From positions 184,982,716 through 185,046,715 of the forward strand of contig CP136066.1 of the NCBI GenBank assembly GCA_032622095.1: DNA of 64,000 nucleotides, read 5' to 3'. Below the pieces are notes generated by a model, which had not been told where the DNA came from, did no database searches, and saw nothing but the letters and a program-made list of their open reading frames with translations. This document shows positions 1 to 64,000 of the stretch, piece by piece. Made by a program: the position numbers and the translations under genes. Numbering within the stretch: the first letter of the stretch is position 1; each line of letters opens with the position of its first letter. The stretch is from Siphonodentalium dalli. Lineage: Eukaryota > Mollusca > Scaphopoda > Gadilida > Siphonodentaliidae.

Positions 1-207
1 ATGACAACGAAAGCTTATCTCCATAACCACCACCACCACGGAGTGATAACGTACGTGGTCATGTAGTCTGAGTTAAATATTTCAACCCAATTATTTGTGA
101 CACTGGCAGCCGCATAGTCAGCTGCCTACTATGTTGTTTTACATGTATTTATTTAAAGTTCATTTCAGTGATGTCCTTAACTATTTGAATACCAAAATGA
201 TTATTTT
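1..207. other. Window edge, nothing recognised
   Basis: No ORF with recognisable protein similarity and no clear repeat is visible here before the first direct-repeat copy begins. A short CCACCACCACC run lies near base 26. Confidence 0.5.
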
Positions 208-486
208 GAGCATATAACCACCCATCACCTCAACACAATGTTGATGCAGTTACAAATTACTCGATTCTAACTTCCGTCGTGATGGTCTTTAATATACACA
301 GGTACCTTCAGGAACAATTAAGAACTGAAAATGTCACCAATAATCAGGGATTTACGAAAATATATTTGTCATTTGTGAATTGGTGCAGCACGGTGCGCGA
401 TTTCAAAGCGCGCGAATTCAAAACTGAGCTAAAAATAGCATTGCGCGAATTTCAATACGAGTATGGTAATTCAATATGAACCTATA
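208..486. repeat. Diverged direct repeat, copy 1 (~270 bp)
   Basis: This stretch aligns with about 1575-1846: both contain the same ordered blocks (CCACCCATCA, GTGAATTGGTGCAGCACGG, CAATACGAGTATGGTAAT and AATATGAACCTAT at the end). Small indels and substitutions separate the copies. They flank about 1.1 kb that contains the hairpin at 488-642. The 66-codon ORF at 279-479 lies entirely inside the repeat and its frame is not kept in copy 2, so it is not called as a gene. Confidence 0.75.
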
Positions 487-487
487 G

Positions 488-642
488 ACAATAGTTAACT
501 GTCATCAGCGACGAACGAAGTTTCTCCTCGAGTGAGATGCGCAGGATTATTTTTCACGAGGCGTTTTAGCCGAGTGAAAAATAATCCTCGCATCTCACGA
601 GAGGAGAAACTTCGTTCGTCGCTGATGACAGTTAACTATTGT
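488..642. repeat. Long hairpin 1 (155 bp, ~69-nt stems)
   Basis: The left stem starts ACAATAGTTAACTG and returns as CAGTTAACTATTGT at the right end. The stems match over about 69 nt with only a few differences, and the apex is a short GAGGCGTTTTAGCCGAG loop region that can itself pair. The stem sequence does not resemble hairpins 2 (26,729-26,883) or 3 (43,826-43,975), although length and loop style do. The following ~240 bp are AT-rich and contain GTGACGTCA at about 855-864, as in hairpin 2. Likely part of a non-autonomous foldback element; its outer ends cannot be fixed from one copy. Confidence 0.85.
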
Positions 643-1525
643 GTTTATTATATTTTCCACAACAGTTTGTCACGACACAACTCTAATAAAATGCATTGAG
701 AAGATGTTCCGATTCTGAATATTGACCTAAATGTTTCCGTTAAATTACGCGCAACGATAAGATAACAACCCAAATAAGGTAAATCGATTACGTCATTCAT
801 TCATGAATTTTTTACTATAGCCGCGCGCGCCATAGTATTTTACCCCGTATAGGGACGTGACGTCATTTCATTGACTGATTTCTCCTATTGCCACCAACTT
901 CAAAGGGGATTTTTCGGAGAAATTTTTCTAACAAACAACAAACTTTATTGATTAAATTAGTAACTGTTTGGAATGTCATTGTGTGGATAAGCCTTCCTAG
1001 TTCTATGAGATATCACTGCTCACTTTCATTTGGAATATGCAACTCGAATATCAGTGGAATTTGAAGTGGAACTGCTTGAAGATACTGAAGTGGATTTCAA
1101 CACTTTTTTCATTTTCTTGGTGCGAATGCACTTGTGGGAACAATTGTTTATCACGATTTCGATCTTTGGATTCCGAAGTGTAGCGTAACCAAAAATGGTT
1201 CCCAGTTGGTGTTGATCCTGCAAATTCACTGAGCTGGAATTTGATGTCGATAACACATTGGTCTGTGTTTTTGGTGATGTATTTTGACAATTTTTGTGTC
1301 ATCTGACTATACACTGGAGCTGATACAATTTTTTTGGTGTAAGGGGAATAACCCAAAACGTGCACTTCGAATTACGTAATTCGGAACGTGCGAGGTTGGG
1401 ATAAATAGTCCGTCATCGCTGGGAGTAGGATAAACCTCTGGGAGTAGGATAACATCGTGACACTTCCGGGAGTGGGGATACGATTATTATTTTGGCAGAA
1501 AAAGTTACTGAAAATATAATAAATG
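643..1525. other. Hairpin tail and gene-less DNA
   Basis: The first ~240 bp look like the tail of the hairpin element (TTTATTA next to the hairpin, GTGACGTCA near 855). Three imperfect copies of GGGAGTAGGATAA-like sequence lie at about 1419-1480. Overlapping minus-strand ORFs at 1026-1365 encode low-complexity Ser/Lys-rich peptides with no recognisable family and are not called. Confidence 0.5.
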
Positions 1526-1526
1526 T

Positions 1527-1571
1527 GATTATTATAAGTCGATTATGAACCTGGTTGCGCGAGGATATGTA
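1527..1571. repeat. Detached copy of minisatellite junction
   Basis: TGTGATTATTATAAGTCGAT followed by TATGAACCTGGTTGCGCGAG occurs here once, and the same junction closes the tandem array at about 2053-2098. The array unit therefore sits on both sides of direct-repeat copy 2, suggesting duplication or unequal exchange. Confidence 0.7.
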
Positions 1572-1574
1572 GCT

Positions 1575-1846
1575 ATGTGAATATTTGACCACCCATCATC
1601 TCAACAAAATGCAGTTACAAATTACTCCATGCTAACTTTCGTCGTGGTTCTCTTTAAATATACACAGGTACATTCAAACAATAAGAACTGAAAATGTCAC
1701 CAGTTATCAGTGATTTACGAATATATATCTGTCATTTGTGAATTGGTGCAGCACGGTGCGCGAATTCAAAGCGTCGAATTCAAAACTGAACGAAAAATAG
1801 TATGCGCGAATTTCAATACGAGTATGGTAATCCAATATGAACCTAT
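1575..1846. repeat. Diverged direct repeat, copy 2 (~270 bp)
   Basis: Second copy of the 208-486 repeat, same orientation. It runs without a break into the 30-bp minisatellite, whose unit begins with the last bases of the repeat (ATGAACCTAT). The array may therefore have expanded from the repeat edge. Confidence 0.75.
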
Positions 1847-2095
1847 GTGATTATTATAAGTCGATTATGAACCTATGTGATTATTATAAGTCGATTATGA
1901 ACCTATGTGATTATTATAAGTCGATTATGAACCTATGTGATTATTATAAGTCGATTATGAACCTATGTGATTATTATAAGTCGATTATGAACCTATGTGA
2001 TTATTATAAGTCGATTATGAACCTATGTGATTATTATAAGTCGATTATTAACCTATGTGATTATTATAAGTCGATTATGAACCTAGTTGCGCGAG
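1837..2095. repeat. 30-bp minisatellite, 8 units plus a partial
   Basis: Eight almost identical 30-bp units (ATGAACCTATGTGATTATTA + TAAGTCGATT) are followed by a partial ninth. One unit has ATTA for ATGA. Because 30 is a multiple of three, the array stays open and reads as a 10-residue peptide repeat, but this is a by-product of the period and not evidence for a gene. Confidence 0.95.
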
Positions 2096-2281
2096 GATAT
2101 GTTGAATTTATTTCATAGAGTTTCGATGTTTTAGACGGACAGCGATTTAGCTGTTATTTATTAATTTGTCCATAACAAATTGAGATATATTGGTATTTAT
2201 AGGTTTATTGTATATTTATATAATATTGTTGGGGGTTGTTGTAACTAGGGTCTGGCTCCCTGAATACATTATTAATGGTTG
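2096..2281. other. Short gene-less spacer
   Basis: AT-rich spacer between the minisatellite and the polyA signal of the minus-strand gene. Nothing else is seen. Confidence 0.4.
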
Positions 2282-2287
2282 TTTATT
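2282..2287 (-). promoter_or_regulatory. Polyadenylation signal AATAAA
   Basis: On the minus strand AATAAA lies 57-62 bp downstream of the stop codon of the cysteine-rich exon at 2344-2579. This is an ordinary spacing for a 3' terminal exon with a short UTR. Confidence 0.5.
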
Positions 2288-2343
2288 GTCAATGATACAT
2301 GAATTGCATGTGCTTTACTCCCGTCCTGTGTGTGGCATGGTTT

Positions 2344-2579
2344 CTAGAGATCATTCTCGACGGCGTAGAAACTTGTTTCTCTCCGCGCCCCTTCTGTCGC
2401 TGTTCCGTTGTTTGGGATAAAAATCCCGCAGTAGACACCTGTGTATGTGATCCGGATGCATCCAGCTGTGTTTGTGCATAGTGCAGCACAGTCCTCCCGG
2501 CATGCGGTAATGTTTTCCGTCTTTGTCAGTCCAGACTCAAGGTCGGTGATGGATGTGGATTCTTCTACCATGACGACAC
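2344..2579 (-). CDS. PAN/apple-like Cys-rich exon, probably terminal
   Basis: On the minus strand a polypyrimidine stretch and TTATTGCAG at 2580-2588 form a good acceptor, and the exon then codes to a stop at 2344. The product has five cysteines in a CxxxCxxxCxxxxxC...C spacing (CREDCAALC, NTAGC, VYCGIF), reminiscent of small PAN/apple modules. The acceptor phase (2 nt into a codon) fits the donor of the CTLD exon at 7221-7438, giving ...TEKS-S-VVMVEES. If joined, this is the C-terminal part of a lectin-PAN protein, with a ~4.6-kb intron. The alternative is a self-contained 92-residue ORF from 2622, whose first 23 residues (MRLTNFTLPLLVIAGVVMVE) look like a signal peptide. The phase match has a one-in-three chance of being accidental. 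The domain name is a motif-level judgement. Confidence 0.55.
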
Positions 2580-2639
2580 CTGCAATAACCAAAAGTGGTA
2601 ATGTGAAATTTGTAAGGCGCATGCACTCTTAGATAAATC

Positions 2640-4689
2640 AAATGATTTGGGTACTATAGAGTGCCATTAGTCCACATCGGTACCAAACATAATGGTACAG
2701 TATGCCTGTAGAACCTGTATACGATTGTATAACCAGAAGATCATGGGTTCCACAGAGCACCAACTAGTTGTCTCCAAGCTGATTGGATGAGACGATCACC
2801 AGTGTCGATTGTGTGGAAATTATCAAATTGAAGTGAATAAAATGGCCGCGCCTCGACATCATCCATCTTTTTACAGTACCTTATAACAACGGAAAAAATT
2901 ACGACATAACACCTGCTTACATCTTTAATTGAAGCCGAATTCGACCTCGACCTACAGTTACACGTTTAGTGCGGCCTAAAATTCTACAACTTGGTTGCCA
3001 AACAACCGAATTTCCCGAAGGCGTAACATCATAAATATTTTTGTTATTTTGGCCAGATTTGGCGAAGTTGGATCAAATAGTTATGTCTTGTACTGTAGAT
3101 TTTGTGGAATACTGTCAACAGATCATTCTTTGTTTATATACCGGCACAACGCGTTAAGAGTGTACGATGAGCAAAACACTCGGCACCGTGACGATTTTTT
3201 TTGGGAGAGTGATTCACGGTGATCCATTCAACACCGAAATCGTCGTGATTGGCGAGGATTAGCGAGCGCTATATCAAACAACATGGTGTCAGTTTTAACC
3301 AAAGTTCATAAGTGGGGTCTTCCTGGTGTTGAGTATTTTGCTTATCACACACTATTTACGTACTATACAACATGTTCTTAAAGCAGATACGCAATGTGGT
3401 TTTTGTTTACATTTATAACACAGCGTTCGAACTTGACAATTACATACTACCGGTATTTACGCGATATTTATGATTGGTATAAAGAACAAAATATGTTTAT
3501 ATTTTAATATTCATGATTATCAGAACCAACATGTTTGTAATTGGAGATGGAGTTCATGTTAAACTGAAATGCAGTTGAATCGTTGGCTAGGTGATTCAAA
3601 TACACATAATAAACAAGACTACGTGAGAGAACATTGCAAGTGTTGCTCTTATGCACATGCCCATCTTCAGAAATTATCTTATTTCTTGTATCGCGATACT
3701 CATGACACGATACGTGTATCGTTTGAAAGTGTATCGCGATACATTGAATTCACGATGTATCGTTACAGCCCTTAGTACCAAGCACTGGTCACTAAAACAA
3801 CATTTATGGATATGTTCCAATGTCTGCGAGAGCGATCATCGTATGTGTTCGCGCCATTCTGTGACGGTCGAACATCACTTTTGAGGTATACGCGTTAAAT
3901 ATATGGTAGACTGTGGTATAGGGAATACAGTCTAATTTAAATTCTGGAGTGTAACATTTAAAGCTATGGGGCCCAGGGAGGTGTCGTTAAACAAGTGAAA
4001 CATCAATTAAAAAATATAATTTTAAACCGAGCATGTTACTTTATAAACCGCTTCGCTATACTATATGTACATATGTATGTATGTATACTGAAGCGGGGAT
4101 TTAAATTCATATATTATATCATTTATATTTTACTTCTTCTAATAACACGCCCCTATGATACAACGTAGGAACATATACGGTGCACATACTCTTTATTTCA
4201 TGTTATATTACTGCATTGTGGCAACTCTGGTGTCAATGTTTTATCGTAACATTTACCGCCTATATTTTACAGTGAAGAAAAAACATGGCGGCAGAATCGA
4301 ATTTGGTTATATGAATATGTGGTGAAATGACTGGGGACCATCGGGTTGTCAGCATGTCTGACTAATTTAAAGGTGTAACAGGTCTGAATGAACCACAAAT
4401 TATGTTTATTTGAAGATTGGTATATGTTAATTTTGAATATTCTCAGTAAATAATTATTCCGTCACTGCGTGTCTTTCACAAGAAATAAGAATTAATGTTG
4501 TTTAAGTATTGGTTGAAAGATAATTATAGGATAGTTTAGAGTGACTCCCCTTATCCCACATGCATGCTAAATGTGAAGGACCGATCGGTCTATTTTAGCC
4601 TGATCGGTCTATTTTAGCCCGATCGTGCTATTATAGATCGACAGATTGTTCACCAGACCTGTTTAAGATATCTGATTTATTTTCATACA
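2640..4689. other. Gene-less region (intron or intergenic)
   Basis: No ORF here has recognisable similarity. It contains a hAT-like terminal fragment at about 3685-3775 and otherwise ordinary AT-rich sequence. If the lectin exons at 7.2-8.9 kb splice to 2344-2579, this is intron. Confidence 0.5.
3685..3775. mobile_element. hAT-like MITE end fragment
   Basis: Palindromic GTATCGCGATAC occurs twice and the block ends CGATGTATCGTTACAGCCCT. Read on the minus strand this is AGGGCTGTAACGATACATCG, a style of terminus common in hAT-derived MITEs. The matching opposite end is not seen, so this is a fragment. Confidence 0.45.
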
Positions 4690-4952
4690 AAAGCCCAGTA
4701 GTGCCAACGCATAAAAATATATCTGCGATAATCACAAACCACTGCGATTAATCGCAAACCTTCGCGATAAATTGCTAACTACTTTGCAGCAAATCGCTAA
4801 CCTTTTAGATAAAACACAAACATCTTTGAGATAATTCAGAAATTATAATGGCCAAGTAGTTTGATCTATTGCAAAAATATTTGTGATTGACCACAATTGT
4901 TGGTTTGCGAATAATCGCAAATATATTTTTATGCATTTGGACTAATGGGCTT
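4690..4952. mobile_element. MITE with ~40-bp terminal inverted repeats
   Basis: The left end (AGCCCAGTAGTGCCAACGCA, then TAAAAATATAT) is the inverted, slightly diverged copy of the right end (ATATATTTTTATGCATTTGG, then ACTAATGGGCT). The interior is full of short GCGATAA/TTATCGC and GCAAACC motifs and has no coding capacity. A non-autonomous DNA element about 260 bp long; the superfamily cannot be named. Confidence 0.75.
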
Positions 4953-6466
4953 CAATCTGTTTACTTTAATTACAGACAAATTAAGAAATTTGGCCTTGGC
5001 CAATTATATCAGACATTCAGACAAATTTTACTACATGTGCAGGGAACAGGTCTGGCCTGAAATCGAGGTATTAAACATCGAATTTTATACAAAAAACACG
5101 ATCGATGTTATATACTAATAGCAATACTATAATGTGAAGTATTTCATATTACACCTTGTAAGGGAGTCCAGATCACATGATCTTGAAGAACCTGTGTTGG
5201 GGTTTTGTACTTGATCGAGGTTTAATACCTCAATTTCAAAATTTCTCTGATCTTTGAAAATCATACTATCCTAATTGGGTACATCACAGTAACAGTACAG
5301 GTTCCACAGTCCTCGAAATTGGCCACGGCAATAAGCAATGGCATGGGAAATGCCGTGGAAACAGTTGGAATCTAACATGCCACATCATTAGATTTGCCAC
5401 GGCTGCGACAGGTACTCCATATAGTACCTTGATATTTGATACACTAGAGTACCTGGACAGGTATTCCAGAGTACCTAATGTTTGGTATCCCAGAGTACAT
5501 AGACATGTACACATGTACCAATAAGAAACTGGTAGGTAATCCATAGTACCTAAAATTTAGGTACGCCACCATAGTACCTAAATTTTAGTTTGGTACTGTC
5601 AACGGGACAATTATAGCATCTACGTTTAAGAGTTTGTTTAAGAGTGGATATTACAATTTACACAGTCACGTTAACGCAACCATGTCTTGATCATTCACCA
5701 CCATACTCACAGGTGGTCTATATATTTCCAGAAAGTTATATATAAATTCAGGAGTATACGGTAATAGATTTGAATCGAGGATCGATGACCAGAAAAACTT
5801 AACAAAATGGATATTTGCAGACTTGAAATCGGGTTTTATATAACATATGTTGTTGTTGTTGTAGTTGTGGTCGGAAGCGATAAACCATGTTTAAAACAAT
5901 CTAACATGCACAATGAATTCTAGCAGACGCTAACCCTTTCTATACTACATACTCATTCATTGTGCTTTGGACAAAGTCGCCATTTTGATGAAGTGGATGT
6001 CAGCCCTGTCATATTTCGACCAAGAACAACTTAGCAAATTAGGTCAGGTTCCACCCAAGATTACATGAACAGTTATAATTAATCACTTCGATTCAAATGT
6101 ACAGTAATATTCATGACACTTCTGCTATGAACTGAACAAATTAATCTTGATTATAATTCTTAACGGTAGATCTCCAATTGGACTTGAATTTCCCTGCTCT
6201 ATGCATATATAATGTTAGTCGGTTCGATTTGGGCCATTTTTGTGTGACATATATATATTATTTCTTTTTGGCCATTCGCTCGTTTCGTGACATTTTTAAT
6301 TATTCTAGCATTTATAAAGAGACGAAATTATTGTCTTCCAAGGGCATTAATATCCATTGCGTTTGTCCCTCTTGGCAACTGTTCATATTCTATATACATT
6401 GACAATAGTGATTTTGTTTGCTTGACTCGTTGTTCCAGAGCAATTCTTAATTGAAAATATATTGCA
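4953..6466. other. Gene-less region with AGTACCT-rich patch
   Basis: No supported coding sequence. Around 5405-5595 the words AGTACCT/AGGTACT recur many times in both orientations, so the patch can fold on itself. The rest shows nothing identifiable. Confidence 0.45.
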
Positions 6467-7034
6467 ATAACTGTGCATGCCTGACATTATAACTGTGCAT
6501 GCCTGACATTATAACTGTGCATGCCTGACATTATAACTGTGCATGCCTGACATTATAACTGTGCATGCCTGACATTATAACTGTGCATGCCTGACATTAT
6601 AACTGTGCATGCCTGACATTATAACTGTGCATGCCTGACATTATAACTGTGCATGCCTGACATTATAACTTTGCATGCCTGACATTATAACTGTGCATGC
6701 CTGACATTATAACTGTGCATGCCTGACATTATAACTGCCTGACATTATAACTGTGCATGCCTGACATTATAACTTTGCATGCCTGACATTATAACTGTGC
6801 ATGCCTGACATTATAACTGTGCATGCCTGACATTATAACTGTGCATGCCTGACATTATAACTGTGCATGCCTGACATTATAACTGTGCATGCCTGACATT
6901 ATAACTGTGCATGCCTGACATTATAACTGTGCATGCCTGACATTATAACTGTGCATGCCTGACATTATAACTGTGCATGCCTGACATTATAACTGTGCAT
7001 GCCTGGCATTATAACTGTGCATGCCTGACATTAT
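6467..7034. repeat. 22-bp minisatellite, ~26 units
   Basis: The unit ATAACTGTGCATGCCTGACA+TT is repeated head to tail with almost no variation: a few units have TTTGCATGC, one has GGCATT and one lacks 6 bp (about 6733). Each unit contains the palindrome GTGCATGC/GCATGC. There are no spacers, so it is a plain tandem repeat and not a CRISPR-like array. It lies in the presumed 4.6-kb intron of the lectin gene, just 3' of the second CTLD exon. Confidence 0.97.
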
Positions 7035-7220
7035 GTACAACTGGGGTACTCATGTAATCGCCATTTCTGAATTTCCGTATCGCTGCTGACGCTAGCCGAA
7101 CTTCCAGCTTTGATCAAATCCATCTACACCAATTAATGTAAAACGTTCCCCAGCTTAATAATCCGCACGTATATGTAGATGTGTTTGAGAATAGAATAAT
7201 CTTTATATCTAGATACTCAC

Positions 7221-7438
7221 TGCTTTTTTCTGTTGAACAGACGAAGGCGAAACCAGAACCAAAGGAACAGCTGACATCATACCACTTCTTAAAGCTATCC
7301 GACATCATACATCTACCATGTCCATTAGGTTGGTTGTCTGCCCATGGAAGCCAGGTCGCCAGCTCTCCATCCTCGTGCCACCAACTCATGCTTACGTCTC
7401 CTGTGATGCCGATCCACACATAGAAGAATGGTGGGTAT
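7221..7438 (-). CDS. C-type lectin domain, C-terminal exon
   Basis: This exon carries the second half of a C-type lectin-like domain. It encodes FYVWIGITGD (the conserved WIGL-type strand), then a WxPWADNQPNG loop, a WYD triad and a C...FVC ending with the last conserved cysteines. In calcium-binding lectins the loop is EPN or QPD and the triad WND; here QPN and WYD replace them, so calcium/sugar binding is plausible but altered. Splice signals on the minus strand are ACAATTACAG before base 7438 and A|GTGAGT after 7221. The start phase (1 nt) fits the donor at 8653, giving ...DLLGR-YPPFF. Probably a secreted recognition protein; ligand unknown. Confidence 0.85.
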
Positions 7439-7444
7439 CTGTAA

Positions 7445-8650
7445 TTGTGGTTACTCATTGTTACATGTTCACTCATTCATTCACCAATATGCTGCGGCTG
7501 GGAGGTTTGTGCCCACATGGGGTGTGTCGCTAAATACCAGTACATATATATATATTTAATAAATCTTAATAAACACGAGCGGGCCACTCTAACAAACGCA
7601 TCACTTTTGATATAACGGCCATAATTCACAAACGCCTGAACCGATTCCTAAAATCCCAACGCCTATCGATCTAGTAAATGCTATATTTTATAAATCGGGT
7701 ATACAATTCCATGACAAACTATTCGACAGCTTATAAAACAGACGAGGAACAAATAATTAATGGAGAGCACCGACTCGTTGTCCATGTTTTGCTACAAGTG
7801 AAAACCGGCCATCGATTTCAAACTCAATAATTATCGATAAAAACCCACATTTAGTACAAAACGTCTACAAGTATCGACATATTTAATGTTAATCTGCCCT
7901 AATAAATCGCATATTTCAATCTCTGCGGATTCGGACTCAACGCGCATGTATGGGCGGAGCCCCCATGCTTTCAGACAGAGGCCTCTTTCGGAGATGCTCC
8001 ATAGGTTGACTCCGACACCATCTTCAACCACCAATGAACAATAAATGAACAAATAAATATCTCAAATCGTATATGATGTAAAATGCCAATGCCAAAAAAT
8101 GTCAAATATTGTAAACACTATGCAACATGCAGAGGTTTCAAACAACCATGCTATTCGTCTCAAACATTCGATTTTCATTTAGTAACAGACTAATACAAAA
8201 AATACACACACAAACTAAAAATTCAAAACAATATTTCAAACATGTGTATTATGCAACATGCCTATTCAAAATAATCGAATATATATGTGACATGCGGTTT
8301 TCAATCATTGTAACAATTTGACTTTCAATTTTCATGTAAACAAATAATAAAATAAACAAATGTCATCAGTTTTCCGACCCCTCCCCACCCTCCTATCAAA
8401 TCCGTCATACCGTAAAGTTCACTCCTCGCGCAATTGTTTAGATGGCATCTAGCCATAGTCCCCAATGGACCACCCGCACCTATCCCATATTAAAGCTAGT
8501 ATGCCCGGATCTCTTCAGGCACAATTAAGTTAATCAATAACTCTGTAAATAAATCAACTAGTCGTAAGCTGACAGCGAAGATGATTCGATCTTTTCGACC
8601 AGACCACACAATTCATTTAACTAACACGTGTTTAGTATTCAATTCCACCC
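7445..8650. other. Intron between the two CTLD exons
   Basis: About 1.2 kb between phase-matched donor and acceptor. It has AT-rich sequence and no recognisable embedded ORF or element. Confidence 0.6.
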
Positions 8651-8652
8651 AC

Positions 8653-8887
8653 CGGCCTAGCAGATCCCACATCTCATTGGTGTCACTCGGATCTTGGATC
8701 TTCATCATCGAACCTCCATTGTTCTGACAGATCTCTTGTGCTGCGGCGTATTCTGTGTAATTATATCTGAATGCTTTCAAACACTCTGATTTCCCGCTTC
8801 GACTGGACCATCCCGCCGGGCACACGTCTAGACCCGCTACTCCAATGAGGTCCTTCGTGGTCATGCGTCGAGTGGCACCACCTTGAC
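8653..8887 (-). CDS. C-type lectin domain, N-terminal exon
   Basis: Encodes the start of a C-type lectin-like domain: CPAGWSS...SECLKAF (the extra N-terminal cysteine pair of long-form CTLDs), then AAAQEICQNNGGSMMKIQD, the usual helix-1 cysteine and 'A-x-x-x-C-x-x-x-G-G' segment, and DTNEMWDLLG. The acceptor on the minus strand is ATCCACAG at 8888-8895 and the donor is CCG|GTGGGT after 8653. The phase joins in frame to 7221-7438. The leader residues GQGGATRRMTTKDL before the domain indicate further 5' exons (signal peptide not found in the window). The in-frame ATG at 8864 is internal and has no support as the true start. Confidence 0.8.
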
Positions 8888-8927
8888 CTGTGGATGATAT
8901 ATGCGATGTGCAATGTTTTTTGTTCGT

Positions 8928-9180
8928 GGTGATGTCACCATATCCGAATGGTTATTATTCGCGGTGACGTCAACCGACACCAATCATGGTTGTTACTCGC
9001 GGTGACGTCACACAATCTGAATGGTTTTTATTCATGGCAACGTCACCCGATCCGAATGGTTGTTGCTCGTGATGACGCCACACGATCTGAATGGTTGTTA
9101 TCCACGGTGACGTCATCCGATCCGAGTGGCTATAATTCGTGATGACGTCACCGATCCGAATGGTTGTAGTTCGTGTCATT
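8928..9180. repeat. ~36-bp degenerate repeats with CRE palindromes
   Basis: About seven imperfect units follow the pattern (CCGATCCGAATGGTTGTT...TCG..GTGACGTCA). Four units keep a perfect TGACGTCA (8965-8972, 9003-9010, 9108-9115, 9143-9150), the CREB/ATF site; others are mutated by one or two bases. The array begins about 40 bp upstream (on the minus strand) of the first CTLD exon, so it could act as an intronic enhancer. It may equally be a neutral minisatellite. Confidence 0.85.
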
Positions 9181-9604
9181 TGATGTTTTGAACACTAAAT
9201 TATTCCTTTCCAATGCAGGGTATACATTTCTTTGTTAATAGTTGCTCCTCAATAATACTTCTCTGGAATAGGGTGGTCATAGCTTGAAATTGCATGTTTT
9301 TTGTGACGTTTGTGAGCGGATATCGCAATAGACATTAAATTAGTTACCAGGGAGAAATTCCATTATTGTATCAGACGCAAAGCAAAATTGCTCACAAAGT
9401 CACTTAACTCGTATAATACAGTATTATGGAACAGGTAAAAGCTATAAGAACTATATTACCTGCACTGCTTTTTCAATGTTATAAACTTCCCAGTCACAAC
9501 ATCAACAAGTTCCCAGGTTTTGTGCTGGTGGAATATGATCCCTAAGTGAGTAGCTAAGGGTAGAGATTCAGGGCATGATCTACCCAAAGGCACGACTGTG
9601 TCGC
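9181..9604. other. Gene-less spacer
   Basis: Nothing identifiable between the CRE-like array and the foldback element. Confidence 0.4.
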
Positions 9605-9725
9605 ATTAACCCTTTACCCAACAAAACGGCAAAAAACGTCCAAATAAAGCTTCAACAGCCTAAAATATGGATATCATTGGAACCGGTTCATTTACCACAT
9701 TGTGATGGTTACAGTTATGCCCTGT

Positions 9726-9794
9726 GCCAATGCATTATATTATATATGCGAGTCTACCATAGGTCGCCTCGCATATATAAGAGAATGCATTGGC
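9726..9794. repeat. 69-bp mobile hairpin, copy 1
   Basis: A near-perfect palindrome: GCCAATGCATT...ATATATGCGAG, a short centre, then CTCGCATATATAAGAGAATGCATTGGC. The same module appears at eight full and one half position in this window, always next to CCCTGT or its inverse ACAGGG. Confidence 0.85.
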
Positions 9795-9938
9795 CTAAAA
9801 CAAATCTTTTTTTAACACTTTTTACCATTTTTTCTTACATTCTTTAACAATTTTAGAATTGTTTCTTACATTTTTTAACAATTTTTATAATATTTGTTTA
9901 CATTCTTTGACAATTTTATCATTTTTAATATGTGTTAA

Positions 9939-10007
9939 GCCAATGCATTCTCTTATATATGCGAGGCGACCTATGGTCGACTCGCATATATAAGAGAATG
10001 CATTGGC
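9939..10007. repeat. 69-bp mobile hairpin, copy 2
   Basis: Inverted partner of the copy at 9726-9794 in foldback element A; both stems of the pair are almost identical. Confidence 0.85.
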
Positions 10008-10035
10008 ACAGGGCCGTTATGTTGGGTAAAGAGAT

Positions 10036-10759
10036 AAGCGATAACTTTAAAAGTCTTAATTTCCGATAATTCTGTTCTATCTTCACACTTTGGAATCTAC
10101 GAAATACATATATAACTAGAATGCACTCACTGGATCTGCCTATACTTGCGCCCATCACACATTTGGCATGAACTGTGATGTCTTGCCAACAACAGTTTAA
10201 ACCACGGGTGCTGGCCCCTCGTATGAGATATCGATAACAAATCTGGATATCAAATTTCAGTTCATCCATCGCTGAAATATGTTTGTGTATGGACAGAATA
10301 ACTCTGTTATCTCCAGTTGATCTATTACACTAATGATGGTCTTAGTAATACCGTACGAGTTGTTTGACATATTTATAGAACAATATAGACATCGCTGATA
10401 TGAAGGGTGTTAAGACGATTGGTTGCCGATGATGCTATATATTATATACCAATGGGCTAAATTACTAGTTTGACTAGAATGATTTGTGTATGCCATTGCT
10501 CTTCAGCGACAAAAACCATAAAAATCAATTACAAATACCGACACAATTAAATAAAAGACGCGTTAGTCTTTGATTAAACGTGTGTAAATGTGAAGATGCC
10601 CTCTGCGACTGATCTACCGTCTTCTGGAACATACCATCATAACGCCTATTGCGTTGAGAGTGAGAAAGCTTGTTTTCCCAGTAAGGCATTTTAATAATCC
10701 ATGTTTCCACATTCACATTTTTCAGTGTAATTGTTTCTCAATTGAACCATGCGCTCGAC
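10036..10759. other. Gene-less spacer
   Basis: Short ORFs overlap on both strands without recognisable similarity. Nothing is called. Confidence 0.4.
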
Positions 10760-11385
10760 TGTTTGGCCGGACATGGTTTATAAATATGCACCAGGATCTT
10801 TCGGAAATATTTTCGGAGCCGATTTCGATGAAAGTTGGTATGTGGAGGTACTTTCGTCCGTGGAGTGGCATGGGCCTATTAATTTGCCCGTGCGACGTGA
10901 CCTTGACCTTGAAATCGGGTCATTTCAAGGTCGAACGCCCGAGTATCACGGGATTTCGATGAAAATTAGTGTCTGGGGATACTTTCGTATGGGGAGTGTC
11001 GTGAGCCTATTCGTTTGTCCGTGCGACGTGACTTTTACCTTGAAATCGGGTCAATTCAAGGTCAAATCGCGAATTTTGATGGGATTTCGACGAAATTTGA
11101 TACGTGGGGTTACTTTTGTCCACTGAGTGTTTTGGGCGGGTCGAGTCGTGACCCCGACCTGACCTTGACCTTCAAAATGATCAATTCAAGGTCAAATCGG
11201 GTAAAACCCGATGGATTTCGACGGGTACTTTTGTCGGGTACTTTTGCCCGGGCCGTGTTTTGGACGGGTCAAATCGTGACCCCACCTGACCTTGACCTTC
11301 ACAATGGACAAATCAAGGTCAAATCGCGCAATTCGCCGAAAAGCAGAGGGGAAACAGCCCGGACGTAGTCGGGTCCACCTGCTAG

Positions 11386-11386
<1 letters not shown>
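10760..11386 (+). mobile_element. Helitron-like tail with ~130-bp tandem units
   Basis: Four diverged units each contain GATTTCGA(T/C)GAAA, a GTGGGGTACTTT-like block, CGTGACCTTGACCTT and TCAAGGTCAAATCG. The end has the layout of a Helitron 3' terminus: a small hairpin (CCCGGAC/GTCGGG, 11,358-11,373), 8 nt, then CTAG at 11,382-11,385 followed by T, next to a (TA)n tract. Tandem-repeat-bearing non-autonomous Helitron relatives are known from bivalves. Overlapping ORFs at 10,654-11,368 are repeat-derived. The 5' end was not located. Confidence 0.6.
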
Positions 11387-11429
<43 letters not shown>

Positions 11430-11528
11430 CTATATATATATATATATATATATATAGAGAAGGTCGTTTTCGTTAGCCAACCGCGATCACTGCGATCACC
11501 GCGATTGCGCGATCCTGCGATCTGATAG

Positions 11529-11562
<34 letters not shown>
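11387..11562. repeat. (TA)n tracts around a GCGATC-rich core
   Basis: Two TA dinucleotide runs (about 11,387-11,456 and 11,529-11,561) enclose a 70-bp block with repeated GCGATC/GATCGC words. The outer boundary of the large inverted duplication falls in the second run. Confidence 0.9.
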
Positions 11563-11563
<1 letters not shown>

Positions 11564-11639
11564 TATGTATATTTTCGATCGCAGCACGAATTTCTATATT
11601 CTATGCACATTGATGCGGCCAGGTTAGGTGCATAGCTCA

Positions 11640-12362
11640 TTAATGACTATCGGTGACTCAGTCGGTTAGGTGCAAGCGCATTGTTCATTTCATTTCTATA
11701 TTTCTACGAGACAACTAGCGGTCTCGTATGGGAGGCGAACCAAATATACGGACGACGGAGTAGGTGATGGTGTGTCTGCACTGAGCCTAGGTATTTTATC
11801 AAGTCACTCAGTGGGTTAGGTGCGTAGCACATTGTTGATTTATTTATTGTTTTATAATATTGCAAAAAAGATTGTGGCATCGCAGGGAAGGTGGACGGAA
11901 CAGACGGCACATATATTTGGTAACGACGTGCCTACGTGGAGCATATGTGTCCTTCTAGCTCACTCAGTCGGATAGGTGTACAGCGCAGCATTGATTTCGT
12001 ATCCATATTTTTTATTTATTGATTTATACTACATGTATTACAGGACATATTGCGATATCGGAGGGAAGGCGAACATAACAGACGGTACATGGATTTGGAT
12101 AGACGGACTAAATGTTCGTGATATTAATAACATATACCGAGTAATACCCGCTGAATATGATTTCGAGCACACGCAGCTCGAACTATCACGTTATAAGTCG
12201 TCACGGATCCCGAAAATGCCGTTTCTGGCTATCTGAGACCACATAAGGCCACTCCAAGTCCCCGGGCGCCAATAGGAAGGACTATATGTTCGCGATATTG
12301 ATAACATATACCGAGTAGTACCTGCTGAATATGATTTCGATCACACGCAGCTCGAACTCTCA
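11640..12362. repeat. Degenerate ~150-bp tandem units
   Basis: The phrase CTCAGTCGGTTAGGTGC or close variants recurs at about 11,655, 11,806 and 11,958. Each is followed by CGCATTGTT-like, AGGGAAGGCGAAC-like and CAGACGGTACAT-like blocks. An 83-bp piece is directly duplicated (12,106-12,190 and 12,280-12,362, ATATACCGAGTARTACC...CTCGAACT). The leading block resembles a tRNA A box, so tRNA-SINE ancestry is possible but unproven. Mirrored in the right arm at about 29,160-29,880. Confidence 0.6.
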
Positions 12363-14546
12363 CTGTTCACGCTATTGTTGGATGTCAGGTGGCTGGGAGC
12401 TACTAATATGGTGTTCATTGATGAACACATTGATGGTATCCAAATATTAGCTTAACAGCTGAAATGAGTATGCCAGAAGACATACTTTAATTAATGGGTT
12501 GCTAAATTGAGTTTATTTTTCACCTGACACTTACATATTGCCAATTTCCAATATAAAGGTATGACAGCTCCGTAATCTGGTAATTACACAACTTTGGTGG
12601 GTATTCGTGAATTAATTGCGTACCATGTTTGTACTCATTTAAATACATCATACTGGAAACCAACATGACAAAAGTAGTATACTTGGGACAAAAGGGGCTT
12701 CCGAAAGGGTCGAAAATCAATTTGTTATTCTGGTGAATTGAATTTATTGTTTAACTCTTATTTGTCCTAAGTTCCAAAATGACATATTGTTTGGAACATG
12801 GGACAACCTTGCCCTAAAATAGAGTTAAAGTCTGAAATATCTTTCGCTTATTTAACAACATATACTTAGTTCTATTTTGCTCTAAGTGCAAAATTTCACA
12901 CCCTAGGTCTACATTTCTCAAAACTTTCTTGATATAATAGTCTTGTGCGGAGTGGTCTTGATAACAACGAATAGTTAAGACATTAAGGTATCTAGTGATG
13001 TGAAGTTTTTCACTGTAAACCATATATTTTAGTCGTGACAGCAATACAAACTTTGAAAATCGATTTACTCAAAATCTTAAAAAGTGCACTTAGGACAGAT
13101 TGGAACTTAGGTCGCGAATTCTAATTGATATCTGGTACACTTACAATACCCTGGTCCATGCATGCATATTGAAAAAGATGTACATGTATGGCAGAATAAT
13201 CACTCCAACAGCAGAGCAAGAATGCTACATGGGTGATGCGTCCTTGATACATGGTGAATCAACGCTCGCTGTGTTCAGCGTCGTTGCGGTTGCCATAAAA
13301 CAATAATACACGAATAAGCACGACAAATGTGGGACTATAATCCTTAAACCAAGAGCATAGTACCACAATAATATACATTTTATGGTGACTATCGTACATG
13401 CAGTTGATACACATTCTATAAGTATTAATTAACAACATAACACGAATGTCTGAATGTCATTTGTCCTTTGTATCCCCCCCCCATCGAATTTGACACTGTA
13501 ACGTTAATGTGTTCACACTTTGACGTAACAGTGGAATTCGTCTATATATTGCATTTATGGTCTTATCTGGAACTAATTGCAACACAGAGTTTCTTTGAAA
13601 GAATAAGTAAATTATAAACAACATACTAAACAAAAATATTGTCACTAAATTGGAAATCGGTTAATTTTGTAAATTTGCTTAAATATTAAATTTTCGGGGA
13701 TGTCATACATCAACAACACAATTTCACATGTTCTTCTATTTTTAAACCCATTGTAATTAGATTTTACCATCCTACTTTCAGGACAGAAAACTTTTACCAA
13801 TGTTTTCGACTGACTGATATGCATATACACTGTCAGCAAAGATTCGAAGGATTCGTACGAACTCGCCCTGGAAACAGAAGCCAGATTCTATATACGAGGT
13901 AGCAGTAGACGATTTCCGGCAATTTTGGCCAACGTGGGAGGGGTTACTGTACTTCTCATGGAGTGCTTCGTTCTATGCTATACCGTATAAACAATACAAT
14001 AATACACAACATAGTCGACGATTTGAACGCGCGCACTGGATAGTCGATGCAGTCCGACTGTAAAACGAAATAAAGGAGTCACGACTGACGAGCCCCACAA
14101 TCAGTCAACTACTCAGGATTTCAGACGTGCAAAACTGGCATGATTTCGTGCAGTTCATTGAGTAATCTCGCCACCCACAATGCCGAGACTGTATCCTTTA
14201 CTATTCTGAATAAAACAGTCCTCACATATAGAATCATAACCACATATGCTACATCAATTGCCTAGCATCAGTGTCAACTCATTTGAACTGTCATCTTCAA
14301 ATTACTACCTCAATACAAGAAAAACATCAATATATCACTAAATACAGTAATTGGTAGGTAGATACGCCGGAGAAATCCTTGTGTCTGAGACTGAATTTGG
14401 TCGATGAACTGTCACATCCCTTTCATAATTGATAATTCCATGAGTCTAACCGAGTACAATGGCAATTTAAGTATCGATTCCTTGTATACTCCTTCGTAGA
14501 TAAGCCTTCCTCTGTATATGAGCCTCAACTATTTGGTGAGAACGCA
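12363..14546. other. Left arm, gene-less stretch
   Basis: No recognisable coding sequence. The short ORFs here recur in the right arm only because the DNA is duplicated. The empty site for the right-arm hairpin insertion is at 14,330-14,337. Confidence 0.5.
14330..14337. other. Empty target site of hairpin element 2
   Basis: ATATATCA here (TGATATAT on the minus strand) is uninterrupted, whereas the homologous place in the right arm has TGATATAT, a 323-bp insertion and TGATAAAT. It is therefore the pre-insertion allele of the right-arm hairpin element. Confidence 0.85.
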
Positions 14547-14600
14547 TATGTGACCCGCCATATCAAATCCAGTCGTAAGTCGGGATTTGTTTTACCCTGT

Positions 14601-14669
14601 GCCAATGCATTCTCTTATATATGCGAGTCGGCCATATGTCGCCTCGCATCTATAAGAGAATGCATTGGC
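14601..14669. repeat. 69-bp mobile hairpin, copy 3
   Basis: Left hairpin of foldback element B; one stem position differs (GCATCTATAAG against GCATATATAAG). Confidence 0.8.
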
Positions 14670-14900
14670 CTAACAATTTTTTAATATTTTAATATTTTTT
14701 TCTTGTATTCTTTAACAATTTTATAATTTCACCCATACACAGCCCCAGACAAACATGAGCAGACGACACTCTTCTATATGCTTCTATATATGTGTGGGGC
14801 TCTCTGCAGGGTAATGGATGTTTTTATTTTTTATTATTATTTTATGTCCTAAAAAATGTAAGAAACATTTATTTAAAAAAAAATTATAAAAAAATGTTAG

Positions 14901-14969
14901 GCCAATGCATTCTCTTATATATGCGAGGCGACCTATGGTCGACTCGCATATATAAGATAATGCATTGGC
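14901..14969. repeat. 69-bp mobile hairpin, copy 4
   Basis: Right hairpin of foldback element B, in the opposite orientation to the left one; the final stem has AAGATAATGC in place of AAGAGAATGC. Confidence 0.8.
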
Positions 14970-15024
14970 ACAGGGTAAACAGATCCCGACTTACGACTGG
15001 ATTTGATATGGCGGGTCACATATA

Positions 15025-16134
15025 TAGGACGACGCTCATAATACTCTGCCAGTCACAGTCGAAGACAAGAAGTGATAGTTCCTCGAATAAACTACACGTC
15101 GTCACGCCGGACAATTGAGTATTGTCAAATGATTGTCCAAACGACGTGAAACCACTCTCTGAATGAAATTTGTTATCATATTTTCACATGTCAAGTACTC
15201 CTCCTGCCAGGTCACCTGTCATCTCCATGCATTCATCGGAGATGACAAATCACAACAGTCCAACTCCACAACAGGTCCAACTTCAATTTTGAGTCCAAAA
15301 ACAGTCACAAACGAGTCCGACTCGAACTTTTGCATGAACGCCTAGTACTACATGTCGATAATGTGATTAAAATTCTCTCATTTGCAGTTGATTATCTACT
15401 CAAAATGATGCGATTATAAGCAGCTTATCGATATAAAACACATTATATTATAAGCCGAAAATGCGCGATTTTGGACAACAGGCTGAATGAACACATCCGT
15501 GATGTTATCCAGTCTCAACACAGGTGTGTTTTTTTGTTTTTTTTTTGTGGAAAATGGTGAAGGTTCTTGAGTCTATAATTTTCTCACTTCCAACTGTATG
15601 CAAATATTACGTAGCTCCATTATCGGATCATCGCCGGCGTCTGCTTTCAGGAAATTTCCGAAAACAATACTCAAGCTTCATCCACATGATAAAGCTATGT
15701 TAGAGCCGAGAAATATTTGAAATAGAAAAATAGCAATTTAAAAACATATGTCTTGTAAAGGAGAGAAATATGGTTATAACCAAACACACACTTGGTCACT
15801 GAATACTGAAGAAATCATGTAACGTTTAAAAAAAAATTCTCTTTTTTTGCGAACTATCCCAGGTTTGTAAAATAGTTAAACCTTCAAACAAGCAATGTAA
15901 CATTTAACAGCTGTTATGACCACAGATACTCATTTTTCTATGTTCAAGACCCACTACAACCGTGTAAATCGTGTACTACTACCAGAAGTTTCAATGAACA
16001 TGACTCGTTCGAGACCTAGCATTACAAAATTAGGTAAGATGTTTCTCAAAATCTACACGGAAAATTTCCAAAACAAATTCGTCGATATAACGCTGATAAT
16101 ACGGGCTTTGTACAAATAATACACTCAAGTCCTA
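15025..16134. other. Left arm, gene-less stretch
   Basis: Unique-looking AT-rich sequence with short unsupported ORFs, all duplicated in the right arm. Confidence 0.45.
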
Positions 16135-16430
16135 TATATGTGACCCGCCATATCAAATCCAGTCGTAAGTCGGGATTATTTTACCCTGTGTCAATGCATT
16201 CTCTTATATATGCGAGTCGACCATAGGTCGCCTCGCATATATAAGAGAATGCATTGGCCTAACAATTTTGTATCATTATTTTTTAAATAAATGCTTTTAC
16301 AATTTTTAGCAAATAAAATACAAAACATCCATTACCCTGCAGGGAGCCCCACACATATATAGAAGCATATAGAAGAATGTCGTCTGCTCATGTTTGTCTG
16401 GGGCTCTGTATGGGTGAAATTATAAAAAAA
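16135..16430. mobile_element. Foldback element C (half element)
   Basis: Has the same left terminus as element B (TATATGTGACCCGCCATATC), a 69-bp hairpin at 16,190-16,258, and the CTGCAGGGAGCCCCACACAT core block ending GGGTGAAATTATAAAA. The right TIR and second hairpin are absent. Its inverted duplicate is 24,640-24,933. Confidence 0.75.
16190..16258. repeat. 69-bp mobile hairpin, copy 5
   Basis: Hairpin of half element C; starts GTCAATGC where other copies have GCCAATGC. Confidence 0.8.
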
Positions 16431-16879
16431 TGTTTCTCGATAAATTTGAGATCGTTTCGTTTGGATCGAATTTTTGTTAGCGGCCATGTACAAATGCAGC
16501 TGCAGACCACAGGAAGAAAACGTACAACTGCCGTCGCTCTGAAAGGTTTATGGTACATCCTACGTACATTTTATAATCAAAACGAATAGATAGCAGTGCG
16601 TGCATTTTTAAATACATGTAGTTTCATGTTAAGATAACGCAATATACCTTTTCCGGACATTCAGTTTCAGATTCCAGAATTCCAATTTCAATGTGTGCAA
16701 CGTATTCGAAGTTTTTATGTTTTGTTACTTCAATGCGTCATTCTGGTACGAATGATGTTCACATAAAGGTAGTTCAGGTATTCATCGACCTATTTCGATA
16801 GCGGGAAATATTTATAAGCGAATATTATAGGTGTAATTGGAGTGAAAACTGTCATGTGTCTTTAACCCATCTTTAATAT
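16431..16879. other. Left arm spacer before LINE
   Basis: No identifiable gene; leads into the 5'-truncated LINE. Confidence 0.4.
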
Positions 16880-17992
16880 GGACATAAATCAATTGAAAAT
16901 TCCGAAATCCTTCTCCAAGGTTTTCATGAACCAATCAGAAACGATAGAAACGATGAAACAGCCGGCGGTGGTGTTAGTATATACATACGCGATTGCATCC
17001 CTTATAAACATCGCACCCACCTTATCGTACCAGGCTTAGAATCATTATGGGTTGAAATAAAGATTCATGGGAAAACGATTATTATCGGGTGTTCCTATAG
17101 ACCCCCTCAATCATTAGTTTCACTATGGGATAATATTGAGATAAATATAAAAAATGCTATTGACGATGTGAAGAATGTCCTGATATGCGGTGATTTTAAT
17201 GAAGATTATAAAGATGGTAGCAACGGCAAGATTAATGGTATATGCTCTGGTGTATCCCAATTGGTGACATCGTTTACAAATTTCACTGAAACGTCATCTA
17301 CTATCCTGGACCTGTTTCTTACAAATTGTTGTGAGTATATAAGTGGCACGGAGGTGATTGGCACTTTCTTTGAGGACCGCGTTAGGTACCATTCACCAGT
17401 TACGCTCGACATCGAGCTACCATTATCGAATCAATCGTCGACAAAAAGACATATTTGGTATTACGACAAAGCGGACTACGAAGCTATGAATAATACTTTT
17501 CTCAATTGGGATTTTAGAAGAATCTATTCAGATCAGAATTTGACTGCGATTACCGATCATTTAACTGAATTCATACAAAATGCCTGCACTAGATATATTC
17601 CAAGTAAAACTGTCACTATAAAAAAAAATGTCCCCCCTTGGCTTACATGTGGCATAAATAAACTAATGCGCAAACGTAATAGGCTACATAAAACAACGAA
17701 ACACACTAATTCCGCGACTTCTTGGGCAAAATTTCGCTCTGCGCGCAATCAATGTGTACACGCAGTGAGAAAAGCCAAGTCTGACTACGACATGAAAATT
17801 GACCATAGTTTAAAGGACATAAACTCTGATAAATCAACCTGGTGGAAAAATTTACAAAAAATTCTTTTCCAAAACAATCGTAAAGCCATACCCCCACTTC
17901 TGTCTGACAACTGTTACTTGGTTTCACCCTCTGATAAAGCGAACGCCTTGAATGATTACTTTTGTGAAATATCGAAAGTCGATGATTCCTAA
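16880..17992 (+). pseudogene. LINE ORF2 endonuclease part (CR1/Jockey group), left copy
   Basis: An open frame without a start codon encodes ENSEILLQGFHEP..., GGGVSIYIRD, LESLWVEIKI, IIIGCSYRPP and NVLICGDFN: the strands of the apurinic-type (EEP) endonuclease of non-LTR retrotransposons, including the GDFN motif. The distal motif, normally S-D-H-x-P before a beta strand, reads RYHSPV here, so a catalytic residue is lost. It continues into the linker rich in Lys/Arg (PPWLTCGINKLMRKRNRL). The frame is closed by TAA at 17,990; the reverse transcriptase resumes in the same frame 12 bases later. The N-terminus is truncated. The right-arm copy shares the RYH and TAA changes. Confidence 0.85.
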
Positions 17993-18004
17993 CACGTCAT
18001 AAAC

Positions 18005-18650
18005 GTGAACTATATTCCTCTGAATTCTAATTCTGATATAGCAATAAGTGAGATAGAAATTTCGACAACCGATGTTTTTGATGCTCTAAAAAATCTCAAA
18101 GTATCTAAAGCTTGCGGTCCAGACAAAATTAGCTCCCGCGTTTTAAAAAATTGTGCTTTAACTCTCTGTGAACCACTTGCTCATGTTTTCAATATTTTCT
18201 CAAAAAATAGTTATTATCCAAGTGAATGGAAAATAGCGAATATTACTCCAGTTTTCAAAAGCGGTGACCCTAGTATTGTATCAAACTATCGTCCTATATC
18301 TCTATTAAGTTGCTTATCCAAAACATATGAAAAGTGCCTTTATAAATATATTTGGTCTCACGTTAATGATCATAATCTAATCTCTGTCCATCAGTCTGGG
18401 TTTAAATTAGGAGATACTGCTGTTTATCAAATTACTGACGTGTATAATTATATTAGTATATTTTTTGACATCAGTAAGGCATTTGATAAGGTTTGGCACA
18501 AAGGTCTCCTCCACAAAATCTCGAGCATGGGTATCAATGGCAAGTTGTACAATATATTAGCTTCCTACATTAAATCTCGCCAACATAGAGTTTTGATTCC
18601 CACAAGGCTCAATATTAGGACCCCTTTTATTTCTTATTTATATCAATGAT
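18005..18650 (+). pseudogene. LINE ORF2 reverse transcriptase, N-terminal part, left copy
   Basis: Continues in frame with the endonuclease after one stop codon. Reverse transcriptase blocks: KACGPDKISSRVLKN, YYPSEWKIANITPVFKSGD, NYRPISLLSCLSKTYEKC, HQSGF and FFDISKAFDKVWH. Eleven residues before the last block (present in the right arm) are missing through a 33-bp deletion. Just after RQHRVLI a further deletion removes the sequence up to PQGSILGPLLF and shifts the frame. Non-functional. Confidence 0.85.
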
Positions 18651-19124
18651 ATAACAAAAAATATAGTGTGCAACATACGTCTTTTTGCTGATGACACGTC
18701 AATTTATCTATGTGTTGAGAACCCTACCCTCGCCGCAGAAATAAGTAATACAGATATTGACACTATTGTCAAATGGTCATGTACGTGGCTGGTTAAGTTC
18801 AACCCCATGAAGACCGAAGCATTGTTCGTATCAAGGGAAAACCTAAATATAGATCACCCACCCCTACTCATGGCTGGATCACTAATAACAGAAGTAAGCA
18901 ATCATAAACATCTCGGAGTTATATTTGACGGTACTGGTTCATGTGAAAGTCACATTTGTAGCATACTCGACAAGGCCTGGAAGAGAGTTAATCTTGTAAA
19001 GAGACACAAGTTCCGATTAAGCAGAAAGTCTTTAGAAACCGTATATGTCTCATTCATTCGCCCAATACTGGAATATGCATCCCCTGTTTGGGATAACATT
19101 CCGAAATATATGAGCGATCGCATT
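18651..19124 (+). pseudogene. LINE ORF2 reverse transcriptase, catalytic and thumb part
   Basis: In a new frame, this piece has NIRLFADDTSIY (the catalytic F/YADD box), WLVKFNPMKTEAL, HLGVIFD, AWKRVN and SFIRPILEYASPVWDNIP, all typical of CR1/Jockey-group elements. It stops abruptly at 19,124 where foldback element D begins. It lies inward of the left-arm breakpoint and has no counterpart in the right arm. Confidence 0.85.
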
Positions 19125-19304
19125 GACCTATGGTCGACTCGCATATATAAGAGAATGCATTGGCACAGGGCATAACTGTAGCCATCACAATGTGGTCAAT
19201 GATATCCATATGTGTATGGTGTTATTGAGACAGACCGCAGATATTTTAGGCTGTTGAAGCTTTATTTGGGCGTTTTTGGTCGTTTTGTTGGGTAAAGGGT
19301 TAAT
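19125..19304. mobile_element. Foldback element D (right half)
   Basis: Begins in the middle of the 69-bp hairpin (GACCTATGGTCGACTCGCAT...GCATTGGC to 19,164), then ACAGGGCATAACTGTAGCCA, and ends GTTGGGTAAAGGGTTAAT. The post-hairpin part matches, inverted, 9605-9725 of element A. It truncates the LINE, so either a half element inserted or a recombination between hairpins removed the left half and the LINE 3' end. Confidence 0.7.
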
Positions 19305-19639
19305 TGTATGGAATTAGTCTAATTTGTCTTTGATACAGCATTGGCATGATAAAATTCCATATTTGAGATGATGTAACTTATGTAATTTGATATCAATATG
19401 ACCGGTTTTTGATAACCCCTTTAGTATACCAGGTTCAACACACTGTGAAGAAATTTCCAAAACAAATGGTGAAGAAAATTCACTTAATATAGCCATATTA
19501 TTCCTTAGTCTTGGTTCTCTGACTAAGATACGGGTAGTTATGATGCCACACCGTGACAGTACGTCTATCCGCCAAATTACCCGTATCAAAGTTATTGGTG
19601 TTAATTTAAAATTCCTTTTAAAAAAAACAACAAAACAGA

Positions 19640-19745
19640 GATTTGTCGGATCTGAAGTAGGGTGACTGACCCCACAACCTCACCACAAAGGGGCGAACCC
19701 CCGTCTGTCAAGGCTATAGCTTACCACTAAACACGATATAGGTTA
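19640..19745 (-). repeat. tRNA-derived SINE-like block
   Basis: On the minus strand GTTTAGTGGTAAGC resembles a pol III A box and GGGGGTTCGCCCC is a good B box, with only about 20 bases between the two boxes. That spacing is shorter than in a normal tRNA and no cloverleaf with acceptor stem is apparent. A degenerate SINE head is more likely than a tRNA gene. Confidence 0.35.
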
Positions 19746-21939
19746 CAGTGACGTAATTATTTCCCATAGGCCTCAGTGAACATATGGGCATTTTTCCAAA
19801 AAAGTGGCTTATTTCTGTCGATCACCATTTTTTTTAGAAAAGTGTATTAATAATCACATTTTTTTATTTTTAGATATAAAATGGGATGGGGTCGACTTGT
19901 TGCAGACCGTATATCATCCGCTCCTTGATATCTCTACAATCCAGAGGCTCGGAATATGGCAAAAATGGCTAATTATGCCTGTCCCATTTTCCGAAATCCT
20001 CCCAAAAAACAGACATTTTCGTATAAAATATGACCATTAAATACCACTTTATTAGACAATTTGCATCATATGTAACATGCCTGATCATAAAATCACAAAA
20101 TATGCGAAATTTTTACCAAGTCAAGTGACATAATTTAGGTCACAAAACTGTCCCACGATTGGTGGTCCCTACTGTTACCAAGAGAGAAACACATAATACA
20201 ACAGTCTTGGCATTGGCGAATGGGGCAGTTTAAATTGGTTTCCAGTACTACTCATCAATACACATGGCTAAACAACTGTTATCCGCTGGTCGGTGCAGTT
20301 AATTTGCCCGTAATTGACCGTATCGTTCATCAAACAGGTGAGCACACTGGGAGTGTGTCACTACTTTTACCCATAGATACAGGTCTGTGAGTATATTATT
20401 ACAAAAATGTTTCTCTTCTTAGTGTTGTCCAATGTGATCCCCGTGAGGCAACACATACCTTTTGTTACATTCCAATGGACGACCAGTGGGAATCCCCTGT
20501 ATAGACCCGAAACGTCCCTACTGTTACCGTCCCTACTGTTACCCTTTAAATTTTGGGAACAGCACGGACAAAATTCAAAAATAGGCGTGAGTATTTATTA
20601 GTTTGCATGTCGTAATGATTTTAACATCACCATGCTCTGGTTCCTGGCTTATAACATCAATATTTTCACAGATTTTACCCGTCATTCCTGTCTCATTCAT
20701 ATAATTCTGGACGTGGTAACAGAAGGGACATTGCGGTAACAGCAGTGACAATCCATTACACAGTTGTTATTTTTGGCAGTGAATTGACATATATTTGTAT
20801 TTCCTTGCAGAACGCCTTTCACTTCTGTATTCCACACACTCATTTTGGTAGAGATGTTTTCTATTATACTTGATTGAGATCCAGTAAACGAAAGTATACG
20901 TGCTCATTTGCAATGATCAAAGAGTTTTCACATACATTCACTTAGGGCACATTCCCATGCCCAACACATACCGTGTAAACTGTCAGATATAAACACACCC
21001 CTGGTCAAGTGGTCCTGCTAATATGCTATGATGCTGGTAGACCTGCTGATTTTCTATGATTTCAAAAACTCACGAAATTGAATGACTGCGGTCATGCCCA
21101 AGGTACATGTATGTGAAAAGTCATTTAAGTGAGGTACTCTATTTTAAATCTAAACAAAGTATATCCATCATTCCACAGCGATTCCATTTAGTCATATACG
21201 GAATACATGAAATATACAGAGTTTACTATAGTCAGTATTTAACGAGACCGCTACTCTTGCGTAAACAAATAGCAATGAGCAAACAGTGTTAACTGGATAT
21301 TAGCTATCAACATACTAGTAGTCAAAGGTCCACTACCATTGTACATGATCACATCACATGCCATGCTGCAGAAATCAGAAGTTGTCTAATCTAAACCTGT
21401 CTAGTAACCAAATCAAAATTCTATTAAAGCCAGTTACAGCAGGTGGGGTGCACGGGGTCTGCAATTTTGTCCCTAACATTAGGCGGAGGTGGGTGGTTGG
21501 TTCAGCAGCCCGGCTGTTTCATTTTTTCCTGGGCCTGTAATTTTTTTCCTAGTCATTTTTCTACAAAATAATGGGACAAAAGGTTTTAAGAATGCTTCTA
21601 TTATGTAATTAGGTACATGTATGCACTTAACTCTTGGTATGAGGGGTTTGATCTCACCACCAGTTAATAATGATGGATGACACCAAGTGGCAATAAAAAA
21701 GTCACCTTGCTAATTGTTTTCATCAAGGATCTATCAATGTACATTGACATGGAAAGGCTCAGATTTAAATAGTTCTAATAAAAATTATTTATTCAACCTT
21801 ATATAAATGAAAACAACACAAAAACAGATTCTTAAAAAAATGTAAACTCTTCACTGAACTCTTCAAATAAAAATAGAATATTCTAAAAACCATAATAAAA
21901 TAAAACAAAGGTGTTAAAATAAACTTTGACCGATTTCAA

Positions 21940-22215
21940 CGATATTCGGTACATGGGTCTAGGGTCACCTCTAGATAAGAGTTGCCAAATTTAAAAGATT
22001 TTTTATGAAAAATATGACCGCTGGAAGCCATCTTGGATTTTGCTCTTTGTATGACCAAATCCATTAGCGCACCTTTAAGGTCACGTTTCTCATCCAATCG
22101 TCATGGATCTTCGAAGTGACCTCTAGATGGGAGCCTCCATGTTTTCTCCAAAATTGTTTTCAAACAAACATAGCCATCTTGGATTTCAAATGTCAATCCA
22201 TCAGCATACCATACA
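21940..22215. repeat. Diverged CCATCTTGGATT tandem units
   Basis: Two to three units of roughly 125 bp share GTCACCTCTAGAT/GTGACCTCTAGATGGG, AAATTTTT/CAAAATTGTTTT and GCCATCTTGGATTT. Comparable repeats occur in the DUF4806 intron at 55,560-56,160. Confidence 0.55.
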
Positions 22216-22544
22216 GCCCACATTTATTGGAGACTTGTTTTGAAACTTTACAGTCTTGTTGGTAAATAAAAAGAAGGCATGCTTCTATAATCATGGTACG
22301 GAACATTGATCAGATAAGATCATGAAAACTGAGTAAAATAGCCATTTGAAGCAGTTTGGATGGGGTGCATCCCTATCCCATAATCGGAAAAAAATATTAG
22401 GGGGTGGTGAGTACCAGAGGGCGGAAAAAATAAAAAAGCGCCTGGTGTTCGGACGTTTTTTTCTGACCCCTCCCCCTGATTACAGTGGAATTTAAAATAA
22501 AACGTATTTTGTTCACAGTACGACAGAGGTACAATTCGTCGGAT

Positions 22545-23055
22545 GCTTATCAAATGCCTTACTGATGTCAAAAAATATACAGCGAACTTCATTGCCATCG
22601 TCTAGAGAACTACTAATATAATTATACACGTCAGTAATTTGATAAACAGCAGTATCTCCTAATTTAAACCCAGACTGGTGGACAGAGATTAGATTATGAT
22701 CATTAACGTGAGACCAAATATATTTATAAAGGCACTTTTCATATAAGCAACTTAATAGAGATATAGGACGATAGTTTGATACAAGACTAGGGTCACCGCT
22801 TTTGAAAACTGGAGTAATATTCGCTATTTTCCATTCACTTGGATAACAACTATTTTTTTAGAAAATATTGAAAACATGAGCAAGTGGATCACAGAGAGTT
22901 AAAGCACAATTTTTTTAAACACGGGGGCTAATTTTGTCTGGACCGCAAGCTTTAGATACTTTGAGATTTTTTAGAGCATCAAAAACATCGGTTGTCGAAA
23001 TTTCTATCTCACTTATTGCTATATCAGAATTAGAATTCAGAGGAATATAGTTCAC
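22545..23055 (-). pseudogene. LINE reverse transcriptase fragment, right copy
   Basis: Inverted copy of 18,003-18,490. It retains the 11 residues missing from the left copy (SSLDDGNEV region before the DISKAF block) but lacks 9 bp within the LLSC-SKTYEKC segment and carries small homopolymer frameshifts. The duplication breakpoint cuts it before the catalytic ADD box. Confidence 0.85.
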
Positions 23056-23067
23056 GTTTATGACGTG

Positions 23068-24185
23068 TTAGGAATCATCGACTTTTGATATTTCACAAAA
23101 GTAATCATTCAAGGCGTTCGCTTTATCAGAGGGTGAAACCAAGTAACAGTTGTCAGACAGAAGTGGGGGTATGGCTTTACGATTGTTTTGGAAAAGAATT
23201 TTTTGTAAATTTTTCCACCAGGTTGATTTATCAGAGTTTATGTCCTTTAAACTATGGTCAATTTTCATGTCGTAGTCAGACATGGCTTTTCTCACTGCAT
23301 GTACACATTGATTGCGCGCAGAGCGAAATTTTGCCCAAGAAGTCGCGGAATTAGTGTGTTTCGTTGTTTTATGTAGCCTATTACGTTTGCGCATTAGTTT
23401 ATTTATGCCACATGTAAGCCAAGGGGGGACATCTTTTTTTTATAGTGACAGTTTTACTTGGAATATATCTAGTGCAGGCATTTTGTATGAATTCAGTTAA
23501 ATGATCGGTAATCGCAGTCAAATTCTGATCTGAATAGATGCTTCTAAAATCCCAATTGAGAAAAGTATTATTCATAGCTTCGTAGTCCGCTTTGTCGTAA
23601 TACAAAATATGTCTTTTTGTCGACGATTGATTCGATAATGGTAGCTCGATGTCGAGCGTAACTGGTGAATGGTACCTAACGCGGTCCTCAAAGAAAGTGC
23701 CAATCACCTCCGTGCCACTTATATACTCACAACAATTTGTAAGAAACAGGTCCAGGATAGAAGATGACGTTTCAGTGAAATTTGTAAACGATGTCACCAA
23801 TTGGGATACACCAGAGCATATACCATTAATCTTGCCGTTGCTACCATCTTTATAATCTTCATTAAAATCACCGCATATCAGGACATTGTTCACATCGTCA
23901 ATAGCATTTTTTATATTTATCTCAATATTATCCCATAGTGAAACTAATGATTGAGGGGGTCTATAGGAACACCCGATAATAATCGTTTTCCCATGAATCT
24001 TTATTTCAACCCATAATGATTCTAAGCCTGGTACGATAAGGTCCGTGCGATGTTTATAAGGGATGCAATCGCGTATGTAGATACTAACACCACCGCCGGC
24101 TGTTTCACCGTTTCTATCGTTTCTGATTGGTTCATGAAAACCTTGGAGAAGGATTTCGGAATTTTCAATTGATTTATGTCCATAT
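23068..24185 (-). pseudogene. LINE endonuclease and linker, right copy
   Basis: Inverted duplicate of 16,880-17,992. It has NVLICGDFN and the same altered RYHSPV site, and ends with the same TAA (23,068-23,070). A 1-bp change near 23,435 shifts the frame between the endonuclease and the Lys/Arg-rich linker (KKRCPPLAYMW instead of KKNVPPWLTCG), so this copy is more decayed. Confidence 0.85.
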
Positions 24186-24639
24186 TAAAGATGGGTTAAA
24201 GACACATGACAGTTTTAACTCCAATTACACCTATAATATTCGCTTATAAATATTTCCCGCTATCGAAATAGGTCGATGAATACCTGAACTACCTTTATGT
24301 GAACATCATTCGTACCAGAATGACGCATTGAAGTAACAAAACATAAAAACTTCGAATACGTTGAACACATTGAAATTGGAATTCTGGAATCTGAAACTGA
24401 ATGTCCGGAAAAGGTATATTGCGTTATCTTAACATGAAACTACATTTATTTAAAAATGCACGCACTGCTATCTATTCGTTTTGATTATAAAATGTACGTA
24501 GGATATACCATAAACCTTTCAGAGCGACGGCAGTTGTACGTTTTCTTCCTGTGGTCTGCAGCTGCATTTGTACATGGCCGCTAACAAAAATTCGATCCAA
24601 ACGAAACGATCTCAAATTTATCGAGAAACATTTTTTTAT

Positions 24640-24933
24640 AATTTCACCCATACAGAGCCCCAGACAAACATGAGCAGACGACATTCTTCTATATGCTTCT
24701 ATATATGTGTGGGGCTCCCTGCAGGGTAATGGATGTTTTGTATTTTATGTGCTAAAAATTGTAAGAAGCATTTATTTAAAAAATAATGATACAAAATTGT
24801 TAGGCCAATGCATTCTCTTATATATGCGAGGCGACCTATGGTCGACTCGCATATATAAGAGAATGCATTGGCACAGGGTAAAATAATCCCGACTTACGAC
24901 TGGATTTGATATGGCGGGTCACATATATAGGAC
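24640..24933. mobile_element. Foldback element C, right-arm copy
   Basis: Reverse complement of 16,135-16,430, with the 69-bp hairpin at 24,804-24,872 and the GCGGGTCACATATA terminus. Confidence 0.75.
24804..24872. repeat. 69-bp mobile hairpin, copy 6
   Basis: Here the hairpin has GCCAATGC where its left-arm twin has GTCAATGC, one of the substitutions separating the arms. Confidence 0.8.
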
Positions 24934-26032
24934 TTGAGTGTATTATTTGTACAAAGCCCGTATTATCAGCGTTATATCGACGAATTTGTTTTGGAAATTT
25001 TCCGTGTAGATTTTGAGAAACATCTTACCTAATTTTGTAATGCTAGGTCTCGAACGAGTCATGTTCATTGAAACTTCTGGTAGTAGTACACGATTTACAC
25101 GGTTGTAGTGGGTCTTGAACATAGAAAAATGAGTATCTGTGGTCATAACAGCTGTTAAATGTGACATTGCTTGTTTGAAGGTTTAACTATTTTACAAACC
25201 TGGGATAGTTCGCAAAAAAAGAGAATTTTTTTTGAAACGTTACATGATTTCTTCAGTATTCAGTGACCAAGTGTGTGTTTGGTTATAACCATATTTCTCT
25301 CCTTTACAAGACATATGTTTTTAAATTGCTATTTTTCTATTTCAAATATTTCTCGGCTCTAACATAGCTTTATCATGTGGATGAAGCTTGAGTATTGTTT
25401 TCGGAAATTTCCTGAAAGCAGACGCCGGCGATGATCCGATAATGGAGCTACGTAATATTTGCATACAGTTGGAAGTGAGAAAATTATAGACTCAAGAACC
25501 TTCACCATTTTCCAAAAAAAAACAAATAAACACACCTGTGTTGAGACTGGATAACATCACGGATGTGTTCATTCAGCCTGTTGTCCAAAATCGCGCATTT
25601 TCGGCTTATAATATAATGTGTTTTATATCGATAAGCTGCTTATAATCGCATCATTTTGAGTAGATAATCAACTGCAAATGAGAGAATTTTAATCACATTA
25701 TCGACATGTAGTACTAGGCGTTCATGCAAAAGTTCGAGTCGGACTCGTTTGTGACTGTTTTTGGACTCAAAATTGAAGTTGGACCTGTTGTGGAGTGGGA
25801 CTGTTGTGATTTGTCATCTCCGATGAATGCATGGAGATGACAGGTGACCTGGCAGGAGTTGTACTTGACATGTGAAAATATGATAACAAATTTCATTCAG
25901 ATAGTGGTTTCACGTCGTTTGGACAATCATTTGACAATACTCAATTGTCCGGCGTGACGACGTGTAGTTTATTCGAGGAACTATCACTTCTTGTCTTCGA
26001 CTGTGACTGGCAGAGTATTATGAACGTCGTCC
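24934..26032. other. Right arm, gene-less stretch
   Basis: Inverted counterpart of 15,025-16,134; nothing else recognised. Confidence 0.45.
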
Positions 26033-26089
26033 TATATATGTGACCCGCCATATCAAATCCAGTCGTAAGTCGGGATCTGTTTACCCTGT

Positions 26090-26158
26090 GCCAATGCATT
26101 ATCTTATATATGCGAGTCGACCATAGGTCGCCTCGCATATATAAGAGAATGCATTGGC
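26090..26158. repeat. 69-bp mobile hairpin, copy 7
   Basis: First hairpin of the right-arm element B; corresponds to 14,901-14,969. Confidence 0.8.
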
Positions 26159-26389
26159 CTAACATTTTTTTATAATTTTTTTTTAAATAAATGTTTCTTA
26201 CATTTTTTAGGACATAACATAATAATAAATAAAAAAAACATCCATTACCCTGCAGAGAGCCCCACACATATATAGAAGCATATAGAAGAGTGTCGTCTGC
26301 TCATGTTTGTCTGGGGCTGTGTATGGGTGAAATTATAAAATTGTTAAAGAATACAAGAAAAAAATATTAAAATATTAAAAAATTGTTAG

Positions 26390-26458
26390 GCCAATGCATT
26401 CTCTTATAGATGCGAGGCGACATATGGCCGACTCGCATATATAAGAGAATGCATTGGC
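26390..26458. repeat. 69-bp mobile hairpin, copy 8
   Basis: Second hairpin of the right-arm element B; corresponds to 14,601-14,669 and shares its GCATC/GATGC variant, so the variant predates the duplication. Confidence 0.8.
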
Positions 26459-26728
26459 ACAGGGTAAAACAAATCCCGACTTACGGCTGGATTTGATATG
26501 GCGGGTCACATATGCGTTCTCACCAAATAGTTGAGGCTCATATACAGAGGAAGGCTTATCTACGAAGGAGTATACAAGGAATCGATACTTAAATTGCCAT
26601 TGTACTCGGTTAGACTCATGGAATTATCAATTATGAAAGGGATGTGACAGTTCATCGACCAAATTCAGTCTCAGACACAAGGATTTCTCCGGCGTATCTA
26701 CCTACCAATTACTGTATTTAGTGATATA

Positions 26729-26883
26729 TAGAGGATCTCACATGAGTTTCTATTTTATACGGAATTTATCAACCGAGTTCACTAAATTCGATTTGAGCCG
26801 AGGTTTACCGAGGCTCAAATAGAATTTAGAGGACGAGGTTGATAAATTACTTATAAAATAGGACGAGTGTGAGATACCTTTTA
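26729..26883. repeat. Long hairpin 2 (~155 bp)
   Basis: Left stem TAGAGGATCTCACATGAG... pairs with ...GGACGAGTGTGAGATACCTTTTA, with several mismatches. The apical part GAGCCGAGG-TTTA-CCGAGGCTC is a perfect small hairpin. Stem sequence is unrelated to hairpins 1 and 3. Confidence 0.85.
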
Positions 26884-27052
26884 TCACATGATCAAATAAA
26901 ACCGAAGCAACGCGAAATATTCATCGAAAACAACAATTATAAACTACAGCGATCGCAAGTTATTTGAAGAACGCCGTGACGTCATCGCACGCGCTGATAT
27001 TAAACGTGTCTATTACCGATAATTATGAAACTGCTTTTATGGCCAAATTATG
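26730..27052. mobile_element. Hairpin element 2 (323 bp) with 8-bp target duplication
   Basis: Inserted in the right arm only. Flanks are TGATATAT (26,722-26,729) and TGATAAAT (27,053-27,060); the left arm has a single uninterrupted TGATATAT. The element is a ~150-bp hairpin followed by a ~170-bp AT-rich tail holding GTGACGTCATCGC at about 26,979. TTTTATCACATG at the hairpin foot is the inverse of the terminus CATAATT/ATGTGATAAA. No ORF. Non-autonomous; superfamily uncertain, the 8-bp duplication being compatible with hAT or P-like transposases. Confidence 0.8.
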
Positions 27053-27060
27053 TGATAAAT

Positions 27061-29150
27061 TGATGTTTTTCTTGTATTGAGGTAGTAATTTGAAGATGAC
27101 AGTTCAAATGAGTTGACACTGATGCTTTGCAATTGATGTAGCATATGTGGTTATGATTCTATATGTGAGGACTGTTTTATTCAGAATAGTAAAGGATACA
27201 GTCTCGGCATTGTGGGTGGCGAGATTACTCAATGAACTGCACGAAATCATGCCAGTTTTGCACGTCTGAAATCCTGAGTAGTTGACTGATTGTGGGGCTC
27301 GTCAGTCGTGACTCCTTTATTTCGTTTTACAGCCGGACTGCATCGACTATCCAGTGCGCGCGTTCAAATCGTCGACTGTGTTGTGTATTATTGTATTGTT
27401 TATACGGTATAGCATAGAACGAAGCACTCCATGAGAAGACTGATGGAAGTGACCTGGCCTACTTTAGTTTCTTGTTTTATTCACAGTATGTCAACGTCAG
27501 TAGCACAAAGGAACTGAACATGCTTGATGGGCCCTGTGCCAAAGATAATGGCTCATCATATATTTGAAGTACAGTAACCCCTCCCACGTTGGCCAAAATT
27601 GCCGGAAATCGTCTACTGCTACCTCGTATATAGAATCTGGCTTCTGTTTCCAGGGCGAGTTCGTACGAATCCTTCGAATCTTTGCTGACAGTGTATATGC
27701 ATATCAGTCAGTCGAAAACATTGGTAAAAGTTTTCTGTCCTGAAAGTAGGATGGTAAAATCTAATTACAATGGGTTTAAAAATAGAAGAACATGTGAAAT
27801 TGTGTTGTTGATGTATGACATCCCCGAAAATTTAATATTTAAGCAAATTTACAAAATTAACCGATTTCCAATTTAGTGACAATATTTTTGTTTAGTATGT
27901 TGTTTATAATTTACTTATTCTTTCAAAGAAACTCTGTGTTGCAATTAGTTCCAGATAAGACCATAAATGCAATATATAGACGAATTCCACTGTTACGTCA
28001 AAGTGTGAACAAATTAACGTTACAGTGTCAAATTCGATGGGGGGGGGATACAAAGGACAAATGACATTCAGACATTCGTGTTATGTTGTTAATTAATACT
28101 TATAGAATGTGTATCAACTGCATGTACGATAGTCACCATAAAATGTATATTATTGTGGTACTATGCTCTTGGTTTAAGGATTATAGTGCCACATTTGTCG
28201 TGCTTATTCGTGTATTATTGTTTTATGGCAACCGCAACGACGCTGAACACAGCGAGCGTTGATTCACCATGTATCAAGGACGCATCACCCATGTAGCATT
28301 CTTGCTCTGCTGTTGGAGTGATTATTCTGCCATACATGTACATCTTTTTCAATATGCATGCATGGACCAGGGTATTGTAAGTGTACCAGATATCAATTAG
28401 AATTCGCGACCTAAGTTCCAATCTGTCCTAAGTGTACTTTTTAAGATTTTGAGTAAATCGATTTTCAAAGTTTGTATTGCTGTCACGACTAAAATATATG
28501 GTTTACAGTGAAAAACTTCACATCACTAGATACCTTAATGTCTTAACTATTCGTTGTTATCAAGACCACTCAGCACAAGACTATTATATCAAGAAAGTTT
28601 TGAGAAATGTAGACCTAGGGTGTGAAATTTTGCACTTAGAGCAAAATAGAACTAAGTATATGTTGTTAAATAAGCGAAAGATATTTCAGACTTTAACTCT
28701 ATTTTAGGGCAAGGTTGTCCCATGTTCCAAACAATATGTCATTTTGGAACTTAGGACAAATAAGAGTTAAACAATAAATTTAATTCACCATAATAACAAA
28801 TTGATTTTCGACCCTTTCGGAAGCCCCTTTTATCCCAAGTATACTACTTTTGTCATGTTGGTTTCCAGTATGATGTATTTAAATGAGTACAAACATGGTA
28901 CGCAATTAATTCACGAATACCCACCAAAGTTGTGTAATTACCAGATTACGGAGCTGTCATACCTTCATATTGGAAATTGGCAATATGTAAGTGTCAGGTG
29001 AAAAATAAACTCAATTTAGCAACCCATTAATTAAAGTATGTCTTCTGGCATACTCATTTCAGCTGTTAAGCTAATATTTGGATACCATCAATGTGTTCAT
29101 CAATGAACACCATATTAGTAGCTCCCAGCCACCTGACATCCAACAATAGC
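27061..29150. other. Right arm, gene-less stretch
   Basis: Inverted counterpart of the left arm. It includes 131 bp (27,439-27,569) absent from the left arm, bounded by GAAG on both sides, which looks like a microhomology deletion in the left arm. Confidence 0.5.
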
Positions 29151-29159
29151 GTGAACAGT

Positions 29160-29880
29160 GAGAGTTCGAGCTGCGTGTGATCGAAATCATATTCAGCAGG
29201 TACTACTCGGTATATGTTATCAATATCGCGAACATATAGTCCTTCCTATTGGCGCCCGGGGCATTGGAGTGGCCTAATGTGGTCTCAAATAGACATAAAC
29301 GGTAGTTTCGGGATCCGTGACGACATATAACGTGAGAGTTCGAGCTGCGTGTGCTCGAAATCATATTCAGCAGGTACTACTCGGTATATGTTATTAATAT
29401 CACGAACATTTAGTCCGTCTATCCAAATCCATGTACCGTCTGTTATGTTCGCCTTCCCTCCGATATCGCAATATGTCCTGTAATACATGTAGTATAAATC
29501 AATAAATAAAAAATATGGATACGAAATCAATGCTGCGCTGTACACCTATCCGACTGAGTGAGCTAGAAGGACACATATGCTCCACGTAGGCACGTCGTTA
29601 CCAAATATATGTGCCGTCTGTTCCGTCCACCTTCCCTGCGATGCCACAATCTTTTTTGCAATATTATAAAACAATAAATAAATCAACAATGTGCTACGCA
29701 CCTAACCCACTGAGTGACTTGATAAAATACCTAGGCTCAGTGCAGACACACCATCACCTACTCCGTCGTCCGTATATTTGGTTCGCCTCCCATACGAGAC
29801 CGCTAGTTGTCTCGTAGAAATATAGAAATGAAATGAACAATGCGCTTGCACCTAACCGACTGAGTCACCGATAGTCATTA
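29160..29880. repeat. Degenerate ~150-bp tandem units, right-arm copy
   Basis: Reverse complement of 11,640-12,362, including the duplicated 83-bp block (29,166-29,250 and 29,336-29,420). Confidence 0.6.
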
Positions 29881-30200
29881 ATGAGCTATGCACCTAACCT
29901 GGCCGCATCAATGTGCATAGAATATAGAAATTCGTGCTGCGATCGAAAATATACATATCTATATATATATATGTCTGAACAAGAAAACCATAGTCAGAAA
30001 GGTAACGCCGCCAAGATTATAGTATTACATATAAATATAAATTATAAAAAATACATAAAATATTTTGATAACAATTGCGTTTAAACAAGTGATCCTTCAA
30101 ATTATTACTAACAAAGCAAGTAAACGACTGTGGGGTCACTCAACAGATTATAAAGACTTGTACAGTACACTCAGAGTGTGGTATAAGGAAAACACTCAAC

Positions 30201-30252
30201 ACGGTTTAAACCTAGAGGTTTACGTAGACCAAGTTTAAACCTGTGATGACGA
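30201..30252. mobile_element. Solo end of the 41.9-kb TIR element family
   Basis: ACGGTTTAAACCTAGAGGTT followed by TACGTAGACC and AAACCTGTGATGACGAA matches the right end of the element at 41,898-43,670. The other end is not seen nearby. Confidence 0.6.
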
Positions 30253-30995
30253 AGTAACTCTATTGCCAAGTTAGTCGGTGAAATTGTGATGCGCGTGTAA
30301 TACTCTGGTGGATTCAGCAGACGTTTCACTTCCGCATTGAGTTTTTTTCAACTTCCGTATTTACTGTTCAAAATCATGCTTTCTCATGATAAAATACAGG
30401 CTTTTATAGAGAATCACGTGCCGACAAAACCAAAATAACCAATAAAATGTCATTATACAGTGCTGTGTACCGTATGTGTTTATCTTGTACTCGTCCAGGT
30501 TGACACTTTACACAACATTGTATAATATCTTTATAAGTATGACGTAACCAAAGTGATGGGACTCATGGGAGTACCAAATGGAAAAACACTGTTGGATCTT
30601 TGTTCCCTAATTAAGGACTTAAACATTATTGTTTTAATGCTACTAAATTGAATCATATGTAGTAATGAACTTTGTTTGCGGGCGTATATATATTTCTTCG
30701 CTCAGTCTAGAGGCTCTAGATGCACTAGTATGAGTGTAGGTAGTTAGCGTTTTTGATCAATACAAGTAGCATAAAAAGCGCCATTTTTTAATATCTTGTA
30801 AAACAGCATCTCTAGTCAAGGAATTTTCTCAAGAACCAACTGTTTGACCGATGTAGAGCCGAAAATTCAAGATGGCGTCCAAGATGACCACCGGTTTGAC
30901 GGTGGTACACCTAATAGTTTTGCTTCTCAATTTGATATGTTAAACATAACGAATTCCACCCTATTATTTGAGAATGGTGGTTACCGAATAACAGC

Positions 30996-31101
30996 TTTGA
31001 ATTTTTGATTATGAAATATACTCAACAATCACCAACAGATTCGTGGTCTTGAATTTTTGATTGTGAAATATACTCAACAATCACCAACAGACCAGTGGTC
31101 T
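30996..31101. repeat. 53-bp tandem duplication
   Basis: TTGAATTTTTGATTATGAAA...CACCAACAGA...GTGGTC is present twice head to tail with two or three differences. Confidence 0.85.
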
Positions 31102-31704
31102 ATGCCCCACTTTGAGTCGAAAATTGGCCACAATTATTGAAGATGGATGCCAAAATGGCGACCAAAACATGGAAAGGTTTGTTTTTTTCCTTATTTTTGT
31201 TTACACACTTTACAATGTTCGAGATAATATAAAAGAATATATCAACAATGTGTTGATTATTCGATCGAATAACCTCTGTGAAAGAGTCAGTCACACTAAA
31301 TGCGAAGTAGTATAGTTTGTTCTGGTACAAATGTGAGGTAGAATATGTGCTATGTAAAATGACCGAAATTATTCTCAGACAGAGTGTCATTCTGTAAATG
31401 CTTAGAAACGAACCATGAATGGCTCTGATGTCTTCAATTCTATTTGTAACACTACTATATGGCTGGATCAATTGAATAAATATTTGAATATTGAGATATT
31501 TACAAACAAAAATCAATTTAGTAGTGGAGTTTCCACGAAATTAGGAAACATACATGACAAAACCCATAATCGTCAAACTTAATTTGGTTCTCAAAACAGG
31601 AACATATTCTGCAACACATCTTCATCATCTGGCCTCGTATTCAAATTACCAACACTTAAAAATTTGAAAATGCATTTTGTTTTAATAAAACTGAATTGAA
31701 CAAT

Positions 31705-32024
31705 TCACTTCTCACAACCGCATCTGCACAACTTTGTACATGGAAGTTTGCTTCTTGAACATTTGCACCTGGAACAAACCGATTTGCAAAATCATTTAAT
31801 CGACTCTGTGCGCTCTCTTACTGCTTCTGTGTTGTAATCCATACAGTAACAAAAGAACCGTCAATCAATTTCCATCCAAAGAAGTCAGGTGCTGGAAACT
31901 TTACATCTACTATGGGGCTTACAGTACAGATGACAGCCGGATATATACGCTTTTCATTTGCAAGAGCATGTTCCTTCGTTGGTGGTAAATGATCAAGTGC
32001 TGTACATTTCATGTCTAGCTTCAT
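31705..32024 (-). pseudogene. Fragment of transposon-associated CXC-tail ORF
   Basis: The upstream part (32,024-31,818) encodes DHLPPTKEHALANEKRIYPA and later PAPDFFGWKLIDGSFVTVWI. The downstream part, in another frame (about 31,785-31,705), encodes CSRCKCSRSKLPCTKLCRCG followed by CEK and a stop. The order LPPT..., P-x-x-x-GW..., then a cysteine-rich CxCxxxxxxCxxxCxC tail matches a repetitive uncharacterised ORF family common in invertebrate genomes, recognised here from pattern only. The parts are separated by a frameshift, so it is a decayed copy. Confidence 0.5.
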
Positions 32025-32865
32025 TAACTGATGACAGGTTCACAGATTTGTCATAAACAATCACGTCAAAACGCTAAATACACTCATGTAATGGTGATGA
32101 AACATCAAGAACCACACATGGATTCCTCGTAATTGACATCAAGCATTATGTGAGCTAAGCTTTCCAAGCAACCCAAAATTGCACTAAAGTTAAGACAAGT
32201 GATAATGTTCAGTGTAATGAACAGTGGAATGTTGTCTATTGTTCTGGGTTGGATAACTTATGAGTTCGGGGTCCCGTACACTCTACTAGACCTAGAGTTG
32301 GGCAGCGTTCTATGATGTACAGATCACGCCTAAGTTACTGTATGTTTCTACTTGGAGGTGTATATATCAAATAAAGGTTTACTGCGCCGATTATAATATA
32401 TACAGATTAGATTATAGTAAATGGAACGCTGTTACGAAAAACAATAAGTACAACTTCAATTGCCGATGTTAAATATAAGTCACACGGTGAAAGAACACGC
32501 CTAAACATATATATAGGTTCAATAAAGAGCGTTATGTGATCCAGTAATATGAGGATCCATATTTCAGCAAACGGTCAATATTCTATAACAAATACGGACG
32601 TTAAACGTTTTATACTGAACATATATATATATAGGTCCACAATGCGCGACCTGTTCTGGTTATACTGTATACAATTTCACATGGAACAGTATATGTATGT
32701 CCACCAAAACGCGACATTTCTCAAGTTTCCTATAAGACATAAACTTATTCAAGAACTGTAGTTCACACACTTTCCATGATACGATATCTAAATGCCAAGA
32801 CTAGGTTTTCGTCAGTTCTAGTAATTTTCCTGCCAATATTTCCAAGGCGAATTATAATATCGTAG
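32025..32865. other. Gene-less stretch
   Basis: AT-rich; several short ATATATATATAGGT motifs near 32,505 and 32,620 (ATATATATAGGTYCAMWA), otherwise nothing. Confidence 0.4.
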
Positions 32866-33175
32866 CTACTTCCCTGTGCGAGAGGCTCAAACTGATTTAT
32901 GCTCATTTTCAAGCTGATTGTAACAATTATTTATGGCCACTTCCCAGTGCGCGAAGACCATATTCAATAGACTCAGCTTTATGCTCGTTCATACAATTGC
33001 TCAATAAGACTCAGTTCTAACTTCTATGCTCGTTTATACAATTACTTGTAGCGGTTTCCCAAATGCGCGAAGTCCGTACACAATTAGACTCACTTCTATG
33101 CTGGTTGATACACTCATATTTGGGTGAGCCGGTTTCCCAGTTCGCGAAGCTTGGATAGCAACCATTCTATATTTT
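32866..33175. repeat. Degenerate tandem repeats with CCCAGTGCGCGAAG
   Basis: Three or four units of about 85-100 bp share TTATGCTCGTTYATACAATT and CTTCCCAGTGCGCGAAG-like blocks (near 32,872, 32,938, 33,052 and 33,126). Strongly diverged. Confidence 0.6.
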
Positions 33176-33778
33176 ACAATCAGGCATGGCGCGAGTTCTA
33201 TTGCCTGGGGGTTTCTGGTGTCGCATGTTGCTAATTCGCGATATACTATCGTTTCTTTCTAAACTTCATGACAGGGCCAGAATCCATTTGTAAATATGCT
33301 CATTTATAATAGCATACATGGCTCTACCGCCATTTCCCTTTGGTTCTTGCATCGAATGTTACATGTGAGTGTTATAGCTCATATATAAATTACATTTCAG
33401 TGCAAAACTGCCTTACATATGCTAAATTTCTATGGCGAAGTAAATGGTTTAGCAGGCCTTTCTCCCACGGATTTCTTGTGTTATAATTCTATACCGACAT
33501 CAACGCAGGACTTAGCTATAATTTGTTAAGCTGACTGGTTCAAGTTTGGATAGACAGGTATGCAGGCTGTGGGTCACAATTTATTGATAGGCACCTGGTA
33601 TTGTTTGTATGGACATGATCACTCTATATATTTTATGTCATGGTGGCTACTTATTTATTTTTATTTTGTATTCTTTAGACTCCCACACATCCTTAGTTTT
33701 GCCTTTCCATTCTTATGATTGCCACAGCAGCCCAACTTAAGGGGGCCTCACATGCTGGTCTTCTTAGCGCATATAAAT
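33176..33778. other. Gene-less stretch
   Basis: Nothing recognised. Confidence 0.4.
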
Positions 33779-33948
33779 ACACATACTTGTCACCACTTGA
33801 CCTGAGTACAGCCGTACAAGCTGAGAGCATTATTTACACATACTTGTCACCACGTGACCTGCGTACAGCCTTACAAGCTGAGAGCATTATTTAGACATAC
33901 TTGTCACTACGTGACCCCATTATAGCCTTACAAGCTAAGAGAATATCG
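33779..33948. repeat. 57-bp tandem repeat, three units
   Basis: Units start ACACATACTTGTCACCACNT and contain GACC...GTACAGCC and TACAAGCTGAGAGCATTATT. The third is more diverged; weaker fragments continue to about 34,100. Confidence 0.85.
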
Positions 33949-36300
33949 CTACATACAGTCTTACAGACTAGTGGCATATTATTATATACTTTTCACTTAA
34001 TAACCGTAATTCGGGCCTCACCTATCGTATAACATAGTTCTATATACTTGTCTACAGGCCATTAATACAGCCGTACATGCTGGCTACCATATCGCATATT
34101 CACATATATATGTCATTACAGAACACTTACATCTTATATCAACTTGTCCTTCCACGACGTAAATAAACATAGGAATTGAAATATGGAACTACTTTCCATA
34201 AGCGAGTCATGTTCGTCTGACTATTTCCGATATATATATATTAATATGAGGTTAATATAACACGCCACACAAGTGTTGGCTCGTTTCCCGAGCTATCCAG
34301 TTACTTCATCGGAAAAAATGCTACTCCTATACGAATCATTAACGGTCCTTCTGTCAGACTACTTGTTTGTAAAGGTACACGCCTCCTAGTAAAGAAAGCA
34401 TACATACATATACACACATATCAGTATAAGTCACACATTTGGTGCTCTGAAATTCACAGAGGACGCAATTAAAGCGCTGTTCATCGAACAGTTATCTTCT
34501 TCAATTGACATAATTCTGAGCTTTGATAACATATCTACTTGAATAATTTCATTGATGCAAGGTTGTCTGTCACTCATAGTCGTTCCACCATCACTTCCAC
34601 CACCACCACCACCACCATCCGATGGGTGTTAAGTTTATTATACGAATATTCATTGCAAACTAGTATATACCTTCAGCAAAATCTTCTTATTCCACTGATA
34701 AAGTTCATTGTCCTGCGACATCGCACTTATATACTCATATCCATTAGCATTAAATTACCAATTGCCACATTGGAACATGCGATAGTTATTTACAAGATAT
34801 TGAATTTTCCAGTTCCTGCAAATAATTCATTACTTATAACGCTAATTATTTATTCAGCGAAATGCATTCTACAAACTGAACGCTCGTGCTATTAAACTCC
34901 AATTAGTCTATAAACTGATGTTATTTCAACTACTTCTAATTCATTCCTTATACCGATTCACAAGGCATAGGCTTTGAATATTATGAGACATTGTAAGAAG
35001 CATAATTCTATTTGTGTTCTGCCACTATATTTTGCCTCAATACAAGACGCAAAGTAGTCCAAAAGTAAACGAGGTATGCAGGTTTACGTTCACTCAGTGA
35101 GTCATGCCCCCTTTCAGTTTCCACCTTATTAGTCTTATTTTGGTGTAATGAAACACACCTTCTTAGCGTCAGCAGCACATCCAGTAATATTAGATCTAAT
35201 CACATCAATTTGATCCGAAAGATTAATTGCTAATGTAACTAAAATGTTCAACACTACCCGAGAAGACGCTTCCAACATTTCACATTTATTAGCACAAAAA
35301 ACAAATTCAATTTAATTTCAAGTGACCATACGGCTGACCTTAAATCTTAACTATATGATACGTCATTTTGCACCCAACTTTTCAAATCATCCAATAGCAG
35401 ACCAAATTATGGTTGACAGGTTATTTATAGATTACTCGAACGATAGAACCCAAATCTCTCTTATTACTTCTTTTAATGTCTGCGAGTATAACATTAGAAC
35501 TCCAAGTATCCAGGAGGTGTTCATTTTATTCTGTTCTTGCGGAAAGTTACTACAAGAAGTTACATTTCCGTCAACAATGGACCGTCCAGTTCACATTTAG
35601 AGGGACCACCATATCACCGAAGATGTCCAACACGGTTAAATCGTCTCCATACCCACCGGTGTTAGGAGTTATTTTTCGGACTCGTGTGATTCTCTGTGTT
35701 AGTATGATGATGCCAGGAGTCATCTCGTTGTGACCAACGGGGTAGTATCGCAATGCTGATGTTTTAACCTTCTATTTGATTCTAATTTTCAGATTAAAAA
35801 AAAATTCCGACTTGAGATGATATGCGTTAGTATATATGGGAGATGCCATTTCAAATGTTCAATTTATTATACTAAACATTTCTAGACTTTGATATCGGAA
35901 GTGATTAAATGTTAACAAATTACAGCTGGGTAGAATTAAAATTCCCACACAAATAAACATTCCCTATTGCTGCGCGCTCTAAGGGCTTTCATATTGAATG
36001 GCCATAGATTAGAAAGGATTGTATTACAGTCGTTAATTACAGTAGAAGGTACCCAGTGCAGCCTATATTGCCTGCGGGTCAGTTAGCGGACATCACACCC
36101 AAAGTTTAACGTGAAAACATTAAAGCGACGATCGGAGATAGAATTTCAGAAAGGGCGCTCTAAACAGTAATTATCAGATTGTTACCATTTTTGACACGCC
36201 GACAAAATTTCGGGTGGCCAATATGTAAATGAGCGAGCCATCAATCAGGAACGTGGTTTATTTGTTTGATCAATCCACGTCACATACTGATTCACGCCGG
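33949..36300. other. Gene-less stretch
   Basis: No recognisable coding sequence. A short (CCA)n/(CCACCA) run is present at about 34,583-34,618; the ORF at 34,539-34,895 spans it and has no other support. Confidence 0.45.
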
Positions 36301-36326
36301 ACACCTTCTTTAGTGCAGACCAGGGG

Positions 36327-36335
36327 TATAAAAAG
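36327..36335 (+). promoter_or_regulatory. TATA-box-like site
   Basis: GGGGTATAAAAAG stands out from the surroundings, with ATGTAAATGAG about 100 bp upstream. About 30 bp downstream starts a 65-bp block that is repeated at 37,600. AATTTAG|GTGAGT after the block would be a good splice donor. No coding exon can be attached, so this is a candidate promoter, possibly of a mobile element. Confidence 0.35.
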
Positions 36336-36357
36336 ATTGTAATAGGTAATTTCGTCA

Positions 36358-36423
36358 CTTTTTGACAAATAAATTTCATATCACAACTCCAGTTATATTC
36401 TTCTGTTTCACGAATTTAGGTGA
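36358..36423 (+). repeat. 65-bp direct repeat, copy 1
   Basis: TTTTTGACAAATAAATTTCA...ATTCTTCTGTTTCACGAAT is repeated at 37,600-37,664 with about six differences. The second copy lies just 5' of the L1-like coding remains, and the first just 3' of a TATA-like site. Confidence 0.75.
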
Positions 36424-37599
36424 GTAACAATAAATATCTAGATATCACTTTTGTTTTGCAGATTTTACATTGCCTTATTGTAAGCTTAAAATGCACGATA
36501 AAGGTTTGTAATGAACAAATAGTGTTCAATGTGAACATGTAAATCTTGTGAAAAATATATATGTCTTGAACAATCAACATTTTGATTTCCGTAGTTCGAT
36601 TCCGTTAGCTTAATATAACCAAGGTTTGATTCAAAATGTTGCAGTGTACCATTACTCTGATACCAAAATGTTTCGTTTTCAGGAATAACGTGAGCGACTA
36701 AATGCCGTGTAAACTTCTGTTATCATAACTGGAGTTTATATAAACGGTTTTAACTAATCAGACGTTTGTTCAACTGCAACACATTCGCATGTGCTCCCTC
36801 CACGTCTCATTTCTCGGCAAATAATGAAAACACTATTATAAATGGCGATTATGCAACATGCCACTCTTTCAACCTGTTTCCGGGTAATTATGTATAGCCA
36901 AGTTCATGTGTTATATTTATCTTCTATATTTGATATATTTGTGTGTATAACATTCTTCAGTTTTTACAAATATGTTTTATGGGCCACATACAACTCAAGT
37001 TTCTGTACAACCAATTATCCCGGCTTGTCCTCGGAGTGTTCAATGCTATATTCTTATTCTATTTACTAGATTTTCCCTACCAATCAACCACAGTTTCTAA
37101 TTATTATACCCCTCGGTTTGTTTAGTAATTTCCATGTATTCAATCATCATTGGTTGGGAAACGTTCGCGTTAATTTACAGGTTACCCATGTATATTATAT
37201 ATTTATATGCTAACTAAAGGAATTCGTCGGACCCATGCTGTTAAAGCGATTTACCATTGAAATAGAGTGATTTACACTTAAGCAAATTGAACCATTATAT
37301 TCTAACTGTTTATGGAGTACCGCTGTGTACCAATTAAAGTATACCAATGATAACTTTAGTATGGTTTAACCTTTCTAATACCAAGTTCCGAATACAATCA
37401 TGATTCGTGTTATAATTCAAACATGACTTCTCTTTATACATTTCAACTAATAAATTACAGCTATGCACGCTACAAATATAATCCTTAGCACACATTTAAA
37501 GTTTGCCATTATAGTCTTTAGCGAACTATTCTTTATTAGAAATAACAGGGTTGTGTTGGTTGTCAGTATACAATTAGACATCTTTTGTGCATTGTTATA
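36424..37599. other. Gene-less stretch between 65-bp repeats
   Basis: AT-rich DNA with no recognised feature. Confidence 0.4.
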
Positions 37600-37664
37600 A
37601 TTTTTGACAAATAAATTTAATATCACAACTCTATTTATATTTTTCTGTTTCACGAAATTTGGTA
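37600..37664 (+). repeat. 65-bp direct repeat, copy 2
   Basis: Counterpart of 36,358-36,423. It runs directly into GGTACCAACAGCCTACCAGC and the start of the L1-like frame. Confidence 0.75.
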
Positions 37665-37679
37665 CCAACAGCCTACCAG

Positions 37680-40622
37680 CTAATTCCCCCAAATTCAGAA
37701 ATGCTTTAAAGATGGCAGCGGATACGCGACTAGCGAAAAACCTTGCCCTGCCACACAACTACACTACAGACGAAATAGATAGTTCCCCTCATCATACATG
37801 TAAATATGATATTAGCAAAAGACTTTTTCTAGTTTCACTTTTATTGGGTATAAGAGGGGCTACCATTGCTTACTCTTCCAACAGAAAACGAGAGCGTAAA
37901 TCAAAATAAGAATTTCTACAGAAAGCTAAATATGATATTAGCGAATTGGTTGATAATAATGGGTCTGACATTGAACAGAAGGTGAAACTTCTGGAAGGGA
38001 TACAAAAAATCGATAACGAGTTAATGCATATGAGAAAGGAAGCTACAAAGGGTGCAATGATCAGATCTAGGGCAAAATGGATCGAGGATGGCGAAAAACC
38101 AACAAACTATTTCTTAAATTTGGAAAAACGTAACTATATATCCAAAACCCTGACCAATCTCTGACTCAAAAGGGAAATTACTAACCTAGCAAAACGACAT
38201 TATTAAAGAAGCTTGTCAAACTTTGTACCGAGACATATTTTGCTACTGTGGACAATAATTTTTTGAAACTTAAAGATATTGCAGAGAGTATAGAAGGGCC
38301 AATCACCATACCTGCACTGTCCGCAGTATGAAAACAAACAAAGAATGGTAAGTCATGTGGATTGGATGGATTTCCGTATGAATTTTTGGAAATTTTATGT
38401 GAATCTCTCAACGAGTCCTATGAATCAGGAGAGCTCTCCATTACACAAAACAAGGAATTATAACTCTTCTACCCAAAAAATACAAAGACAGACACCTTCT
38501 AAAAAATTGGATACCGATTACCCTATTGAACAGCTCATATAAGCTGTCATCTGCATGTATAGCTCAGCTGAAGAACCAAGCTCTCCCTCATATCATTAAC
38601 GAGGACCAAACGGGTTTCTTGAAGGGCCGATACATAGGAGAGACAATACACGACTGATCTATGATCTTATATACCAAACTAACTTGAAAAAAATTCCTTG
38701 CCTCTTACTACTTTTAGATTTTGAGAAAGCATTTGACTCGGTATCGTGGAAATTCATGCACAAATGTCTGGACCTTTTCAACTTTGTAGAATCAATAACA
38801 AAATGGATCTCAATATCTGATACGAATATTAACTCCTCTTTACTCATAAATGGACACATATCACAACGTTTCACACTAGGTCGAGGCTGTCGGCAGGGTG
38901 ATCCTATAACTCCGTACATTTGTTTGATTTGCGCAGAAATCCTAGCACTCATGATTAGAAATAATAATAAAAATGAAAGGAATAACCCTCGATAGTTTTG
39001 AATTTAAGTTAACGCAGACGACACAACACTTATTCTAGACGGTACCGAAAGTAGTCTGAGGGAGCCCTATTCGACCCAAAATGCCTTTGCTAAAATATCC
39101 GGACTCAATGCGAGTAAGTTTCAGGCATCGTGGATTGGATCCATGGTGGGGCGGCAAGAAAATATATGTCAAGACCTTCATCTCACCTTTGCAGACTCAT
39201 TCAATCTTCTTGGAATCAACTGTAATGCTACTTTAAACAAAATGTCGATTAATTTTGAAAATAAGCTGAACGAAATTAAACGACTAACAAAAACATGGAA
39301 TCATCGACTACTTACCCCATTTGGTCATATAACAGTTATAAAATCCATCATTATCCCCAAATTAACTCACTTATTCATCGCATTTCCTAACATTAACAAC
39401 AATTTCATGACCAAACTCGAACAAATATTATTCAATTTTCTCTGGAATTCCAAGCGGGATAGAGTAAAAAGAAAACTCGTTTGTCAAGATCACTCTAACG
39501 GTGGAATGAAAATGGTAAATGTAAACAATTTCCTCATGTCAATGAAAATAACTTGGTTGAGACGATTGCTATTGAAAATGTTCAAAATGGACACCCCTAA
39601 CCGACCTTCCTATCACCAAAGACCACCTATTTCTGACATACAACCATGCATTTCTGAAAAACAAAGCTAAAGTTGTGTAAAATCCTTTCTGGTATGACGT
39701 ACTACTGGCTTTTGCAAATATGTTAGAACAAAATAAGAAACAAACTCGATTGTAGGCACGCACTATCTGGAACAACCCCGATATAAAACTCGGAGGGCAC
39801 ACCATTAATTTCTTTTCATGGCGAAAAAGAGGAATCATATATGTAAATGACTTGTTTCAAAGAGATGGCATATTACACACAGAACAATCCTTATTCGAAT
39901 GTTATCATATACGTACATATTTTTTGACAATGAACAGCATCCGGCAACAAATAATAGCTATGTCACAAAAGCTCAACCAACCCTTATTTCGCATTGAAAG
40001 CCCTTTCCTTCCAAGTAATTGTGTCATCACATTGAACAATACTCATGGTGGACAGGACTTCTACAAAATTTTAAATTCAATGAATATCGTACCAAAATCC
40101 CATACAAAATGGCAGGCTGAATTTGAGGATAATGACATTCAATGGGAAAACTACAACCGTCTTGCTTTCACCACGACGCCTGACACGAAACTGTGGTGGT
40201 CACAATATATAATTAATTGTAGAATACTTTCCACAAAAAAAATTCTTTAAATAGTGAACCTGGAACAAAATGATTTATGTAACCACTGCGGCACAACATC
40301 TGAAGATATATCCCATATTTTTTGGAACTGTCTGCATGTAAAAAACTTTATAAATGATGTTACTATTTGATGCAAATCAAATTGTATCGCCTTGGTAGCC
40401 ACAATAAATATTGCAATTCTTGGATCCCTGTTAATGGGCGATAATTCTATGACGAATCTGTTTTGGTTACTGATAACACAATACATATATAAAACTAAAT
40501 TTAATCCTGATATGTTATCACTAAAGTCCTTTCTATCAGAACTACAATATAGATATTTACAGGAGAAACTGTTAGCACATTGCCAAATGAAATTACCTTC
40601 TTTCGAGAAAACTGTTATTTAA
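37680..40622 (+). pseudogene. Degenerate L1-like LINE, ORF2
   Basis: Broken into at least six frames. In order: a basic helical segment (LLGIRGATIAYSSNRKRERK, 37,840s); RSRAKWIEDGEKPTNYFLNL then EKRN (38,060-38,140), the hallmark before the L1 reverse transcriptase; DFEKAFDSVSWKF (38,720); GRGCRQGDPITPYICLICAE (38,880); a damaged ADDTTLILDG box near 39,015 in which the aromatic and first Ala of Y-A-D-D are lost with a frameshift; thumb-like KTWNHRLLTPFGHI (39,300); and a C-terminal CNHCGTTSEDISHIFWNC zinc-knuckle-like motif (40,276-40,330). The endonuclease part is missing, so it is 5'-truncated. Clade by motif style: L1/Tx1 group. Confidence 0.85.
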
Positions 40623-40689
40623 TCATAGAAGCTCTTAACAAAACGTCAGAAGAATGATGTATCAAAATATCGTTCCCAACGAAAACCAA

Positions 40690-40988
40690 CTTTATCTCTC
40701 AAACTCACAAGTATTGGCCAGAGGAATAAGTGCCGAGGAACCGCCGAGTTGATCCACCAGAAAAGGGAAAAAAATTATTTCTACATTAATCAAGACCCAA
40801 TTACACTTAGCGAAGAGCTATATATATATAATTAATATCTTATAAACATTGGACCATTTAGCTCTTTGACTAAATATATCTCTAACATAGCTTGCAGGAC
40901 CCCATACCAGAAGCGTGTATAATTATAGACTTGTCACGATGAGTGAAAGAGCATGTGAGTGAAAGGATGTGTGCAAGTTAGTGATAGC
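40690..40988. repeat. 299-bp exact tandem duplication, copy 1
   Basis: From CTTTATCTCTCAAACTCACA to the end of GTGATAGC. Every base compared by eye agrees with copy 2, including the ATATATATATAATTAAT tract. Confidence 0.95.
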
Positions 40989-41287
40989 CTTTATCTCTCA
41001 AACTCACAAGTATTGGCCAGAGGAATAAGTGCCGAGGAACCGCCGAGTTGATCCACCAGAAAAGGGAAAAAAATTATTTCTACATTAATCAAGACCCAAT
41101 TACACTTAGCGAAGAGCTATATATATATAATTAATATCTTATAAACATTGGACCATTTAGCTCTTTGACTAAATATATCTCTAACATAGCTTGCAGGACC
41201 CCATACCAGAAGCGTGTATAATTATAGACTTGTCACGATGAGTGAAAGAGCATGTGAGTGAAAGGATGTGTGCAAGTTAGTGATAGC
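40989..41287. repeat. 299-bp exact tandem duplication, copy 2
   Basis: Immediately abuts copy 1 with no spacer. Complete identity means a very young duplication or an assembly artefact. Confidence 0.95.
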
Positions 41288-41897
41288 CTGGCGACGAAAG
41301 AGCTTGTGATTAATTTGGATTAGGGGTTAACCAGTTTTATTGCGGAGAGTGTGAGAGTAGACACTTATTGTAGAATGTAACGGTGTTGTCGATCGATAGA
41401 GCCAAAAGAATTGTCACAAAAGTTCTCGTGGTAACTTCAATCTCTTATATTGATGTCACTTCTTTAATTGGCAGCCATATCAATATGCCCGTTCTAACAA
41501 GGAGGTCTTCTTATATATCACTACTACCGACATCCTTACTTCATGAAATGTTTACTGACCTGGTGTGTTGAATTCATTGTAGTGACTTCTCCAAACAGCT
41601 GTTATACCGGGGATATATATAATGCATACGTTGGCTGTGCAATTGTACATATTGTTCCATATTGCAACTCGGTATGGATTCAATATGCTGTATCATATAA
41701 CATTATATTGATTTCACACTGCCCATGGTAATTCATGAAACGAGCAGACAGTTCATTAAACATGGGCTTCAGTTACTAGGAACTATTTTTTCTGCAAATG
41801 ATTTCCCATGAAAACAGAAAATGTATTGCGTTACCATGTGCTACCATTACACTTTGTATTGCAACTCTATCACTTAAATCACTCTTAGTAACACTTT
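41288..41897. other. Gene-less stretch
   Basis: Short unsupported ORFs only. Confidence 0.4.
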
Positions 41898-43670
41898 GGC
41901 CGGATTCGTCATCTCCGGTTTAAACCTCCGAGTTTAAACCTGGTTTAAACCTACAGTGGCGGTCCATCCAAACCGAGTCTAAGGGAGCGTTTTTGTCGTT
42001 CAGTTGCTAGCCAATTGACAACTCGATCCGGTGATATATGCATGCAGTCAAACTACCCTCTTACCAATCGGACCAAAAAGACAGGCTGATATAATGGTTA
42101 TTGAAATGTCATAAATGATCACGAACGTGTGCTCAATGGATTTATTCATTGAGAAACAAGTATCGCTCATGGACCATTAATCCTATCACATTCTGGGTTT
42201 AAATCAATCTGACAAAAGGGCATGTCTCTCAACACGAGTTTTACGCGCTGTTCATGACTTTGTGATAGATTTTCTGCAAGATACTTTACCCGCAAAGACA
42301 CAGTTTTGAGTATTTACATGCATATCCTTATGTATTAAAGGGTATAGGAGCTGTCTAACTGTATGACCGTTTGTCTGTTCGCAACTGTTCTCCCATACCC
42401 CTGGACCTATTTCAACCAAATTAGGTGTGGTAACTCGGATGGTACAACGGCGTTTTAGGTATTACAGATTTTGAGTTAAAAGTAAGAAAAAACATAATTT
42501 AAATAAAAAAAAATGAAAAAATTGTGTTATTATATTGAGTAAGGAGTTGAATCTAACAAGAAACAAAATTAAAAAGTTAAATTAAAATTTGTTTGTTTTG
42601 ATTTAAAATGTCCAACTGATCAAAATGTGCGCACAGGTGTCCTATGCCCCTACAGCAAAAAAGGGGGCCGCAGTCATATCTGACGCTGAATAAAGGCTCC
42701 ATAATCCAGTCAATCCTGGACCAAGAGGCCAGTCAAGTAAAGGCAATTTGCTTATGAGTGCTCACCAGAAGCGGCATCTGGACTGTTGGAAGTGGGCAAC
42801 AATGCAGAGGGAAAGCTTTCAATAAATAAATATATTACATGCGTTGCTTTTATTTCAATGCCATCAATTTCCCGCCATCCAGAAAATCTAAAACTTCCCA
42901 GGTTTTGAACTGGTGGAATATTATTGGAATTTATGGGCGTAGCCAGGGTTTAGCTTTGTGGCAGGATCTGTATCAAAATAAGTGATCAAATTTCACTCAT
43001 ATAGCAGTATAAGTTTAGGATTGCAAACTATGTGTATATCATATCTGGTCATGCAGTAGCATCGAAGAAAACACCAGTATTTGTGATTACCTCAAGCCAA
43101 AAAAGATAAAATAGAAGAGAGTTGTAAAAATCATATTGAAGGATTATATTCATATCTGAGAAAAGCTCGCGTGTGAATGAATCAACATTTACTGTGAAAT
43201 GATACCACCAGTCGGCAGTCGCAAGTTAGACAGGCCCTCACTAGAGAGTATTTACAGCCCCACCCTTTGACTGATTGTTTTACAATTCTAAACCGCGATG
43301 AAGAAAAGACGGATTCGTCATCTCAAGTTTAGCCTCGGTAAAGCTGGTTTAGCTGGACAGCCGAATTAGATGGTTTATTTGCCGGTTTAAGCCTATAAAA
43401 CGCAAACAAAATATAAAAAATGACAAAAACTTATGCATGCTATCAATAAAACGAGGCGGTCCGCATTAGGAAAATACGATTAATTATATCGACGATACAG
43501 AAACACTACTGCTAAACCACTGGTCTGGCTGGGTCAGGTTTAAACCAGATATGACGAATGCTTCACTTAGACCTGCGGTCTCTGGTTTATACGGATTTAG
43601 CTGACTCACGACGGTTTAATCATAGAGGTTTACGTAGACCAGGGTTAAACCTGAGATGACGAATCCGGCC
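41898..43670. mobile_element. TIR element ~1.77 kb (GGCCGGATTCGTCATCTC ends)
   Basis: The left end GGCCGGATTCGTCATCTCCG + GTTTAAACC is the inverse of the right end GGTTTAACCC...GAGATGACGAATCCGGCC (about 28 bp, one or two mismatches). Near both ends the words GTTTAAACC and GATGACGAAT recur, for example at 41,918-41,965, 43,313-43,345 and 43,540-43,665, giving nested internal copies. The interior shows no intact transposase. No clear target duplication: the flanks are ACTTT and CATAA. A solo end exists at 30,201-30,252. Confidence 0.7.
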
Positions 43671-43825
43671 CATAAGTTTCACTTCTGTTTAGTAGGTAAC
43701 AACAATACCGACTTACCTTCAGAACTAGTTTCATAATTGTGTTGTTGTATTTGTTTGTAAGTGGTTCCAGTTAGAAAGCAGCTTTAACTTCCATTTACTA
43801 GTGTTGAAAATCAATTTACATACAT

Positions 43826-43975
43826 ACACAGAACGACACGATGTGTAAATGATTTGTCAATACGGCACGAGTGCTGTCGCGTCAGGATAGAACGAGAGGC
43901 GCTCGAGTTCTATCCTTCCGCGACAGCACGAGTGCCGTATCGACAAACCCATTTACACATCGTGTCGTTCTGTGT
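43826..43975. repeat. Long hairpin 3 (150 bp, ~66-nt stems)
   Basis: Left stem ACACAGAACGACACGATGTG...CAGGATAGAAC, right stem the inverse with few mismatches, apex GAGAGGCGCTCGAG. The stem is GC-richer than the neighbourhood and unrelated in sequence to hairpins 1 and 2. Confidence 0.88.
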
Positions 43976-44226
43976 TTATTACACGCTTCGCGTCCTAGAA
44001 TCCGTGCATTAAAAATACAGGATTAGAAGGTTTATTTAGGCTCATACAGGGCGTGTTTGTCATGTGTGATGATTCTTTTATTTAAATAGTTCCAGTTTCG
44101 TGGTTGAGGCGAACGTCATTTACGTCATTTTACGTCAACGAGATGCGTATGGAACGTACGTTGCATACGGATTTGTGACTATGGAACGGCAATAACACTG
44201 TACTTCTAGGAACAAGCGTGTAATAA
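43976..44226. mobile_element. Tail of hairpin element 3
   Basis: Bounded by TTTATTACACGC (43,975-43,986) and the inverse GCGTGTAATAAA (about 44,215-44,226). It contains repeated ACGTCATTTTACGTC motifs near 44,115 and resembles in layout the tail of hairpin element 2 (TTTTATCACATG...ATGTGATAAA). Non-coding. Confidence 0.7.
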
Positions 44227-46110
44227 AAAGTAATACTCAACGAGCATGCGTCGTGTACCGACGTACAAAAGGTGTTGATTTGAACAGATACATTTAAAAA
44301 AAATACATTTACTCATTAATTCTTGATGAATTGAACCCAAAACTCAGCCTATGTTATTGGGTCCAAACAGAAAAATACAAAAATAGACAAACAAGGACAC
44401 ATGGCAATTTAATGGTGTATATATCTTATATCAATGAAATTCCTAATAATAATAATAAGTGTGAAGTCACTAAATGCACTAAATAACATTACATAAAACA
44501 AGGTTCTCCTGAAAATACTATTGATGCAATGAGTAAGAGTTTAGAGTTTAAAATGTTTCACTGTTCAATTAATGTTTTGATGATATAATAACCATATATA
44601 TTTGAATGATGCGACACAGCCACAGTATCAATCTGCAAGTTAAACAAAATCAGAAAGGATATACAGATACGTTGACTTTACCTTCATGATATCTTCTTGT
44701 TTGAGATCAAGTTTTGAGCCCGCATGCAATCGCCATTAATTTGCATATGTAAACAATAACACATATGGATCGAGAATTACCCATTGCAAGAAATGTTTTG
44801 TTTGGTGCCGCAACCCCAACACTAACTCAGAGGGTGCCACTTTGGCATTTGAAAAACACACCATTAGATTCCTCTTATCACACTAATGCGTAATAAAACA
44901 TTTTAAAAAAAATCGGAAACAACACGGTTGTATCAGTTTTGGTGCCAATAGCTTCACATCCGCATCTGGCAGCTTTGAAGCACACCAATTACGGTGTCTT
45001 TACCTGACACCAAACCATGACAGTGCCACTCTTGAAACATTAAACCACACCAACAATTGCCATTTCCGTGGATATTTCGATATTTTATATGCTGGAAGAA
45101 ATAGGCGATAAATTATTTGTTTCAATGTTGTCGCCCTCTCCCTTCCACAAGCCTACACTAACAGGTGGCCATCTCTATTCAGACCATCAGATGCATTATG
45201 GCATAGATAAAACCACATATAAGTTTGGTAAAAACATGTGTGTTCTTGATATTCTGATGGCGACGATGTTGGCATCCAACACCACGAATGAGTGTCATTT
45301 ATGTTATACATGCATGCATATTTGTCACTATGCAACTCATTATAATAGCACAACTTGGCTTCAAACACTAATCAGCCGATGACTGGTATCACTGAAATAA
45401 TTATTCAATCTCCAGTAGCATCACGAATCACAAGTCTTAATGCAATTTCGACACGTATGTTTGCCAAATACTTTTTTTTTTGTGTTCATATGCTATATTC
45501 ATTGTAGTCACAATGGATCAATAGTGAACGGTCTTGTCCTCAAATGAAGATACAGCAACACGACCTCTATATTAAGTAATATTACTATCAAAAATCGAAC
45601 AAAACAATACATTTTCTCCATAGCGCAGTGTTCAATTTTGATCAAAACCAACATAAATCACATGATCATTTCCTAATATTCCAAAAAATAAGTTTCATTA
45701 TTAGTTTTATATATATGAGACATTTCAATTTTGGCAGATCAGCATACGCAAATGGCACCATTTGTCTAAAACATACAAAGAAAGATACATATAGGATTCA
45801 GTGTTAAATCGTGTTCCCATTGCATAATGCGATAAATACTTTGACATTTCCCACGGAAGCCAAGATGGCTGCCGAAATATGCATACATATCACGTTCTAA
45901 ATTTGAAAATTCAATCGCAATTTCCGGAAAAATTTAAAATGCTTCATATTTCAGCTATTACTTGTGAATATATCCAAATAAACCTTTTTTTTAAATATGG
46001 CTAATAGAGGGAATTTCTGTTGAAATTCAAAGATGGCCTAAATCACCCAAGATGGCAGCCGATTTAAGGTGATTCCATATCCAAAATTGAAGGCGTGGTG
46101 ATACAAGCCA
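44227..46110. other. Gene-less stretch
   Basis: No supported gene. AAGATGGC/GCCGAAAT-type words near 45,865 and 46,050 mark diverged dispersed repeats. The overlapping ORFs at 45,068-45,382 are unsupported on either strand. Confidence 0.45.
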
Positions 46111-46113
46111 TAC

Positions 46114-46430
46114 TGTAAATAAAAGTGTTCAAATTTGAACGCCAAAAATGCAACAGATAATGAACACTGTTCAGTGTTCAGTTTAGAACAGATGTGTTCA
46201 ATTACTCTGAACTGTTCCCGGTGTTCAGATTTGAACGCATGTGTTCAATGAATTGAATGGATGTGTTCAATTTATGAATGCATATAAGCGTTCAGTTTTG
46301 AACACATCATGTTCATATTTTTAACACGAGTGTTCGAAATATGTGAACGCTTGATGTGTTCCGAACACTGCAACAGCTTTTGAACACATATATGTGTTCA
46401 AACAACAAAATCTGAACACATGTGTTCACA
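46114..46430. repeat. Left subterminal TGTTCA/TGAACA cluster
   Basis: About fourteen exact hexamers plus variants (CGTTCA, TGAACG), many as palindromes such as TGAACACATGTGTTCA (about 46,420) and GAACACATATATGTGTTC (46,383). Spacing is irregular and no ORF is preserved. Confidence 0.85.
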
Positions 46431-47916
46431 AAAGAACTAAATTTAAATAATAAACGCGAAATCAAATTCAATATAAAATGGGTGAGAAATTGTGAACAGT
46501 CTGTAGTCACACTTTAACAGTCTTAGTGCCATTCTTCTCCTGTGTATATACATATCATACAAATTAACAGGCCCAATACCTTTGTGGTTATTAATGCATG
46601 ATTACTGAGAACAAGCTAAAGCTATCGCTAATAATTTAAATATAATGCAACCGCTCCATACAGAAGCATGTATATTTTATGAAATGCTGATGTAATTGTT
46701 GGGGAATAAGGTCATTCAACCTAATTAAAATGTGAGTATTATATAAGTAAATAACATTTAATAAGACTGATAAACTGATTAATCAATGGCACAACAGTCT
46801 ATGCGTTTACTTGAATAATCCGTATCCAAAAACATCCATGCCGTGTTGGTCAGCATTGGCAACAGTATTAATTTCGCACAAAATCCATTATGGCCGAATA
46901 AACATCCTGAACATCTGGAATATCCTTCAACCACTGAATTAATAACAAACTGTCAACTTTATATCTCGGACGGTGCATCACAGTTGCCGTGTTTTAGGTA
47001 AGGCTAGACGTGAGTTTTATCATCTTAGGTCCAATTCTTTGAACTATCGGAATTTAGTCACACACATTAGTCCACAAATCTTTTAACATTGAATGTGCGA
47101 TGTATTTCTGCGCCTGTTCCTGTTGAACTTTCTCGATTTTTTACACCAGCTGACACCATGCAGTAATGGCTTAACAGTCACTAGAATTTGTTGACGGTGC
47201 TAGCTAATATAGCAATAGACATTTCTGCGGTCACATAATTTCTGGTAGTTCAGCTACATCCAACGTGAGTAGTTTGTAGCATCCGTATATGTTGTGCCCA
47301 AAGTTTCCGCAGATATTCGATCGATGCTCTATATGCAGCTCCTGAAAGAAAGAATAATTTAATATATTAGAATATTAGTTTTCCAATTCTGGATGCTATT
47401 AGGATGCGATCTTACCACCCAGCACTTTTTTCAGAGTTGTCCGGCTTTACATTCATATTATGATATCCTGATATTAATATCGTACCAATTCAAAGACACC
47501 AGTCAACACCGCTTCCGAAATTATAAAAGAGTGTTTGGCCACACGCTAACATCACCAATTAAAACGGTGGAACAGCACACTTTACTCGTTTAGAACATTT
47601 ATTGGGCTATTTAGCAATGATCCATGTACGAATAACTGGCACATCAATATATTTTTATTGGTGATCTACTAATATAATAAAATTTAATATATATGTGACA
47701 CCGAATATTCCCCAATGACCTCAAGTGTTTTTGTTTTGTTTTTGCGAGAAAATTAACCGTGATAATGCTTATGACAAAGTTCACAGAAGTTTTAAACAGT
47801 ACCTGCATGAATGATACACTCACTTATTATAAAAAATCAACAGATATCAGCATATTCCCCACTAATAACTGGACGGAATATCAAACAAACAAATTAGAAC
47901 AATTTCAACCACAATT

Positions 47917-48114
47917 GGGTGCGAAATGTCCAACTAATGTCCTCAACTGAATTGTCAAAATTTTAACTTTGCATGTTTTTAGATAAATATATACATAAAC
48001 ACATATGCTGATAATTATGATGATGATACATTGGATTACATATACCGGTACTTACCATGCAGAGTGCAGGCTGTATTGATAAACTTGTCCTTGTCTCCTG
48101 TCAGTAAAGACCCT
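47917..48114. repeat. 198-bp exact tandem duplication, copy 1
   Basis: Begins GGGTGCGAAATGTCCAACTA and ends CAGTAAAGACCCT. Identical to the next 198 bp as far as compared by eye. Confidence 0.95.
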
Positions 48115-48312
48115 GGGTGCGAAATGTCCAACTAATGTCCTCAACTGAATTGTCAAAATTTTAACTTTGCATGTTTTTAGATAAATATATACATAAACAC
48201 ATATGCTGATAATTATGATGATGATACATTGGATTACATATACCGGTACTTACCATGCAGAGTGCAGGCTGTATTGATAAACTTGTCCTTGTCTCCTGTC
48301 AGTAAAGACCCT
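48115..48312. repeat. 198-bp exact tandem duplication, copy 2
   Basis: Abuts copy 1. It lies inside the CACTA-like element. Confidence 0.95.
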
Positions 48313-49107
48313 ATAAATACGAACTATGTTTCGAACCTTTAATCTAACGCCAAAGAATGGCGCAACTAACTTGGTTCCATTAATGTGAAGGCTTTATCCA
48401 TCCATATACATTAAACTGCACAGATATTCAAACCGAAATTAATTAATGCCAGTTGCGTGGAACGATATCATGTTTCAAAAGACGACGCTACATGCTATTT
48501 TGTAAAGAGAACTCAATGCAGACAGTCCAGTGGGATCACATGCCATTAGTTATGCGCGATTGATTAATGACCATGCCCGTGGTCTCACCTTGAACACATA
48601 TGTTCAAGAGAAGCGAACACGAACTGAACGACAGTGTTCAATACTGAAATTAGTGTAACACAAAATAGCGTGGGATCGTATTATATCGTGATTTTCTACA
48701 CAAGTGATGAACCGGCAACATAAAAAATATCGGCATCGATCAATATATGAACACTATATATATTCATGGATATGTGATGCGGATTTGACTAAATGGGACA
48801 ATTTCCATTTGGGGAGAGGTGTAATTTTATATCCGGGATTTGTAATTTACAACTACCCCCTCCCCCCCCCCGTGTCGCCACCACGTCCCTGATATGTTTT
48901 CTACCGATCTGGAAAATGCTCAAAACAAAACAAAACTCATCGTGAAGCAAAATAGACCAGCGCATCCGCATTTAGTTTCACAATTGTTCAAAATAGAAGT
49001 CACAAGACATCATTTTCACAAACGAGTATTCATTAATCCCGTAAGCATATGCGATATATATATGAAGTAACTAAGTATACTAACAAAAGCGGATCGACGT
49101 CCATGCA

Positions 49108-49235
49108 GGTTTGAACACTACCGTTAATAAATGAGTTTTCTGAACATATACGTTCAAAATTGAACACTTACTGTTCAGTAACTGAACACATCCGGGACTG
49201 AACGCGTTCAAATCTGAACACTCTTATTTGCAGTG
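49108..49235. repeat. Right subterminal TGTTCA/TGAACA cluster
   Basis: Mirror of the left cluster with TGAACACTTACTGTTCAGTA and CTGAACGCGTTCAAATCTGA-type palindromes, ending at the CACTG terminus (inverted). Confidence 0.85.
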
Positions 49236-49393
49236 TGCACTTGTTCAAAGTTTCACGCTTTATTCCGGAAGAGAATAACTGCCTTGACAACGTTTTGTCT
49301 ACGAACAAGTTGCGTACATTGTAGATATGGTTGACTTAATATTTACACTAAATACACAATCACCGGTCTACTTATGTTATATACTCTAGATAT

Positions 49394-49765
49394 ATGTCAC
49401 ATCGTGACACTTTTCCAGAACAAATTTTAACTATGTGTGGTATTGGTCTTACAGTGAAATTTGAATTGTTCCATTCAATATCGATATCAGAAGAATCTTG
49501 GGCGGACCATAAATATGCAAGGCCCCCATTACATGTAATTTGCTTACACAAGACGAAGTCAAATTTTCCATTGTCGACTACGACTATGGTGTATCAATCT
49601 GAGCTACGACTTATATCGCAATCATTTACAAAACAATAAATAGTGTATATGTGGCGAAGTTGAAACAGTATCACACTTCTTTCACTGTTGCACAGTCTTT
49701 GAAGCCGAGAGAGACAATTGTCTCAGCAACCTTAATAGTTTGGAAACAAAAACACTCTGAGAAGG
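49394..49765 (+). pseudogene. LINE ORF2 C-terminal remnant
   Basis: The frame at about 49,652-49,756 encodes CGEVETVSHFFHCCTVFEAE, the C-x-x-x-E-T-x-x-H-F-x-x-C zinc-knuckle-like tail of CR1/Jockey-type ORF2 proteins (compare ESAYHFLLQCP in the 61-kb LINE). Upstream, YQSELRLISQSF in another frame is a weak match to the preceding region. Nothing else of the element is left. Confidence 0.5.
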
Positions 49766-51836
49766 TTCAAAATCACGACCCTTATCCAAAAACATTGAGA
49801 CATTCGCTAACATTCAGAAATATTTAGAACTAACTGGCAGATTCAAGCCATATTATGCAAAAACCTGATGTATACGATCTTATGCTATGCATTGAACAAA
49901 TTAAAAACATATTAAAATCAAAATTAAATTATGTGTAATATCGATCCCATATACCCTGCCAATACTTGCTCCGATTGGAAGGGGGCTGTCAGGCACATTA
50001 TAATTAACAATAGCAACAGTAATTTCATTGAGCTATATACATTCATATACATCGAAATGTACATTCTATTTGTGTCTGTATGAAACGGGCACCATTCAAT
50101 ATTCATACCGTGAACTTTGTACAATATGTTGGTTAAAATAAAATATGTTCAAACTAAATATGCAAGACCGCGTTTTGTTAGAATATCCCGTACTTGTTTA
50201 ACCCATCAGTGGTTATTATTTTCATCTTCTAAGTTTTAGAAGATATTGGTATAATACTCGCGATAACTTAAATACAGTTAGAGGCATTGTTTATGATGAT
50301 TCTTACACAACTAACGCCCTTTCGTCGAGGTCTGCTCTAACCATTCTACGTCATACTTTCCAAACGTGTAATTTATCGGAATTTGAATACGAATACTTGA
50401 AGACACAAATGCAAAACAACTGTTATATCTGTGTTCCCTAATTAAGGACTTACACAATATTTTAAAGCTACGAAACTGAATTTTTGGCAGTAAATTTTCG
50501 CTCAGTTTAGACTCTTAGAAATAACAAGTTGTATAGGTCCTTCGTAATACCTATATGTATTGTAGTGCCAAAGCCATGGGTACCGAGGAGAATTAGGTTC
50601 TATATATTGGTAAAATACCTAAGCATTTGGTACTAGCGGCGATTTTGGAACCAAATATTGACCCACGTGATTGCATCACGTGATGCACGATATATTTGAC
50701 GAAAACATGGCGGTGTCAGGCCACTTGAGGCGATTGAGTTTTTTTACAGTATATAAAAATGGACGGAAGACACAAATAATAGTAGGCTTACACATTGTAT
50801 GTTGGAATCGCTCTATGTCTCGGCTTACATGCTGTAGCGTGTGCCCAATTAGGTACGTTGTTGTCTCACTGGGGGTATTTAAGATTAGGGAAGTGAACTT
50901 CTCGTAAATTCATCAACATATTTTGTGTTTGTGAAATTGGACCTAACTTGCTTCTTAATAACCTGAAATATTGTTAGAACTGTGTGTATTATGTTTGTAT
51001 ATGGACGGGACAAGATGTGATAACCTCCGACAATTAACGGGCGCTATTCATTGTTTGTTTCCTCTACAAGAGAGCAGCAATTTTCGGTGAACTGAACAGA
51101 CCGAATTCAAACAGCATGCGTCATTGAGTGCAGTGGGGTTACACTTGACATGCACGACAGTATTGTGAATTTCAAAAGACAGATCTATACTTAAGTTTCA
51201 CAAAATTAAAAACGGCACAATTAACTCACAAGAGTCAACCACTGGTGACTAGGATTACGAGACATACAACAATGTCGAAATAAGTCAGAATTATGACGTA
51301 ACAGATCAGTCATGACTCATGGGTCAGTCGCAAGTTTGATGGCTACAACATACGAGTATCTGTACAAAGGACGATGGATCATATTCTTCAATTTTCATCG
51401 AAACGTGGTTTGAGAACCATGTCGCCATAATATATTGCCAGTTACAGAGTCTGCTATTCTTTTGATCGAAAAACCGGTGACGCTGGGATATTGATTTGAT
51501 ATATACATGTATGGAATGACGGATAATCGCAGAGACACGGATCCAATTCTGGGACACACATTATCATTGAATCCGTCAAAATCTTTTATTAGAAGTTGAC
51601 TTTGTTCACTGTAACGTACTACAACTATGCTCTAATTATTCTTCCCCTTTAACAAGGTTGTAGGGCGTTGATGACACCGATTATACCGGTACCATACCAC
51701 CGTTCAACCATGGTCAAGTGGTTGACATGTGGCAACCACGGGTAATCATACTACGGTATTAGTAATAATATTTTGCGACCACTACATCTATTAATTTTTC
51801 CAAAGCCACCATACACCAAGTCCAGCTTTTTGTCAG
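49766..51836. other. Gene-less stretch, possible 5' region of the DUF4806 gene
   Basis: Contains a dispersed repeat shared with 30.6 kb (50,430-50,520) and an E-box pair. 5' exons of the downstream gene probably lie here but could not be identified. Confidence 0.45.
50664..50687. promoter_or_regulatory. Double CACGTG E-box
   Basis: CACGTGA at 50,664 and the 16-bp palindrome TGCATCACGTGATGCA at 50,672-50,687 lie 20-40 bp before ACATGGCGG (ATG at 50,707). E-box plus ATGGCGG is a common promoter/start arrangement in animals. It could be the promoter of the DUF4806 gene 1.1 kb downstream, but no spliced first exon can be proved. Confidence 0.35.
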
Positions 51837-51973
51837 GTCACCCATCAGATCTCCTATCAGAAATGCACCTAATGAGTCACCATCACCACTTGCCGGTAGA
51901 TCTACAGCATTCAGGTCACCATCCAGATCACCTGTTGCTCCACACTCAAGATTTGACAAGATGACTGAGCGTG
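51837..51973 (+). CDS. DUF4806 gene, exon 1 of those seen (RSP-rich)
   Basis: The frame that joins exon 2 through ATGACTGAGCGTG|GTAATA encodes RSPIRSPIRNAPNESP, GRSTAFRSPSRSPVAP and HSRFDKMTER. The acceptor is probably GCTTTTTGTCAG at 51,825-51,836, but the frame is open further upstream, so the start is uncertain. The ORFs called in other frames here (Leu/His-rich) are shadows. Confidence 0.6.
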
Positions 51974-54900
51974 GTAATAAAGCACTCTTTTACTTAAAAA
52001 TCATGATGCTACATGTGTACTTAAAAATCATGTTCATACATCATGCTACATGTACTACTTGACAATTGTCTTGGCTTCTTCTTGTGATATTGATTTATGG
52101 TAAAGAGTTGCAATTTTTATATGATGAGAGCTATATTGATCTGTCATTCGGTATCATCATTACTTCAGATATGCCTCATCTCATGGACGCACCATTGTTT
52201 AATGTCTATTGATATGGATCAGATCTAGACCATGAATTTATTTTTCATCATATCACAATACTTTGTTCGAAAATACATATTATTGTCTGCATGTTGCAGA
52301 TGATTTGCTCAGTTCGGTTCATATATTAATTTGATATCTAATACTACCAAACCTTTTTGTTACAGCTCTGTTTATCAAACTTATTGAGACAACAGAAAAA
52401 CACACGACGGCTATAAAAGATCTGCAGCAGGCCATGTTGAAAATGAATGATCAAAGAGAAGGGGTAAGCAGTTTTAGTCATAATTATAAAGACTGACACT
52501 TATATAGTGGGTTTTCCACTCGGGACCCAGTGCACATCGCCAATTGATACTCCAGTTGTCTTAGTTACGGTAGGGATGCCACAATAAAATATATTTACTA
52601 ATCAATAATCGGCCGAAACTAATCAACGATTATCGATTAGTCGTACCTATATAATAACCTTGTGAAATATGAACAAAGTAGTACAGAAATAAACACTGAC
52701 GTAGGTTGCTTAAGATGAGGATAAATATACCAATATACTGAGCAATTACAAGAAATTACGTGGGAAATGTATCCATTTTACCTGGGATTATTTGTTCTGG
52801 TGGAACCCTGAATGGCCGAGCATCTATAACTGAAACCGAACGTTAAAACTGCTGATTAAATGATTAGCAAAAAAACTAATCAATATTGTCCTGTCGATGA
52901 TTAGTCGAATAATCGTGACAAGCCCTAGTCTTAGTTCCTGAAAAGTAACCAACTGCAGTCATTTTAAAGAGCTGAACTGGTAGACCGGAATGCCAATGAG
53001 GTACCTAATTTACATTTCAGTGGGATAATCATGATATTCAGGGTTTCAACCAAGGAATACTATATAGGCATTGCACACCATGGCACATTCTCATTTCAAA
53101 AGCACTGATTAATACGACATGATCGCATTATCCTACATCTGCTGTGCCATGCTTGGTAGGTTAAAGAGATAAGCAATGTTCATTTTTGTTTCAACTGAGC
53201 TTGTTGCGCATTAATCCATATATCATTAATTAACAATGATTGACTCACACATTGCCCCAAAATTATGTCCTATACACGAGTGTACAAAGTTTGTTTAAAA
53301 ATATAGTGTTTTCCATGTTGATTGCTCTAATATTATCAGACTATATTATAAATACATTGTGTAACAGGCAATTCCATTGATTGCCATGAAGCGACTTGCA
53401 AGGAGATGTTATTAGCATATGGTGATTGCTGTCACCCCACCATAAGCTAACCACATTGTAAACACGACACATGAATTCATGTAATAATGACTCATCCCAA
53501 ATTGAATTCTTTGATGAGCTGAGATAAAAATATGATTGCAATATAAATTCATTATAGTACACTTTATGACTTGAGAAGGAATTGTACAAAATATTTATTT
53601 ATTTAAATATGTTCAAATACGTTTTTTCTGAATGCTTAAAAGAAAATGTATCTATTTTGTTTGTATATGGTATTGGAATTACATATTTGCTTGTTGTTGA
53701 TCTCTATTTGTGGCCGTTGTTAAAGAATAAATATTTCTTTTGCAGGACTCGGATCCAGCTGGCCTGGAGATAAGTCTCCCCATGGAAACAGTAGATGACA
53801 TAAATGAATTGGAAGAGAAACTCAGTTCAAGCTCTGTCCAAAAGCAAATGGTGAGTTAATATATGACGATCTGCATATTGAATATTGGTAGATTGTTCAG
53901 GGATATGTTTTTTTTTCTGTTTGGCCGATTTTGGGTCCCATTTCCTATTGTGAATCATCGGGATCTCCCAATATCTACATCAATAACTCCCAACTTGTTC
54001 TGAATAGTCAATGGTATCAAATAATTAAATTCAAAACACGGGTTCAGTAAATCAGGTCTGGAGTGATCCTTGGCACAATCCAGACATAATTTAATGGATG
54101 AATTTTGTATATTTTATTATCAACTGGGGACGTGTTACATAAGGTCAGGCTTGTCATTTTCAGACAGGTGATTGCCCTGAGCTGCAGTCGATCGCCTAAA
54201 TTTACAATTATGCAGACAAATTCATGATTCAACCATTTTGGCGAAGTTACAGCGTGAGCGTGTTAGCAAATAATTGTAAAGGAAGCTTAGAATGTATGGC
54301 TACCAAACATTTCACCTTGCCGGTAGTTAGTTGATGCTGACTCGCATGTCTTCATTTGGTTTCAATTTGTCATCTAATTTCGTACAAGCAACCTATGTGT
54401 TCTGTGCAACAAAATATGCTAATAGTCCACTTCTCTAATCCACGGTATTATATTTTGGATCTATTTAAATCTTGAATCCAAATATTCCTGCATCAGCACA
54501 CAAACTTAAATTGACTGAGTGGTCTTCCTGGCAGAGTGGCCCCCTTTTAACATTTGACATCAACCAAAGATGGCCCTCATGGGGTCATTTATGGTGAACC
54601 ATAATGGCCCTCCTAAACTTTTGAAAATTACCAGTGAATCCTGCACACACTAAGTCTTATTGCTGTTCAACTTCAGCTTTGAAAAATATAATCCCTCAAA
54701 GGAATCATGAACATTTATTCTAGCTCTTACACTTACACTTGCATATTGTTCTTCATTCACTTGCATACTGTTCTTCATTAACAAATTATTCTTGCTCGTG
54801 GTGCTGCACTGTTTCGGTTGACCGTTGATTTCCATGTTTAACGCATGGCATTAAAAATACTGGATACATCATATTTACCATTGAAATTTGTCTGTATTTA

Positions 54901-57900
54901 TTTATTTTTATTTTTAAAAACCCTAGTATTGCATGCCATCCCTCAAATAGTCTTCTAAAATTTGTCCCCCATGTATGACCAGAGAAATGGAATTGACTGT
55001 TCCTATTCGTCAAGGCCTCTGTGCCTCGATCCTCCCCAGTCAGACTTTCAATTATAAATGCTTTCTCCTGAAAACTGTAGAGGTGTGGCTTGACTGACTT
55101 AAAAGGAAAGTTTTAATTAGCACAAATATTCTGTTTTAATGATGGGAGACACACTGGAAACGTCATGTTTCATAAATGATGTCTAATGCATGTAAATACC
55201 CGGTAACTGCTTGTGGAAATTGTCTAAATCACTCGGCACATCTCATGTTGCCATGATGTTGGTGGTTTTAACTAAAGAATCTAATTGCAATTTCAGGTCA
55301 ACAGGTATCGTCTAATGGGTGGAAGCAGTGCCAGTGATGTCATACAAGACATGCTGAGAAAAACTCTTTCCAAGGAGTTAGCTGTGAAATACAACTATAC
55401 TGGTATTAGTTTGAAAGAAAAAAAAACTGGCATTCTGCAAATACCAGCAGTTGATCTCTGTGATGAAAAGTAAGTGCAATTTGTCATTCCTTCCAAAACA
55501 TCTAAATAATGATTATTTATATTATAATTCCTGTTATGCTGATCAAGCCTGATATTGGATACATATTTTTTTTCCTGTAGTTTGGGCACCCTCATAAAAA
55601 ATATGGCTGCCATCAGCCAACTTTGTTTTTCTCAAAATATCCTTATGCGTGGCCTTGAGTGTCTATTTATGTTCTAATGGATCAGGAAATTTATCTTTTA
55701 ACCTTGACCTCATGAAAAACATCGCCGTTGATAGATATTTTCCCAAAATGTTGTGTTGCACGTCCTAGATTGTCTATTATACCAATGATCATGAAATTTA
55801 TTCTGTGGGTTGCCACTTATATGTAGACTGAACCTACCCTTTTTACCTTTACTTTAAAATGAACATGGCCAGTCGGCCTTTTTTTCCAAAATATCATTTA
55901 GCATGATCTAGAAAGTCTATTTATATACTAATCGTGAATTTTTTTTTAAATATTGGTAGTCTGGAACTTTGACCCCCCTCAAAACATGACCCTGGTGATC
56001 ATCTTGGATTTTCCTGAAATATACTTCACCACCACATTTGTGTGTACCATGAAATATGTTCTGTTATAAAATATGCTTTAACACAGACTAGATGCTCTCA
56101 GACAGGCATGCCATGAAATTCTCACCTTTCCTGAAATATTGGTCGACGAGTTTATCAGCCATTGAAATCACTGTTACAGTACATTGTAAGTGTGTGGATT
56201 TCCCCCACCATAAACTGGCAATGTCGTGACATTAAACCCCTAACCCCTATCAAACAAACAATAACCTATACCAAGTGAAAATAAACTGAAATTGCGCTCG
56301 ATTAAGTTCAGTATCATTGACAACCTCGTTAATTTTGTACCTTGGTCTGATATTTTTAAAACTTTTACTGGCATGTTATGAATGTCATGTGATTGTGAAG
56401 TTGGAGGCTTGCGTACCAAAAAAAAGACTGAATTTATCTTCATGTACTCTACTTATTGAACATTTTTGAATAAATTTAATTTGTTTTGGTACAATAATAA
56501 ACTCTGGATATAATTCTTCAATGTTGTAGCCTGAATAAAGAAATGAATGTACTTTGTTATATCTGGTGCAGTTTCACTTATTCTCGACTTTTATACTTTC
56601 AGAAGGGGCAAGAAAACAAAAGGAGACGAGAGATCTCACTGACCAAGAATTTAAGACAATAGCTGGCAAATGGCTTTTAAATTCGAAAGCTAGGTGCTTT
56701 GGAAGAAGCAAGAAGAAACAAAATGTTATAGCTGTAAGTGCTATTTAAAATGCAAATAACCAAAACAGCCATGGCTTAATTAACTCTTTCAGTGCCAGGT
56801 CCGATATTTGTATCATTCCTTGATTTCAAATTTATTGATTATAATAATTAATTCATCGTTAAGTTAATTAAGTATAAGTAATAAATTATATGCACCTCCC
56901 CTGTTAATCACTGACAGGGATCGAAATAACTGTGGATGGTTTTAATACACGGCGATGAGTCAAGCACGGGTATCATTCGCAAGCTAGTTGCCGACTAGTA
57001 AATCTTTTGAAAGCCGCCTCAAAGAGTTAAGAAACTATAATTCTGCGTTTGTCAATGGGACACTTTATTTCTTGGCCAAGCTTTGCATTGGACATAAATA
57101 TATTTGTCAGCAATCTGTAAGAGTCCATTATCAATGAACATTAAAGACATGCTAGAGATTTAGTTATGGAAAGAGTGATCAGGTGAATAGCTTTGGATAG
57201 CTCATCTTTTTTTGAGAACACAACAAAAAATGCTAATCAATTTCAGAAAACTGCTATACAACTTCAATAATTGCATTGCAATTCGCTATTCTATTTAAAC
57301 ATAGCCTCAACATGAAATTGAGGCTATATATCTGATTCTTTTCATTAAATAATAAATATATATACCTGCCTCCTTGATCACTTATAAAAAATCAATCCCT
57401 GAGGAAGTATTTCGTTTTTATGGCCTAACATTATAATCAATAGATTTGGTAAATTAAATATGAGTTTGACACAAAAATCCGCCCGGGCACTGAAAGATAT
57501 AGTTTTTAAACTGACTTCAAATTTAAAATTTAGTTTTTTGAACCTAGTTCTTGATATTTGATTTTCCAGGATAGTTACAATTAGAATAAATTTAAACCTC
57601 GCCCTGCACTAAATGCTACTCTGGTCGATATTTTAAATTAAAAGAATTGCTATATATATATATTTCCGGCCTCCGAACAATGGTCATGCCATGGCCCATT
57701 TTTGTAAGTGATATTAATGATTAAATTTTCGTTAAACTAGGCTTAACGTTCCTTTGTAGATATACAGCTCATTAATTAAACATAGTTCAAATATGGTTCC
57801 CAATTCAAGTTGTATATCCAAATAAACCATGTTTGAAGTTTGTTTACATATTACATGAGTGACCGTTCTTTCATTACAGGACAGGTCATCAATACAACAC

Positions 57901-58129
57901 CCAATTTGATCATATTATGTTGCACTATACAATGCATATGAATCACTAATATGTAATTTTAGCATTTTGGGACATTGCGTGTGGTGTAGTGTTGTTTTTA
58001 TTGAAAACATAATTATAACTCAGAAAGTTTGCAACAAATCAGAAGCTTACAGTTGACTAAAATCATGTTCCAGTCAGACAATTTCACATATATTTTCAGG
58101 ATGAGGAAAGTACCAGTAACAGCGATTAG
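51837..58129 (+). CDS. DUF4806-domain protein gene (six exons seen)
   Basis: Exons 51,837-51,973, 52,366-52,463, 53,746-53,850, 55,297-55,469, 56,603-56,733 and 58,100-58,129 all have AG/GT borders, and phases fit except between exons 4 and 5. The protein has a basic Arg-Ser-Pro-rich segment, a short helix (LIETTEKHTTAIKDLQQAML), then the DUF4806 signature: ISLPMETVDDINELEEKL, VNRYRLMGGSSASDVIQDML, LSKELAVKYNYTG, and DQEFKTIAGKWLLNSKAR, ending in an acidic DEESTSNSD. The function of DUF4806 is unknown; the domain is frequent in invertebrate gene families. The 5' end is incomplete. A ninth A in an A-run in exon 4 breaks the frame (see that exon). Confidence 0.8.
52366..52463 (+). CDS. DUF4806 gene, exon 2
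   Basis: TTGTTACAG acceptor, GGG|GTAAGC donor. It encodes 32 codons, LFIKLIETTEKHTTAIKDLQ..., a probable amphipathic helix or short coiled coil preceding the domain. Phase 2 in, phase 0 out. Confidence 0.75.
52558..52935. mobile_element. hAT-like MITE in intron 2
   Basis: Ends TAGGGATGCCACAATAAAAT (52,571) and, inverted, TAGGGCTTGTCACGATTATT (to 52,926). ACTAATCAATAATC/GATTAGTCGAATAATC subterminal inverses are present. GTCTTAGTT occurs at 52,558 and 52,928 as a likely 8-bp-class target duplication, although on the left 4-5 extra bases separate it from the terminus. No coding capacity. Confidence 0.65.
53746..53850 (+). CDS. DUF4806 gene, exon 3
   Basis: TTTTGCAG acceptor, ATG|GTGAGT donor, exactly 35 codons, phase 0 at both ends. 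It encodes GLEISLPMETVDDINELEEK, the beginning of the DUF4806 domain (LPLETEEELxxLEEKL pattern). Confidence 0.85.
55297..55469 (+). CDS. DUF4806 gene, exon 4 (one-base frame break)
   Basis: AATTTCAG acceptor, AAAA|GTAAGT donor. It encodes VNRYRLMGGSSASDVIQDML...LAVKYNYTG, the core of DUF4806. After the 9-A run at 55,418-55,426 the written frame gives TGILQIPAVDL and does not splice to exon 5 in phase. With eight As the frame would give KKLAFCKYQQLISVMK, which fits the domain (K-K-x-A-F...I) and joins exon 5 exactly. The break is thus one extra A: a sequencing error, a polymorphism or a real inactivating change. Confidence 0.8.
55560..56165. repeat. Degenerate ~125-bp tandem units in intron 4
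   Basis: Four or five units with ATGGCTGCCATC/ATCTTGGATTTTCC, CAAAATAT, CTAGATTGTCTATT and ATGAAATTTAT blocks, strongly diverged. The type is shared with 21,940-22,215. Confidence 0.55.
56603..56733 (+). CDS. DUF4806 gene, exon 5
   Basis: TATACTTTCAG acceptor, GCT|GTAAGT donor, 2 nt plus 43 codons. It encodes GARKQKETRDLTDQEFKTIA and GKWLLNSKARCFGRSKKKQN, matching the C-terminal helical end of the domain (T-D-x-E-x-x-x-x-x-x-WL). In the alternative phase forced by the A-run, exon 5 would stop after about 13 residues. Confidence 0.8.
56740..58085. other. Intron 5
   Basis: AT-rich, no embedded ORF with support. Confidence 0.5.
58100..58129 (+). CDS. DUF4806 gene, terminal exon
   Basis: CATATATTTTCAG acceptor; ten codons, DEESTSNSD then TAG, in phase 0 with exon 5. 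Confidence 0.75.
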   Translation, partial: DEESTSNSD

Positions 58130-58208
58130 AGAACAATCAAGTCAAGATGAGCTATTGGCACAGTCTGTTATATAATTGGCTGTTTATCACAGAATTGTTT
58201 TGGATTAT

Positions 58209-58740
58209 TTTTTATACGCCCTTTTGAAAAAAAGGTCGTATTATGGAAATGGGTTGTCCGTCCGTCGAGCCGTCCGTACGTCTGTCTGTCCGTATTTGGT
58301 TTCCGGATGATAACTTTAGATTGAATCGAGTGAGCTGAACCAAATTTGGTATATTAGTTTACCACACCAAAATACAGATCAAGTTCGAATATGGATTTCA
58401 TCCGCATGATTTTGACTGAGTTATGCCCCTTTTTCGACTTAGATTTTACCCTATTTACGTTTTCCGGATCATAACTTTAGATTGAATTGAGTGAACTGAA
58501 CCAAATTCGGTATGTTAGTTTACCACCCCAATATACAGATCAGGTTCGAATATGGGTTTTGTCCGCATGATTTTGACTGAGTTATGCGCCTTTTTCGACT
58601 CAGATTTGACCTGATATGCAGTTTCCAGATGATAACTTTAGATTGAATCGAGTGAACTGAATCAAGTTTCAAATGAATGAATTAAACCTTGCCCCACTTT
58701 ACTCCAGAAAGGACGTGCTCTTGTTTTAATTTGGTTGGAA
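58209..58740. repeat. Dispersed repeat with ~160-bp internal units in 3'UTR
   Basis: Starts TACGCCCTTTTGAAAAAAAGG and has a GTCCGTCCG-rich leader (58,257-58,295). Two and a half units of TTTCCGGATGATAACTTTAG...GAACTGAACCAAATTYGGTA...CCGCATGATTTTGACTGAGT follow, ending CCAGAAAGGACGTGCTCTTG. A typical invertebrate non-autonomous repeat, sitting between the stop codon and polyA signal of the DUF4806 gene. Confidence 0.7.
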
Positions 58741-58971
58741 ATATGGATTGCTGCATTCATGGGAAAGCTCATTGAGAATTTTACGATGAATGGCAGCAAG
58801 CCATATTTCCAACTATATCAGACTAAATCCTGAAAAAATTCCCATAATTCTGCTCTGCAAATGACAGGCACACTATTTCAAGGCTTGTGTACTTTGTATA
58901 CTATATACATGTATCGATTTACATATATTGTATATTTACAGTTAATTTATTATCAGATATGTTATTCCAGA

Positions 58972-58977
58972 ATAAAA
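58972..58977 (+). promoter_or_regulatory. Polyadenylation signal AATAAA
   Basis: CCAGAATAAAATAG lies 843 bp downstream of the DUF4806 stop codon; the most likely 3' end of that transcript. Confidence 0.5.
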
Positions 58978-59106
58978 TAGTTATAATTCACACTTCTCTT
59001 AGTTCTAATTCCCATTTAATTGCGTGCCGATTTTACTATTTGTTTGATTACATTTGAAAATTAATTTGCCATAAAAGAATTGCATGTCAAATGAGATTAC
59101 ATATTA

Positions 59107-60075
59107 ACGTAGAATTACAGTTGACTCTATTAGAGCCGTACATTTATCCATATGGCAATGATGTTCCATCAAACTGAGTGGTCTTTTCTGCACTGAATGG
59201 CATTTTATTCAAGAAATGAATGTTGTGATAGTGTGTGTTATTGGTACGTGATACGACGTTGTGGTGGTTCATGGTACATTGCTTTGCAGTTTACACTAAA
59301 TGTACCCAGAACCACCACATCGCCGTATCACCCAATAACACACACTGCCACGACATTCATATATTATATTTATATAGCGTTTTTATTTTTTATTTTCCAA
59401 AAGATGGCCGAGAATTTGAGATTAGACCACTTAATTGTCACATATATTCAGCCCAATATAAGATTTCAGAATATGTCGCGGTGATATCGTAATGATAGAA
59501 AAAACTATCATCCGACGTAATTCGGCTGGACATTGAAAAAACGCGCCCAATTATTTTGACCGCGTCGAGTGCATTAATTGATCTGTCATCAGAGTGTCAC
59601 TTCCTGTTCTGTATTATGGGGATGTAAAACAGGTAACCCAAGTGTCAGTTGACCAATCACAAGACAGTATTTAGTGTATTGCAGACAGGCTGTGTAAATA
59701 TTAACTAATATCGGATTGCGATATCATTACGATACCATTATGATAGGTATCGAATTCACCCATTTATGGTGTGCATCCTTATATATATAATTTGTGTAGA
59801 ATTAGTTGATTCTAGTACATTATCCATATGGTAATGATGTTCCATCAAACTGAGTGGTCTTTTCTGCACTGAATGGCATTTTATTAACTAATATCGGATT
59901 GCGATATCATTACGATACCATTACGATAGGTATCGAATTCGCCATTTATGGTGTGCATCCTTATATATATAATTTGTGTAGAATTAGTTGATTCTAGTAC
60001 ATTATCCATATGGTAATGATGTTCCATCAAACTGAGTGGTCTTTTCTGCACTGAATGGCATTTTATTAATTAATA
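59107..60075. repeat. ~183-bp tandem repeats plus an upstream partial
   Basis: Units begin TTAACTAATATCGGATTGCG at 59,701 and 59,884, with a diverged third start at 60,066. They contain GATATCATTACGATACCATT and CCATATGGTAATGATGTTCC...CACTGAATGGCATTTTATT. The second half of the unit also occurs alone at about 59,115-59,210, directly before the hairpin at 59,216. The ATATCG/CGATAT-rich sequence continues to about 60,215. Confidence 0.85.
59216..59360. repeat. Long hairpin 4 (145 bp, ~60-nt stems)
   Basis: ATGAATGTTGTGATAGTGTG...GTTGTGGTGGTTC pairs with GAACCACCACAT...CACTGCCACGACATTCAT, with few mismatches. The stem continues through GGTACATT/AATGTACC to a small loop. Unlike hairpins 1-3 the apex lacks CGAGG. 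Could be a MITE or a precursor-type hairpin; transcription is not shown. Confidence 0.85.
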
Positions 60076-60215
60076 TCGGATTGCGATATCATTACGATAT
60101 CAATATGATAGGTATCGTATCGGTCCATTTACAGAGTGCATCCTTTGTATCGTATTGATATCGCAACGCGACATCAACTCGACACTAATGTCGATATGAT
60201 TACGACATCTTTTCG

Positions 60216-61185
60216 ATATCTGCATGTTTGCTGGGGAAAAGCGAAACGAGATCAAGTACAACTCGCTTTACTGAGAACACATTATCCGCTTACCAATTAA
60301 CAGTATGAAGCCACGTAGTGGCTTGTGCTCCAATTGCATCTTATCGTATTCGCTTTTGATGTTTTCCCGTCGTTAAATACCTGAGCTACTTTTCTGTCAC
60401 CATGGTACATGTATGTCACAGGAAGACACACTGAATTCATAACAATACAACTTCGAAAACAATGTTAGTGTAAACAATATTTATTTGAACAAAAGAACAG
60501 AACATCACATTGACAATTATACATATTGAGAAAAAAACATAGTTCAAATGAGGATTAGATAACAAGCCATGAGCCTATGGCTTTTATAAAAAAAAATTCC
60601 TCCAAAAATGTTACCCCGAGTGTCAATACAGACAGCTACAGTGTAAAACGGACGGGAATTTGAATATTGTTCTGTGTTTTCAAATAAATGTTGGGAAGTT
60701 AGTTAAGCGAGTGCAGGGATCAGAAAGATGGAGGAGTGATAGAAGGGAGGAGATTATGAAATAGACAAGAAAGATAATAAAGTAGGTGGAAAAGAAGTGT
60801 GATAAATGCTGTATACAATAATCCCTCAGTCATAATCTAAATTTTACATTATGGCGTTAAATCATGGTGTGTTGTCCAATATAGAAACGGAATTAGACCC
60901 CAAATACGTCTCGGCACCCAGGATAGATGATGCATGAAAATAAGTATATATTAGGATAATTGTTATACTTGTAGTGCGTATCAATATAATCTAGATACAA
61001 TTAGTACATGTAAGTACAATCAGTAGTAAGTCCATTAATATGCCAAGGTCAGCACGGTTGAGTATGCACTCCGTGGGCAGACAGGCGGATATGCCCGAAC
61101 ACAATGTGCAGAAACGCGACTTACATATTTATACATACAAGTTATGCACCTCATGTTCACATACACGACCCCCCGCGCACGGAGC
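60216..61185. other. Gene-less stretch, probable LINE 3' flank
   Basis: AT-rich, unsupported short ORFs. Part may be the 3' untranslated region of the minus-strand LINE that ends at 61,186. Confidence 0.4.
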
Positions 61186-63012
61186 TCACACATTATCGAA
61201 ACGTCGACTTTGGATAATAAACAGTTGTACAGCTTCAAATATTATAGAATTTGTTTCATCGGACATCTCATTAGACCCATATAATAGGACATCAATGTTC
61301 ACATCTGCTGGCGAAAATGGCAGAGCGGCTATCATATCAGCTCTAATTTGACTATATTGGGGGACATTGCAAAAGAAAGTGGTACGCGGATTCAACTACA
61401 AATTCTCAACAAGAGCAAAATGGGGAATCTCTTACGTAATTTACAACAAGATCTTTGTTCAGATGGCTGCACCCCAGTCTCATTCTTGTGTGATATACTT
61501 GGCCTATACGAGAGTGACTATGATAATAAAACATAGCTAAATTAGTATGACCGACCTTCAGAAGACGCTTGAATTCTTCCACGGTTGATGATGCTTTTAT
61601 TGAGACAGGTATATTATTCCATGCGCGTATTGCTGACGGTAAGAACGTATCCATATATTTATTTATGTTACTATATGGAGGGTGAATACTTACGCGTCTG
61701 TGATTATATCCAGAAGATGTCGAATCGGGTGGGATCATGGTTGAAAGATAAGATGGGGCCTGATTTCTATGCATCTTGTAAAATAATATCATTTGTTGAG
61801 TATGTCTCCTGGATGAAAGGGTTTCCCAACCAGTTTCGAATAATAAGTTTTTATCACTGACGCTTCTGGTAGCCCCAGTAACAATCCTCGCCATCTCATA
61901 TTGAATATCTTCAATTTTGTCACTCTTATAAATTGGTATATTATTCCAAACAGGTGACGCATATTCGAGTATCGGCCTTACATATGAGAAATAGGATTTT
62001 TCAAGTGTTGTCCTGCTCAGTCGGAATTTATGTCTCCGAATATGATTTACTCTTTTCCAGGCCTTTTCGGTTATCGTTTGTATATGAGTTTCCCAGGATC
62101 CGTTGTTATCGAAAGAGACACCTAGATGTTTATGAGAACTTACCTCTGTAACTTGCGATGCCGCCATAATTAATGGTGGGTGAACAATAGCAGAATTCAT
62201 CCTTGATACTATTAACGCTTCCGTTTTTAAAGGATTAAATTTTACTAACAACATTTTTGACCAGTTCACAATAGTTTGAATGTCATTGTTCATGATTTCT
62301 GCAGCTAACGTTGGATTTTCAACATATAAATATATTGAAGTATCGTCTGCAAAAAGTCGTATATTACATATAATATTTTCAGTTATATCATTAGTGTATA
62401 CAAGAAATAGGAGTGGACCTAAGATATATCCCTGTGGTACGCCTGCTGAAACATCATGCCAATCGGTGCTAGCATTGTCAATTAGGACTCTCTGTTGTCT
62501 GGATTGTAAATATGATTTAATCAAGTTATATGCCTTGCCATTGAAACCCATTTTCGAGAGTTTATGTAGAAGCCCCTTATGCCACACTTTATCAAAAGCC
62601 TTACTGATGTCACAAAAGATACAACGCACATCCTTACCTTCATCGAGTGATCTGCTAATATAATCATATACATCAACAAGTTGGTATACGGCAGAATCAC
62701 ATTTAGTGAACCCAGATTGGTAAATAGAAAGCAAATTGCGTTTGTCAAGATACGACGAGAGGTATTTATATATGCACTTTTCGTATGTTTTTGATACGCA
62801 GCTCAGTAGTGAAATTGGGCGGTAGTTAGATATGACACTAGGATCACCACTCTTGAAGACAGGGGTTACATTAGATCGCTTCCACTCTGATGGATAATAA
62901 CCGTCATCGGTAAATTTGTTGAAGAAATATGCAAGAGGTTCACATAGGGAGGACGCACATACTTTTAATACACGGGGGCTAATATTATCAGGGCCACTCG
63001 CTTTGGACACTT
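61186..63012 (-). pseudogene. CR1/Jockey-group LINE ORF2, 5'-truncated but RT intact
   Basis: A single 534-codon frame (63,010-61,406) holds the whole reverse transcriptase from KASGPDNISPRVLK through YYPSEWKRSNVTPVFKSGD, NYRPISLLSC, IFCDISKAFDKVWHK, GVPQGYILGPLLFLVYTND, the catalytic LFADDTSIY, and LVKFNPLKTEA to the thumb and WNNIPVSIKASSTVEEFKRL. The C-terminal zinc-like tail (CSC-EFVVESAYHFLLQCP...QYSQIRADM) is broken by a TGA after CSC (61,406-61,408) and by one extra C in the run near 61,360; it then reads on to 61,186. The endonuclease is absent: the element stops at 63,012 against unrelated DNA. Same family as the LINE in the inverted duplication. Confidence 0.9.
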
Positions 63013-63117
63013 TCTGTTAAACAGAAATCATGACCGACATGATTCAGAGCGAGATTTCAAACCCTGTGTACCCTTCAGCACATTTTCAGAACCTGGGTAC
63101 CATTCAACACATTTTTT
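63012..63117. repeat. ~105-bp direct repeat, copy 1
   Basis: CTGTTAAACAGAAATCATGA...CCCTTCAGCACATTTTCAGAACCTGGGTACCATTCAACACATTT, beginning exactly where the LINE ends. Copy 2 is at 63,443-63,545. Confidence 0.85.
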
Positions 63118-63442
63118 TTATGTAAACAATGTTCTGGATCCGTAAAACATAATTGTGGTAATCGAATGAACCATACCCGTTTAAGAGAAACATAATCGTC
63201 GCAAGAATGTCTTGAAGATAAGATCAATAAGCCGAAACGTGTAATATGTAAGTTTTATTTCGAATACAGGAAAACCCGAAACTAATGTAATGTGATTTCA
63301 ACCGGATATTGCCACTTGACAAGTCGGCGTCGTTCCTGTGATAACAGTGTTACAACTTCACAGTAACGTTTTAATTCCAATTGAACACGCCTCAGTAAAT
63401 TGGTGGATATATTTCCGTATAAATATTCTTGAGATCGGCGTC
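63118..63442. other. Spacer between direct repeats
   Basis: AT-rich, no gene recognised. Confidence 0.4.
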
Positions 63443-63545
63443 TCTGCTAAACAGAAATCATGACCGACATAATTTAGAGCGAGAATTCAAACCTTGTGTA
63501 CCCTTCAGCACATTTTCAGAACCTGGGTACCATTCAACACATTTT
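63443..63545. repeat. ~105-bp direct repeat, copy 2
   Basis: Same orientation as copy 1 with about seven differences. Overlapping ORFs on both strands are artefacts. Confidence 0.85.
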
Positions 63546-64000
63546 GTTTTGGTGAGAGTGACCCCGTCAGGCATACTATGTGGCTACTTTGGTTCATTAA
63601 AGATACGGCCGGTGTTGCTGGTGGGTATGCTGTTAAAATATTCACCTCCGTCAAAAACCGTAATAAACAGAAGGTATAGTAAGAAATAGACATACTTTAT
63701 TCTCATGCCAATCAGAAATATGTCATAAACAGTATGTCATTGTAATTCCCACCCCCTTTGTTATGTAAACAAAGGCAAAACACGTTCCGTTACCTGGCTT
63801 TTGTTTAGATCCGGATATGGTAAACATTAAGATCGTTATTTGTTACTGTTTTCCCGATAAGGAAATAATAAAGAGCGTTTATATCATGTTTGTGTTATTA
63901 ACCAATATAATTGCGCTGTGTTATGTAAACAGAAGCACAACTTCTGTAACACGAGTAGGCTCTTGTATACGTACACCATCGTACCCCTTGACGACAATAT
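63546..64000. other. Window end, nothing recognised
   Basis: No supported gene. The word TTATGTAAACA recurs at 63,761 and 63,919 (also at 63,118). Confidence 0.4.

Follow-up and report, generated by a model that had tools for sequence, protein, structure and literature searches.

Animal Cryptons, and CryptonA in particular, are the described elements closest to the one analysed here. As in the lineage reported below, CryptonA elements encode a DUF3504 tyrosine recombinase, lack classical terminal repeats, and have short non-autonomous derivatives that outnumber full copies, as far as the accessible text of the 2011 survey by Kojima and Jurka goes (PMC3212892). In that text, the survey reports no terminal repeats in animal Cryptons, and its main text contains neither "hairpin" nor "palindrom"; since then, the ends of these elements and the chemistry of their insertion had been unclear. 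The same text lists KCTD1, QRICH1, and ZMYM2-4 among the vertebrate genes that contain DUF3504 domains (PMC3212892). A literature search by title and beginning of abstract found no paper on Crypton terminal hairpins; most subscription journals and Repbase lie outside that search, and earlier knowledge is possible.

Other systems resemble this lineage in part, based on the accessible text of the respective papers. Integron attC sites are imperfect palindromes used by a tyrosine recombinase with a one-sided exchange outcome (PMC8946536, PMC2727003); in the attI x attC reaction, a single strand is exchanged, leaving a product that replication resolves (PMC8946536). DIRS1-like retrotransposons have a tyrosine recombinase and an internal copy of the end-to-end junction, cause no target duplication, and carry internal complementary regions that align the element ends in a proposed model (PMC3266345). 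Helentrons and their non-autonomous derivatives (HINEs) combine a subterminal inverted motif with a 3' palindrome and leave the target unchanged (PMC4067079).

The W insertion and its empty site

The window, i.e., the whole 64,000-nucleotide stretch of DNA analysed, contains an inverted duplication with arms that are 98.8% identical over 4131 bp and 99.2% identical over 2407 bp. Alignment of the two arms, the left one reversed, confirmed the proposal of a sequence-only reading that the right arm carries an insertion absent from the left. This element, which we named W, measures 331 bp rather than the proposed 323 bp. The filled locus reads AGTGATATA|TAGAGG...GATAAA|TTGATG, and the empty left arm reads AGTGATATATTGATG. 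The sites join exactly, and the flank matches overlap by only 2 bp, in contrast to the 4-6 bp terminal direct repeats of fungal-type Cryptons. Positions at the locus are as follows; in recombinase orientation, which for W is the minus strand, the element reads TTTATCACAT...GATCCTCTA.

26729-27059, plus strand: the whole non-autonomous element W, 331 bp, from the filled/empty difference and termini constant in 40 copies
26721-26728, plus strand: host target half-site GTGATATA with the core ATATA at 26724-26728, which the empty site also contains; in the fold, 26721-26726 are paired with 26882-26887
26729-26734, plus strand: element 6-mer TAGAGG at the hairpin end, exact in 91 and with a single-base variant in 9 of the 100 genome matches listed first, out of 1394
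27050-27059, plus strand: right terminus ATGTGATAAA, which is the 5' end TTTATCACAT in recombinase orientation, from the constancy of GTGATAAA in 40 copies
27060-27066, plus strand: host 6-mer TTGATG followed by T at +7, the far side of the target
14330-14331, minus strand: empty site in the left arm, with the insertion point between the two bases, from the arm comparison

The sequence-only reading had also proposed an 8-bp target duplication. Duplications of this length are made by hAT, P, and Merlin transposons, and an imperfect TGATATAT/TGATAAAT repeat at the ends of W is what a cut-and-paste DNA transposon of this kind would appear to leave. The exact join without duplication refutes that interpretation at this locus: TGATATA to the left of W is host sequence, while TGATAAA on the right is W's own end. 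Moreover, GATAAA is constant among W copies although their flanks differ. Of the eight bases of the right terminus GTGATAAA, seven are constant in all 40 copies and the first in 39 of them, and the host sequence beyond it varies; on the left, ATATA belongs to the host target. Overall, we regard a cut-and-paste transposon as practically discounted. W is likely to have inserted after the duplication, as that reading had it, but the order of events is unproven because a tyrosine recombinase could in principle have removed W precisely from the other arm.

W consists of a hairpin of ~150 bp followed by a tail of 180 bp (~170 bp in the sequence-only reading). When the W stretch was folded as DNA, its stability corresponded to z = -8.06, and none of 100 shuffled sequences was equally stable. 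The parts of the fold are as follows.

26730-26879, plus strand: terminal hairpin, ~150 bp
26774-26777, plus strand: CGAG (CTCG on the minus strand), which in the folded strand faces 26834-26837 in a CTCG/CTCG 2x2 internal loop (DNA fold)
26834-26837, plus strand: CGAG, partner of 26774-26777 (DNA fold)
26799-26802, plus strand: CGAG close to the apex, facing 26809-26812 in a second CTCG/CTCG loop (DNA fold)
26809-26812, plus strand: CGAG, partner of 26799-26802 (DNA fold)
26869-26889, plus strand: inner foot GTGAGATACCTTTTATCACAT, 21 nt, a near-copy of the 23-nt end-to-end junction GTGAGATCCTCTA^TTTATCACAT in minus-strand reading
26880-27059, plus strand: tail between TTTATCACAT and ATGTGATAAA; older relatives have a comparable hairpin-plus-tail layout

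The odd end structure that had been noticed from the letters alone was borne out: TTTATCACAT at the hairpin foot (26880-26889) is the inverse of the right terminus ATGTGATAAA (27050-27059). The inner foot as a whole is an inverted near-copy of the junction of W's two ends, i.e., the outer foot plus the 5' end, as they would meet in a circle. It was exact in 36 of 39 fetched W copies, and the remaining three lacked the exact inner motif.

A separate hairpin of ~70 bp, GCCAATGCATTC...GAATGCATTGGC, is located at 26389-26458 and, inverted, at 14601-14670. It lacks Crypton ends, and similar ~70-bp hairpins recur at the fetched loci L040, L042, L043, and L046. By eye, frames at 16877-19175, 23068-24184, and 61406-63016 of the window resemble endonuclease and reverse transcriptase of non-LTR retrotransposons; the first two are mostly contained in the duplication arms.

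Copies of W and the insertion target

The genome searched (2.23 Gb in 9 contigs) contains over a thousand copies of W. The 40 copies scored, which are the best of 524 candidates, are all nearly full length and span both hairpin and tail, in agreement with the earlier proposal that the two form one mobile unit. Identity of the other 39 to the window copy is 98.4-99.7%, a range biased upward by the use of best matches. To the same effect, a search for the exact 25-base tail start without C at -1 and without C at -3 found a single place in 2.2 Gb, which reads ACTTTTTATC and resembles the hairpin foot of a relative (L066); the search does not count tail starts overall and would miss those with C at -3. 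A pattern for alternative tails on the W hairpin foot had a single match, at C9:84136102, where a W copy has an altered tail end. L066 (C7:42886500-42887300) is a palindromic arrangement of tail, hairpin, and inverted tail, 93% self-complementary over 324 bp.

Two of the 40 copies are duplicates as judged by their flanks, leaving 38 distinct loci. ATATA precedes W at 33 of these 38, and the base at +7 after the right end is T at 35 (background 0.33, p = 3e-14). Across the genome, exact matches to the 19-base right end number 2366, of which 2226 (94.1%) continue with N6-T and 140 with N6 and another base; duplicated copies are part of these counts, e.g., the 13 places on C1 (741 to 915 kb) that share one 6-mer. 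We conclude that the insertion target of W is A-N6^TATAT in recombinase orientation. The thirteen right ends with the identical next 6-mer (C1:741083-914542) are mostly 11-15 kb apart with one 40-kb gap, as if in a large tandem array.

Among the first 100 listed places without T, 24 have TAGAGGA after the right end (by eye), and 16 of these 24 were confirmed as head-to-tail joints of W. Such a joint is also present in the flank of 3 of 39 fetched copies (L010, L014, and L022), and the joints fall at the exact termini. Reversed-pattern controls had 0 matches for the joint, left-end, and right-end patterns, and 10 vs 100 in another pattern search. One pattern search was not enriched, with 138 matches vs 978 for its reversed control, and each copy used from it was read individually. 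The stretches L068-L077, with the left-end motif inside longer repeats, recognised by shared flanks, were excluded from the element counts. A 14-bp motif is shared with a CACGGT repeat (L045-L047), which was set aside as it has no hairpin foot.

An autonomous relative and other hairpin-bearing families

We identified an autonomous relative of W in the same genome by joining and reversing two fetched stretches (L116 and L119). It is 2243 bp long, extends from TTTATCACAT to GATCCTCTA, and bears in L116 the W-type end ATGTGATAAAAAGGATCTC...GATCCTCTA. Its 563-aa open frame matches DUF3504 (PF12012, E 9e-27) and Phage_integrase (PF00589, E 5.5e-10), and QRICH1 is the best match among solved structures (E 8e-5). 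The remaining frames of at least 90 codons are two antisense ones (126 and 90); no reverse transcriptase frame was present among the frames and Pfam matches checked, which sets the element apart from DIRS1-like retrotransposons. W and the relative are alike in end motifs, terminal hairpin layout, and target, and they match at both ends: the hairpin ends share 82% identity over 166 bp, the opposite ends 77% over 90 bp. In both, the inner junction copy is 2 nt shorter than the junction (in the relative, 21 vs 19 nt). The relative also joins exactly and without duplication relative to its empty site, AACAAAA^TATATTAAATT, found in two neighbouring paralogous repeats.

Two sister copies of the relative (L120/L121 and L122) are 99.1-99.9% identical over the 819-1219 bp compared; they carry shorter open frames (351 and 230 aa), and one intact copy is shown. 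For a third copy, the 5' end was absent at the expected position (L132). In L121, the end of the sister copy directly abuts a complete W copy, head to tail (97%). With ends 77-82% alike, the relative is not the parent of W, and a closer one may exist. We consider the identity of W as a non-autonomous element of the animal Crypton type strongly supported, and W is very probably CryptonA-like and moved in trans by a DUF3504 tyrosine recombinase, with CryptonA distinguished from other Crypton groups by domains rather than by a tree. Exact empty sites without target duplication, for W as for the relative, are shared with CryptonA, while the long terminal hairpin, the internal junction copy, and the target rule distinguish the W lineage from CryptonA as presented in the accessible text of PMC3212892.

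The geometry of W, with subterminal inverted repeats, a 3' palindrome, and no target duplication, is also that of non-autonomous Helentron/Helitron2-like (HINE) rolling-circle elements, according to the accessible text of PMC4067079 and PMC5148889, and PF14214 matches are numerous in the genome, some of them within long open frames. Three Helentron-like loci (L088-L093) with long open frames of 2552-2864 aa were fetched; among these, the Helentron loci compared, W-type ends were absent, whereas an element encoding a tyrosine recombinase carries them. The W flank also differs from the TT target reported for Helentrons, the enzyme is a different one, and the hairpin arms of ~70 bp compare with palindromes of 5-10 bp in mite HINEs, as far as PMC4067079 is accessible. 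We therefore disfavour the HINE identity, which we consider very improbable. One motif (L057, L040) has a Helitron frame in its neighbourhood, but at a distance of several kb, and this was judged a coincidence. Replitrons and IS200/IS605-like single-strand transposition were considered for the one-sided target and dropped once the tyrosine-recombinase relative appeared.

Returning to the Crypton-type reading, we searched the genome with Phage_integrase (150 scored of 1445 candidates). Of 17 further recombinase loci examined, 14 carry a hairpin on the downstream side of the ORF: all of the first five fetched and, with a long hairpin, nine of twelve more 3.2-kb downstream stretches (L107, L109, L110, L111, L113, L115, L116, L117, and L118; shortened in L110). 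No long hairpin was seen in the other three stretches (L108, L112, and L114). In families 646, 551, 644, and 601, the hairpin is at the end of the element, as judged by comparing copies (646 by eye). DUF3504 was matched also in families 659, 551, and 644, and families 646 and 601 matched PF00589 only. R, HxxR, GH, and Y are common to six aligned recombinases (by eye), which have pairwise identities of 18-58%. The inner junction copy is apparently identical to the junction in family 646 and about one base off in families 551 and 659 (by eye); the 3' end of a second family 659 copy failed to align (L124).

Fifteen hairpins were folded as DNA: ten adjoining recombinase matches (nine families, one of them twice), W, one D, two P, and one Q. 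In this set, which is limited to element hairpins, 22 of 28 symmetric 2x2 internal loops are CTCG facing CTCG. Thirteen of the 15 hairpins have such loops, nine of them two and four of them one, while family 601 and Q (L086) have none; the L117 and L143 hairpins contain four CTCG each. Because the stems differ in sequence between families, the CTCG/CTCG loops look selected. The family 601 recombinase is also the one with 18-23% protein identity to the others. In both family 601 copies seen (L096, L126, L127), GTTCAT lies six bases before the 5' end, a target side unlike that of other families. By eye, A is found at -7 in three of five copies of family 646, and a copy of this family lies within a tandem repeat of ~22 bp (L105, L106).

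Older relatives of W (L041-L055) are mostly 77-90% alike mutually in BLAST, with one pair at 97%. These and the P family (L082, L083, L085) have, where readable, the order hairpin, inner motif, tail. In the P family, the inner motif and the right end depart from W together (TTTATTACAT, with ATGTAATAAA in L082 and L085 and ATGTAACAAA in L083), and the right ends are AATAAA in L082 and L085 and AACAAA in L083. The flank base at -6 tracks the family, being G in 17 of the 33 ATATA-flanked W copies and A in 9 of 17 P copies (Fisher p 0.001-0.002), and equals the corresponding base of the family's own right end. The 17 P flanks were selected by a pattern that fixes ATATA, so that only positions from -6 outward are informative, and related copies may weaken the test; dropping one of two P copies that look related (L078 and L140) gives 9/16 and p = 0.0007 for A.

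Polarity of insertion and the proposed mechanism

In the listed W copies, the host 6-mer and the element 6-mer each keep to their own side. Among the first 100 left ends listed (1394 matches in all), none has swapped 6-mers, and among the first 100 listed of the 2226 right-end places with T at +7, none reads TAGAGG before the T. Families 551, 601, and 644 (two copies each) and 646 (five) likewise have constant element sequence at the hairpin end, while the host sequence before the 5' end differs (by eye). Exchange of one strand would explain why the listed copies have the host 6-mer on one side and TAGAGG on the other, and this is also the arrangement that attI x attC exchange would leave, based on the accessible text of PMC8946536.

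We propose that the recombinase of the CryptonA-like relative would mobilise W by binding two similar half-sites, TTTATCAC in the element and TATATC in the host, separated by a 6-bp spacer. W would move as a circle in which the inner junction copy aligns the ends, as proposed for the DIRS internal complementary regions. The active form would be a folded single strand; one strand would be exchanged, and replication would complete the insertion, as for integron attC cassettes. Movement of W is read here from sequence, and both the circle and the recombinase activity are putative. The hairpin is likely part of the recombination site. A one-strand mechanism with folded DNA is plausible but unproven, and for this attC-like scheme as a whole, with replication finishing the insertion, we see slightly less than an even chance. 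More tentatively, and at rather under even, animal-type Cryptons in general might transpose as folded single-stranded DNA, with the recombination site presented by the terminal hairpin, its CTCG/CTCG loops, and the junction copy, with one-strand exchange at A-N6^TATAT, and with completion by replication; this would then be a eukaryotic counterpart of the attC reaction.

The likeness to attC has limits. Integrons are bacterial and come with an integron platform, whereas W is known from sequence alone, and an unpaired central spacer as described for attC in the accessible text of PMC8946536 and PMC2727003 is not clearly seen. In the W fold, host GTGATA (26721-26726) pairs with the inner motif (26882-26887), and around the crossover only TAT and one A are unpaired. 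In the minimum-energy fold, most of the W 6-mer (26730-26734) pairs with the foot, and the likeness to the unpaired attC spacer is weakened because of this pairing.

This pairing would fit a scheme with the same Crypton identity in which a double-stranded circle undergoes two-strand exchange, the conventional reaction of tyrosine recombinases, while the hairpin is architectural or a replication signal and the one-sided 6-mer results from repair bias; uniform polarity could indeed also arise from biased repair. Target bases conserved on both sides of the 6-bp gap, and the GTTCAT-N6 before the 5' end in both sequenced copies of family 601, are in line with it. Yet, two-strand exchange across a 6-bp spacer should often leave host and element 6-mers swapped after replication, in about half of the copies if heteroduplex is replicated, as opposed to none of the 100 listed at either end. 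A double-stranded circle would also hold two inverted junction copies and could give a tail-flipped isomer, of which one of the two expected junctions, searched genome-wide at <=1 mismatch, had 0 matches. We regard two-strand exchange as possible though on balance doubtful.

The ends, the target rule, and the recurrent hairpin of animal-type Cryptons can now be read from many young copies, and intact recombinase frames are at hand. The one-sided outcome of insertion leads to a concrete prediction, namely that single-strand recombination occurs in a eukaryote. Given the DUF3504 domains in vertebrate genes named in the accessible text of PMC3212892, the DNA shape that DUF3504 proteins may once have read would be of wider interest.
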